Numbered from the stretch's first letter, positions 1 to 42,931 are shown. The stretch is DNA of 42,931 nt from Fibrobacterota bacterium (GCA_023249635.1 JAHFCH010000027.1:1-42931), one strand, 5' to 3'. Numbers and translations: made by a program. The notes: generated by a model not told the origin, from the letters alone.

Positions 1-426
1 CCGATCATGCAGGCTGATGATTTTGGCGGGCCGCCTTGTGACTATCAAATCGTGCAGGGCGAGCGCTTCGGGTTCGGAAAGCGGTACGTCTCCGGAAGGC
101 TCTTCGGAATCCTGGCTCCACATATGCGGAAAATTCCGATTGAGATCCACGCCCCGGGCATTGTACCGGGTATCCGCCGCATGCCCGTCGGGATTATGCA
201 GGCAGAGCGCCGCCACGGGTTGGCCCAGGATCCCGGAATCCAGTCGCTCGGCGACGAAGGCTTCCAGGATGGCGACGGTGGCGCGTTCATCCCCGTGGGT
301 CCCCCCGATCAGCAGGGTGCCGCGGGAAAGGGCGGAGGCATCGGCGGGATCGAAATTGGCGTGGAGGGCGAGCGTGCGGCCCGCATGCGAGATGCCGATG
401 GGGATATGCGTTACCTTGCCCGCCAT
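1..426 (-). CDS. mpaA: MpaA-like murein peptide amidase (M14 family), 3' end beyond window
   Basis: The frame is open from the ATG at 426 to the left edge, so only about 142 N-terminal residues are visible. It shows the zinc-peptidase signature GGTHGDE (His and Glu ligands) near residue 40 and DLNRNFP near residue 100, both typical of M14/succinylglutamate-desuccinylase-like enzymes. MpaA in Escherichia coli removes meso-diaminopimelate from the murein tripeptide L-Ala-gamma-D-Glu-mDap in the cytoplasm. The divergent neighbour is a dipeptide epimerase that acts on the resulting L-Ala-D-Glu, as in the E. coli mpaA/ycjG region, which is the main reason for this name over a generic carboxypeptidase. 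An in-frame stop lies just upstream of the ATG. A TATTAT box sits nine bases before the start and no Shine-Dalgarno is evident. Confidence 0.8.
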   Translation of the reverse strand, partial: MAGKVTHIPIGISHAGRTLALHANFDPADASALSRGTLLIGGTHGDERATVAILEAFVAERLDSGILGQPVAALCLHNPDGHAADTRYNARGVDLNRNFPHMWSQDSEEPSGDVPLSEPEALALHDLIVTRRPAKIISLHDR

Positions 427-505
427 GGTTGCACCATAATATCATAAAATCAGGATATCCAGCGGCGGGATGTCGATGTATATTCGGTTGCGACGGGACG
501 TTGCG

Positions 506-1543
506 ATGATACGTATCTACCAAGTAGGCAAGTCCTTACATCCGCGGCATGTATTCCGCATCTCCCGCGCCTCCCGCGTCCAAGTCGACAATGTCTTCCT
601 CGTTCTCGCCCAAGGCGAAGTCATCGGCTACGGCGAGGCTTCCCCCAACTCCTTTTTCCATGAAGATCCCGCTGACGTGGAAATGACCTTGGCGGGCCTC
701 GCCGATTATTTCCGGCGCCAGACCCTTTCCGAAGCCGTGGACATCGCGCGCATCTGGTCCGAAGTCGAAAAGCTGGTGGCCCCCTCGCGGGCCTGCCTAT
801 GCGCCGTGGACATCGCATTATGGGACCTGTATGCCAAGCTGCGCGGACGCACGACCGCGGAATGCGCCATTGGCCGGCTTGCGGTCCCCGTGCCCACCTC
901 CGCCACCTTGGGTCTGTGCGATGCCGTGGAATGGCCGGAACGTATCGCCGAGTTGGCCGGTTTCCCCGCCATCAAGGTGAAGGCAGATGCGAAAGCGGAT
1001 ACCGGATTGCTGGAAGCCATCCGCGCGCGCGATTCCGCCGCGCTCCGCGTCGACGCCAATTGCTCGTGGAGCGGAATGGATATCCCCGCCCTCAGCGCGC
1101 GCCTGGCCGGCCTGGGAGTGGAATTCATCGAGCAACCCTTGCCGCCGGCCGAGGATGCCGCGATGGAAGCGGTGTTACGGGAATCCCGCTTGCCCATCCT
1201 GGCCGACGAAAGTTGCGCCGTGCCCGAGGACATCGAACGCCTGCCCGGGCGTTTTTCCGGATTCAACATCAAGCTGGTTAAATGCGGCGGCATCACCCCG
1301 GCCTTGGCCATGCTGCGGCGCGGCAAGGCGCTGAACCTGAAGGTCATGATCGGTTGCATGCTGGAAAGCAGTCTGCTCATCGCCGCCGGATGCGTGGTCG
1401 CGCAAGAAGCCGACTACGCAGATCTTGACGGGAGCTGGTTGCTCAGGGATGATCCTTTTACGGGATTGGGGTTGCTTGGGGGCGCGATTACGCCCGGCCG
1501 CGGCTTCGGCCTGGGAGTAAGCCCGCGGCCCGAAGCGGACTAA
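506..1543 (+). CDS. L-Ala-D/L-Glu epimerase (enolase superfamily)
   Basis: A 345-residue enolase-superfamily enzyme of the muconate-lactonizing subgroup. Visible signatures are the catalytic KxK in AIKVKAD, the metal ligands D in RVDAN, E in FIEQP and D in ADES, and the second catalytic lysine in NIKLVKCGG, in the usual order. The family member YcjG/YkfB interconverts L-Ala-D-Glu and L-Ala-L-Glu so that murein dipeptides can be hydrolysed and reused. The divergent MpaA-like gene supplies that dipeptide, so the substrate assignment rests on context as well as motifs. An in-frame ATG at 470 would add 12 basic residues; the ATG at 506 starts directly at the conserved first strand (MIRIYQV) and is preferred. 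A TATATT box at 479-484 could serve as its -10. Confidence 0.82.
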   Translation: MIRIYQVGKSLHPRHVFRISRASRVQVDNVFLVLAQGEVIGYGEASPNSFFHEDPADVEMTLAGLADYFRRQTLSEAVDIARIWSEVEKLVAPSRACLCAVDIALWDLYAKLRGRTTAECAIGRLAVPVPTSATLGLCDAVEWPERIAELAGFPAIKVKADAKADTGLLEAIRARDSAALRVDANCSWSGMDIPALSARLAGLGVEFIEQPLPPAEDAAMEAVLRESRLPILADESCAVPEDIERLPGRFSGFNIKLVKCGGITPALAMLRRGKALNLKVMIGCMLESSLLIAAGCVVAQEADYADLDGSWLLRDDPFTGLGLLGGAITPGRGFGLGVSPRPEAD

Positions 1544-1563
1544 AGGTTTATATTGAGGGAAGC

Positions 1564-2136
1564 ATGTCCGACCCCATCCCCGCATCCCCCGCTCCCGAAC
1601 GCCCTTCCCTCTCCCTGCTCGAGCGCGGCGACGAGCGCCTGACGCTCAAGGCGGGCAAGATCCTGGACATCGCGGATCCGGAATTCCAAGCCTTCATCGA
1701 TATGCTCATCCAGGCCGGGAACGATAATCTCGGCGTCGGCATCGCCGCTCCCCAGGTGGGGAAATCCCTCCGGCTCTTCATCATGGCCCCCAAGCCCAAT
1801 CCCCGCTACCCGGATGCGCCTGAAGGAGAGCCGCTGGCAGTCATCAATCCGGTGATCCTGGCCGCTTCCGGGGAAAAGGAAATCGGTTGGGAAGGCTGCC
1901 TGAGCGTTCCCGGCTACCGGGCCCAGGTGGCAAGGCACAGCGTAGTCGACGTCGCCTTCACCGATCGTTCCGGGCGCCACTTGACCGGCCGCTTCGAGGG
2001 ATTCATGGCCCGCCTGTTCCAGCACGAATTCGATCACCTGGAAGGCATCTTGTACCCGGAGCGCCTGGAACAGGGTAACACTCTGATTACCCTGGCGGAA
2101 TATACCGCCATCACGGGCATCGAGGTCCCACGCTAA
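1564..2136 (+). CDS. def: Peptide deformylase
   Basis: A 190-residue deformylase that removes the formyl group from the initiator methionine of nascent proteins. All three family motifs are present: GVGIAAPQ (motif I), EGCLS carrying the metal-binding cysteine (motif II), and HEFDH with the two metal-binding histidines and the catalytic glutamate (motif III). The start is 20 bases after the epimerase stop. A TATATT box at 1549-1554 lies nine bases before the ATG, so a separate promoter is possible. The gene converges end to end with the histidine kinase at 2138, leaving one base between stop codons and no recognisable terminator. Confidence 0.95.
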   Translation: MSDPIPASPAPERPSLSLLERGDERLTLKAGKILDIADPEFQAFIDMLIQAGNDNLGVGIAAPQVGKSLRLFIMAPKPNPRYPDAPEGEPLAVINPVILAASGEKEIGWEGCLSVPGYRAQVARHSVVDVAFTDRSGRHLTGRFEGFMARLFQHEFDHLEGILYPERLEQGNTLITLAEYTAITGIEVPR

Positions 2137-2137
2137 G

Positions 2138-3640
2138 CTAGAGCCGTACCGCCAGGCGAAACGCGGTTCCGCCTTCCCCGCGGAACTCCGAGGCCCCCCC
2201 CAATTGGCCGCAAAGCGAATCGACGATTTGCAGACCCAGGGAATGCGAGCGGCGTTCTTCGAAATCAGGGGGCAGGCCAATCCCGTCATCACGTACCTCC
2301 AGGATCAATTCCCCGTCCGGCGTCGCCAGGCGCAGCGCGATGATACCGGAGCGTCCGCCCGGAAATGCGTACTTGAGGGCGTTGGAGACCAATTCATTGA
2401 TGATAAGCCCCAGCGGGATGGCCCAATTGATGTCCAGATCGACGGGCTGCACATCCAGGTCCAGGCGCACCTGCCCAGGAACCGTGGCATAGGTCTGCAT
2501 CAATTCCGCCGTAAGGCTGCCCACGTAATCCCCGAACTGGACCCGGGAGAGATCCTTGCCCTGGTAGAGCATCTCATGGATCAGGGACATGGAATTGACC
2601 CGTTCTTCGCTTTCCCGCATCATGGCCTTACCGCGCTCGTCCTGGATCTGGCCGGCCTGCAGCCGCAATAGGCTGGAGATGATCTGCAGGTTGTTCTTCA
2701 CCCGATGGTGGATCTCCTTGAGCAGGGCTTCTTTTTCCAGCAGCGCCTTGCGGATGCTTTCCTGGGCCTGCTTGCGCACGGTAACGTCGCGGATACCCGC
2801 GATGACGAGCGGCCCCTCGTCGGAGTCCATCGGATTGAAGGTGATTTCACCCGGGAATTCCGATCCGTCCTTGCGCCGCCCCCACGATTCCCATGCCTTG
2901 CCTTGTTCCTGCCCGGGCTGTACGCCCGAAAGGCCGTTCCCTTCCCCTAGCCGCCAGGCCGGCAGGAGCATTCCCATGGAGGCGTCGTCCAAATCCTCCG
3001 GAGCATATCCGAAGAGACGGCGCGTCTGTCCGTTGGCGAGCAGGATGCGCCCCATCCGATCGGCGACCAACATCGCATCCGGGGCCGCCTCCAGCAAGGC
3101 CCGGAATTGCCCTTGTGCCTTTTCCGCCCGTTGGCGCGCGGCCTCCGCCTCGTTGGCCAGGTCCAGCGCGGCGGCCTTCTGCTTTTCCAATTCCCGGTTC
3201 CGATCCCGCACCCGGCGTTCCAGCACGCCGGCGGAACGGGACAGGGCATCGTTGGCCTCGCGGATCTCGGTGATGTCGATACACGATCCGATGTAGCCCG
3301 CGAACGCGCCGTCGTTATGGTAGCGGGGCACGCCGGTATCCAGCACCCAACGGTACTGGCCATCGGCGCGCAGCATACGGTATTCCATGCGGAAGCGCTT
3401 GCGCGCCGCGAAAGCCGTCATGTAGATCTGCATGCAGTTCTGGAAATCCTCGAAATGCACGCTTTCCGCCCAGCCCACGCCCAGCTCCGATTCCATGGGA
3501 CGTCCGGTGAACTCGAGCCAACTGGCGTTGAAGTACATGCATTCGGAATCCTCCCCGGCCATCCATAGCAGCACGGGGGCGCTGTCGGCCATGGTCCGGA
3601 AGAGGGTTTCCCCATCGCGCACGGCCGTTTCAACCTGCAT
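2138..3640 (-). CDS. PAS-PAS sensor histidine kinase (HisKA_2 type)
   Basis: A 500-residue soluble histidine kinase without membrane segments. It has a PAS domain at about 10-128, a charged linker helix to about 175, a second PAS at about 176-290, a HisKA_2 dimerisation/phosphoacceptor segment with HHRVKNN at 311-317, and a C-terminal HATPase with NELVSNALKYAF (N box) and DDGIGLP (G1 box). HisKA_2 kinases usually phosphorylate stand-alone or atypical receivers. It is the last gene of the monooxygenase run and overlaps the end of the beta-subunit gene by 11 bases, so it should be translated with it. No receiver or DNA-binding gene follows. A natural inference is that a PAS domain reads substrate, redox state or oxygen linked to the oxygenase, but no ligand-defining residue can be named. 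Confidence 0.88.
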   Translation of the reverse strand: MQVETAVRDGETLFRTMADSAPVLLWMAGEDSECMYFNASWLEFTGRPMESELGVGWAESVHFEDFQNCMQIYMTAFAARKRFRMEYRMLRADGQYRWVLDTGVPRYHNDGAFAGYIGSCIDITEIREANDALSRSAGVLERRVRDRNRELEKQKAAALDLANEAEAARQRAEKAQGQFRALLEAAPDAMLVADRMGRILLANGQTRRLFGYAPEDLDDASMGMLLPAWRLGEGNGLSGVQPGQEQGKAWESWGRRKDGSEFPGEITFNPMDSDEGPLVIAGIRDVTVRKQAQESIRKALLEKEALLKEIHHRVKNNLQIISSLLRLQAGQIQDERGKAMMRESEERVNSMSLIHEMLYQGKDLSRVQFGDYVGSLTAELMQTYATVPGQVRLDLDVQPVDLDINWAIPLGLIINELVSNALKYAFPGGRSGIIALRLATPDGELILEVRDDGIGLPPDFEERRSHSLGLQIVDSLCGQLGGASEFRGEGGTAFRLAVRL

Positions 3641-4637
3641 GGACCTGCTCCCTCGGCTCTTTAGGCTCCTTAATGGTAGCGCGCGAGATACCCAGGGTCC
3701 CGCGCACGCCGTCGCGGATGAAGCCCTCGTCGAGTCCCGCCGAAGCCAACACGGGCGCGAACGCCAGGGCGGCCTCTTCGGCGATGGGCTGCCACTTGGA
3801 GCACCAGCCTTTGAGAGCGGCGGCGTTTCCGGGATCGGCTTCCGTCAGCATTCGCACCAACGCGGCGGTCCAATCGCGCTGCCAGCGGCAGTCCTCATGA
3901 AACGAAAGCAGGACGCTGGAAAGGGCTTCGTCGCCGGCCGCCGCAGCAACCCGGGAAAGATGGAACAGGAATACTTCATCCAGGGCCGGTTTGAGCGCCA
4001 GGTTCAGGGCCGTGAAAGCCTCTCCCCAATCGTAGGTGATCAACAGCTTTTCCACCGCTTGGCGCAAGGGCTGCCAGATGGGCTCCCACTCCCAGCAATA
4101 ACGGCTTTCCGTTCCCAGGCCGGGCCGGATGTCTTGCATTTGTCGCATGCGGTAGGCGATGCGTTCCACCCGGCGGACCTCGTCCCCGGTCTGGAGCAGC
4201 AGGCAGATGGCCAAGCGGCCTCCGGGCGCCATGCTGCCCACGTACGCGGAAACCATTTGCAAGCCGTGGAACGGATAACGCAACGGGCAAAGGATCCGAT
4301 CCAACAAGCGCAGGTAATCAGGATGCAAGCGTTGGTCCCGCTCCGCCCCGGAAGCGGATTTCAAGAGACCCTCGACGTAGACTTCCTTATCGCGGCGCGC
4401 CTCGACGTAAGCCGTGTAGGTCATTTCCGCGGGATCGCGGAACTGATCCCAATCCGCGCATTTCAGCGGTGAACCGGTCTGGTACCGTTGATACCAGTCT
4501 CCCACCGGCGTCTTGACCTCGAACCCGCGTCCGGGATAATACAGCAATCCCGTGGAGGCGATGTCGTAATCGGAAGGCTTACGGGCCGACTTTTCCAGGT
4601 TCCACCACGTCCTGCGGGGTCTCATGGGATTTCCCAT
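3630..4637 (-). CDS. tmoE: Toluene-4-monooxygenase-type hydroxylase beta subunit
   Basis: 335 residues, close to the roughly 327 of TmoE. It matches the family from the N-terminus, with a GLLYYPGRGFEVKTP segment, GDWYQRYQ and DWDQFRDPAEMTYTAYVE corresponding to conserved TmoE stretches. The beta subunit is the non-catalytic helical partner that pairs with alpha and gamma in the (alpha-beta-gamma)2 hydroxylase. It has no di-iron ligands of its own, as expected. The chosen ATG overlaps the effector gene by 16 bases; the ATG four codons downstream is an alternative. The C-terminus ends in a charged tail that overlaps the kinase start. Confidence 0.88.
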   Translation of the reverse strand: MGNPMRPRRTWWNLEKSARKPSDYDIASTGLLYYPGRGFEVKTPVGDWYQRYQTGSPLKCADWDQFRDPAEMTYTAYVEARRDKEVYVEGLLKSASGAERDQRLHPDYLRLLDRILCPLRYPFHGLQMVSAYVGSMAPGGRLAICLLLQTGDEVRRVERIAYRMRQMQDIRPGLGTESRYCWEWEPIWQPLRQAVEKLLITYDWGEAFTALNLALKPALDEVFLFHLSRVAAAAGDEALSSVLLSFHEDCRWQRDWTAALVRMLTEADPGNAAALKGWCSKWQPIAEEAALAFAPVLASAGLDEGFIRDGVRGTLGISRATIKEPKEPREQVHAG

Positions 4638-4951
4638 CTCGCCTCCGTTTCATCCACGCGGAACCGGCCCCGGAAGGAAGGCATTAACGCTTCCAGGTCC
4701 CCGGGTAGCCGGAAGGGGCGCCCAAGCTTCCGCTCCACCGCCACCCGGGTCAACCGGCATCCGCCCGGCGCGGAAACCCGCAGATAGGATCCCCGGTCAA
4801 AAACCTGTAAGCCATCATTGAGTGTCCGCATGGATTCGATCACGGCCAAAGCGGCTTCTCCGGCAATCAATACCGGTCCCGCACCCGCAGGTTCGCCGCT
4901 GCCTGGCTCCGCGGTTCCCGGCGTTACGGCGCGCGGGTCGTGTCCACCCAT
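4622..4951 (-). CDS. tmoD: Monooxygenase effector (coupling) protein, TmoD/MmoB family
   Basis: 109 residues. The core aligns by eye with TmoD from the GPVLIAG segment through LTRVAVERKLGRPF to the C-terminal SFRGRFRVDETEARWEI. Effector proteins bind the hydroxylase near the di-iron site and control oxygen activation and product profile, and they carry no cofactor. The first 25 residues are Gly/Pro/Glu-rich and extra compared with the family core. The start overlaps the Rieske ferredoxin gene by 28 bases, which is unusually long for this operon, so a later start is possible although no good internal ATG precedes the conserved core. Confidence 0.82.
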   Translation of the reverse strand: MGGHDPRAVTPGTAEPGSGEPAGAGPVLIAGEAALAVIESMRTLNDGLQVFDRGSYLRVSAPGGCRLTRVAVERKLGRPFRLPGDLEALMPSFRGRFRVDETEARWEIP

Positions 4952-5238
4952 ATCTCCCCTGCTTCCGATTTGGTTGCGTAAGCCCGCAAGCGCACATTTC
5001 CCGGATTGATGCCGGCCCCGGTAGCAGCATCGTAAGCGTATTCATGGGCCCGGCACGTTAATACCCCGTCACGGAAGCGGCCCTCGCTCATGGGAACCGC
5101 CTGATGCGCGCAGCGATCGGCGTAGGCATGCACGCGCCCAGCCTGCTTGAGCAACAACACCGGATTGCCTTCCACCTTGCAGGAGCGCATCTCCCCTTCC
5201 CACAGATCCCCCATGCCCTCGGCCTTGCACCAAGGCAT
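4924..5238 (-). CDS. tmoC: Rieske [2Fe-2S] ferredoxin of the monooxygenase
   Basis: 104 residues, near the 112 of T4MoC. The Rieske ligands are visible as C43-x-H45 (CAHQ) and C62-x2-H65 (CRAH), separated by 16 residues, followed by the conserved GINPGN turn. It passes electrons from a reductase to the di-iron hydroxylase. The frame is open far upstream, but the ATG at 5238 is chosen because it begins directly at the family N-terminus (MPWCKAE) two bases after the gamma-subunit stop. The reductase that should feed it (TmoF in Pseudomonas) is absent from the window. Confidence 0.9.
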   Translation of the reverse strand: MPWCKAEGMGDLWEGEMRSCKVEGNPVLLLKQAGRVHAYADRCAHQAVPMSEGRFRDGVLTCRAHEYAYDAATGAGINPGNVRLRAYATKSEAGEIWVDTTRAP

Positions 5239-5240
5239 GA

Positions 5241-5486
5241 TCAGTCGGCCTTCGCCGGATAGACATCCACCCGATCCAGGGCCGCCAACCCGGCCTGGGC
5301 CACCGTCATTTCCAAGTCGAGCTCGCGGCCTCCCGAAGCCACCCGGTTGCGTCCGGTGGGCACGACCCGCATGCAGGCGGCCTGTTCCAACGACTCGGCG
5401 ATGCGCGCGACGGGATCGGTATCCTGTACCAGTACAATGAGCCCCAATGTGTCGCCGAGCAGGAATCCGTACAAGGGGACCAGCAT
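5241..5486 (-). CDS. tmoB: Monooxygenase hydroxylase gamma subunit
   Basis: 81 residues, matching the size of TmoB (about 84). The N-terminus (VPLYGFLLGD) and the pattern VLVQDTDPVARIAE followed by VVPTG fit the small ubiquitin-like gamma subunit of toluene monooxygenases. It is a structural part of the hydroxylase without a cofactor. The ATG directly abuts the alpha-subunit stop and the ferredoxin follows after two bases, which is the canonical tmoABC order. Confidence 0.85.
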   Translation of the reverse strand: MLVPLYGFLLGDTLGLIVLVQDTDPVARIAESLEQAACMRVVPTGRNRVASGGRELDLEMTVAQAGLAALDRVDVYPAKAD

Positions 5487-6983
5487 CTAACCTGCCTCCC
5501 GTTTCGCCCAGGGGTAATGGCCGCGGTGCGCATCCCGTCCCCAATCGCCCGGCGAGAGCCCGAAGTGGCGGAGCAATTGCAGCAGGTTCGCGGGAGCTTC
5601 GCCCGCCAGAATGCGCTTGACCACGTCCTTGTGCCCCTCGTACCGGTCCGGTTCCTTTTCGAACAGCCATTGGCAAGGTTCGGAGCAGAAGATATGCGCA
5701 TCGGTACCGCGCCGGATTACCCGGGCGTGGTTGTTGCCGGGAGCGCCTTCGCACAAGACCATCTGGCACAGGGCGCAGAAGCCTACCGGGGTGGCCCCAT
5801 GGGTATGCCATTCCACTTCGGGACCGACTTCCTTCCATCTTTCCGAGATACGATCCCAAATCGGCTCGAACTCCGGCCAGGAATCCGGGTACTTCTCCCG
5901 CAGCCAAGCGCGTTCTTCAGGTCCGGGCACGACCATATCGAACCAGACCGTAGCCCGGTAGGTATAGGCGGAAGCGTAGACCATGTGGTGGTAGTTATCC
6001 AGCGAGGCGAGGAAGGTATCCCAATACCAAGGCCGCTTAAGCCCCATCTCCTCCAGCGATGCCTGGAATTGGCCGAGGACCCACTCCTGCATGAATTCCT
6101 TGAAGGAGGCGGTGCGATCGCGCACCGGGGTCAGGTAGTCCATGGCGAACCCGGTGACCACCGCGAAGAAATGCCAACTCCGCCAGAACCATTTGTCCAC
6201 CAGGTATTGCGCGTATTCCGGATCGTGCTTCACCAAAGTGGCGAGCACGGGTTTGCCGATTTGCGCGTGGCGCGCCTCGTCGGTCTGGATGCTGTTGACC
6301 ATGTTCTCGAACATGCGATCACCGGTATTGCGCGCCAGGGAAGATAGGCCGATGAATTGCAGGTTGGTAAACCCGGTTTCGAAAACGAAATTCGTTCCCA
6401 CCGCGAACTCGATGGGATTCGCGCAGAGCAGCAATTCGTCCGCGAGATGGCGCCCGGCCACGGCGACCCAATTCTCGCTATGGAAGAACTTATGCGTCCA
6501 ATCGAATTGGGGATCCCACGGCAACAGGCCATGCATCAGGAGCAAGGGAATCTGGGTATGCCGGAATTCATCCATGGCGCCGAAGGCCGCCGTGGTGCGC
6601 CAAGCGGAGTCGCGCCCGAACCGCGCGGCCCGCAGGTTTCCGATTGCGGCGGCGAATTCGGCGAGCGGTAAGGTAGCGGAATGCAATTTCAGCGCGCTCA
6701 GCCACGGACGTTCCAGGCGCGCGAAATCCTCCGGGCGCCCGATGGCTTCCCGCACCGCGTTCACGGAGGCCTCTTTGGCCACCTGCGAGGAAACGTATTC
6801 GGTATACGAGGTACGATACGGTTCGTCCCAATCGGCCCAGTCCTGGTGGGAGAGCCAAGGGGTTCCGCTCATCGCTTCGGGGAAAACGTCTTTAGCGTCG
6901 ACGTAGGAGAAGCCCCAATCCAGCTTACGCGCCAAATCGTGCCATTGTTCCCGCTTAAGGGAACGGGTCGCCTCATCTTTCAT
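5487..6983 (-). CDS. tmoA: Toluene-4-monooxygenase-type hydroxylase alpha subunit, di-iron
   Basis: A 498-residue catalytic subunit that inserts one oxygen atom of O2 into an aromatic or alkene substrate. All six carboxylate/histidine di-iron ligands are in place: E109, E139 and H142 (DEFRH), then E202, E236 and H239 (DEARH). T206 in FETGFTN corresponds to the conserved active-site threonine T201 of T4MO. The pocket positions aligned with T4MO I100 and G103 are L105 and A108, so regioselectivity may differ from the Pseudomonas enzyme. The C-terminal region carries a cysteine set (C403, C406, C411, C433, C437) in a YHS-like fold segment, which the Pseudomonas T4MO sequence as I recall it lacks there. 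The start overlaps the upstream hybrid kinase stop as ATGA. The substrate itself cannot be read from sequence; phenol, toluene or small alkenes are possible. Confidence 0.93.
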   Translation of the reverse strand: MKDEATRSLKREQWHDLARKLDWGFSYVDAKDVFPEAMSGTPWLSHQDWADWDEPYRTSYTEYVSSQVAKEASVNAVREAIGRPEDFARLERPWLSALKLHSATLPLAEFAAAIGNLRAARFGRDSAWRTTAAFGAMDEFRHTQIPLLLMHGLLPWDPQFDWTHKFFHSENWVAVAGRHLADELLLCANPIEFAVGTNFVFETGFTNLQFIGLSSLARNTGDRMFENMVNSIQTDEARHAQIGKPVLATLVKHDPEYAQYLVDKWFWRSWHFFAVVTGFAMDYLTPVRDRTASFKEFMQEWVLGQFQASLEEMGLKRPWYWDTFLASLDNYHHMVYASAYTYRATVWFDMVVPGPEERAWLREKYPDSWPEFEPIWDRISERWKEVGPEVEWHTHGATPVGFCALCQMVLCEGAPGNNHARVIRRGTDAHIFCSEPCQWLFEKEPDRYEGHKDVVKRILAGEAPANLLQLLRHFGLSPGDWGRDAHRGHYPWAKREAG

Positions 6984-8914
6984 GTACCGTCCAGGATACC
7001 GCGTACCTTCCGCGCCAAATCGGTAGGCGTGAACGGCTTGCGCATGAACTCCAGGCCCTCTTCGATCACGCCCTGATGCACGATGGCGCGATCCGCGTAT
7101 CCGGAAATGAAAAGGACCTTGATGCCGGGAAGCAGCCCCAATACCTCGTCGGCCAGTTCGCGGCCGTTCATGCCGGCCATGACCACGTCGGTGACCAGCA
7201 GGCGGATTTCGCCCTCGTTACCGGGCAGGGTTCCGCCGCGCGCAGCGGCCTCGGCGGCCTTCTCCAGGGCTTCGGGCCCGCTGGCGGCTTCCAGGACGCG
7301 GTACCCCTTGCGCTCCAGCGCTTCGCGCAGGAAACCGCGCACGGCCCTTTCATCCTCCACCACGAGGATGGTCTCGTTCCCGTCCTTGGGCTGCACGGTG
7401 GGTTTCTGGTTGGCATTGCCGGACGTCGGCAACGGCTCCCGGCTGGCGGGGAGGAAGATGCGGAACACGCTGCCGTGCCCCGGCTCGCTGGTAACGGAGA
7501 GATAGCCTCCGCTTTGCTTCACGATACCATAGACGGTGGCGAGACCGAGCCCGGTGCCCTTGCCCGGGGCCTTGGTGGTGAAGAAAGGCTCGAACAAATG
7601 GGAGCGCGTCTCATCATCCATGCCGCTGCCGGTATCGGCGACGGAAAGCACCACGTATTCCCCCGGGGTCATACCCGGTTCCGGCATGGGGCCGGCCGCG
7701 TCCAAATCCACGTTACGGGTTTCCACCACCAGCTTGCCGCCGTCGGGCATGGCGTCGCGGGCGTTCACTCCCAGATTCATCAGTACCTGTTCCATCTGGC
7801 CCAGGTCAGCCTTGACCGGCCGCAGTTTCTGATCTCCCGCGGTGAGGATTTCCACGTCCTCGCCTATCATGCGGCGCAGGAGCTTCTCCATGTTGCGCGC
7901 CATAACCCCCAGGTCCACCACGGTGGGTGAAAGCATCTGGCGGCGGCTGAAGGCGAGCAATTGCTGGGTCAACTCGGCGGCGCGTTCCCCGGCTTCCTTG
8001 ATCTGGGTCACGTCCTCGCGCGCCACATCCTTTTCCCCCATCTTAAGCAATGCCAGGTTCCCGTATCCGATGATGGCGGTGAGCAGGTTGTTGAAATCGT
8101 GGGCCACGCCCGCGGCCAATCGCCCGATGGCTTCCATCTTCTGCTTTTGCGCCAATTGCCTTTCCAGGTGGCGACGATCGGAAACGTCCGTGAACGTGAG
8201 GACGCCGCCTTCGACCTCTCTGGAAATGCCGTGTACGGGTTCGAAGCGCTCCTCGATGGAACGGGGCGAGCCTTCCCGCGGCAGCAGCAGGGTACGATCA
8301 TGGTGGCCGCGGGGAGTATTGGGCGCGCGGGCGGCATGCGTCGCTTCGTTGAGCATGCGGGCCACTTCATGGAGTGGCCTTCCTTTGGCCTCTTCTTCTT
8401 TCCAACCGGTCAATTGCTCGGCGGCCTCATTCATGTAGCGGACCGCGCCGTCACGGTCGTTGGCGATCACGGCATCGCTCACGCTATGCAGCATGGCGGC
8501 AAACCATTCGCGGCTCTCGCGCATCACCGCCTCGGCCTTATAGCGGTACAGCGCCATTTCGATGGCGATGCGCAGTTCCCGATCGCGGATGGGCTTGAGC
8601 ACGAAGCCGTGGGGTTCGGTAACGCGCGCCCGGCGTAAGGTGGCTTCGTCCGAATTTGCCGTCAGATAGACCACTGGGACGTCCATGCGCCGGCGGATGA
8701 TTTCCGTGGCTTCGATGCCGTCGACCAGGCCCCCCAGCCGGATATCCATCAGTACCAGCGCCGGTTGCAGCGCCAAAGCCTTCTGGATGGCCTCCTCGCC
8801 CGTGGTCGCTTGTCCCGCCACCAGGAAACCCATGCCTTCCAAACGGCGCTTCAGATCAAGCGCGACCAAGGCTTCATCTTCGACCAATAGCAGTTTTTGC
8901 TTTTCCGGCGGCAT
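6980..8914 (-). CDS. Hybrid histidine kinase REC-PAS-HisKA-HATPase-REC
   Basis: 644 residues, soluble. The N-terminal receiver has acidic E12/D13, phosphoacceptor D57 (LVLMDIRL) and K107. A PAS domain spans about 132-250. HisKA follows with H272 in GVAHDFNN, then HATPase ([29 protein letters not shown]), and a second receiver with D576 (LLVTDVVM). No DNA-binding domain is present. The gene heads the monooxygenase run and its stop overlaps the alpha-subunit start, implying co-translation. The order differs from TodS/TmoS, which carries two PAS, two kinase and one receiver domains, so this is not a simple copy of the known toluene sensor. A GAGG Shine-Dalgarno lies four bases before the ATG. 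Confidence 0.9.
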
Positions 8915-9165
8915 CCACCCTCGCGTTTTTCCGTTCGCGCGAATCAGCGGAGTCCGGCGCCTGACGCCATGGACTCCCTACGGTCGTAACTAGTCGCCCG
9001 GGACGGGTTACCCCAGGAAAAAATCACGGGCGAAAGGATAAAAATGTCCAAGAAGCCCCCGCATCACGAATATCACGGAATCGCTTGCCGAAGGTATTGG
9101 GGAGTGGTACAATGCCGCCCGTTTACGAGCGGGAAGGTGCGGACCGGGGTCGGGGGTGTCTAAGT
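8915..9165 (-). promoter_or_regulatory. Leader region upstream of the kinase-monooxygenase operon
   Basis: About 250 bases lie between the hybrid kinase start and the 3' end of the SRP RNA. No convincing gene was found. Reading the minus strand, an AT-rich patch around 9013-9050 stands out from the GC-rich surroundings and could hold the operon promoter. A TTGGAC with weak -10 candidates is visible there, but no consensus pair and no clear sigma-54 -24/-12 pair. The position rather than the motif is the reason for this call. Confidence 0.3.
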
Positions 9166-9296
9166 TTGGGTGCTCATCCTGGTCGGAGACGGACTTTGGC
9201 ACGGCACATGGGATTGATGCCTACCGTTGCTACTTTCGTCCTGGCGGGGTTCAGCTCTCCCCCATTGCGTGAGGTCCGGGCCTTCCAGGATGAGCG
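9166..9296 (-). ncRNA. ffs: 4.5S-type signal recognition particle RNA
   Basis: The minus strand holds the bacterial SRP hairpin. The terminal stem pairs GCTCATCCTGG (9285-9295) with CCAGGATGAGC (9172-9182), both perfect. Nested helices follow, including GGAC/GTCC, CACG/CGTG and ATGGG/CCCAT. The apex contains the conserved GAACCCCGCCAGG and AGCAACGGTA arms of the symmetric loop that binds the Ffh M domain. The tetraloop reads GAAA closed by AC/GT, instead of the GGAA of E. coli. The RNA lies downstream of tadA in the same orientation, as scr follows tadA in Bacillus subtilis. A sigma-70 promoter puts the start near 9296. The 3' end is estimated; only a weak hairpin without a U-run follows. Confidence 0.85.
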
Positions 9297-9302
9297 GAGG
9301 AC

Positions 9303-9331
9303 AATATACCTCTTCCCGCCCGGCCTACCAA
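9303..9331 (-). promoter_or_regulatory. Sigma-70-like promoter of the SRP RNA
   Basis: On the minus strand a TTGGTA -35 (9326-9331) is followed after exactly 17 bases by a TATATT -10 (9303-9308). Transcription would start around 9296, precisely at the base of the SRP RNA terminal stem. The agreement between predicted start and RNA structure is strong support. Confidence 0.75.
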
Positions 9332-9344
9332 CCTCCCGGCCGGC

Positions 9345-9839
9345 TCACTCCAGGGAATCTTCGCCTTTGGGCCGCTTACGTAAATCCTGGAAGAAGGCCT
9401 TTACCAGTTCCAGGCATTCCTCCCCCATTACCTCGCCCACCACCTGCACCTCGCGATTGAGGGGATTCCCCTCGAGGATGTTATACGCCGAACCCAAGGC
9501 TCCCAGCCGCTTATCCTTCGAGCCGTACACCACTTTGGCGATGCGGCCGTTTAGGATGGCTCCGGCACACATGGGGCAGGGCTCCAAGGTGGCGTACAGG
9601 GTGCAGCCGTCGAGACGCCAATTATCCAGGGCGCCGCTGGCGGCCCCCAGCGCCAGAATCTCGGCATGCGCGGTGCAATCCTTGAGGCCCTCCATACGGT
9701 TATGCCCGCGCCCGATGATCTTGCCATCCTTCACGATTACGCAGCCGATGGGCACCTCGCCCTCGGCATAGGCGGCCTCGGCCTCACGGAAGGCTTGGCG
9801 CATGTAATGTTCGTCGTTCGCGGGCTGCAGCAAGTCCAT
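9345..9839 (-). CDS. tadA: tRNA-specific adenosine deaminase
   Basis: A 164-residue zinc deaminase that converts A34 to inosine in tRNA-Arg(ACG). The active site is HAE (H58, E60) with PCPMC (C88, C91), and the surrounding VPIGCVIV and CTAHAEI segments are typical of TadA rather than cytosine or guanine deaminases. The ATG lies six bases after the diguanylate cyclase stop with a GAGG element in between. The SRP RNA follows 48 bases downstream with its own promoter, a conserved neighbour pairing. Confidence 0.93.
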   Translation of the reverse strand: MDLLQPANDEHYMRQAFREAEAAYAEGEVPIGCVIVKDGKIIGRGHNRMEGLKDCTAHAEILALGAASGALDNWRLDGCTLYATLEPCPMCAGAILNGRIAKVVYGSKDKRLGALGSAYNILEGNPLNREVQVVGEVMGEECLELVKAFFQDLRKRPKGEDSLE

Positions 9840-9845
9840 GTGTCC

Positions 9846-11633
9846 TCAGTTGTAGAAAACCAACCGGTTGCGCCCGGTTTCCTTGGCCCGGTACAAGGCC
9901 TTGTCCGCCTTTTCCAGGATTTCCCGTCCATGCCGCGAGTCCACCGGATAGATGGCGCCGCCGATGCTCATGGTCACCTGGAAGCGCGTGGTGCCGGATT
10001 CGAACACCTTGGCCGCGATGCTTTCGCGGATACGTTCCGCGGTCTCCCCGGCGCGGGCGCGATCAGTATCGGCCAGCATGCAGACGAATTCTTCACCCCC
10101 GTAGCGTGCCATAAGATCAGTGCCGGCCCGGATATTCTGGGAGATGATACGCGCGACCTCCTTCAACACCTGGTCGCCTACCGGATGCCCGTAGGTATCA
10201 TTCACCTTCTTGAAGAAATCGATATCCATCATCATCACCGCGAGCTGGTGGTCGTAGCGTTGCGCCCGCAAAATCTCAACCAGGAAGCGTTCCTGGAAGG
10301 TGCGATGGTTCTCTACGCCGGTGAGGCCGTCACGGCTGGCGAGCTGTTCCTTCTCCTGGTACAGACGCGCGCGGGACAAGGCGAAGCCGGCGGCGCGCGC
10401 GATGGTGGTGAGCATGTTCTGCTGGTGTTCGGAGAAGCGCCTGGCCCGGGACGACTCGACCACCAAGGCCATGTCCACTCCCTGATCGGTAGGCACACCG
10501 ACGGCCAACAGGCTGGCCATGCGCCCAAGGGCCTTTTCCTTGGCTCCATAGCGGGGCACGTGCGGGGTCGGCGGAAAGGCGCGGTTCACGATCTGTTCCT
10601 TCTCGAATACCAGGGAGACCAATCCCTTTTCCGACAAGGCGAATTCGAAACCGGCCAATTCCTTTTCGTCCGGACCGATGCAACTGGCGATGCGCGCCTC
10701 GTCGCCGTGGCGCGCCAAGCGCTCCACCACCAGGAAACGATCGCCCTCCAGGCATTCCGACATATAGGTCTGCACATGCGTCACGATATTCGCCACCGAC
10801 ATGTTCTCCAGGAACTTGCGTTGGTAATTGGTGAGCGCCGACAACTGTTCCTTATGGTATTCGTGCTCGAATGCCATGTAGGCGTGGAAGGCCAGATGCC
10901 CGAGCACGTTGGCGAGGTTATCCAGCCGATCGATGGTCTGTTGATCGAAGGCATGCTCCTTGATGCTGTCGATGATGATGGCCCCGCGCCGCACCCCTTT
11001 CACCAAAATGGGCGCGCCCGCCAGCGAGCGGACGCCTTCGTGGGCGCCGTAATAGTGCAACTGCGCGGAGTCGGCCACGATGTCGCCCTCCAGCACCCGG
11101 CGCACGCCTTCCTTGTTCAGCTGCCCCACCAGGCCCTGATGGTTTCCGATCACGGCGCCGGGGATGACGCTTTCCGAATCCGTGATCCAGGCGCGCAGGT
11201 AAAGGCCTTCGCCCTTGCCGGGAAAAAGCACGGCATAGGTAAGCCCTCCGGTGACCGCCTGCTTGAGCAAGGCCAGTCCGTCGAAGATGGACGCGTCTAT
11301 CTTGTCTTCCAATTCGCGCAAGGCGAGCTTGCGGGCTTCGCGGGCCTGGGCCTCGCCGCCGGCGATGGCCAGATCGCCCTTGAGGAAAGCGCGCGTGGTA
11401 TCCTGCCGCCGTTCTTCGATGTCCGGCTCCTCTTCCCTGGGCAAGGCGCGCGCCTGTTGGGTCTGCGGCACCAAGGCAGTCTTGCGGGTGGAATGCGGGG
11501 CTCGGCCTTTTCCGCGCGCGGTGAAGGCCAGCACCAGACCGGCGACCGCGGGCGCCAGGGCCAGGCGCCATTCACCGCCCAGGCAGGCGACGCCCGCGAA
11601 CAGGCCCGCCAGGAAGAACCAGACCCCGCTCAC
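9846..11633 (-). CDS. Membrane-anchored GAF-GGDEF diguanylate cyclase
   Basis: 595 residues from a GTG start that overlaps the lptG stop as GTGA; an ATG 21 codons upstream is possible but lies inside lptG. Two hydrophobic helices occupy about residues 4-40. A charged segment and GAF-like sensory regions (about 130-260 and 280-430) follow. The C-terminal GGDEF domain has the active-site GGEEF at 512-516, with intact metal-binding residues, so cyclic-di-GMP synthesis is expected. At the inhibitory I-site position, where active-inhibited enzymes have RxxD, this protein reads AGTD, so product inhibition through that site is unlikely. Coupling to the LPS exporter genes is unusual. Confidence 0.88.
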   Translation of the reverse strand: MSGVWFFLAGLFAGVACLGGEWRLALAPAVAGLVLAFTARGKGRAPHSTRKTALVPQTQQARALPREEEPDIEERRQDTTRAFLKGDLAIAGGEAQAREARKLALRELEDKIDASIFDGLALLKQAVTGGLTYAVLFPGKGEGLYLRAWITDSESVIPGAVIGNHQGLVGQLNKEGVRRVLEGDIVADSAQLHYYGAHEGVRSLAGAPILVKGVRRGAIIIDSIKEHAFDQQTIDRLDNLANVLGHLAFHAYMAFEHEYHKEQLSALTNYQRKFLENMSVANIVTHVQTYMSECLEGDRFLVVERLARHGDEARIASCIGPDEKELAGFEFALSEKGLVSLVFEKEQIVNRAFPPTPHVPRYGAKEKALGRMASLLAVGVPTDQGVDMALVVESSRARRFSEHQQNMLTTIARAAGFALSRARLYQEKEQLASRDGLTGVENHRTFQERFLVEILRAQRYDHQLAVMMMDIDFFKKVNDTYGHPVGDQVLKEVARIISQNIRAGTDLMARYGGEEFVCMLADTDRARAGETAERIRESIAAKVFESGTTRFQVTMSIGGAIYPVDSRHGREILEKADKALYRAKETGRNRLVFYN

Positions 11634-12709
11634 ACGCGGGCCGCCTTCCACAGGAGGATGAATCCCAGGGGCGCGAAGAGGAGGTTGCCGAACCAAGCGC
11701 CCACCAGGGGCGAGAGGCTGCCGTTCTGGCCCATCACCAGGCCGAGACGGAGGGCGACGTAATAGAGGAAGGTGATGAGGAGGGCGATGCCGAAATTCCG
11801 GGCCAGGCCGGCCTTGATGGTATTCACCGACATGGCGGCGCCGATCAGGGCCATGAACAGGCTGACCAGGCTGCTGGAGAAGCGGAAATACTTTTCCGTC
11901 TCCAGGAACCGGGACGATTCCCCGGACCGTTTGAGGATGGCGATGCGCCGATCAATCTCCTTCACGGGCATCTCTTCCGGATAGGAACGATCGTCGAGCA
12001 GATCCTTGGGCGCGTCCTTGAATTCCGGGAAGCGCATTTCCGTGAAGGCCTTGGCATCGAGCTTGCCGCCGGAAAAGTCGCGGCGCGTGCCGTCGCGGAG
12101 CACCCAATGATCCTTTTCCCAGGTCAAAGTGCGGGCATCGATGCGCATGGCCAAATCCCCGTGCTTGGGCTGCTTCAGCACCGTGATGCCCTGCCCGGAA
12201 TTGCGGTGGCCTGTGTAGAAGTCGAAATACAGGATGGTTCCGTCCGATGCCGTATACAGGTAGTTGAACTTCTCCAGGGGATCGCCCCCCGACTCCCCGT
12301 CCTGCGACTTGGGCTCGCTGATCTCGAAACGGCGGTGGTTGGCGTCCGGCATCACCCGGTCCACGAACCAGTACATGAACCCGCTGGCGATGGCCCCGAA
12401 CAGGAGGATGGGCGCGATGATGCGGAGGATGGACACGCCCGCCGAGCGCAGGGCCACCAGTTCCAGATGGCGCGAAAGGTTGCCGATGGAGAATACCGCC
12501 GCCAGCAAAACCGCGATAGGCAGGATGAGGTACAGGATATGCGGGAGGTAATCGAGGTAGTACCCGAGCACCTCCTTGGGCGCGCGCGCCAACCAGGTCT
12601 TGCTGTTGCCCACGAAATCGATCACGACGAAAATCATCACAATGGAGGAAACGCACAGGGTGAGCAATCCCAAGAAGCCGCCCAGCACCAAGCGGGTGTA
12701 CAGCTTCAT
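11630..12709 (-). CDS. lptG: LPS export permease LptG
   Basis: 359 residues. The N-terminal pair of membrane helices, the periplasmic beta-jellyroll-like middle (about 140-250) and the C-terminal helices with FRFSSSLVSLFMALIGAAM match LptG. LptG pairs with LptF in the inner-membrane LptB2FG transporter that extracts lipopolysaccharide for transport to the outer membrane. The ATG at 12709 overlaps the lptF stop as ATGA and begins directly with MKLYTRLVLGG, so it is preferred over the ATG 11 codons earlier. Confidence 0.88.
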   Translation of the reverse strand: MKLYTRLVLGGFLGLLTLCVSSIVMIFVVIDFVGNSKTWLARAPKEVLGYYLDYLPHILYLILPIAVLLAAVFSIGNLSRHLELVALRSAGVSILRIIAPILLFGAIASGFMYWFVDRVMPDANHRRFEISEPKSQDGESGGDPLEKFNYLYTASDGTILYFDFYTGHRNSGQGITVLKQPKHGDLAMRIDARTLTWEKDHWVLRDGTRRDFSGGKLDAKAFTEMRFPEFKDAPKDLLDDRSYPEEMPVKEIDRRIAILKRSGESSRFLETEKYFRFSSSLVSLFMALIGAAMSVNTIKAGLARNFGIALLITFLYYVALRLGLVMGQNGSLSPLVGAWFGNLLFAPLGFILLWKAARV

Positions 12710-14115
12710 GTCGCGACCCCGCGGGGTTTGCGCTTGCGCCACACGAGGGAGAACAGTTTCTGCGGCAGGGAGACGTTATTGAGGTAGTTCTCGCGCGCCA
12801 TGCGCACGACCAGGAACAACCCGCCCAGACCCACCAGGATATTGGGCATCCACATGGCCACCCAAGGGCTGATGATAAGGCGATCGGCGAGCACTTCGCC
12901 GCGGATCATGCAAACCCAGTAGAGCAGGTAGAAGGCGACGCTATAGATGACGCCGGTCCCGATACCACCGCGGCGGGCCATGATCCCCAGCGGTACCCCT
13001 ATGAACACGAAAACCAGGCAGGCCATGGGGATGGAGAACTTCTTGTGGATCTCGACCATGAACTGACTGATTTCCTTCAGCTCGTTCTCTTCGCGCCTTT
13101 CGTAGCGCTCGATCAGGTACATCTTGTCCTTTTCCTGGCGCTTGACCTCGTTGAAGGTGAGCGTCCCGATGGGATCGTCCTTGTACCAGGTGCCCTGCAG
13201 CAGCCGCGGGGGCACATCCTTAATGGTGTCGGCCGAGAGCACGATGTCGATGGCGTGCAATTCGTCGAAGATCTTTTCCCGGTATTCCTGCCGGAGCGAC
13301 GTCAGGCGGTTCTCGCTGGCCTTGACGATACCGTACATCTCCTTGATGGGCATTTCACGGTCGGTGCGGTAGGAGCGCGCGTGGCGCTCCAGGCTGGCGT
13401 CCACGTTGTCGATGGCCACGTCTTGGCTGCGGAAATGCACGCGCACGTAGTTCGCCGTTTCCTTGGGATCGACGAAATGGTTCTCGCCCCCCAGCAAATG
13501 GATGATGATGCTCTTGCCGCCATTGGCGTATTCCATGGAGGCGGAATCGGCGTAGGAGTAACGCACGGGTTTACCCGCCTCGATATTGTAGATGCGCACC
13601 CCGCCCAAACGCCCGGTGGCCTGATCGATGCGATCGATCCAGATCAGGTAACTCTCGAAATCGCGGATCAGGGTGCGGGGGCTGATGAGGGCCGTGGGTT
13701 TCTTGCGCCCGATATCGTTGCGCAATGCGGCGGCGCGGAAATTGGCCTCGGGAAGGATATCGTTGTTGAAATAGACCAGCCCGGCGCCGAGGATGACGGA
13801 AACGATGAGCACCGGAAGCATGGCCCGGAACGGCGAGATGCCCAGGGATTTCATGGCCGTCACCTCGTTATCCGAGGAGAAGCGGCCGAAGGCCATCAGG
13901 GTGGCCACCAGCACCGCCATCGGTATGGAAAGCGCGAGCATCCAGGCGAGATTGAGGACGAGGATTTCCAGCACCACCCGCCAGCCCAATCCCTTGGAGA
14001 GGATGGAGGACAAGATGCGGATGAGGAAGTCGACGAGGAAGAGGAAGGTGATGACGAACAAGGCATAGACGAAGGGTGCGATATGCTCCTTCAGGATATA
14101 CCTTGCTAGTATCAT
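12706..14115 (-). CDS. lptF: LPS export permease LptF
   Basis: 469 residues, about 100 more than E. coli LptF (366). The opening ILARYILKEHIAPFVYALFVITFLF, the coupling-helix region with DNEVTAMKSLGISPFRAMLPVLI and the C-terminal GVPLGIMARRGGIGTG are diagnostic of LptF/YjgP. The extra length is in the periplasmic part, with a long charged segment at about 250-350. It is first in lptF-lptG-dgc-tadA. A TATATT box at 14124-14129 on the minus strand lies only eight bases before the ATG, suggesting a nearly leaderless transcript. Confidence 0.9.
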   Translation of the reverse strand: MILARYILKEHIAPFVYALFVITFLFLVDFLIRILSSILSKGLGWRVVLEILVLNLAWMLALSIPMAVLVATLMAFGRFSSDNEVTAMKSLGISPFRAMLPVLIVSVILGAGLVYFNNDILPEANFRAAALRNDIGRKKPTALISPRTLIRDFESYLIWIDRIDQATGRLGGVRIYNIEAGKPVRYSYADSASMEYANGGKSIIIHLLGGENHFVDPKETANYVRVHFRSQDVAIDNVDASLERHARSYRTDREMPIKEMYGIVKASENRLTSLRQEYREKIFDELHAIDIVLSADTIKDVPPRLLQGTWYKDDPIGTLTFNEVKRQEKDKMYLIERYERREENELKEISQFMVEIHKKFSIPMACLVFVFIGVPLGIMARRGGIGTGVIYSVAFYLLYWVCMIRGEVLADRLIISPWVAMWMPNILVGLGGLFLVVRMARENYLNNVSLPQKLFSLVWRKRKPRGVAT

Positions 14116-14131
14116 GCCGGTTGAATATACT
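14103..14131 (+). promoter_or_regulatory. Sigma-70-like promoter for the CpoB-like gene
   Basis: TTGCTA (14103-14108), a spacer of exactly 17 bases, then TATACT (14126-14131). It overlaps the first codons of the divergent lptF, and the lptF -10 box lies on the opposite strand at the same place, making a compact back-to-back promoter region. Confidence 0.6.
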
Positions 14132-14167
14132 ACATCTTAATGTGGCCTGACAGCGCCACGGGGTAAC

Positions 14168-15085
14168 ATGCGCCACTGGAACGGAATACCTGCACAATGG
14201 GCCGCGCGAGCCGCGCTGGCCTCCTCGCTTTTCCTCGCCGGCTGCGCCTCCGCCCCCAAGACCAACCGTTCCGGCGATCCTTCCCTGCCCGAAATCGACG
14301 TGCTCCAGCTGAAGGAGAATTCCGACGAGGCCCTGAAACTGGCCCAGGAAAACAAGCTGGATTTGCAAAGCCTGGAGACCAAGGTCCGCGAATTGGAAAC
14401 CCGCATCTCATCGCTGGGCGATGAACTCGCCAACCTCCCCGTCGCCAAGCTGGACGAATTGTCCCAGCAGATTGCCTTGATGACGGAACAATTGCGGGGA
14501 TTGGAAGATCGCATTTCCAAGGGGCCCGCCGGCCCGGCTCCCAAAAAGGAACTCGCCGTATTCGCCCCAACCGCCCTCGACTCGGGAGCGGCTCCGGCGA
14601 AAGAACCAAAAACGAAATCCCCCGGGGCCAAGGATGCCACGCCAAAGGAGAAGGGCAAACCGGAGGGTGAAGGCAAGCAGGCCAAAACGGCTCCCCGGAA
14701 ACCGCCCGCGAGCGAAGCCGAGGCGGCCCTCTACAAAAAGGCTTTCGATCTTTATTACGGCAGGGATTACGGCCAGGCCATCGGACGCTTCGAGGAATTG
14801 CTCAAGCAATTTCCCGCCAGCACGTACGCGGACAATTGCTTCTACTGGATCGGCGAATGCCAGTTCGCCCAGGGGAATTTCGCCAAGGCCGTAGCCGGCT
14901 TCCGCAAGGTTTTCAGCTTCCCGGAAACGGAAAAGGCCGATGACGCGCAACTGAAGCTGGGCTACTGTTACCTGCGCCTGGGCGACCGTAAGCAGGCGGC
15001 TGAGGAATTCAAAAAAGTTGTATCTTTATACCCCGATAGCGAATACACCGAACGGGCCAAGGAAGAGCTGGCCAAGTTGGAGTGA
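14168..15085 (+). CDS. CpoB/YbgF-like TPR lipoprotein
   Basis: 305 residues with a lipoprotein signal ending in the lipobox LAGC (Cys26). A helical, probably trimeric coiled-coil region spans about 48-120, followed by a low-complexity Ala/Pro/Lys linker (about 120-175). The C-terminus has three TPR-type repeats (about 180-305: AFDLYYGRDYGQAIGRFEELL and two similar units). This coiled coil-linker-TPR layout is that of CpoB/YbgF, the periplasmic protein linking Tol-Pal with peptidoglycan synthesis. CpoB itself is not usually lipidated, so the lipobox is a difference. No tol or pal gene is near; BamD follows. Confidence 0.7.
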   Translation: MRHWNGIPAQWAARAALASSLFLAGCASAPKTNRSGDPSLPEIDVLQLKENSDEALKLAQENKLDLQSLETKVRELETRISSLGDELANLPVAKLDELSQQIALMTEQLRGLEDRISKGPAGPAPKKELAVFAPTALDSGAAPAKEPKTKSPGAKDATPKEKGKPEGEGKQAKTAPRKPPASEAEAALYKKAFDLYYGRDYGQAIGRFEELLKQFPASTYADNCFYWIGECQFAQGNFAKAVAGFRKVFSFPETEKADDAQLKLGYCYLRLGDRKQAAEEFKKVVSLYPDSEYTERAKEELAKLE

Positions 15086-15108
15086 CCGGCCCTGGTGCCG
15101 GCTTTTTT
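15085..15108 (+). terminator. Intrinsic terminator between CpoB-like gene and bamD
   Basis: A 5-bp stem CCGGC (15086-15090) / GCCGG (15097-15101) with a six-base loop is followed by C and six Ts (15103-15108). It overlaps the stop codon of the upstream gene. The short stem suggests partial read-through into bamD. Confidence 0.6.
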
Positions 15109-15126
15109 GAACAGAATCGGGGCCCC

Positions 15127-15993
15127 ATGCCTTTTGCCTTCTTCCAGCCGGTCACCAAGCGTTCCCGCCCGTCCCTGGGCCAATCCCTTGCCATCTGCTT
15201 CGCAGCCGGTGTTTCCGTACTCGCCTTCTCGGCCTGTTCCAAGAAGCTGACCAAGGAAGAAGGCTGCCAGGAGAAATGGGACAAGGCCGCGCCCAAATTC
15301 GCCAAAGCCAAATACGTCGCCTCCAAGGAAGCCCTCACCGACATCGTGACCACGTGCCCGGGTTCGCCTTTCACCGAAGAGGCCATGTTCGACCTGGGAG
15401 AATCCCATTACCACCTCGAGGAATGGGAAGAAGCGGAATCGGAATACAATTCCTTCGTCAAGGATTTCCCCGCCTCCAAGAAGTACAGTGAACTCGCGCG
15501 TTACCGTATCGCGGAAGTCACCGGCAAGCAGGTGGAAACCCCTTCCCGCGATCAGACCAAGACCCTGGAAGCCATTACCGCTTGGGAGAATTTCCTGGAC
15601 GAATATCCCGAAGGCGCCCGCTCCGATTCGGCCAAAACGGAAATCGACAAGCTGAAAAGCGTCCTGGCCACCAAGCAAATGATGATCGCACGCCTGTATA
15701 CCCGCATGGACGAGCCCCAGGCCGCAGCCATCTATTACAAGAACGTACTGAAGGAATTCGGCGGCCGCGTGAACGAGCGGGACGTCAACCTCAAGCTGGC
15801 CGGGTGCTATATCAAATTGGCGCAATTCGATGAAGCGGAATCCTACCTGGCAAAGTTCGATGGCATCGCCAAGGACGACCCCTTCAAGGAAAAGATCAAG
15901 GAAGCCTACAAGGACCTCGAGAAGGCGCGCAGCAAGGTGGCCCGCGAAAAGAAGGAAGAACAGGAGCAGGGCAAGCGCCAGGAAACCATGTGA
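15127..15993 (+). CDS. bamD: Outer-membrane assembly lipoprotein BamD
   Basis: 288 residues from the ATG at 15127; an earlier in-frame ATG at 15082 overlaps the terminator and is rejected. The signal peptide ends at lipobox FSAC (Cys37). The remainder is tandem TPR-like helices: a first repeat around residues 42-75, AMFDLGESHYHLEEWEEAESEYNSF-type repeats next, and a conserved DEYPEGARSDSAK segment matching BamD. BamD is the essential lipoprotein partner of BamA in folding outer-membrane barrels. The Lys/Glu-rich C-terminal tail is longer than in E. coli. The nadD GTG start overlaps its stop. Confidence 0.82.
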   Translation: MPFAFFQPVTKRSRPSLGQSLAICFAAGVSVLAFSACSKKLTKEEGCQEKWDKAAPKFAKAKYVASKEALTDIVTTCPGSPFTEEAMFDLGESHYHLEEWEEAESEYNSFVKDFPASKKYSELARYRIAEVTGKQVETPSRDQTKTLEAITAWENFLDEYPEGARSDSAKTEIDKLKSVLATKQMMIARLYTRMDEPQAAAIYYKNVLKEFGGRVNERDVNLKLAGCYIKLAQFDEAESYLAKFDGIAKDDPFKEKIKEAYKDLEKARSKVAREKKEEQEQGKRQETM

Positions 15994-16565
15994 AGTACTG
16001 CATTTTCGGCGGTTCCTTCGACCCTCCCCACGAGGGCCATCGGCATCTGGCCCGCGCCGCCGCAGCCTCCCTTTCCCTTGATCAAATCCTCTGGGTGCCC
16101 GCCCAGGACCCACCGCATAAAACCGCTCCCGGTACCCCGTTCCCGCATCGACTCGCATTGGCCAAACTCGCTATCGCGGGCATGCCCGGCCAAGCGGTTT
16201 CGGACATCGAAGCGGACCTGCCTACGCCCTCCTACTCCCTGAATACCATCCGCGCCCTGAAATCGCGCTATGGCGCCGCGCACTCCTGGCACTTTCTGGT
16301 GGGCGCGGATAATTGGGCCATCTTCCCGAAATGGCATCAGCCTGACGAGGTGCTCAAAGCGGCCACCCTGGTGGTGTACCCCCGCGCGGGCTCGGAGATA
16401 GGCGCCTTGCCGCCCGGAGTGCTCCGCCTGGATATGGATCAGGTTCCCGGAAGTTCCACGGAAATCCGCGCGGCCCTGGCCGCAGGCCGCGATCCCGACG
16501 CGGCGGGCCTACTGCCTGGCTTGCGCGATTACGTCCGGGTCAATCACCTGTACGGTGCGCAATGA
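15990..16565 (+). CDS. nadD: Nicotinate-nucleotide adenylyltransferase
   Basis: 191 residues from a GTG that overlaps the bamD stop as GTGA. The nucleotidyltransferase motif GGSFDPPHEGH is at residues 6-16 and the second motif GSSTEIR is near the C-terminus, as in NadD. It forms deamido-NAD from nicotinate mononucleotide and ATP in NAD biosynthesis. The position between bamD and an exported protein is not an obvious functional link. The next gene starts within its stop codon (ATGA). Confidence 0.9.
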   Translation: MKYCIFGGSFDPPHEGHRHLARAAAASLSLDQILWVPAQDPPHKTAPGTPFPHRLALAKLAIAGMPGQAVSDIEADLPTPSYSLNTIRALKSRYGAAHSWHFLVGADNWAIFPKWHQPDEVLKAATLVVYPRAGSEIGALPPGVLRLDMDQVPGSSTEIRAALAAGRDPDAAGLLPGLRDYVRVNHLYGAQ

Positions 16566-17611
16566 ATTCCAGCGCGCGACTCGCTCCCCTGCCCGCCCTG
16601 CTGGTTGCCGCCGTATTGGCAACCGCCGGCGGCCTCGCGCGGGCCCAAAGCGCGGATGCGCTGCCGGCCTTCAAGACCGATTCGGCGGCCCAGGATCCCT
16701 TCAAAAAAGCCGAAGCGGCGCCCGCTCCCTGGTCCGGAAACCCCACCGGGACCGCCGCCAAGCCGGACACCGGAAACCGGCGTGATACCGTAACGGCCCG
16801 GTTAACCAAGCGGCATCCCGCGATATCGGTATGGCTGGGAGCCGACTTTTCCGATCTGGACGCGAAAAACGCTTTCAACGCGTCCCTTAAGGCGCGCACC
16901 GACCGGGATTCCCTGGAAACGCTGCAGGGCTACGAATCCGTCCAGCTCGCCTTCCCGGGCGGGCTCCAGGCGGTGCTACCCCTGGGACCCTGGTTCGACG
17001 CCGTAGCCAAGACCCGCTCCTTCTGGTCCAAGCAAACCGCCATCTTGGGGGACAAGAACAAGCGGGCGGCCGGCGAGGAATGGTATACATCGCAGGCCAA
17101 CCTGGGTGGCTTAGGGCTGCGCTACTACGTGCCTCCCTCCCTGCTTTCCGTGACCGGAGTCTTGGGAGTCTACTTCCAGGGGGTTTGGCTGTGGAACCTG
17201 GGCGGCACGGAAATCTATACCCCGTACGGATCCGCTCCCGCGCGCTTTGAACCCCTCGGATCCGGATACGATCTCCAATTCGGTTTGCAGCACTCGCTAA
17301 GCGGGCCATGGCAAATGGCGATTTCCATCGGGTTCGTGCAGCAAGATCTCACCTCGGATCGCAACTGGAGCCATATCCTCCGGGATGCGGCGCCTGCAGG
17401 CCATGTGCATTGGAGCAGTTCGGCGGCGCAAGCCAATCTCGCGCTCTGGTACCATTTCGGGGTGCCGGCGGATAGCGTCAAATCCGGCGCTGCCGCGGCC
17501 GCCGCGAAGCCGAATCCGCCTGCCGCACCGGTCCCGGTCCCCGATTCGACGGCCAATCCCGCGGTGGCGCCACCCGCAGCCCCTGTCCCCAAGGGGCCTG
17601 GCGGGCTTTGA
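16562..17611 (+). CDS. Exported protein, probable outer-membrane beta-barrel
   Basis: 349 residues, family not recognised. A signal peptide occupies about 1-29 (Ala-rich core, ending ARAQS). Residues about 30-75 are low-complexity. The middle (about 80-300) has alternating aromatic and hydrophobic strands with Gly turns, such as GVYFQGVWLWNLGG and QMAISIGFVQQDL, which fits a small barrel. The C-terminal 45 residues are Ala/Pro-rich (PPAAPVPVP type) and end in GPGGL, so the barrel does not finish with the usual terminal aromatic. ATGA overlap with nadD indicates co-transcription. Confidence 0.55.
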   Translation: MNSSARLAPLPALLVAAVLATAGGLARAQSADALPAFKTDSAAQDPFKKAEAAPAPWSGNPTGTAAKPDTGNRRDTVTARLTKRHPAISVWLGADFSDLDAKNAFNASLKARTDRDSLETLQGYESVQLAFPGGLQAVLPLGPWFDAVAKTRSFWSKQTAILGDKNKRAAGEEWYTSQANLGGLGLRYYVPPSLLSVTGVLGVYFQGVWLWNLGGTEIYTPYGSAPARFEPLGSGYDLQFGLQHSLSGPWQMAISIGFVQQDLTSDRNWSHILRDAAPAGHVHWSSSAAQANLALWYHFGVPADSVKSGAAAAAAKPNPPAAPVPVPDSTANPAVAPPAAPVPKGPGGL

Positions 17612-17671
17612 TCCCGTCCCGGTCCCGTCCTGATCCCATCCGTTTTCAGCCCTATTTTCCGGCCTTCCAAA

Positions 17672-17700
17672 TTGACGTGCCTCCCCTGCGGGGCTATTTT
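17672..17700 (+). promoter_or_regulatory. Promoter for purC operon
   Basis: TTGACG (17672-17677), exactly 17 bases, then TATTTT (17695-17700). The -10 ends six bases before the purC ATG, implying a leaderless mRNA. The spacer contains CCCC-TGC-GGGG, which with the TATTTTTG run also resembles a short terminator for the upstream gene; the two readings are not exclusive. Confidence 0.6.
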
Positions 17701-17706
17701 TGAGGT

Positions 17707-18600
17707 ATGAGTTCCCCCGCCACCGCCAGTCCTCCTCCCATCACCGAAATCCCCCTCTTCGCGCGGGGCAAGGTGCGAGATGTTTACGACCTGGGGGACA
17801 AGCTCCTGATGGTGGCTACCGACCGGCTCTCCGCATTCGATGTCGTGCTCCCGACCCCGATCCCCGGCAAGGGCGCCATCCTCACCCAGCTCTCGGTGTT
17901 CTGGTTCCAATACCTGGGAGTACCCAGCCATTTCATTTCGGCTGAGCTGAAAGATCTCCCCGCCTCGCTGGCCAAGCATCACGAATATTTACGTGGTCGA
18001 TTCATGTTGGTGAAGAAAGCCAAGCGCTTCGATGTCGAATGCGTCGCCCGCGGCTATCTGACCGGTTCCGGCTGGAAGGATTACAAGGCCACCGGTTCGG
18101 TATGCGGACATGCGCTACCCCCGGGACTGAAGCAAAGCTGCAAACTGGATCCCCCTCTCTTCACGCCCGCGGCCAAGAACGATATCGGCCACGATGAGAA
18201 CATCGACTTCGCGACCACGGAGAAGATGATCGGCAAGGCGGCGGCGGAAGAACTCCGCGAGCTCACCCTGGGCATCTACGCCCGCGCCCGCGACTATTCC
18301 GCTCAGAAGGGCGTGATTCTTGCCGACACCAAATTCGAGTTCGGAGTGGTGGACGGCAAAACCATCCTCATCGACGAAGTGCTTACTCCCGATTCTTCGC
18401 GCTTCTGGCCCGCCGCCGGGTACGCCGAAGGCCGCGAGCAGGACAGTTTCGACAAGCAATACGTGCGCGACTACCTGACCGGGTTGGATTGGGAAAAGAC
18501 CTACCCCGGACCCGCATTGCCCGAGGACGTGGTCCACAACACGCGCCGCAAATACCTGGAAGCCTACAAGCTCCTGACCGGAAAGGAATTTCGTGATTGA
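17707..18600 (+). CDS. purC: SAICAR synthase
   Basis: 297 residues. The family start (LFARGKVRDVYDLGDKLLMVATDRLSAFD) and the ATP-site GKGAILTQLS are clear, and VDGKTILIDEVLTPDSSRFWP is the conserved C-terminal signature. The enzyme joins aspartate to CAIR in step 8 of purine synthesis in the cytoplasm. The length is that of the longer class rather than the 237-residue E. coli form. It is first in purC-purH-smg-trmFO and overlaps purH by eight bases. Confidence 0.95.
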   Translation: MSSPATASPPPITEIPLFARGKVRDVYDLGDKLLMVATDRLSAFDVVLPTPIPGKGAILTQLSVFWFQYLGVPSHFISAELKDLPASLAKHHEYLRGRFMLVKKAKRFDVECVARGYLTGSGWKDYKATGSVCGHALPPGLKQSCKLDPPLFTPAAKNDIGHDENIDFATTEKMIGKAAAEELRELTLGIYARARDYSAQKGVILADTKFEFGVVDGKTILIDEVLTPDSSRFWPAAGYAEGREQDSFDKQYVRDYLTGLDWEKTYPGPALPEDVVHNTRRKYLEAYKLLTGKEFRD

Positions 18601-20269
18601 CGCCGATAAAAGCGCGGAGCGTGGAGTTGCTTCGGCAACTCCGGAGCGCCGCGCCTTGAAGAAGACCGCCCTCCTGAGCGTATCCGATAAGACAGGATTG
18701 CTCGAATTCGCCCAAGGCTTGAACGCGTTGGGCGTGCGCATACTCAGCACGGGCGGGACTTTGAAGTTCCTGAAGGACAAGGGCATTCCGGCGGTCGCCA
18801 TTTCGGAGCATACCGGTTCGCCGGAAATCCTGGATGGGCGCGTGAAGACCTTGCATCCGCGCATCCATGGCGGCTTGCTGGGCGTGCGCGACAGCGCCGA
18901 GCATCAGCAACAAATGCGCGAGAACGGCATCGAAGCCATCGACATCGTTGCCGTCAACCTCTACCCTTTCCGCGAGACCGTGGCCAAGCCCGACGTCAAG
19001 CTCGAGGATGCCATCGAGAACATCGACATCGGCGGGCCGGCCATGCTGCGCTCCTCGGCCAAGAACTACCGCTTCGTCACCGTGGCCTGCGATCCGGTGG
19101 ACTACCCCCAGGTGCTGGCCGAGCTCCAGCGCGAAGGGGACACCTCCCCCGCCACCCGCCAGGCCCTGGCCCTGAAGGTTTTCCGCCATACCGCGGATTA
19201 CGATTCCGCCATCGACGAATTCCTCTCCGGCGCCCTGGCCAAGTCGCCTTCCCTGCGCTTGTCCTTCGTGGAAGGCAAGACCCTGCGCTACGGCGAGAAC
19301 GATCACCAGAAGGCCATGTTCTTCCTGGAGAAGGATGCGCGCACGGGGAAGGAACCCAATATCGGCTCGGCCAAGCAATTGCATGGCAAGGAACTGAGCT
19401 TCAATAACCTGGTGGACGCGGACGCGGCATTGGAATCGGCGCGCGAACTGCAAGGCGACCCTGCCGTCTCCATCATCAAGCATATGAACCCGTGCGGCTA
19501 CGCCACGGGCGCCACCCTGGCCGAGGCCTTCGAGGCCGCCTGGGAAGGCGATCCGGTTTCCGCTTTCGGATCGGTAATCGCGGTGACGCGCCAAGTGGAC
19601 CTGGCCACGGCGGAGAAGCTCAAGGGCCGCTTCGTGGAATTGCTCATCGCGCCCGGGTTCGCCCCCGACGCGCTGGAATACCTGCAGAAGAAGAGCAAGG
19701 ACATCCGCCTGCTGGACATCGGCAGGCTGGAGCCCGCCTCCGATCGCAAGGTTTACAAGCATATCCTGGGCGGCATGCTGGTACAGGATCGGGACGTGGA
19801 GCTCAACCGCAAATGGGAATCCCCCACCGTCGCCAAGCTGCCCGAATCCCTTAAGGCCTTGGCCCAGTTCACCTGGAAAGCCTGCAAGCACGTGAAATCG
19901 AACGCCATCGTCATCGGGCACGAATACGCGCCCGGTCGCTTCACCTTGATCGGCATGGGTCCCGGCCAGCCGAACCGGATCGATTCCAATCTCAAGCTCT
20001 GCCAACCGCGGGCGCGGGAAAACCTCAAGCGCGAGGCCGAGCGCAAAGGCGCCGCAGCCGACGCCTACGTCCAGCAAGCACTGTCCAAATGCGTCATGGC
20101 CTCGGACGCCTTCTTCCCCTTCGACGACAATGTGGTGGCGGCCCATGATGGCGGCATCAAATACATCCTCCAGCCCGGTGGATCCCTGCGGGACGTCGAC
20201 GTGGTCGCGACCGCGGACAAGCTGGGCGTGGCCATGGTTTTCACGGGGACGCGGCATTTCCGGCACTGA
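18593..20269 (+). CDS. purH: Bifunctional AICAR formyltransferase / IMP cyclohydrolase
   Basis: 558 residues from a GTG inside the purC stop region. The N-terminal IMP cyclohydrolase domain starts at [13 protein letters not shown] (about residue 23) and includes STGGT and GGRVKTLHP-like [14 protein letters not shown]. The transformylase domain shows [21 protein letters not shown] and SDAFFPF. It performs the last two steps of purine synthesis. About 20 extra N-terminal residues are encoded by a strong hairpin (18612-18654), so a TTG at 18656, directly before the conserved domain, is an alternative start that would leave the hairpin untranslated. Confidence 0.95.
18612..18654 (+). other. Strong two-stem hairpin with TTCG tetraloop in the purH 5' end
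   Basis: A perfect 8-bp stem GGAGTTGC/GCAACTCC (18623-18630 / 18635-18642) closes a TTCG tetraloop. After an internal loop a second 6-bp stem GCGCGG/CCGCGC (18612-18617 / 18649-18654) continues it. It lies in or just before the purH reading frame and would encode residues 7-21 there. Confidence 0.75.
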
Positions 20270-20276
20270 GCAAAGC

Positions 20277-20741
20277 ATGATCGATATCAACCCCCAACTG
20301 CAAACCAAGATCTTCGACTCGCTGTTGCTGCATATGAAGGCGGAGCGACAGGGCGGCGCATACGCGAACGGGGCCGCCGCGGGAGCCTTGTCGACGGAAT
20401 GGGACAGCCTGGCCGAGGATTTGCGCAAGCTGGGGCTCAATAAGACCACGGCGGATGCGCTGGTCTCCTGGGTCACCTCCCAAGCGGAACAGAGCCGCAC
20501 CACTCCCGTCAAGATCCGCGTCCTGCATCCCATGGAGCGGGAATTCATTTCCATCGAAGCCTACGATTACCTGCTCGAGCTGTACCGGCTCGGCCTCATC
20601 GGGCCGCCCCAACTGGAGATGCTCATCGAGAATTGCGCCTTCCTCACTTCCCTGCCGGCCACGCGCGCGCAAATCGCCAAGATGGCACTGCGCGCCTTCA
20701 CGGAAATCCTGGAAATGCAGGGGTTGGGTTCGAGCCATTGA
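20277..20741 (+). CDS. smg: Smg/DUF494 family protein
   Basis: 154 residues. Alignment by eye with E. coli Smg shows the N-terminal helix, the [21 protein letters not shown] segment (Smg: LEQDL..AGF...I..ALLWL), the strand [13 protein letters not shown] in place of MRIYTPEE, and a long helical C-terminus with [14 protein letters not shown]. The family function is unknown; Smg genes often neighbour dprA and topA. The ATG lies seven bases after the purH stop. The trmFO TTG start overlaps its stop as TTGA. The longest frame begins inside purH and is rejected. Confidence 0.65.
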
Positions 20742-22048
20742 GCGTACGCGTCATCGGCGGCGGCCTTTCCGGGTGCGAAGCCTCCCTGCAATTGGCCGAT
20801 GCCGGCCTCGATGTCGAATTATGGGAGATGCGTCCGCGCGTTTCCACCCCGGCGCATAAAACCGGCAACCTGGCGGAACTTGTCTGCTCCAACAGCTTCA
20901 AGGGCCTGGCCCTCACCTCGGCCCATGGCCTGTTCAAGGCTGAGCTTAGGCATTACGGCTCGCGCCTGCTGGCCCTGGCCGAAGAAGCCAGGGTTCCCGC
21001 CGGGGAAAGCCTGGCCATCGATCGCGAAGTCTTTTCCGCGGCGGTCGAGCGCGCCATCGGCAGCCATCCCCGCATCAAACTGGTCCGGGAAGAAGCCGTG
21101 GAACTGGATCCCGCGCAATCGACCATCATCGCCACCGGCCCGCTTAGTTCCGATCGCTTGACCCAGGCCCTGTTCGCCTTGATCGGATCGGAACGGCTGT
21201 ACTTCTTCGATTCCATCGCGCCCGTGGTCGAGCTGGACAGTCTGGACCTGGATCAGTGCTTCGCCAAGAACCGGTGGGATAAGGGCCAGGAGCCCGACTT
21301 CCTGAACTGCCCGCTCGACAAGGAAACCTATTTCGCTTTCGTGGAGGCCCTGCGCGCGGCCGACACGGTCGAGCCCAAGCCCTTCGAAAAGGGCCAGCTC
21401 TTCGAGGGCTGCCTGCCCGTCGAGGAGATGGCCCGCCGCGGCGTGGAAACCCTGCGCTTCGGTCCCATGCGGCCCATCGGCCTGCGCGATCCGCGCACGG
21501 ACAAGAACCCCTACGCGGTAATCCAATTGCGCGCCGAAAACAAGCAACGCAGCCTGTATAACCTGGTAGGCTTCCAGACGCGCCTGAAATGGGGCACGCA
21601 GAAAACCATCTTCTCCCTGGTGCCGGCCTTGAAGGAAGCCGCCTTCGCCCGCTTCGGCGCCATGCATCGCAACACCTTCCTCAATTCCCCCCAAGTTCTC
21701 GAACCCTCGCTGCGCATCAAAGGCACGCGTATTTTCTGCGCGGGCCAATTGACCGGCGCCGAAGGTTATACCGAGGCCATCGGGACCGGTATGTACGCCG
21801 CCTCCCAGATGCTCGCCGAATTGCGCGGTGAATCATCCGCGGTCTGGCCGGAAGCAACCTGCCTGGGCGCGTTGACGCGCCAGCTTACCGATCCCAATCC
21901 CGATTTCCAGCCCATGAATTTCAACTTCGGCCTGCTCCCCCGGCAGGATACCGCGCATAAGAAAGACCGTAAGGCGGCCCAGATCTCGGCCTGTCAGACC
22001 GCCTGGGAGGGCTACTCCCCGTGGGCGTCCCGTAGGATGCCGATTTAA
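20738..22048 (+). CDS. trmFO: Methylenetetrahydrofolate-tRNA-(uracil-5-)-methyltransferase TrmFO
   Basis: 436 residues starting with TTG that overlaps the smg stop. The FAD-binding VRVIGGGLSGCEAS begins two residues in, so an upstream ATG inside smg is unnecessary. Family signatures TPAHKTGNLAELVCSNSFK, FDSIAPVV and FCAGQLTGAEGYTEAIGTG are present. The enzyme makes 5-methyluridine at position 54 of tRNA using methylenetetrahydrofolate and FADH2. This folate-using enzyme sits with purH, which also uses a folate one-carbon donor, though tRNA modification and purine synthesis are otherwise separate. Confidence 0.95.
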   Translation: MSVRVIGGGLSGCEASLQLADAGLDVELWEMRPRVSTPAHKTGNLAELVCSNSFKGLALTSAHGLFKAELRHYGSRLLALAEEARVPAGESLAIDREVFSAAVERAIGSHPRIKLVREEAVELDPAQSTIIATGPLSSDRLTQALFALIGSERLYFFDSIAPVVELDSLDLDQCFAKNRWDKGQEPDFLNCPLDKETYFAFVEALRAADTVEPKPFEKGQLFEGCLPVEEMARRGVETLRFGPMRPIGLRDPRTDKNPYAVIQLRAENKQRSLYNLVGFQTRLKWGTQKTIFSLVPALKEAAFARFGAMHRNTFLNSPQVLEPSLRIKGTRIFCAGQLTGAEGYTEAIGTGMYAASQMLAELRGESSAVWPEATCLGALTRQLTDPNPDFQPMNFNFGLLPRQDTAHKKDRKAAQISACQTAWEGYSPWASRRMPI

Positions 22049-22086
22049 TACCCTTTTTTCCGAATCCCTTTCCTTACACTATCCCT

Positions 22087-23034
22087 ATGGGGATTCTGGT
22101 AGGGGATGTGGTTTCCAAGGCATCGCGTTTCATGCCGGTGGCATTGGCGGCGGTCCTGGCATGCGCCCAGCCGGGATACCCGCAGGCTGCCAAGCCGCGT
22201 GTATTGGTCTTCTTCGGATGCGGCGGATTCGTCCATGCCAGCATTCCCTATATCAATACGATCTGGTTAAAGCTCGCCGCCGAAGAAGGCATTGATATCG
22301 ATACCAGCAGCGTGACCCAGGTCTTCACGCGGGTGAACCTGGACCGTTACGCGGCCGTGCTGTGGAACAACGCCACCCATCCCGGCACCATCATGGATTC
22401 TTCCCAACGCTCCGCTTGGCTCGCCTACGCGCGTAAAGGCGGTTATGTCGGCATGCATGCTGCCGGGGATGTAAGCGATACCTGGCCTGACTACGTCGCC
22501 TATATGGGCGCCACCAACAGCCAGCATTCCTCCACCTTGACCGCCTCGCTTGACGTCGAGCCGGGTCAGGATGCCGCGACCCATCCCATTCTTGTCCATG
22601 CCGGATGGCCCGCGCACCTGCAACTGACGGATGAATGGTACAGTTGGCGCATCAACCCGCGCCTGAATCCGGGCATCCATATCCTATACAGCCTGGACGA
22701 GAAAACCTTTACGCCAGGGGCCTTCATGGGCACCGACCACCCGATCATGTGGTATCGCACCTATCCCGAAGGGGGGCGCATGGTCTACGTGGGAATCGGG
22801 CATAATATCGATCAACTGACGCCGACGCCCGACAAGGGCTATGCGCTGCTGGAAAAGCTGATGCGCGCCTGCCTGCTATGGGCGGTCCATCGCCTTCCCG
22901 AAAGCGGTAACGCGCTCGTAGCGCCGCCCGCCCGCAATCGCTCTCCCCTTCCCCTGCTTTCGCTCGGCCTGGATGGCCGCATGCTCTATTCCCCCGTCAA
23001 CGCGGACCTTTCGGGCCGCCGCTGGGCGCGGTAA
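22087..23034 (+). CDS. Exported ThuA-domain protein
   Basis: 315 residues. A signal peptide occupies about 1-34. The ThuA-like glutamine amidotransferase fold follows: RVLVFFGCGGFVHASIPY, a YAAVLWNN strand, GGYVGMHAAGD, and late HPIMWYRTYPEGGRMVYVGIGH, which are typical of this family. ThuA domains are common in secreted proteins of sugar-degrading bacteria and were first linked to trehalose use; the biochemical role is not established. The last 45 residues are Pro/Arg-rich and unlike the family. A TACACT box ends six bases before the ATG. Confidence 0.8.
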   Translation: MGILVGDVVSKASRFMPVALAAVLACAQPGYPQAAKPRVLVFFGCGGFVHASIPYINTIWLKLAAEEGIDIDTSSVTQVFTRVNLDRYAAVLWNNATHPGTIMDSSQRSAWLAYARKGGYVGMHAAGDVSDTWPDYVAYMGATNSQHSSTLTASLDVEPGQDAATHPILVHAGWPAHLQLTDEWYSWRINPRLNPGIHILYSLDEKTFTPGAFMGTDHPIMWYRTYPEGGRMVYVGIGHNIDQLTPTPDKGYALLEKLMRACLLWAVHRLPESGNALVAPPARNRSPLPLLSLGLDGRMLYSPVNADLSGRRWAR

Positions 23035-23123
23035 CATCCAAGAAACCGGCGTAGCCGGCCCCTATTGGTCCAAACTTCCCAAAGCCGGCCGGCGCGCACG
23101 CAGGCCCGGATGACCCGGAATGC

Positions 23124-23129
23124 TATATT
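23124..23129 (+). promoter_or_regulatory. Extended -10 for the bacilliredoxin gene
   Basis: TGC precedes TATATT directly (TGC at 23121-23123), the extended -10 form that can work without a -35; none is visible. A GGAG Shine-Dalgarno at 23141-23144 lies eight bases before the ATG at 23153. Confidence 0.5.
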
Positions 23130-23152
23130 ATAAGGAAAATGGAGAACCTGAT

Positions 23153-23569
23153 ATGATGTACGATGAAACCATGGTCGCCCCGATGCGCGAAGAATTGACT
23201 GATCTCGGGATCAAGGAAACCCGCTCCGCACTCGAAGTCGATAAGGTGCTCAAGGAAAACAAGGGCACGGTCCTGGTGGTTGTGAACTCGGTATGCGGCT
23301 GCGCGGCCGCCAATGCGCGTCCCGCCGTTACCTTGGCGATGCAGAACAAGAAGCTTCCGGAAACCTCAATCACGGTTTTCGCGGGCAATGATGCCGAGGC
23401 CACCGCCCGGGCCCGTTCCTATTTCGTGGGCTATCAGCCCTCTTCCCCGCAGATCGCGTTGATGAAGGACGGCGAAGTGGCGTTCATGCTGGAGCGGCAC
23501 AATATCTCCGGTCGCAGTGCTGAAGACATCGCCGCCGAAATGGTGGAAGCCTTCGAACAATTCTGCTGA
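23153..23569 (+). CDS. BrxA/BrxB family bacilliredoxin
   Basis: 138 residues. The motif CGC (C48, C50) within NSVCGCAAANARPA, and the opening YDETMVAPMREEL, identify the YphP/YqiW (DUF1094) family. In Bacillus these proteins remove bacillithiol from protein thiols during disulfide stress. The family occurs in organisms with or without bacillithiol, so the thiol partner here is open. The start is set by the GGAG element; ATG codons at 23153 and 23156 are adjacent. It stands alone with its own promoter. Confidence 0.88.
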   Translation: MMYDETMVAPMREELTDLGIKETRSALEVDKVLKENKGTVLVVVNSVCGCAAANARPAVTLAMQNKKLPETSITVFAGNDAEATARARSYFVGYQPSSPQIALMKDGEVAFMLERHNISGRSAEDIAAEMVEAFEQFC

Positions 23570-23620
23570 TCAAACCTACGGTTGATCAATCCTACGATTG
23601 ATCAAACCGACGGTTGATCA
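23568..23620 (+). repeat. 16-bp TGATCA tandem repeat between two convergent genes
   Basis: Three full units and part of a fourth follow the form TTGATCAAACCTACGG with few mismatches, each containing the palindrome TGATCA. The array begins at the bacilliredoxin stop and reaches the stop of the convergent nucleosidase gene. Its inverted symmetry could form alternative hairpins on either strand. Confidence 0.7.
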
Positions 23621-24256
23621 AAGCAGCGCGGCGCGGACCACCGGACGCAAGGCCGGGAAATCCATCGCCATGCGCTCCTTCAATTGGGCGAGCGAGAGCC
23701 GCCCCTCACCTGCCTCTTCCGTGATCACCCTGACTTCCCACCCGGTCTTGCCGCTGCGGCGCAGGCTGCGGTGGAATCCCGCCCCTTCCCACGCCAAAGC
23801 CTTGGCACCGTAGCGTTCCCGCAGTTCGGCCTTCAGCGCCGGATCGAATACGTCTTTGTCCCCTGATAGGATGGGCCCGGTGAGGACACAGCGCGGTTCC
23901 GGGAAGGGACGGCGCGGCCGGAACTCCGGTGGCTTATCGGCGTCGAAATCCCACTCAATGCCAGGATCGGCCAGCACGATGTCCCCAACCCGCAGGGCGG
24001 GGTCCAAAGCGGTGGCCGAACCCAATAGCATGAGGGCGCGGGGATCGAGCGCGTCCGTCAGTATCTGGCAAGCGAGGGCGGCTTCCACCTTTCCCTGTCC
24101 GCATACGGCCAAGCGCCAATCCGGTTCGGATTCGACCTGGAAAACCCTTTGTCCCCGCACCTTGGTTTCCGTGCGCGCCACCCCGGAAGTCCCGGAACCC
24201 GCGCCTCCCAGAAAGGCATCCAGTTCGGCCTGGAAGGGGAAAATCAGCAGTATCAA
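23618..24256 (-). CDS. Nucleoside phosphorylase/MTA-SAH nucleosidase-like protein
   Basis: 212 residues from a TTG that overlaps the ridA stop as TTGA; the longer frame upstream is antisense-like and rejected. The phosphorylase-superfamily pattern is seen in CGQGKVEAALA (G-x-GK-x-A), LLGSATALDPALRVGDIVLAD and AWEGAGFHR, equivalent to the MEGAA ribose-binding segment. These enzymes cleave purine or modified nucleosides. The substrate cannot be assigned; methylthioadenosine/adenosylhomocysteine or futalosine-type substrates are options. The central part is short and diverged. It ends in the tandem repeat. Confidence 0.65.
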   Translation of the reverse strand: MILLIFPFQAELDAFLGGAGSGTSGVARTETKVRGQRVFQVESEPDWRLAVCGQGKVEAALACQILTDALDPRALMLLGSATALDPALRVGDIVLADPGIEWDFDADKPPEFRPRRPFPEPRCVLTGPILSGDKDVFDPALKAELRERYGAKALAWEGAGFHRSLRRSGKTGWEVRVITEEAGEGRLSLAQLKERMAMDFPALRPVVRAALL

Positions 24257-24750
24257 ACGGAGGATCCGGGCGCGGCGGTCACGTTGGCCGCGAGGGCTAC
24301 TTCGAATACCGCTTCGATTTCCACCGCGGCATCCAAAGGCAAAGCGTTGACGCCCACCGCGGCCCGGGCATGGGCGCCGATGTCGCCGTAGATATCGCGG
24401 CAAAGGTCCGAGGCGCCGTTGATGACCTTGGGCTGCTCGGAGAATCCGTCCACGCATTGCACGAATCCGCCCAGACGTACCACGCGGGTTACCTGACCGG
24501 GATCCACTCCGGCGCTAGCCAAGGCGGCAATGGCGTTGAGGAAGCAGATGCGCGCGGCGGCGCGCGCTTGCTCCACGTCCACGTCCCGCCCCACCTTGCC
24601 TTTGCAAGTGAGTTGACCCTCGCGCATGGGCAATTGCCCGGCCACGAAAACCAGGTTTCCGCTACGCACCGCAGGCACGTAGGACCCTTGGGGTTTGGGG
24701 ATGGGAGGAAGCTGCAAACCCAACTCGGCCAGGCGTTTGGCGATGTCCAT
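24253..24750 (-). CDS. RidA family (YjgF/YER057c) protein
   Basis: 165 residues. It has the longer RidA form seen in TdcF-like and imine-deaminase-like paralogues. Conserved segments are SGNLVFVAGQLP, the AARICFLNAIAAL helix, VTRVVRLGGFVQC and HARAAVGVNALPLDAAVEIEAVF, with the arginine that contacts the substrate carboxylate in RAAVG. RidA hydrolyses reactive enamine/imine intermediates released by PLP enzymes. The ATG at 24750 is 24 bases from the divergent tatD start. It is the first gene of a two-gene unit with the nucleosidase-like gene. Confidence 0.88.
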   Translation of the reverse strand: MDIAKRLAELGLQLPPIPKPQGSYVPAVRSGNLVFVAGQLPMREGQLTCKGKVGRDVDVEQARAAARICFLNAIAALASAGVDPGQVTRVVRLGGFVQCVDGFSEQPKVINGASDLCRDIYGDIGAHARAAVGVNALPLDAAVEIEAVFEVALAANVTAAPGSSV

Positions 24751-24766
24751 AGGGGATAAATATATC
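24737..24766 (+). promoter_or_regulatory. Candidate promoter for tatD
   Basis: TTGGCG (24737-24742), 18 bases, then TATATC (24761-24766), ending eight bases before the tatD ATG. The -35 lies inside the first codons of divergent ridA. A near-leaderless transcript would result. Confidence 0.45.
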
Positions 24767-24774
24767 TTTCTGGA

Positions 24775-25554
24775 ATGGAATTCATCGATACCCACTGCCA
24801 CCTCGACATGATCCTGGCCAAGTTAGGGCTTCCCGATTTCCATTCTTTCCGGGCGCAATGCCTTCCCCCGGAATTCGCCGGTTGCATCACCATTTCCTGC
24901 GCGCCCGATTCCATCGAAGCGGCCCTGGCCGTCCTGGACGAGCCCCAGGTATACGGCGCCTTCGGGATCCATCCCCATGACGCCAAAGCGTATGGTCCCG
25001 AGTTGGAAGCCCGGCTACAGGGTGCCTTGAGCCATCCCAAAGCCCTGGCCTGGGGCGAAATCGGCTTGGACTACCATTACGACTTTTCTCCCCGGGAAGA
25101 GCAGCGCGAGGTTTTTGCCCGGCAAATCCGCCAGGGCGTGGCGCTGGGCAAACCTCTTATCATCCATACCCGCGAAGCGGAAGAGGATACCCTGGAGCTG
25201 TTGGAGCGCGAGGCCCCGCGCGATTGGAAGATCCACGTGCATTGTTTTACCTCCTCCCCGGGGATGGCGGAACGCCTGCTGGCGTCCTTTCCCAACCTGT
25301 GCCTGGGATTCACAGGTATCGTGACCTTCAAGAACGCGCTGGAGCTGCAGGGCATCGCGAAGGCCACGCCTTTGGATCGGATCCTGCTTGAAACCGATGG
25401 GCCCTACCTGGCGCCTATCCCCCATCGCGGGAAGCCGGCGCATCCGGGGCACATCCCGTTCATTGCGGCCAAGATCGCGGAGTTGAAAGGCGTGGAAGTG
25501 GGAACCGTGTACGCGGCGGCGCGGGAGAATACGCGCCGCACGTACGGGATTTGA
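24775..25554 (+). CDS. TatD family metal-dependent hydrolase
   Basis: 259 residues with the full TatD set of metal ligands: DTHCHLD at the start, GEIGLDYHY, PLIIHTREA, HVHCF and LLETDGPYL. TatD-type enzymes act as magnesium-dependent 3'-5' DNA exonucleases, and YcfH-like members sit in the same family. The protein is of standard length. The stop codon is directly followed by that of the convergent collagen-like gene with no gap. Confidence 0.9.
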   Translation: MEFIDTHCHLDMILAKLGLPDFHSFRAQCLPPEFAGCITISCAPDSIEAALAVLDEPQVYGAFGIHPHDAKAYGPELEARLQGALSHPKALAWGEIGLDYHYDFSPREEQREVFARQIRQGVALGKPLIIHTREAEEDTLELLEREAPRDWKIHVHCFTSSPGMAERLLASFPNLCLGFTGIVTFKNALELQGIAKATPLDRILLETDGPYLAPIPHRGKPAHPGHIPFIAAKIAELKGVEVGTVYAAARENTRRTYGI

Positions 25555-27789
25555 TCAGGGGACGCCGGTCCAGGTAAGGCTCATCGTCGACCATATGCCG
25601 TTATCGATGAGGCCAATCGGATCAGGAATGGCCTTGAAGACGATGGCATCCCCGGCCGAAACCTTCCATACCGCCGACACCTCGCATTCTTGCCAATAGG
25701 GCGTGGTGGCATTGATCGAATGCACGAGGGAATTCGCGATTGCGGACGTATTCACGTAAGCGACGATGGTGGCATAGACCGCCCCGGTGGACCGGCTGAC
25801 GACATCGTAGCCCGCATGCATATTCACGACGCCGGCCTTGAGGATGGTAATGCTTCCATCGGCCTGGGGCGCGAAAACCGTCGCATCGGAATTCTGCTTG
25901 ATGGTGGTATACTTGAGGTTGATCTGGCTCGCATTGACCACCGGGGCCGCAAAGTCCGCCGCGTTGGACAACCAGGCGTGCAAACTCGCTACATCCAACA
26001 TGTTGGTTGCTTTGATCTTTCCCGCCACTTCCAACATCTCCGCCGGCGCGTAGGTTCCGATACCGACTTTGCCCGCGCTGGTAACGGTAACGCCCTGGTC
26101 CGAGCTGTTGAGCAGACGGACGGTGCTGGTATTGTCATCCGCCATCAGGCTGCCGAAGAAATCGGTGGTACCGACCTTCATCAGCTTGATCTGGGGGCTG
26201 GGACCGCCGCCGGGATTGCCGCGCAAGACCATTCCGTTGCTGACCACCTCAAGAGCGCCGGTGCCTGCCGGACCCGCCCCCGTAACGCTGACGTTACCGG
26301 TAAAAGCCGCTCCCGCCAGGTTGGCCTTGGCTCCCAGCCGCGTCGCCAGGCCGGTAACCGAATCCGCCGACAATTGCAGCATGGTCGCGCGACCGGGCAC
26401 CAGGGCCAGGGAATCGGGCGATGCGATGGCGTAGGAGAGCACCTTCACCTGGTCTAGCATGCCTTTGAGTCCATTGCTGCCCGCGACCGGACCGCCCACG
26501 TACAGATCCGTGCTGTCCAGAGCCAGCGGCCCGTAGCTGTAGGGCTGGAAGAAGGTGAGTTTGCCGTTGACGAAACCGCGCAGGGATTTCCCGTCGTAGG
26601 TGGCCTGGATGGTGGCCCATGCCCCCGAGGGCACATCCCCATCCCCGATCCAGGCGGTATCGCTGCCAACGGCATGGATGCGCATCTTGAGTTTGTTCTT
26701 GATCACCGCCAACTCGTACTGATTCGGTTTGCGTATGACGATCTGCGTGTCCAGCGCGGGGACTTCCGTGGACAAGGATACTTTCGCCGACAGCGTGATT
26801 TCGCGGTAGGGGTTCAAGGAAAGGGTATTCTTCGCCACCGCGTAGCCCGTTCCCACCAATTGCAGGGCCGAATCGCCGTCGGCCACCTTGACCTTGAGCA
26901 CGTTATCCGAAAACTTGAGGGTATTGCCGTTCCCTGACAAGTCCAGGGTGGAATCCTTGAAAAGTTTATCGAAAGGGTAATAGGCCCGATAGCCGCGGTC
27001 CTGGAGCAGATTGAAGACCAGGCTCTGATCGCCGGGAATGCCCGAGGTCCCCTGATCGCCCTTTACGCCCGCGGGTCCGGTATCGCCTTTGTCCCCTTTG
27101 TCCCCTTTGTCCCCTTTAAGGCCGGTACTACCGGCATCGCCTTTGGAACCGGTAGATCCGCGAAGCTGATCCGCGTACTTGGCCGCGAGGGCGGCCGCTA
27201 CGCTCTCCACCGGGGCAGTGCCCGTACCCGTGGAAGATGTGTATCCCAGATAGAGGATGGCTCCATGCGAGCCCTCCAGGGCCCCGATCTCCGCATCCAG
27301 TCCACCGGTGCCTTCCAGCACCAGGCCCGCGAAACTGCCCTCCCGCACGCTTTTCAGGAACGCCTCGCCCAGGGGAATGGAGATGATGGTTTCGGCATTC
27401 GCGGCCGCCCCGATGGCGACGCTTGCGATGGTATCCGGCTTGGCCTTGAGGTAATCGAAGCGCGTCTGGCTTTCCAAATAATTGAGGCCCGTGGCCAGGG
27501 AAACCTTCAGGTTACCGTCGCGGACCACGTCCTTTACGTAGATGGCCAACCTTGCCTTGACCAGGCCATCGCCCGCCCCGTCGGCCAGCGCGTGGCTGAT
27601 CCAGGCCTTGGTCGCTCCCGCACGCACCACCAGGGTGCGCGAGTTCCCGATCCAGCTGGAGGGATCCGCGTAGCCATCCTTGAATGGCGTGAAGGGGGTT
27701 TCGAGGACGCCTCCCTTTGCGGTACCGATTGCGGTTCCGATCACTGACAACGTCAGTACGAGATGCCGAAGGTTCGGGGATAGTCGCAT
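25555..27789 (-). CDS. Exported collagen-like protein with LamG and C1q-like domains
   Basis: 744 residues. Signal peptide about 1-26. An N-terminal beta domain (about 27-185) resembles DNRLRE-type wall-protein modules. A collagen-like stretch of about 15 Gly-x-y triplets spans 211-255 with a KGDKGDKGD core. A LamG/concanavalin-like domain (about 265-470) follows, including YYPFDKLFKDSTLDLSGNG. Residues about 500-600 resemble tail-fibre stalks (VGIGTYAPAEMLEVAGKI). The C-terminal about 130 residues resemble a C1q/TNF-like head. The overall plan suggests a trimeric surface fibre or adhesin. It is the last of five exported-protein genes, starting three bases after the previous stop with a GGAG element. 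Confidence 0.75.
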   Translation of the reverse strand: MRLSPNLRHLVLTLSVIGTAIGTAKGGVLETPFTPFKDGYADPSSWIGNSRTLVVRAGATKAWISHALADGAGDGLVKARLAIYVKDVVRDGNLKVSLATGLNYLESQTRFDYLKAKPDTIASVAIGAAANAETIISIPLGEAFLKSVREGSFAGLVLEGTGGLDAEIGALEGSHGAILYLGYTSSTGTGTAPVESVAAALAAKYADQLRGSTGSKGDAGSTGLKGDKGDKGDKGDTGPAGVKGDQGTSGIPGDQSLVFNLLQDRGYRAYYPFDKLFKDSTLDLSGNGNTLKFSDNVLKVKVADGDSALQLVGTGYAVAKNTLSLNPYREITLSAKVSLSTEVPALDTQIVIRKPNQYELAVIKNKLKMRIHAVGSDTAWIGDGDVPSGAWATIQATYDGKSLRGFVNGKLTFFQPYSYGPLALDSTDLYVGGPVAGSNGLKGMLDQVKVLSYAIASPDSLALVPGRATMLQLSADSVTGLATRLGAKANLAGAAFTGNVSVTGAGPAGTGALEVVSNGMVLRGNPGGGPSPQIKLMKVGTTDFFGSLMADDNTSTVRLLNSSDQGVTVTSAGKVGIGTYAPAEMLEVAGKIKATNMLDVASLHAWLSNAADFAAPVVNASQINLKYTTIKQNSDATVFAPQADGSITILKAGVVNMHAGYDVVSRSTGAVYATIVAYVNTSAIANSLVHSINATTPYWQECEVSAVWKVSAGDAIVFKAIPDPIGLIDNGIWSTMSLTWTGVP
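27091..27117 (-). repeat. 9-bp tandem repeat encoding KGD triplets
   Basis: Three perfect copies of a 9-base unit (forward strand GTCCCCTTT) encode consecutive Lys-Gly-Asp-type codons in the collagen-like segment, with a diverged copy before them. Because the unit is three codons, gain or loss changes stalk length without a frameshift. Confidence 0.85.
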
Positions 27790-27792
27790 GGA

Positions 27793-29286
27793 TTACTCCG
27801 GTCGCAACCGGAAACCGGCTGCCAAAGTGTGGGAATGCCAGTCGGGAAGCGGGGCGTTGGCGGCGAGCTTGCCGGCCACGGGAGCATAAGCGTATTCCAG
27901 GGTCCGCAAGGTATCCCCCATGATTTCGTCTTTGACCACGGACCTGCGGAGCAAGCCCAGGGAATCGTACCGGAAGGTTTCGGATAGTTCCAAGGTCCGC
28001 GAAACCCCTTCGGAATACAAGAGCCGCAATGCCAAAGCGCCAAGGGCGTTATACCGGAATTGTTCCGTCCGGAACGGTGCCGTTTCGGTTTTGGGGATAA
28101 GTACGGTGGCTTCGGAAAGTTGCCCGGATTTGTATCCGCTGCGTACGACTCGATCAAGGGTGGACTTGCCACCGGTTCGGGCGAAAATGGAATCCACGGT
28201 TACCGCGTCAAAAGCGGAATCCTTTCCCGTAACCCGCACCAGCTCGCGCACCAGTGAACCCGAAACATAAGTCTTGATGGATGCCAGTACCGTGCCGGAG
28301 TAGATCATGGAGTCGGAAAGCACGGCGCCGGCTTGCGAGACTTCCACGCTCGACAACCGATCGTCTTGGGACCAGGAAAGCAACGAGTCGAGGTCACCCG
28401 CGGTCGCCGACCAGGAATGGACTTTCACCAGCCGACCTGATCCGTCGTAGCCGTATGCGGAGCCGGCCGTAGGGTTCCGCGCCGGTACCAAGGTACTGTC
28501 ATAGACGATGGCGGAATCGAGACGACCCAGGGAAGTGTACCGGTAGAGGGTGGTGGACCCGGTGGCATCGCCCGGCTTGCGCGTTGTCACCATACGCGCG
28601 AGACGGCGGACGGCGGGTTTGCCGATGATGGTGACGTCCCAGATGATGCGCTCCACTATGGTATCCCCGCTGCGGGCGTGGATTTTTACGGATACGTTCA
28701 ACCCGGCCAGGGAATCTCCCGGAGTCCATGCGAGTTTCCGGCCGTCCCCTTCGGCGATGACGCTATCCCCCAGGCGGATCCACCATCGGTAAGTGATTCC
28801 CGCCGTAGAGTCCAATTCAATGTTGAACCCCAGCCCCGTGCGCGCGACCGCGTAAGCCGAGGGAAGATACGCGGGCAGAACACGCCTATCGTCCAGGCGG
28901 GCCTTGACCGTGGCCACGCTGTCACGGTTCCACACCGGCTCCAGGGTTATCGACATGTCCTTGGCGAAGCTGCCCTTGGCCTCGCCCTTCCCGATTTCGA
29001 TGCCTTTGGAATACAAGACGAAATCCAACTTGTATTTTTCCCCGGGAAACGCCTGCACATCGGCCGTGCTCACGCCGGTGCGCAAATCCACGGAAAGCGC
29101 TTGGGCTTTGCCCGTGTCCCCCACCGTAATCCGGATGTCGAGGCGATCCAGGGGCAGATTCTCGGGAACGGATTTCAGCACGAACTGGACGGAGAATCCC
29201 TCCGGAACCGGCGTGGAGGGCGATCCGGTACAGGCGACCAGGAGCCAAAGGCCCAGGAGCGCGAAGAGCCGCAACCGCATCGTCAT
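27793..29286 (-). CDS. Lipoprotein with YD-like repeats, unknown function
   Basis: 497 residues from an ATG that overlaps the previous stop as ATGA. Signal peptide with lipobox LVAC (Cys19). Residues about 25-130 form a beta-rich region of the sort found in carbohydrate-binding or Ig-like modules. The C-terminal half has YRYTSLGRLDSA, YGYDGSGRLVKV, FRYNALGALALRL and FRYDSLGLLRRS, four segments with the Y-D-x-x-G-R-L pattern of RHS/YD repeats. No toxin domain follows, so this is not a complete RHS element. Fourth gene of the exported-protein run. Confidence 0.65.
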   Translation of the reverse strand: MTMRLRLFALLGLWLLVACTGSPSTPVPEGFSVQFVLKSVPENLPLDRLDIRITVGDTGKAQALSVDLRTGVSTADVQAFPGEKYKLDFVLYSKGIEIGKGEAKGSFAKDMSITLEPVWNRDSVATVKARLDDRRVLPAYLPSAYAVARTGLGFNIELDSTAGITYRWWIRLGDSVIAEGDGRKLAWTPGDSLAGLNVSVKIHARSGDTIVERIIWDVTIIGKPAVRRLARMVTTRKPGDATGSTTLYRYTSLGRLDSAIVYDSTLVPARNPTAGSAYGYDGSGRLVKVHSWSATAGDLDSLLSWSQDDRLSSVEVSQAGAVLSDSMIYSGTVLASIKTYVSGSLVRELVRVTGKDSAFDAVTVDSIFARTGGKSTLDRVVRSGYKSGQLSEATVLIPKTETAPFRTEQFRYNALGALALRLLYSEGVSRTLELSETFRYDSLGLLRRSVVKDEIMGDTLRTLEYAYAPVAGKLAANAPLPDWHSHTLAAGFRLRPE

Positions 29287-29939
29287 TCGCCTTCTCCCGG
29301 GGTGATGACTTGAACCTTTACGGGCCGGGGTGTCTCGGCGGTAGAGGCCGGTGATGCGTCGCCGGCCAAGGCGAAATAGAGGGCGACACCGGCACCGACC
29401 CCGGCTACGGTACCCCATATGGCGTAGGTTTTCCAGGCGGTAGCGGGGGCATGGGCCACGGGGGCGAGCTCCTGGGCCGGCGCTTTCGCGACCGGCGCGG
29501 GTTCGGGCGTAGGACTTACCTGCGGCGCGGGCTTGTCCTGCGATTTGTTGAAGCGATCATAGTCGTTCTTGACTTTGGCGAATATGGCTTCGATGTTGTC
29601 GGAGATATACAGATCAATAAGATCGATGGTGGGCATCATGCGGATCAACTGGAACATGAAGCTTTCCGCCCTCGCCCGCGAGGCGGGTTCGGAAGCATAG
29701 ATAACGCTCAGATACTTATAGGTGTAGATGGAATCGTCCCGGCTCATGGACTTGGACTTCTTGAGGAAGGTTTCCAAGGCCTTCTGGACGGGCGGGAAAT
29801 CGCCTTCGAAATAGGCTTTGCTGACCACCTGCTTGTCGAGGGAACCGTCCGGATTGATGCCGGGTATGGGTGCGGGCGCGCCCGCCAGTGCGGACAGCGA
29901 TAACATTGCGATCAAAAGTCCGGTTAGCGGGAGTTTCAT
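29283..29939 (-). CDS. Exported membrane-anchored protein, unknown
   Basis: 218 residues from the ATG at 29939, which overlaps the upstream stop as ATGA; the longer frame adds a charged region with no signal and is rejected. A cleavable signal peptide (about 1-20, ending ALAGAP) precedes a helical domain (about 35-130, with YFEGDFPPVQKALETFLKKS and a RMMPTIDLIDLYISDNI stretch). A Pro/Ala linker follows (about 140-170), then one membrane helix at about 174-196 and a short tail. I do not recognise a family. Third gene of the exported run. Confidence 0.6.
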   Translation of the reverse strand: MKLPLTGLLIAMLSLSALAGAPAPIPGINPDGSLDKQVVSKAYFEGDFPPVQKALETFLKKSKSMSRDDSIYTYKYLSVIYASEPASRARAESFMFQLIRMMPTIDLIDLYISDNIEAIFAKVKNDYDRFNKSQDKPAPQVSPTPEPAPVAKAPAQELAPVAHAPATAWKTYAIWGTVAGVGAGVALYFALAGDASPASTAETPRPVKVQVITPGEGE

Positions 29940-30352
29940 TTGTTTTGGAATTCCTCGTCCTCGTTCTTGCCTTCGTTCTCCTTGACCTCTTGATCGATCA
30001 TCTGTTTTTCGATCTTCTCCTGGACGATCTTCTGTTCCCATTCACGGAAAGACTGATCGAGCAGCTTCCGCTTTTCATTCAGGTTGGCGGATAGGTCGAT
30101 GAGTTTACCGCGCACCAGGTCGCGTTCCTTGATCAGCCGATCCTCATCGGGATGCAGTTCCAGATTGTTCATAACGATGATGTATTCGGTTTCGAGATCA
30201 TGCCGCTTGTCCTCCAAGCGGGCGATTTCCAACTGTTCCTGGTTGATGCGATTGCCGTATTCGGTGAACGCGCAGCCGGAGGGAAGGATCAATAATGCGG
30301 CGAGGGCGGGTAGCCGGAGTAGACGCCTAGTATTCGTAGATGTCTTCTTCAT
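29936..30352 (-). CDS. Small coiled-coil lipoprotein, unknown
   Basis: 138 residues. Signal peptide with lipobox PSGC (Cys27). The mature part is nearly all charged helix with heptad character from about 38 to 125, and a Glu/Asn-rich tail (NEGKNEDEEFQNK). Such lipoproteins often act as membrane-anchored spacers or adaptors, but no family is recognised. It overlaps the upstream gene by 26 bases and the downstream gene by four. Confidence 0.62.
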   Translation of the reverse strand: MKKTSTNTRRLLRLPALAALLILPSGCAFTEYGNRINQEQLEIARLEDKRHDLETEYIIVMNNLELHPDEDRLIKERDLVRGKLIDLSANLNEKRKLLDQSFREWEQKIVQEKIEKQMIDQEVKENEGKNEDEEFQNK

Positions 30353-31244
30353 ACCGGTAAAGGTGGATCGGCGTTTCGACCTTTTCCGCCTTGAGCTCCA
30401 GCGTAAGATCCGAGCTTTCCGTCTTGGATTGGAAGCACGGCAATCCGGTCTTGGTCTCCACGGAATACTGCAATACGCCGCTGATGACGGAGCGTCCCCA
30501 AGTGTACTTGCGGTACTTCCGGTTCTGGACGTTGGAGAAGAAGAATTGCTCCATCAGCAAGGAAAGCGAATCGGTACGATGGTAGTTGAGGGTGAAATCC
30601 AGGCAGGACTTGCGCAGACGGGGACGTGGACCATCGAAGCGGGCCGAATCGATGTGCAACGTTTCCAGTGTTTTGTTCAAGGCTTCCGCCGAAAGCGGCT
30701 GACGGGCCTCGAGCTTGATGCCGCGAGGCAGGAAGCGTTCCATGCGCCACCAGTCGCGCCACTCGGCGCGGTAGCGGGCGGTATCCGAGGCGGCCAGCAA
30801 TTGCTTGCGGAAGTCCTCGCGCTGCTGGATGCGTCCGAGTACGGGGATCAGGGAATCGTAGCCGTCGATGCGCGCAGGCATGAAACCGGAATCGAGGGTA
30901 AGGCGTAGCTCGATTTTCTTCTCCAGCTCGTGGGGCATGGACAGCTTGTGGTAGCCGCGGGCCACCATGGTATCCAGTTTCCGGGAAAGGGTCCAGCCCG
31001 GTCCCTGCTTCTCGAGGTCGTATGCGAGAGTGGTCTGGAAGATGGTGCCTTCGACTTCCTTTTCCTCGTCCAGCTTGGAAGAATAGGTGCCGAGATGGAA
31101 GACGCGGAAATGCGCCGAGTCCGGGGCCTTGGGAGCGTAGACGGCGGTGCGTTCGCAATCGAAGAGGCCGAGCGCTAGCGAAAGCAGGGCGGCGGTCCGG
31201 GCGGCGCCGCCGGCACGGCGCGCTAGGGAAAAATCAGTGGGCAT
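30327..31244 (-). CDS. Exported protein, unknown, first of a five-gene run
   Basis: 305 residues. An N-terminal signal sequence (about 8-28) leads to Cys30 in GLFDC; aspartate before the cysteine is a poor lipobox, so it may be secreted rather than lipidated. The mature part mixes beta and helix. Two segments are notable: SFMPARIDGYDSL-like DSGFMPARIDGYDS, and a Trp-rich WRDWWRMERFLPRG. No family is recognised. An AAAGGG Shine-Dalgarno and a TATATT box (31266-31271) precede the ATG. Confidence 0.6.
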   Translation of the reverse strand: MPTDFSLARRAGGAARTAALLSLALGLFDCERTAVYAPKAPDSAHFRVFHLGTYSSKLDEEKEVEGTIFQTTLAYDLEKQGPGWTLSRKLDTMVARGYHKLSMPHELEKKIELRLTLDSGFMPARIDGYDSLIPVLGRIQQREDFRKQLLAASDTARYRAEWRDWWRMERFLPRGIKLEARQPLSAEALNKTLETLHIDSARFDGPRPRLRKSCLDFTLNYHRTDSLSLLMEQFFFSNVQNRKYRKYTWGRSVISGVLQYSVETKTGLPCFQSKTESSDLTLELKAEKVETPIHLYRYEEDIYEY

Positions 31245-31265
31245 CGCGTCCCTTTCTTCCCATCA

Positions 31266-31271
31266 AATATA
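31266..31271 (-). promoter_or_regulatory. -10 box upstream of the exported-protein run
   Basis: Minus-strand TATATT, 21 bases before the ATG at 31244 and followed by an AAAGGG ribosome-binding site. No acceptable -35 was seen 16-18 bases upstream, so it is a candidate only. Confidence 0.35.
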
Positions 31272-31272
31272 G

Positions 31273-31707
31273 TCATAGCCGCCCGTCGGCGCGTGCGCCC
31301 CAGATACCGAAATGGTCCAAATCCTGGCTGACTCCGGGCATCACGTCGAGGCGCCCGAAGACTTCCCTTCCCACCCACGCCCACTCGGTATGCTCTTCGC
31401 TCAAGCGGATATTCCCGTCCACCCACAGCGCGTGCCAAAGATGAATGCAACCCCCGTAGCCGCCGATGGCTTTGAGGGTTTCCGGACCGCGCAGCATACG
31501 GATACGTACGTCGCGGCCCAGCTCTTCGCGAAGCTCCCGGCGCAACCCTGAAGCCGGCGATTCGCCCGCGTTGAGGCCACCGCCGGCGATGCCCCATTTC
31601 CCCGGCCAACGGATTACGCTCGGCGATCGCCGCAACAGCAGCAATTCATCCTCTTCGTTCATGATCAAAGCCGCCGCGAATTCCCGGGGCCCTTGCGATT
31701 TCCTCAT
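31273..31707 (-). CDS. Nudix hydrolase
   Basis: 144 residues from an ATG overlapping the miaA stop. The Nudix box is GGGLNAGESPASGLRRELREELG, in agreement with Gx5Ex7REUxEExG. Nudix enzymes cleave nucleoside diphosphate-linked substrates, and small ones close to MutT clean up oxidised nucleotides. The region after the box (RGPETLKAIGGYGGCIHLWHALWV) resembles MutT/ADP-ribose-type enzymes, but the substrate is undefined. Last in the ATP-grasp-miaA-nudix unit. Confidence 0.85.
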   Translation of the reverse strand: MRKSQGPREFAAALIMNEEDELLLLRRSPSVIRWPGKWGIAGGGLNAGESPASGLRRELREELGRDVRIRMLRGPETLKAIGGYGGCIHLWHALWVDGNIRLSEEHTEWAWVGREVFGRLDVMPGVSQDLDHFGIWGARADGRL

Positions 31708-32630
31708 TCCATCCCTCCCGCGTTTTCCCATTGTTCCAGTACGGCATCCGCTCCCTGCCCGGCATCCAGCCAGGTCACTGGAATTCCCCGACCGGGCATG
31801 CCCCGGAACCAGGTTTCCTGGCGTTTGGCCAGCATGTGGATCTCATGCCGCAAATCCTCGACCATTTTTTCCCGCGACTTCTCGCCTGCCAGGAAAGCGG
31901 CGATTTCCCGGTACTCCATCCCCAGCACGTCCATGCGCGCCCGGGTTATCCCCGCTGCCAATAATCCCTCGACCTCTTCCACCAGACCGGCGCGCAGACG
32001 CTCTTGCAGACGGGCATCAATGCGGGCGCGCAACGCCGAGCGTTCCCAGCGCGTCGCGAATACGCGGTAAGGGATTTCGATGCCGGGCTCCCGGCTGAAT
32101 TCCACCGTGCTGAGCAGGGACGCGGCATGGATCTCTAATCCGCGTATGATGCGTTTCCGGCTGCTGAGATCGGTACGGGCCGCCAATCCGGGATCGGCGG
32201 CCTGAAGCTGCCTCTCCAGTTCCTCCCGGGTCTTGTGCGCCAGGGCTTCGCGTAGACCCGGGTTGTCGCGGACATTGGCGATGCGGTATCGCCGTAAGAC
32301 CGCTTCCAGGTACATCCCGGTGCCGCCGGCCGCCACCACCGCCGCGCGCCCGCCGGAGGCCGCCGCTTCCAATGCCGCATAACAATCCCGCTGGTAGTGG
32401 AACAGGCTGTAGGTTTCCCTGGGGTCGGCGATATCGATGAGACGGTAAGGCACCGCAGGCGTGAAGCGGCGATACTCCTCGAGATCCTTTCCCGTCCCCA
32501 GATCGAGACCTCGATAGACCTGGCGCGAATCGGCGGAGATCACTTCGGTTCCCAGGCGATGGGCCAGTTCGGCGGCCAAGGCCGTCTTACCGGTCGCGGT
32601 TGGCCCGGCGATCACGAGCAGGCGCATCAT
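31704..32630 (-). CDS. miaA: tRNA dimethylallyltransferase
   Basis: 308 residues. The P-loop GPTATGKT (residues 9-16), ISADSRQVYRGLDLGTGK and the YSLFHYQRDC segment are MiaA signatures, followed by the AAGGTGMYLEAVL substrate-binding region. It puts the dimethylallyl group on A37 of tRNAs reading UNN codons. The ATG overlaps the ATP-grasp stop as ATGA. Confidence 0.95.
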   Translation of the reverse strand: MMRLLVIAGPTATGKTALAAELAHRLGTEVISADSRQVYRGLDLGTGKDLEEYRRFTPAVPYRLIDIADPRETYSLFHYQRDCYAALEAAASGGRAAVVAAGGTGMYLEAVLRRYRIANVRDNPGLREALAHKTREELERQLQAADPGLAARTDLSSRKRIIRGLEIHAASLLSTVEFSREPGIEIPYRVFATRWERSALRARIDARLQERLRAGLVEEVEGLLAAGITRARMDVLGMEYREIAAFLAGEKSREKMVEDLRHEIHMLAKRQETWFRGMPGRGIPVTWLDAGQGADAVLEQWENAGGME

Positions 32631-33835
32631 TTACGCCCCAGGGAAGCCGCGAAAGCGGCGCGCAACCGTTCAAGGCCGCGTTCGTCTTTGGCGATCAACG
32701 CGAAGCCGATACGCTTGGGACGGGCGTTCTCCAGAAACACGGGGGAAACCGCCAAGATACCCTCTTCCCTGCCTGCAGCGAAGGCGGCCGCGCCTAAGGC
32801 TGCGTCCAGCGCGGCATAATCCGCGGGCAATCGAAGTTTACGGGGTTTGCTCCAAGTCCATTCAACGCATCGGCCCGGCAACCGGGCGGCCAGGCCATGG
32901 GCCGGCAGGGACATGGACAAGCGCGCATTGATGTCGACCATGGGACGCAGGCGTTCGCCATCGGGGGATTGCCACAGATAAGCGTCCATGCCCACGGGAC
33001 CGAAATAACCCGTCCCGTGCAGGCTCTCCGCCACTTGCGCGGCCGTGTTGAAAAGCGCATCCCGCCAGCGTACGGGCGGTAAACCGTCCGCCGCGATGCG
33101 TACGCCCAGGAATGCCCCATCCCGCGAATTGAGAAGCGTATGCCCGCGAAGCCGATCCGCCTTACCTTCCCGGGTGACGGTAAACAATGTCGCCATATCG
33201 ATGAGTCGCGTATGCCAGGGTTCCACTACCACCATGCCGCCGTTTTCGAAAAGGGGCACGAGACGATCGCGGTCCTCACTGGCCAAGTCACCCGAAGGGA
33301 CACGTCGGTTGCCGGTTCCCGCGTACCCGTGGGCGGCTTTGGCGACCCACCCTCCCGGCCTCTCCTGCCCGGCCAGGAATGCCGCCAACGTCTCCAGCCG
33401 ATCGAAGGGCATACCGCATAAACCTCCGGCCGCGGGAACTTCCTGTTCCGCCCTGAGACCGTATTCGCGGGAATTCGCGGCCCGTACCCGCTCGAGCGAT
33501 GCGTGGGCGGAGGGATTGCGGTAACGGGCCGCCAATGATTCGGCATGGGCATTCCATCCGAAGGGCGTGAATTCCGCTTCCGGGGAAAACTCCGGATGCG
33601 GTACGGCACGCGGCAACATCAACCCTTTGCCTCGGATATATTCCAGGAAATCGTGCGGGAAGGGCTTATGCACGATAAGGCTGTCGCCTTCCCCGCATGC
33701 GAAAGCGAAATGCCACGCCATCTCATGCACATAGGTTGGATCGGCGGTTTCCAAGAGCGAGGGACGCCCGCTCAGGGACATATCGAAATCGGCGTTGAGG
33801 TAGTATTCCCGGGATGGCAAACGCGCCTGCTCCAC
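32627..33835 (-). CDS. ATP-grasp-like protein, unknown substrate
   Basis: 402 residues from a GTG start with an in-frame stop ten codons upstream or less. ATP-grasp hallmarks are VAKAAHGYAGTGNRRV (ATP-binding lysine and glycine-rich loop), VVVEPW (adenine hinge), GYFGPVGMDAYLW and VDINARLSM, where the usual metal-binding ExNxR appears as DxNxR. The N-terminal 150 residues do not match a family I know. ATP-grasp enzymes join a carboxylate to an amine or thiol using ATP. The protein co-occurs with MiaA and a Nudix enzyme, but no product can be named. It is divergent from the LEA14-like gene, six bases away. Confidence 0.7.
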   Translation of the reverse strand: MEQARLPSREYYLNADFDMSLSGRPSLLETADPTYVHEMAWHFAFACGEGDSLIVHKPFPHDFLEYIRGKGLMLPRAVPHPEFSPEAEFTPFGWNAHAESLAARYRNPSAHASLERVRAANSREYGLRAEQEVPAAGGLCGMPFDRLETLAAFLAGQERPGGWVAKAAHGYAGTGNRRVPSGDLASEDRDRLVPLFENGGMVVVEPWHTRLIDMATLFTVTREGKADRLRGHTLLNSRDGAFLGVRIAADGLPPVRWRDALFNTAAQVAESLHGTGYFGPVGMDAYLWQSPDGERLRPMVDINARLSMSLPAHGLAARLPGRCVEWTWSKPRKLRLPADYAALDAALGAAAFAAGREEGILAVSPVFLENARPKRIGFALIAKDERGLERLRAAFAASLGRK

Positions 33836-33859
33836 GTTTAAATGAGTATGTTATTCGCC

Positions 33860-34477
33860 ATGCGAACCCATGTCAACCGGATAACAATCGGACTGTTCCT
33901 TCTGGCGTTCACCGGCTGCTTTTGGCACGGGACCCAAGGGGTCAAAGCCTGCAAATACAGCTTTCATAAACTCGATTTCATCGGCGTGGATGGGGCCGCC
34001 AGCCATTGGAAGCTGACGGTTGGCGTGGCCAACCCCAATGCCAAGCCGGTTACCCTCACGCGCCTGCGCTACGCGCTGGTGCACGAGGCGGATACCATGC
34101 TGACGGGGGCCAATCCCCAAGAGCACGAGGTACCGCCGGGGGATTCCCTGATCTCGGAAACCACCTTGGACATCCCCAATACGCTGTGGCAGCGGCTGCC
34201 TCCGGGCATCTGGTCCCAGACCGATGCGGCCTTCACCATCGTCGGCGACGCATACGTGCATACCTGGATGGGAGATATCGTGGTGAACCAAGCCATCAAG
34301 CAGACCGTGCATGTGGATATGACCAAGCAAGTGGCACGCATGAAGGAAATGCTCTTGCAGAAGCTTTTCGGAGGCGGTTGGCCCGGTCGGCATCTTGAGG
34401 ACGGCGGCATCGTGGGTCCCGACACCTCGGCCCCGCGCGCGCCGGTGCGGCCAGGCGCCGGCGACGACCCGCTCTAG
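33860..34477 (+). CDS. WHy/LEA14-like lipoprotein
   Basis: 205 residues from the ATG at 33860; the ATG six codons upstream adds only MSMLFA. Signal peptide with lipobox FTGC (Cys20). A WHy-type domain (about 35-150) has the hallmark VGVANPNAKPVTLTRLRYALV and a late VDMTKQ strand. The C-terminal tail is Gly/Pro-rich. WHy domains are linked to desiccation stress in plants and bacteria; here the role is unknown. A TATGTT box lies seven bases before the start. Its TAG is shared with the convergent cysteine synthase stop. Confidence 0.72.
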   Translation: MRTHVNRITIGLFLLAFTGCFWHGTQGVKACKYSFHKLDFIGVDGAASHWKLTVGVANPNAKPVTLTRLRYALVHEADTMLTGANPQEHEVPPGDSLISETTLDIPNTLWQRLPPGIWSQTDAAFTIVGDAYVHTWMGDIVVNQAIKQTVHVDMTKQVARMKEMLLQKLFGGGWPGRHLEDGGIVGPDTSAPRAPVRPGAGDDPL

Positions 34478-35361
34478 GCGAACACCGACCCCGACAAGTA
34501 GCGATCGCCCCGATCGCAAATGATGGCCACCACGATCCCCGATTCCAGGCGCTTGGCCACCTCGAAGGCGCAGTACACCGCGCCGCCGGAGGATATGCCG
34601 GCGAAGATGCCTTCCTTCCGGGAAAGATCCCGGGTCGTGTTTTCCGCGTTGGCCTGGCTCACATCCACGATCTCGTCCACCCGTTCCTTCTCGTAAATCT
34701 TCGGCAGGTATTCCTTGGGCCAACGGCGGATGCCGGGGATACAGGACCCGTCGGTGGGCTGGGCACCGACGATGCGGATGGCGGGGTTCTTCTCCTTCAG
34801 ATAACGCGAGACCCCCATGATGGTGCCGGTGGTTCCCATGCTGGAAACGAAGTGGGTGATGCCGCCTTCGGTGTCGCGCCAGATTTCCGGGCCCGTGGTC
34901 TCGTAATGCGCCAGGGGATTGTCCGGATTGGAGAATTGATCCAGCATGTGGAAGCCGCCCTGGGCCACCTTGGCACGGGCGTAATCGATGGTGCCTTCCA
35001 TGCCCGTTTCCGCGGGCGTCAAATACACCACCGCCCCGTAGGCCCGCATGGTCTTGACCCGTTCGGCGGTCGCGCTCTCCGGCATCACCAGATGCATCTC
35101 GAAACCGGATACGGCCGCTATCATGGCCAGGGCAATGCCGGTGTTGCCGCTGGTGGGCTCGATCAGTTTCATGCCCGGTTTCAGCGTTCCCCGCTCCAGC
35201 GCCTTGAGAATCATGGAGCGGGCGGGCCTATCTTTGACCGAACCGCCGGGATTATTGCCTTCCAGCTTCGCGAAGACCTTGACCTTGGGATTGGGATTGA
35301 TGCGCCTCAGCTCGGCCATGGGGGTATTACCGACCAGGTCAAGCAATGTCTTCGGGGTCAT
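34474..35361 (-). CDS. cysM: Cysteine synthase (CysM-like)
   Basis: 295 residues from the ATG at 35361, which has a GGAG element and starts with the family opening MTPKTLLDLVGNTP; an ATG eight codons upstream is less likely. The PLP lysine is K43 in SVKDR, TSGNTG binds the substrate carboxylate (T70-G75), and GTTGT binds the PLP phosphate. It replaces the acetyl group of O-acetylserine with sulfide. The QFSNPDNPLAHYETTGPEIW segment favours the CysM side of the family, although CysK/CysM calls without phylogeny are uncertain. Confidence 0.88.
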   Translation of the reverse strand: MTPKTLLDLVGNTPMAELRRINPNPKVKVFAKLEGNNPGGSVKDRPARSMILKALERGTLKPGMKLIEPTSGNTGIALAMIAAVSGFEMHLVMPESATAERVKTMRAYGAVVYLTPAETGMEGTIDYARAKVAQGGFHMLDQFSNPDNPLAHYETTGPEIWRDTEGGITHFVSSMGTTGTIMGVSRYLKEKNPAIRIVGAQPTDGSCIPGIRRWPKEYLPKIYEKERVDEIVDVSQANAENTTRDLSRKEGIFAGISSGGAVYCAFEVAKRLESGIVVAIICDRGDRYLSGSVFA

Positions 35362-35421
35362 GGGGCTCCGTCCTTTGGCTTCCAAGCAACCCGGAAAATA
35401 GTATTTATTGGCGTGACCATT

Positions 35422-37419
35422 ATGAGCGACGACAAGCTACGGAAGCGGATGGAAGCGTTGCGGGCCAAGCTCGCGGACGCCAACGAGCAGTATTACCGGC
35501 ACGGCCGATCTCCCATGTCCGATGGGGACTACGATATGGCCGTCAAGGAACTGGAACGGCTCGAGGCGGCCCATCCCGAATTCGCGACCTCGGATTCCCC
35601 CGCGGCCGCGGTGGGCAGCGACCTTACTCCGGGCTTCCGCAAGGTGCCCCACAAGTACCCCATGCTCAGCATCCAGAACACCTACTCCGAAGAGGAGCTG
35701 GCCGATTGGCATCGTCAGGTGACGGAGAAAATCGATCCGACCGCGCTGGAATACGTTGTTGAGCTGAAGATCGACGGCGTGGCCATGAGCCTGGTCTACG
35801 AGGATCGCAAGCTGGCCTACGCTGTCACGCGCGGGGACGGGACCGTCGGTGACGAGGTGACGGCCAACGTGCGCAACATCAAGACCATTCCGGACAAGCT
35901 ACCGGCGGCCTTCCCCATGGGGCGCGTAGAGGTACGCGGCGAAATCTACATGACGCGGGAAAATTTCCGCGCCTTCAACGAATACGCCCTGCTGGAGTAC
36001 GGCAAGGAGCAGCAGAACCCGCGCAACACCGCGGCGGGCAGCCTAAAGCTTAAGGACCCCAAGGAAAGCGCGCTCCGCAAGCTGGATTTCTACGCCTACG
36101 CCATTCTCGTTGACGAAGCCAAAGGTACGCATTGGGGCAACCTGGAAGCGCTGGCGAAGGCGGGCTTCGCAGTGAACGACAAACGCGGCAAGGCCAAGGA
36201 TGTTCCCGGCATTTTCGCGATCACGGATGCCTGGTTGAAGATCCGCGACGGGCTTCCGTACAATATCGACGGGGCCGTAGTGAAGGTGGACGACCTGCGC
36301 CAGCAGGTTTTGCTGGGCCGCACCGCCAAGAGCCCCAAATGGGTCATCGCCTACAAGTACAAGACCGAGGCCGTGGAAACGACCCTGGAAGAGGTCACCT
36401 ACCAGGTGGGACGTACCGGCGCGGTTACCCCGGTGGCCCATTTCAAGCCCATTCTGCTGGGAGGGACCCTGGTCAAGCGCGCCACCTTGCACAACTTCGA
36501 CGAGATCGAACGCCTGGGCCTCAAGCTCAAGGATCACGTGATCGTGGAGAAGGGCGGAGAGATCATCCCCAAGGTGGTCTCCGTCGTGGAAGCCAAACGG
36601 CCCAAAGATGCCCAGGCTATCGAGCCGCCTACGGCCTGCCCTGTTTGCGGATCGGAACTGTCCCGGGACGAGGAGGAGGTCGCCTTGCGTTGCGACAACC
36701 TGCGCTGCCCGGCCCAGGTGACCCGCGCCATCTTGCATTTCGCCAGCCGCCCGGCCATGAACATCGAAAACGTAGGGCCGGCCCTGGTGGAATCGTTGCT
36801 GAAGGAAGGCCTCATCAAGACCGCCGCGGATCTGTACTTCCTGCGCCGGGAACAATTGGAAAACCTGGAACGGATGGCGGAAAAATCGGCGGCCAACGTG
36901 ATCGCTTCCATCGCGGAAAGCAAAGGACGCGGCCTGGACAAGCTGCTGCACGGCTTCGGCATCCGCTTCATCGGCAAGACTTCTTCCACCCTACTGGCCC
37001 GGCATTTCAAATCACTGGATGCCTTACGGTCCGCGACCTTGGAAGACCTGCTGGGCATCCACGAAATCGGCGAGCGCATGGCGCAAAGCATTTTCGATTT
37101 CTTCCGCGAACCGGCCGCCCAGGAATTCATTTCCCGGCTCCAGGAAGCTGGTCTCAACCTGACCTACGAGGCCGCCGCAGGCAGCGAAGAATTAGCCGGC
37201 AAGATATTCGTCCTGACAGGTACCCTGCCCACTTGGTCCCGGGACGAGGCCAAGGAAATCATCGAGAAGGCCGGGGGCAAAACGACGGATTCGGTGAGCA
37301 AGAAAACCTCCTTCCTGCTCGCCGGGGAGGCGGCCGGATCCAAGCTCGAGAAGGCCAATAAATTGGGGGTAAAGGTTATTTCCGAAGAAGATCTGAAGAA
37401 CATGCTGGGGCTGGGTTGA
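35422..37419 (+). CDS. ligA: NAD-dependent DNA ligase
   Basis: 665 residues from the ATG at 35422; the longer frame reads back through cysM and is rejected. The N-terminal Ia domain (YYRHGRSPMSDGDYD) and adenylated lysine K116 in ELKIDG are clear. The OB domain, the zinc finger (CPVCGSEL and CDNLRCPAQ), helix-hairpin-helix repeats and a C-terminal BRCT domain (about 585-665, GKIFVLTGTLP) follow in standard order. It seals nicks during replication and repair. It is divergent from cysM, with 60 bases between. Confidence 0.96.
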   Translation: MSDDKLRKRMEALRAKLADANEQYYRHGRSPMSDGDYDMAVKELERLEAAHPEFATSDSPAAAVGSDLTPGFRKVPHKYPMLSIQNTYSEEELADWHRQVTEKIDPTALEYVVELKIDGVAMSLVYEDRKLAYAVTRGDGTVGDEVTANVRNIKTIPDKLPAAFPMGRVEVRGEIYMTRENFRAFNEYALLEYGKEQQNPRNTAAGSLKLKDPKESALRKLDFYAYAILVDEAKGTHWGNLEALAKAGFAVNDKRGKAKDVPGIFAITDAWLKIRDGLPYNIDGAVVKVDDLRQQVLLGRTAKSPKWVIAYKYKTEAVETTLEEVTYQVGRTGAVTPVAHFKPILLGGTLVKRATLHNFDEIERLGLKLKDHVIVEKGGEIIPKVVSVVEAKRPKDAQAIEPPTACPVCGSELSRDEEEVALRCDNLRCPAQVTRAILHFASRPAMNIENVGPALVESLLKEGLIKTAADLYFLRREQLENLERMAEKSAANVIASIAESKGRGLDKLLHGFGIRFIGKTSSTLLARHFKSLDALRSATLEDLLGIHEIGERMAQSIFDFFREPAAQEFISRLQEAGLNLTYEAAAGSEELAGKIFVLTGTLPTWSRDEAKEIIEKAGGKTTDSVSKKTSFLLAGEAAGSKLEKANKLGVKVISEEDLKNMLGLG

Positions 37420-37504
37420 CGCCCACAGGTCGGATTTCTAAGATATATCAGCCTTTTTCGAAGGAAACCGGGGTTCACAAGACCTAGGTAACCTACGGAA
37501 CCTC

Positions 37505-37580
37505 GCGGGTTTAGCTCAGTTGGTAGAGCATCTCCTTGCCAAGGAGAAGGTCGAGGGTTCGAGTCTCTTAACCCGCTCCA
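37505..37580 (+). tRNA. tRNA-Gly (anticodon GCC)
   Basis: A 76-base cloverleaf with encoded CCA. The acceptor stem pairs GCGGGTT with AACCCGC. The D arm holds AGCTCAGTTGGTAGAGC. The anticodon stem CTCCT/AGGAG encloses a TGCCAA loop with GCC. The T arm contains GGTTCGAGTC. It decodes GGC/GGU and follows ligA by 85 bases. Confidence 0.97.
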
Positions 37581-37583
37581 TAA

Positions 37584-37617
37584 GGGCCTCTCGGGAAACC
37601 GGGAGGCCCTTTCTTTT
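37584..37617 (+). terminator. Intrinsic terminator after tRNA-Gly
   Basis: An 11-bp stem GGGCCTCTCGG/CCGGGAGGCCC (37584-37594 / 37599-37609) with a GAAA tetraloop is followed by TTTCTTTTT. It starts three bases after the tRNA CCA end. Confidence 0.9.
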
Positions 37618-37640
37618 TCCGTCCTCTTTCTATCCTCTCT

Positions 37641-38222
37641 CTATTTACCGCGGGCGAACTCCACGTTGAATCTCGCGACCAGGATAGAATCCTTTCGGAT
37701 CAGGTTTTCGTATTCGTGGTAGCCTTCCAAGTAAGCGGCATAGGCCGATTCCACCGAGCCATTCAGTTCGTTGAACGCGCGTGCCTTGTCGTTGAATGCC
37801 TCCACATCGATTTCCGTTCCGGCATCCTTACGGTTTTTCAGAATCACCAACTCCCTATTCAAGGCATCGCGGCGTTGCTTCAGATTTTCGAACTCCGCCT
37901 GGGCAGGATTCACGCGTAACAACAGGGTATCGGCCAGAGCCCGGTTGGTGCGAATCTCTTCCTGGAGCGCGTCCGCTTGGGCCTGCAACGATTTTTCCTG
38001 ATCGTGCATGGCCCCTTCGGCCCCCGATCCGGTCTCCGATCCGGAATCGGGCAAGGTTGCGTGGCTGGACCTGGAAGCCTGGATGCGGTTTACCAGCGGG
38101 GTTATTTTCGCATGGAAGGTTCTGAAAAGAACCAAATCAACGATCAAACTCAATGCGATACCGCCTAGCCAATATTTGGCTTTGCGGGAGCGACGCTGAA
38201 CGATGAAACGATTTTGATTCAC
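37641..38222 (-). CDS. Inner-membrane coiled-coil protein, unknown
   Basis: 193 residues from a GTG that overlaps the upstream stop as GTGA. An N-terminal basic stretch precedes one membrane helix at about 16-35 (YWLGGIALSLIVDLVLF), so it is an N-in anchored protein with most of the chain outside the cytoplasm. A long coiled coil covers about 70-150 and the rest is helical. No family recognised. It shares a unit with the exported Cys-rich protein upstream. Confidence 0.55.
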   Translation of the reverse strand: MNQNRFIVQRRSRKAKYWLGGIALSLIVDLVLFRTFHAKITPLVNRIQASRSSHATLPDSGSETGSGAEGAMHDQEKSLQAQADALQEEIRTNRALADTLLLRVNPAQAEFENLKQRRDALNRELVILKNRKDAGTEIDVEAFNDKARAFNELNGSVESAYAAYLEGYHEYENLIRKDSILVARFNVEFARGK

Positions 38223-39382
38223 CGGGTCAGGCGCACGGCCCCGTAATCAACCGTCGAGGTCGCCAGAGTCGCTTCGGTCATGGTGGTAAAGGTCCCCGTA
38301 TGATTCGCCCGGGAGAAGGCGGCGGCCCGGAATACGCTCATGGTGGTGTCGTAGGCATGGCCCCCGGGACCGAATCCGTCCACGAACAGAGTGCCATCGG
38401 AGTTCTTGCGGACATTACGAAGAGCCATCAGCGCATCGAAACCGGGCTCGATACGTACCCCTTCGGTGTAATACCTACGGGTGTAGCCACCGAGGGGAAT
38501 ATCATCCGCAGTGAAGAACATGCCGATGGTCGAGCCGCCGTTGACGCGATATCGCTCAAGTACGGCGGGTGCGGCTGAGATGATGCCGGAAACCTCAGGG
38601 TAGCCGATGCACAGGAAAGGCGGACTGGCGGCGTCGGTTTCCGCGGGACGTTCGCCGGTGCAATTGCCCGGGGTCCAGGCCGCCGCGGTCTTGCGCGAGC
38701 CGAGGGCCGCGTAGGCCAGTTCCTGGATGTCGAAATACAGGGTGAAGTCGACGGAAGCCCCCAGGCTATCGGTTATGCGCAGGGGATGGGGCAATGTGTA
38801 AGTCCGGCCGCAGCCGTGGGAGGTAATGGATACCGGGGCCGCGGGTCCGACGCTGTCCAGCACCGAGGCCGCGTTGGTATACCAGGTCTTTCCGTCCAGG
38901 GGCACAGATCCCGTAAGCGCGGTGCGGTATTCCCCTTCCGAATCCTCGCAGGTTTTCACGAATACGTAATCGTATTGGCCCATCTCCACCTGGCGCGAAG
39001 CGGCATTGAGCGCGTCCTGGAAGGCGGTTCCCGCCATTTCCACCTGACAGGCTTCGCTGGATCCGGAGCAGAGATAAAGATCGGCTTCATGATCGAAAGC
39101 GGCGCTGTGCAGGCTGATCTGTTTGATGGGTACACGCAACGAGGAAATGGAAACCCCGCTGGACCAATGCAGATCCGGTTCGAGGGATACCGTGGGAATT
39201 GTGGCGGTCTTGGCCGCGGCCGCTATACCTTCGGCGCGCACGAGGCGTGGCTTAACCTGCACGGTGCGTTTTCTATCTCCATCGTCGGATCCGATGCAGC
39301 CCTGGAAGAGCTCAGTGGATATTCCCATGGCAAGCATAATTCCGGTGGAAATCCTTGCGGGGGAAAGCGCTTCCTTGCCCAT
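38219..39382 (-). CDS. Exported Cys-rich protein, unknown
   Basis: 387 residues with a GGAGG element four bases before the ATG. An unusual N-terminal signal ends in LFQGC (Cys29), which is a weak lipobox because of Gln at -2. The mature part has at least eight cysteines in pairs (YLCSGSSEACQ, KTCEDSEG, HGCGRT, GNCTGE, FLCIGY), pointing to disulfides, and is otherwise beta-rich. No family recognised. It is divergent from PPK2 with about 90 bases between. Confidence 0.55.
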   Translation of the reverse strand: MGKEALSPARISTGIMLAMGISTELFQGCIGSDDGDRKRTVQVKPRLVRAEGIAAAAKTATIPTVSLEPDLHWSSGVSISSLRVPIKQISLHSAAFDHEADLYLCSGSSEACQVEMAGTAFQDALNAASRQVEMGQYDYVFVKTCEDSEGEYRTALTGSVPLDGKTWYTNAASVLDSVGPAAPVSITSHGCGRTYTLPHPLRITDSLGASVDFTLYFDIQELAYAALGSRKTAAAWTPGNCTGERPAETDAASPPFLCIGYPEVSGIISAAPAVLERYRVNGGSTIGMFFTADDIPLGGYTRRYYTEGVRIEPGFDALMALRNVRKNSDGTLFVDGFGPGGHAYDTTMSVFRAAAFSRANHTGTFTTMTEATLATSTVDYGAVRLTR

Positions 39383-39474
39383 ACATCCTCCATGCCCTTT
39401 CCGTACACAAAAGGCGTATGGGGATTTTAGCGGGAGGCCGGGCCGACGGTCAATCCGGTATTACCTTTCGTTGC

Positions 39475-40344
39475 ATGAAGATCAATCTTGAGGATTTCCG
39501 CATCGATGCCGGCGAAAGCGTGGACATCGAGACATTGCCGACCCGGATCAAGCCCTACTATAGCGACGAAAAGGCCTATTTGGCCGCCCTCCACGAGGGC
39601 CGGGAGCAGATGGGTGAGGCCCAAAAAAGGCTATACGCTTCGGCCAACCATGCGGTGCTTATTCTGTTCCAGGCCATGGACGCGGCCGGCAAAGACAGCG
39701 CCATCAAGCATGTCATGTCCGGCATCGATCCCCAAGGCTGCCAGGTGCATAGTTTCAAAGCGCCGAGCTCGGAAGAACTCCGCCATGATTTCCTGTGGCG
39801 GACAACGGTGCGCCTTCCGGAGCGCGGCCGCATCGGCATTTTCAACCGCTCCTATTATGAGGAGGTTCTGGTAACCCGCATCCATCCGGAATTCCTGGCC
39901 AAACAAGGCGTCCCGGAAGCGGAAATCCGGTCCAAGTCCCTGTGGAAGGGCCGCTTCCGGTCCATCGTGGATTCCGAAGCCCATCTGCACCGCAACGGCA
40001 CCCGCATCGTGAAAATCTTCCTGCATATCTCCAAGGAGGAGCAGCGCAAGCGCTTGCTGGCGCGCATCGATAAGCCGGAAAAGAATTGGAAATTCAGCTT
40101 CGACGACATCGAGGACCGCAAGCAATGGAACCGCTACATGAAGGCCTACGAGGAATGCCTGGAAGGCACGGCTTCCGATATCGCCCCCTGGTACGCCGTA
40201 CCCGCCGACGATAAGCGCAATGCTCGCCTGATCATCTCGCGCATCGTGGTGGAAGCCCTGCAGGGCCTCAAGATGGGCTATCCCGTGATGGACAAGGAGA
40301 AGCGGAAGGATTTATTGGCCATCCGCAAACTCCTGGAAGACTGA
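39475..40344 (+). CDS. Polyphosphate kinase 2 (PPK2) family
   Basis: 289 residues from the ATG at 39475; the longer frame runs back through the intergenic region. The Walker A-type AMDAAGKDSAIK (67-78), the IFNRSYYEEVLV segment (about 122-133) and the downstream RKRLLARIDKPEKNWKFS lid region are PPK2 signatures. The enzymes transfer phosphate between polyphosphate and nucleotides. Length and a single domain fit class I or III, so either ADP/GDP or AMP could be preferred. It stands alone and converges on the beta-helix gene. Confidence 0.9.
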   Translation: MKINLEDFRIDAGESVDIETLPTRIKPYYSDEKAYLAALHEGREQMGEAQKRLYASANHAVLILFQAMDAAGKDSAIKHVMSGIDPQGCQVHSFKAPSSEELRHDFLWRTTVRLPERGRIGIFNRSYYEEVLVTRIHPEFLAKQGVPEAEIRSKSLWKGRFRSIVDSEAHLHRNGTRIVKIFLHISKEEQRKRLLARIDKPEKNWKFSFDDIEDRKQWNRYMKAYEECLEGTASDIAPWYAVPADDKRNARLIISRIVVEALQGLKMGYPVMDKEKRKDLLAIRKLLED

Positions 40345-40352
40345 CCGCCGCC

Positions 40353-40376
40353 CTCGGGCTGTTTCTCGTGCCCGAG
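40353..40376 (+). other. Hairpin between convergent genes
   Basis: A perfect 7-bp stem CTCGGGC/GCCCGAG (40353-40359 / 40370-40376) with a ten-base loop lies between the PPK2 and beta-helix stop codons. No U-run follows on either strand, so it may stabilise 3' ends rather than terminate by itself. Confidence 0.5.
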
Positions 40377-40389
40377 TGGGAAGGATCCG

Positions 40390-41859
40390 TCAAAGGCCGA
40401 GACCGCGCGCACGGCGGCCCAAGCCGTCCCTCGGAATGCGGTTACCTTGGGCGAGAAAGGAATGTCCGCGCCTCCTAGTACCCGCGCCCGGAAGGAGTAT
40501 CGCGGTGGCCCCGCCGAATTCATCCGCACCCAAATCCGGTTTGCCGCCCGCTACGCGGCCTTCCCCGTCCACGTCCAAGGTCCCTGCCACGGCGGCCTCC
40601 AATACCAGTCCCGCCCCGATGGCCGGGGAACCGGAGGCAAGATGGAGATTGGCGGGCGGTGAGATCAACTTCGGATCGGCGTATACTGCATGGGCATCGG
40701 GCCAGGATCCCGGTGAGGTTTTGCTGCCCCCGAAGTAAAGATTGTTGTCCGCCACCACCCCGGTGTTACTCGAACCGGATCCTTCCATATAGGGGCCGCC
40801 CGCGGCCGCCTGGAAAATGTTGTTCTTGATGGATACGCCTTTGCAATTGAATTGCAGGATCAATTCCCCGTCGTGGCCCGCATAGGTGGTGTTCCCGATG
40901 ATAAAGATATTCTCGGCGCTGCCCTTGCTCGCGGCGTACCCGCCCGCCATGATGTTTCCCTGCCAGGAACGCGAGGCGAAATTGCTTCGCACCGTGATAT
41001 TGGAAGTGGCCTTGCCGCCGTGCTCGCTGGCGATCTCGATGCCGATATCGCAATTGTCGATGGTATTGCCTTCGATGACGATATCCTTGCCGCCGTCCAC
41101 GTAGATTCCGTCGGCGCTACGCTCGCCGCCGTAGGTGGGATTGGTCGCCGAGCTGATATTGTAGACGTGGTTGCCGAAGCAGCGGCCGTTGCGGGCCTGG
41201 TCTTGCGTCCCGGGGCCATTGCCTTCGAACCCGATGAAGTCGATGCCGATATTGTCGTTGTCATGCACCAGGTTATGCGAAACCGTGAAGCCGTCCACGT
41301 TGCCGTTGAGTACCATGGATTCGCTTTGCCCAAGCTTGCAGGCGCTGATCTCATTGCCGTCTACGATGAGATCCGAGAGCGGTGTGGCGGTAGTCCCATA
41401 GAAGGCGATTCCATGGGCGTTGCCGTTGGCATTCTCGATATTGTGCACCTGGTTGCCGCGGATCTCGATATGGCTGCCGCCGCCATCCACGCTGATCCCG
41501 ATGGGCGTACCCGTCCCTTTCAGATTTCGGACTTCGAAACCGATAACGCGCAGGTAGGATTTGGAGGAGATGGAAACCAGGCCATCGCCTTTGAGCCCGG
41601 TGCCGTCGATGATGGCCCCCGTCTGGCCCTTAAGGGTGATGTATCCGCCGGATTCGCTGCCCGATTTCCCGAAACTGACCGCCTCGCCGTAAACGCCTGC
41701 CGCTACGAGCACGGTGTCCCCGGCAGCCGCCGCGCCCAGGCCCGCCTGGATGGTGGCGTAGGCGCCGCCGGTCTTGGCCACGGTAAGCACTTTGGCTTGC
41801 GCGAAACGGACCGAAGCGGCGAGCGCGCCGATCATGAAAAGGTTGGGTAACATACGCAT
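40390..41859 (-). CDS. Exported right-handed parallel beta-helix protein
   Basis: 489 residues. Signal peptide about 1-22. A conserved opening (TVAKTGGAYATIQAGLGAAAAGDTVLVAAGVY) is typical of pectin-lyase-like beta-helix proteins, and Asn-rich coils repeat at roughly 22-25 residues. The SPAIGAG and late DLGADEF motif closes the helix, as in many exported polysaccharide-related proteins. The last about 45 residues are Arg/Gly-rich and unlike a folded domain, possibly a sorting tail. Substrate and catalytic residues cannot be named. A GGGGGAG Shine-Dalgarno precedes the ATG. Confidence 0.75.
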   Translation of the reverse strand: MRMLPNLFMIGALAASVRFAQAKVLTVAKTGGAYATIQAGLGAAAAGDTVLVAAGVYGEAVSFGKSGSESGGYITLKGQTGAIIDGTGLKGDGLVSISSKSYLRVIGFEVRNLKGTGTPIGISVDGGGSHIEIRGNQVHNIENANGNAHGIAFYGTTATPLSDLIVDGNEISACKLGQSESMVLNGNVDGFTVSHNLVHDNDNIGIDFIGFEGNGPGTQDQARNGRCFGNHVYNISSATNPTYGGERSADGIYVDGGKDIVIEGNTIDNCDIGIEIASEHGGKATSNITVRSNFASRSWQGNIMAGGYAASKGSAENIFIIGNTTYAGHDGELILQFNCKGVSIKNNIFQAAAGGPYMEGSGSSNTGVVADNNLYFGGSKTSPGSWPDAHAVYADPKLISPPANLHLASGSPAIGAGLVLEAAVAGTLDVDGEGRVAGGKPDLGADEFGGATAILLPGAGTRRRGHSFLAQGNRIPRDGLGRRARGLGL

Positions 41860-42001
41860 GGATAACTCCCCCGGAAATTGCCGCCCGCGCGACTACGATC
41901 CGACCGGACCGCTTACCAAGGATAGCCGGGCCGTGAGCCGGGAGCGGGTTGAATGGTAGGCCCGCGCATGATTCCGATCAATGTCACTAAACGTGGGAGG
42001 G

Positions 42002-42931
42002 CTATTTGATGTTGCGGAAATCGAGGAAGAGCGAACCGGGACGCTGGGATGCGTAATCCAGGCCTATCCAGGAAGCGGATCGCGGCATGCGGCCCACCCG
42101 CGCTTCGTCCATGCGTCCCAGGAAGAAGTCCACTTCCGCCCGATTGGGGTCGGCATCGCCGCGGGCGCCGATTACGATGTCCCGTGCGGTGGCCGGAACC
42201 GCGGCGGGACCGATGGTTTCCCGGGCCAGAACCGTTCCGTCCCAATACAGCACGGCCTCATTGCCATCGAAGGAGGCCGAGGCCAAATGCCATGCGCCGG
42301 TTACGCTACCCGCCGGGATACCTTCTATGCGGTGGACCTGATTCGCGCCCCCGCCGGCGGGTTTTACCCCCAAGGTCAAGCGTAACCCCTTCCCCGCCCC
42401 GGGAAAGCCCAGGATATATCCGGCGGAATCATTTTCTTCCCACTTCGCCAACAAGGCGCGCGGGCCCGGTTCGGTGCCGTCGAATCCGGGCGCGATCCAA
42501 ATCGAAAGCATCACCGGACCATTGCGGATGAGCCCCGCGGTATCCTGGGCATAAGCATAGGCGCCTGTCCCGTCGAAGGCCTGCCCGACGCCGATCCCGG
42601 CCACATCGGAGCCATCGGGAACCAGCTGTTTGGCCAGCGTAGGCAGCGCATTGGGCGTGGCATCTTGCAGGGACTTCTTCCCTGGCGAAGCATCGGCCAT
42701 ATGCCATACGCCGACATTCCCGGTCGCGGTATCGAATACGAACCTGTCATCGCGGAGGGCGGTAGCGGAGGGGTTACCCCAGTGCATCAACAGGGCTTGG
42801 CCCGCGCCCGATGCCCGCAATGCCGGGAGCCGCACCCAGATTTCCGCGCGCCCCGCGTTCGCGTCCCAGTGCTCGATCGCGAATGCCAAAGGATCCCCAT
42901 TCACTGCGGTAAATCGGAGATCCGAGCCGTC
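42002..42931 (-). CDS. DUF2341-LamG exported protein, N-terminus beyond window
   Basis: The frame is open at the right edge, so only about 309 C-terminal residues are visible. The part up to about residue 60 of the visible chain (DGSDLRFTAVNG through QALLMHWGNP) is the end of a DUF2341 domain. A LamG/concanavalin-like domain follows with VGVWHMADA, a calcium-site-like DSAGYILGFPG region and a FLGRMDEARVG strand. The combination is common in large secreted proteins of biomass-degrading bacteria. The stop is 142 bases before the beta-helix gene on the same strand; that gap shows no other gene. Confidence 0.78.
   Translation of the reverse strand, partial: DGSDLRFTAVNGDPLAFAIEHWDANAGRAEIWVRLPALRASGAGQALLMHWGNPSATALRDDRFVFDTATGNVGVWHMADASPGKKSLQDATPNALPTLAKQLVPDGSDVAGIGVGQAFDGTGAYAYAQDTAGLIRNGPVMLSIWIAPGFDGTEPGPRALLAKWEENDSAGYILGFPGAGKGLRLTLGVKPAGGGANQVHRIEGIPAGSVTGAWHLASASFDGNEAVLYWDGTVLARETIGPAAVPATARDIVIGARGDADPNRAEVDFFLGRMDEARVGRMPRSASWIGLDYASQRPGSLFLDFRNIK

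Follow-up and report, generated by a model that had tools for sequence, protein, structure and literature searches.

Do five tightly packed genes, all encoding exported proteins, build one dedicated surface structure, as the initial annotation of this locus proposed? The genes (g1 to g5, Table 1) lie on the minus strand of a 42,931-nucleotide window, contig C222 of a 6.75-Mb draft genome. Its owner is a soil bacterium, not yet cultured, that is related to Fibrobacter from the rumen. The coordinates of all five open reading frames and the junctions of -26, -4, -4 and +3 bases between them proved exact, and the coding potential, computed with a home-made hexamer gene caller, backs each frame. 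At the locus, no promoter or terminator signal exceeded those of shuffled sequences. The export signals proposed for all five products were confirmed, with clear lipoboxes in g2 and g4, signal peptides in g3 and g5, and in g1 a hydrophobic N-terminus that ends at a cysteine (LGLFDC). Because relatives carry canonical lipoboxes at the same place and the cysteine is invariant (alignment A7), g1 is probably a lipoprotein as well. The YD-like repeats read in g4 were recovered with PF05593 (25.3 bits for a cut-off of 22). As for g5, described as a collagen, LamG and C1q-like protein, its collagen and Laminin_G_3 segments pass the Pfam cut-offs, while the C1q-like C-terminus is a reading by eye that neither Pfam, nor a PDB sequence search, nor phage records recognised. 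No family match was obtained for g1-g3 in Pfam or NCBIfam.

Table 1. Genes and protein segments of the locus (window coordinates; aa, amino acids).
Feature	Coordinates	Strand	Description
g1	30327..31244	-	305 aa; single-copy lipoprotein-like protein of the class Fibrobacteria; neighbour, outside the cassette
g2	29936..30352	-	138 aa; coiled-coil lipoprotein; neighbour, outside the cassette
g3	29283..29939	-	218 aa; signal peptide, TPR-like domain, Pro-rich linker, glycine-rich TM helix, C-terminal tail
g3 TPR-like helical domain, aa 34-131	29547..29840	-	AlphaFold model
g3 glycine-rich transmembrane helix, aa 172-193	29361..29426	-	sequence and family-wide features
g3 tail motif PRPVKVQVITP, aa 204-214	29298..29330	-	restricted to g4-linked g3 genes
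g4	27793..29286	-	497 aa; lipoprotein, two beta-sandwiches, RHS/YD-type beta-hairpin repeats; PF05593 and model
g5	25555..27789	-	744 aa; exported chimeric fibre protein
g5 N-terminal base domain, ~aa 29-187	27229..27705	-	stays conserved as shaft and tip vary
g5 collagen-like Gly-X-Y run, aa 211-255	27025..27159	-	PF01391
g5 LamG/concanavalin-like domain, aa 314-455	26425..26850	-	PF13385, 51.5 bits
g5 phage-tail-fibre-like shaft segment, ~aa 472-600	25990..26376	-	weak 8ond match; PF12789 in the C232 paralogue
g5 C-terminal tip, aa 612-744	25558..25956	-	C1q-like by eye; differs between paralogues

Gene order in related genomes splits the run in two. Genome searches and individual stretches, on which these counts rest, placed g1 in 116 of the 168 genomes of the phylum, one copy each, all inside the class Fibrobacteria and none outside it, and g2 next to g1 in 15 of 21 relatives. 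In every relative of the family that was checked, g1 and g2 are adjacent without g3-g5. The order in these genomes (L016-L022) is miaA, (nudix), g1, g2, followed by a converging tatD, and in 7/7 nothing lies between the stops of g2 and tatD, whose spacing ranges from -11 to +136 bp; genes of the relatives were predicted with a simple hexamer method. Members of the sister genus (L021, L022) even retain the 26-bp overlap between g1 and g2. The window, by contrast, has 4.4 kb with g3, g4 and g5 between the two stops: g3 starts on the stop of g2, and the stop of g5 abuts that of tatD. Judged by this gene order, g1-g2 is an ancient, single-copy pair of lipoprotein genes in the class Fibrobacteria, and g3-g4-g5 is a 4.4-kb cassette inserted exactly between the g2 and tatD stops, as read from a draft assembly among genomes that are all MAG-grade. 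No direct or inverted repeats of the kind left by a mobile element pair the two cassette boundaries.

The three inserted genes recur as a set. The g4 profile retrieves exactly five loci in the 168 genomes, spread over two families, and both g3 and g5 stand alongside g4 at 5/5 of them; the strong matches to the g5 base, six of six, also fall inside these loci. Besides the window, they comprise two stand-alone runs in the same genome (C232 and C119), a copy in a genus-mate (G001 C69), where a stop interrupts g4 and g5 is shortened, and a locus in an AT-rich genome of another family (G010 C279), where the order is changed to fibre, g4, fibre, g3. None of these four includes g1-g2. The genus-mate copy (L069, 7716-10695) looks decayed, its g5 ending before the tip. 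In another class (G092), a 354-aa exported YD-repeat protein is encoded 11 bp upstream of a 562-aa base-collagen-tip protein, so that g4-like and g5-like genes are paired there in the absence of g3. The proposal of a dedicated surface structure is thus supported for g3, g4 and g5, which recur together and look like an anchor or scaffold plus a fibre, and is not supported for the five-gene set. All five products are exported and their genes are tightly packed, as one structure would have it; however, each of the two parts occurs without the other, and on the synteny in relatives we reject five genes acting as one system, a reading to which we accord almost no probability. The co-occurrence of all five in other genomes, for which the initial annotation proposed a search, was not found, and g1-g2 present the very situation that it had named as speaking against a single set.

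What would such a cassette display? The product of g5 is a chimera, in which a signal peptide, base, collagen run, LamG domain, phage-tail-like segment and tip follow one another. Its paralogues are 44-66% identical in most 50-residue windows up to about residue 500 and unrelated beyond, and the three copies of this genome end in three unrelated C-termini, hence different tips on related fibres. In the g5-type proteins of G010, other stretches resembling phage tail fibres take the place of the collagen, and the base is kept. Phage tail-fibre families match the collagen part of g5, residues 492-596 weakly match Bdellovibrio Bd2133 (8ond) in a PDB sequence search (E = 0.005), and the phage tail repeat PF12789 occupies the corresponding place in the C232 paralogue. 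For the base, the PDB yielded no sequence match and no known fold was found by sequence; for the tip, phage records and the PDB yielded no relatives. We infer that g5 forms a homotrimeric fibre with an exchangeable tip, which would be exposed at the surface and mediate adhesion to a ligand.

Two known kinds of adhesin resemble this plan. In the accessible text on the mosaic adhesive trimer (MAT) fibres of Bdellovibrio (PMC10769870), these consist of a conserved beta-rich domain after the signal peptide, a shaft and variable tips, and g5 is alike in its tips exchanged within one genome. By position and conservation, its base may correspond to the conserved domain after the signal peptide, and its shaft may be of the same phage-tail-like kind. 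By contrast, g5 has collagen and LamG segments, no predation is known for its host, and its gene stands beside those of g3 and an RHS lipoprotein, company that does not appear in that text. By analogy, g5 likely works like a MAT fibre. Lcl of Legionella, a bacterial collagen-like adhesin (PMC11162425), presents a binding head at the C-terminal end of a trimeric, collagen-like stalk, a plan similar to that of g5, in which a collagen region is present (PF01391). Only the Gly-X-Y run of g5 matches the Lcl model NF046116, however, and far below its cut-off (28 bits versus 500); head and N-terminus differ, and Pfam detected no Lcl/DUF1566 C-terminal domain in g5.

The neighbouring lipoprotein g4 carries, behind its lipobox, two beta-sandwiches and then beta-hairpin repeats. 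Its structural model (m1063d92b9bd4), based on four sequences, reaches moderate confidence (pLDDT 63), and the best PDB fold matches of this model are RHS proteins and teneurins, with E between 1e-6 and 1e-5. g4 thus shares YD-type beta-hairpin repeats (PF05593) and, judging by the model's matches, fold with RHS effectors and teneurins, and differs from RHS proteins in its short repeat region, its lipid anchor, the lack of a toxin domain and the lack of a closed shell in the model. We considered g4 as an RHS polymorphic toxin and rejected it, the C-terminal toxin domain behind the RHS core being absent: the protein ends with the repeats and about 30 residues, and no toxin family was matched.

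The third cassette member, g3, belongs to a far larger family. This genome holds 19 g3 matches, as a rule each with a lipoprotein partner of its own, and its genus-mates 9-18, with a common layout of signal peptide, TPR-like domain, glycine-rich helix and short tail. AlphaFold models the TPR-like domain as helices only, with a pLDDT above 90 over most of it; a fold search gave no significant match, with TPR proteins among the weak ones. Six genomes contain 85 g3 matches and 94 matches to a lipoprotein N-terminal domain, and a g3 gene is followed by such a lipoprotein gene 59 times, for about 0.04 expected per genome. Among 68 short g3 copies examined, 55 have a lipobox gene downstream on the same strand and five a gene for an FHA-TM-lytic transglycosylase. 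The N-domain, about 110 residues directly after the lipidated cysteine, is common to 50 of 51 non-g4 partner lipoproteins (E from 5e-5 to 1e-29, with a profile built with each protein's relatives left out), and has no Pfam or PDB match; behind it stand Big_2, Big_13, PKD, cadherin-like, BNR or RCC1 parts. Ten control lipoproteins scored about zero, except g4 of G010, which matches weakly (17.8 bits). In g4 of this genus the N-domain was not detected, its scores being near 0 (hhalign P = 0.11); a P of 0.0006 was obtained only after adding the G010 sequence, itself a match, and hence lends no independent support.

Many g3-lipoprotein junctions overlap or are closely spaced, the pairing persists throughout the six genomes and extends to another family (G010 C233), and the TPR and N-domain distances correlate (r = 0.73, 0/2000 permutations). 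A full g3 gene is missing upstream of 35 of the 94 N-domain lipoproteins. Of 20 such regions, several have instead a shorter exported helix-tail protein with little or no TPR (L152, L153, L165-L167, L169). These shorter proteins keep helix and tail without the TPR domain, and helix and tail are therefore the constant part. Most likely, then, the g3 family and its partner lipoproteins form an undescribed protein-display kit present in 9-19 copies per genome, to which two genes of the cassette would belong; we found no literature on such pairs in Fibrobacterota. SusC/SusD of Bacteroidota likewise occur as numerous paralogous pairs in a genome, with a variable surface lipoprotein as one of the two partners. 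Unlike that system, g3 is a small TPR-TM protein with no TonB-dependent barrel and no Pfam match.

Several arrangements around this family were noted in passing. The FHA-TM-lytic transglycosylase partner occurs in five of the six genus genomes (L057, 4631-6292; L120, L129, L133, L143). In L153, L165, L166, L167 and L169, a conserved unit near an rRNA/tRNA methyltransferase-like gene pairs an N-domain lipoprotein with a short exported protein that has the helix and tail; in all of these except L166, a third exported gene comes next, with a barrel-like outer-membrane ending (...RLGVLF). At L151 (1-8310), a PEGA protein with a g3-type C-terminal helix precedes two tandem N-domain lipoproteins, the complete one with RCC1 repeats. 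Two relatives of g3 are single-copy: L068 (5730-6881), with TPR, CsgG/TolB-like and PEGA parts by eye and no Pfam hit, and L066 (5683-6888), with TPR and, replacing the helix, a probable outer-membrane barrel below the Pfam cut-off. They are possible ancestors of the expanded family. In a more distant Fibrobacteria genome, four proteins (G012 C198, C580, C61 and C65) match the g3 profile mostly over its linker, helix and tail and possibly represent a distant branch of the kit.

Which part of g3 selects the partner, and in which membrane? The C-terminal motif P.PV.[VL].V[IV]TP is present in 4/4 g4-linked g3 proteins of the genus and in 0/64 others. In the C119 copy, the TPR domain is 74% identical to that of a family member with a non-g4 partner and 33-36% identical to those of the other g4-linked g3 proteins, and yet the protein keeps the g4-type tail, a single natural swap event. 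Since the TPR domain was replaced while the tail stayed, the tail, rather than the TPR domain, probably recognises the partner lipoprotein. A tail that touches the lipoprotein must lie outside the cytoplasm. Charges around the helix are positive before it (mean +1.16) and negative after it (mean -0.49), with 52 of 68 g3 copies more positive before than after, a pattern that argues against an ordinary inner-membrane stop-transfer anchor, without settling the matter. A helix placed in the outer membrane would fit best. The alternative is that g3-type proteins are inner-membrane chaperones or tethers, whose periplasmic TPR domain holds the lipoprotein in transit and whose tail is cytoplasmic and makes no partner contact. 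A signal peptide with a single C-terminal TM helix is the usual make-up of such anchors, TPR domains commonly bind peptides, and the FHA-TM-lytic transglycosylase that some g3 genes precede is probably an inner-membrane protein. However, the flank charges are the reverse of the positive-inside rule, it is the tail that stays with g4 in the C119 copy, some partner proteins have helix and tail and no TPR, and in L066 the TPR is fused to a probable, below-cut-off, outer-membrane barrel in the helix's place. We consider an inner-membrane tether unlikely.

The genes might also merely travel together: g3 and lipoprotein genes would be adjacent through duplication of the unit, without joint action, and g5 would be independent of both. 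Unit duplication alone would yield the observed distance correlation, and the example of g1-g2 shows that neighbours in an operon do not necessarily work together at this locus. Against it stand the tight junctions of many pairs, the maintenance of pairing across genomes and in another family, a tail motif that tracks g4 after TPR replacement, and the g4-g5 pairing in another class; we regard it as distinctly improbable. We give somewhat more credence than doubt to a composite operon, in which the old g1-g2 pair is joined by the inserted g3-g4-g5 adhesin cassette and g3 is part of a lineage-wide display kit. In such an operon, a self-contained cassette would have landed between the g2 and tatD stops. 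Its g5 homotrimer would be built like a phage tail fibre, with base, collagen triple helix, LamG, shaft and exchangeable tip, and g4 would sit in the outer membrane as a lipoprotein with a scaffold of YD repeats and bear the fibre via the conserved g5 base. As dedicated lipoprotein partner, g3 would place its TPR-like domain in the periplasm, its membrane helix and short tail would hold or hand over the lipoprotein, and the tail would set partner specificity, each of the 9-19 g3-type partners serving its own lipoprotein, mostly of the Ig/PKD/BNR type. The most likely function of the g3-lipoprotein pairs is to anchor or export surface lipoproteins, which in this cassette would carry an adhesive fibre. 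A more specific version, which we put forward only tentatively and rather doubt, has the glycine-rich helix span the outer membrane and a tail strand dock on the conserved N-domain of its own lipoprotein, with 9-19 duplicates bearing private tail-lipoprotein codes and some loci adding a phage-like fibre.

The apparent five-gene oddity thus resolves into two testable findings, a portable fibre cassette and a gene-pair family. The one would be a portable cassette for an adhesive fibre whose tips can be exchanged, carried by a soil bacterium that has not been cultured; the other is an undescribed family, neither conserved part of which matches Pfam, that takes up an appreciable part of the genome. 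Should the tail be an address label for the lipoprotein, the natural domain swap shows the working of the code, which can then be looked for in other genomes.

Elsewhere in the window, positions 3630-6983 on the minus strand hold an operon for a soluble diiron monooxygenase, here in a genome of the Fibrobacteria. Its two hydroxylase subunits are of the phenol/toluene diiron type (PF02332); between them lie two ORFs, one short and Rieske-like (4924-5238), the other small and coupling-protein-like (5241-5486), and two PAS histidine kinases flank the set. At 42002-42931, also on the minus strand, an ORF cut by the window end combines DUF2341 and LamG, a pair with which several of the N-domain display lipoproteins (L152, L154) also end, and this ORF may be a further member of the display kit.
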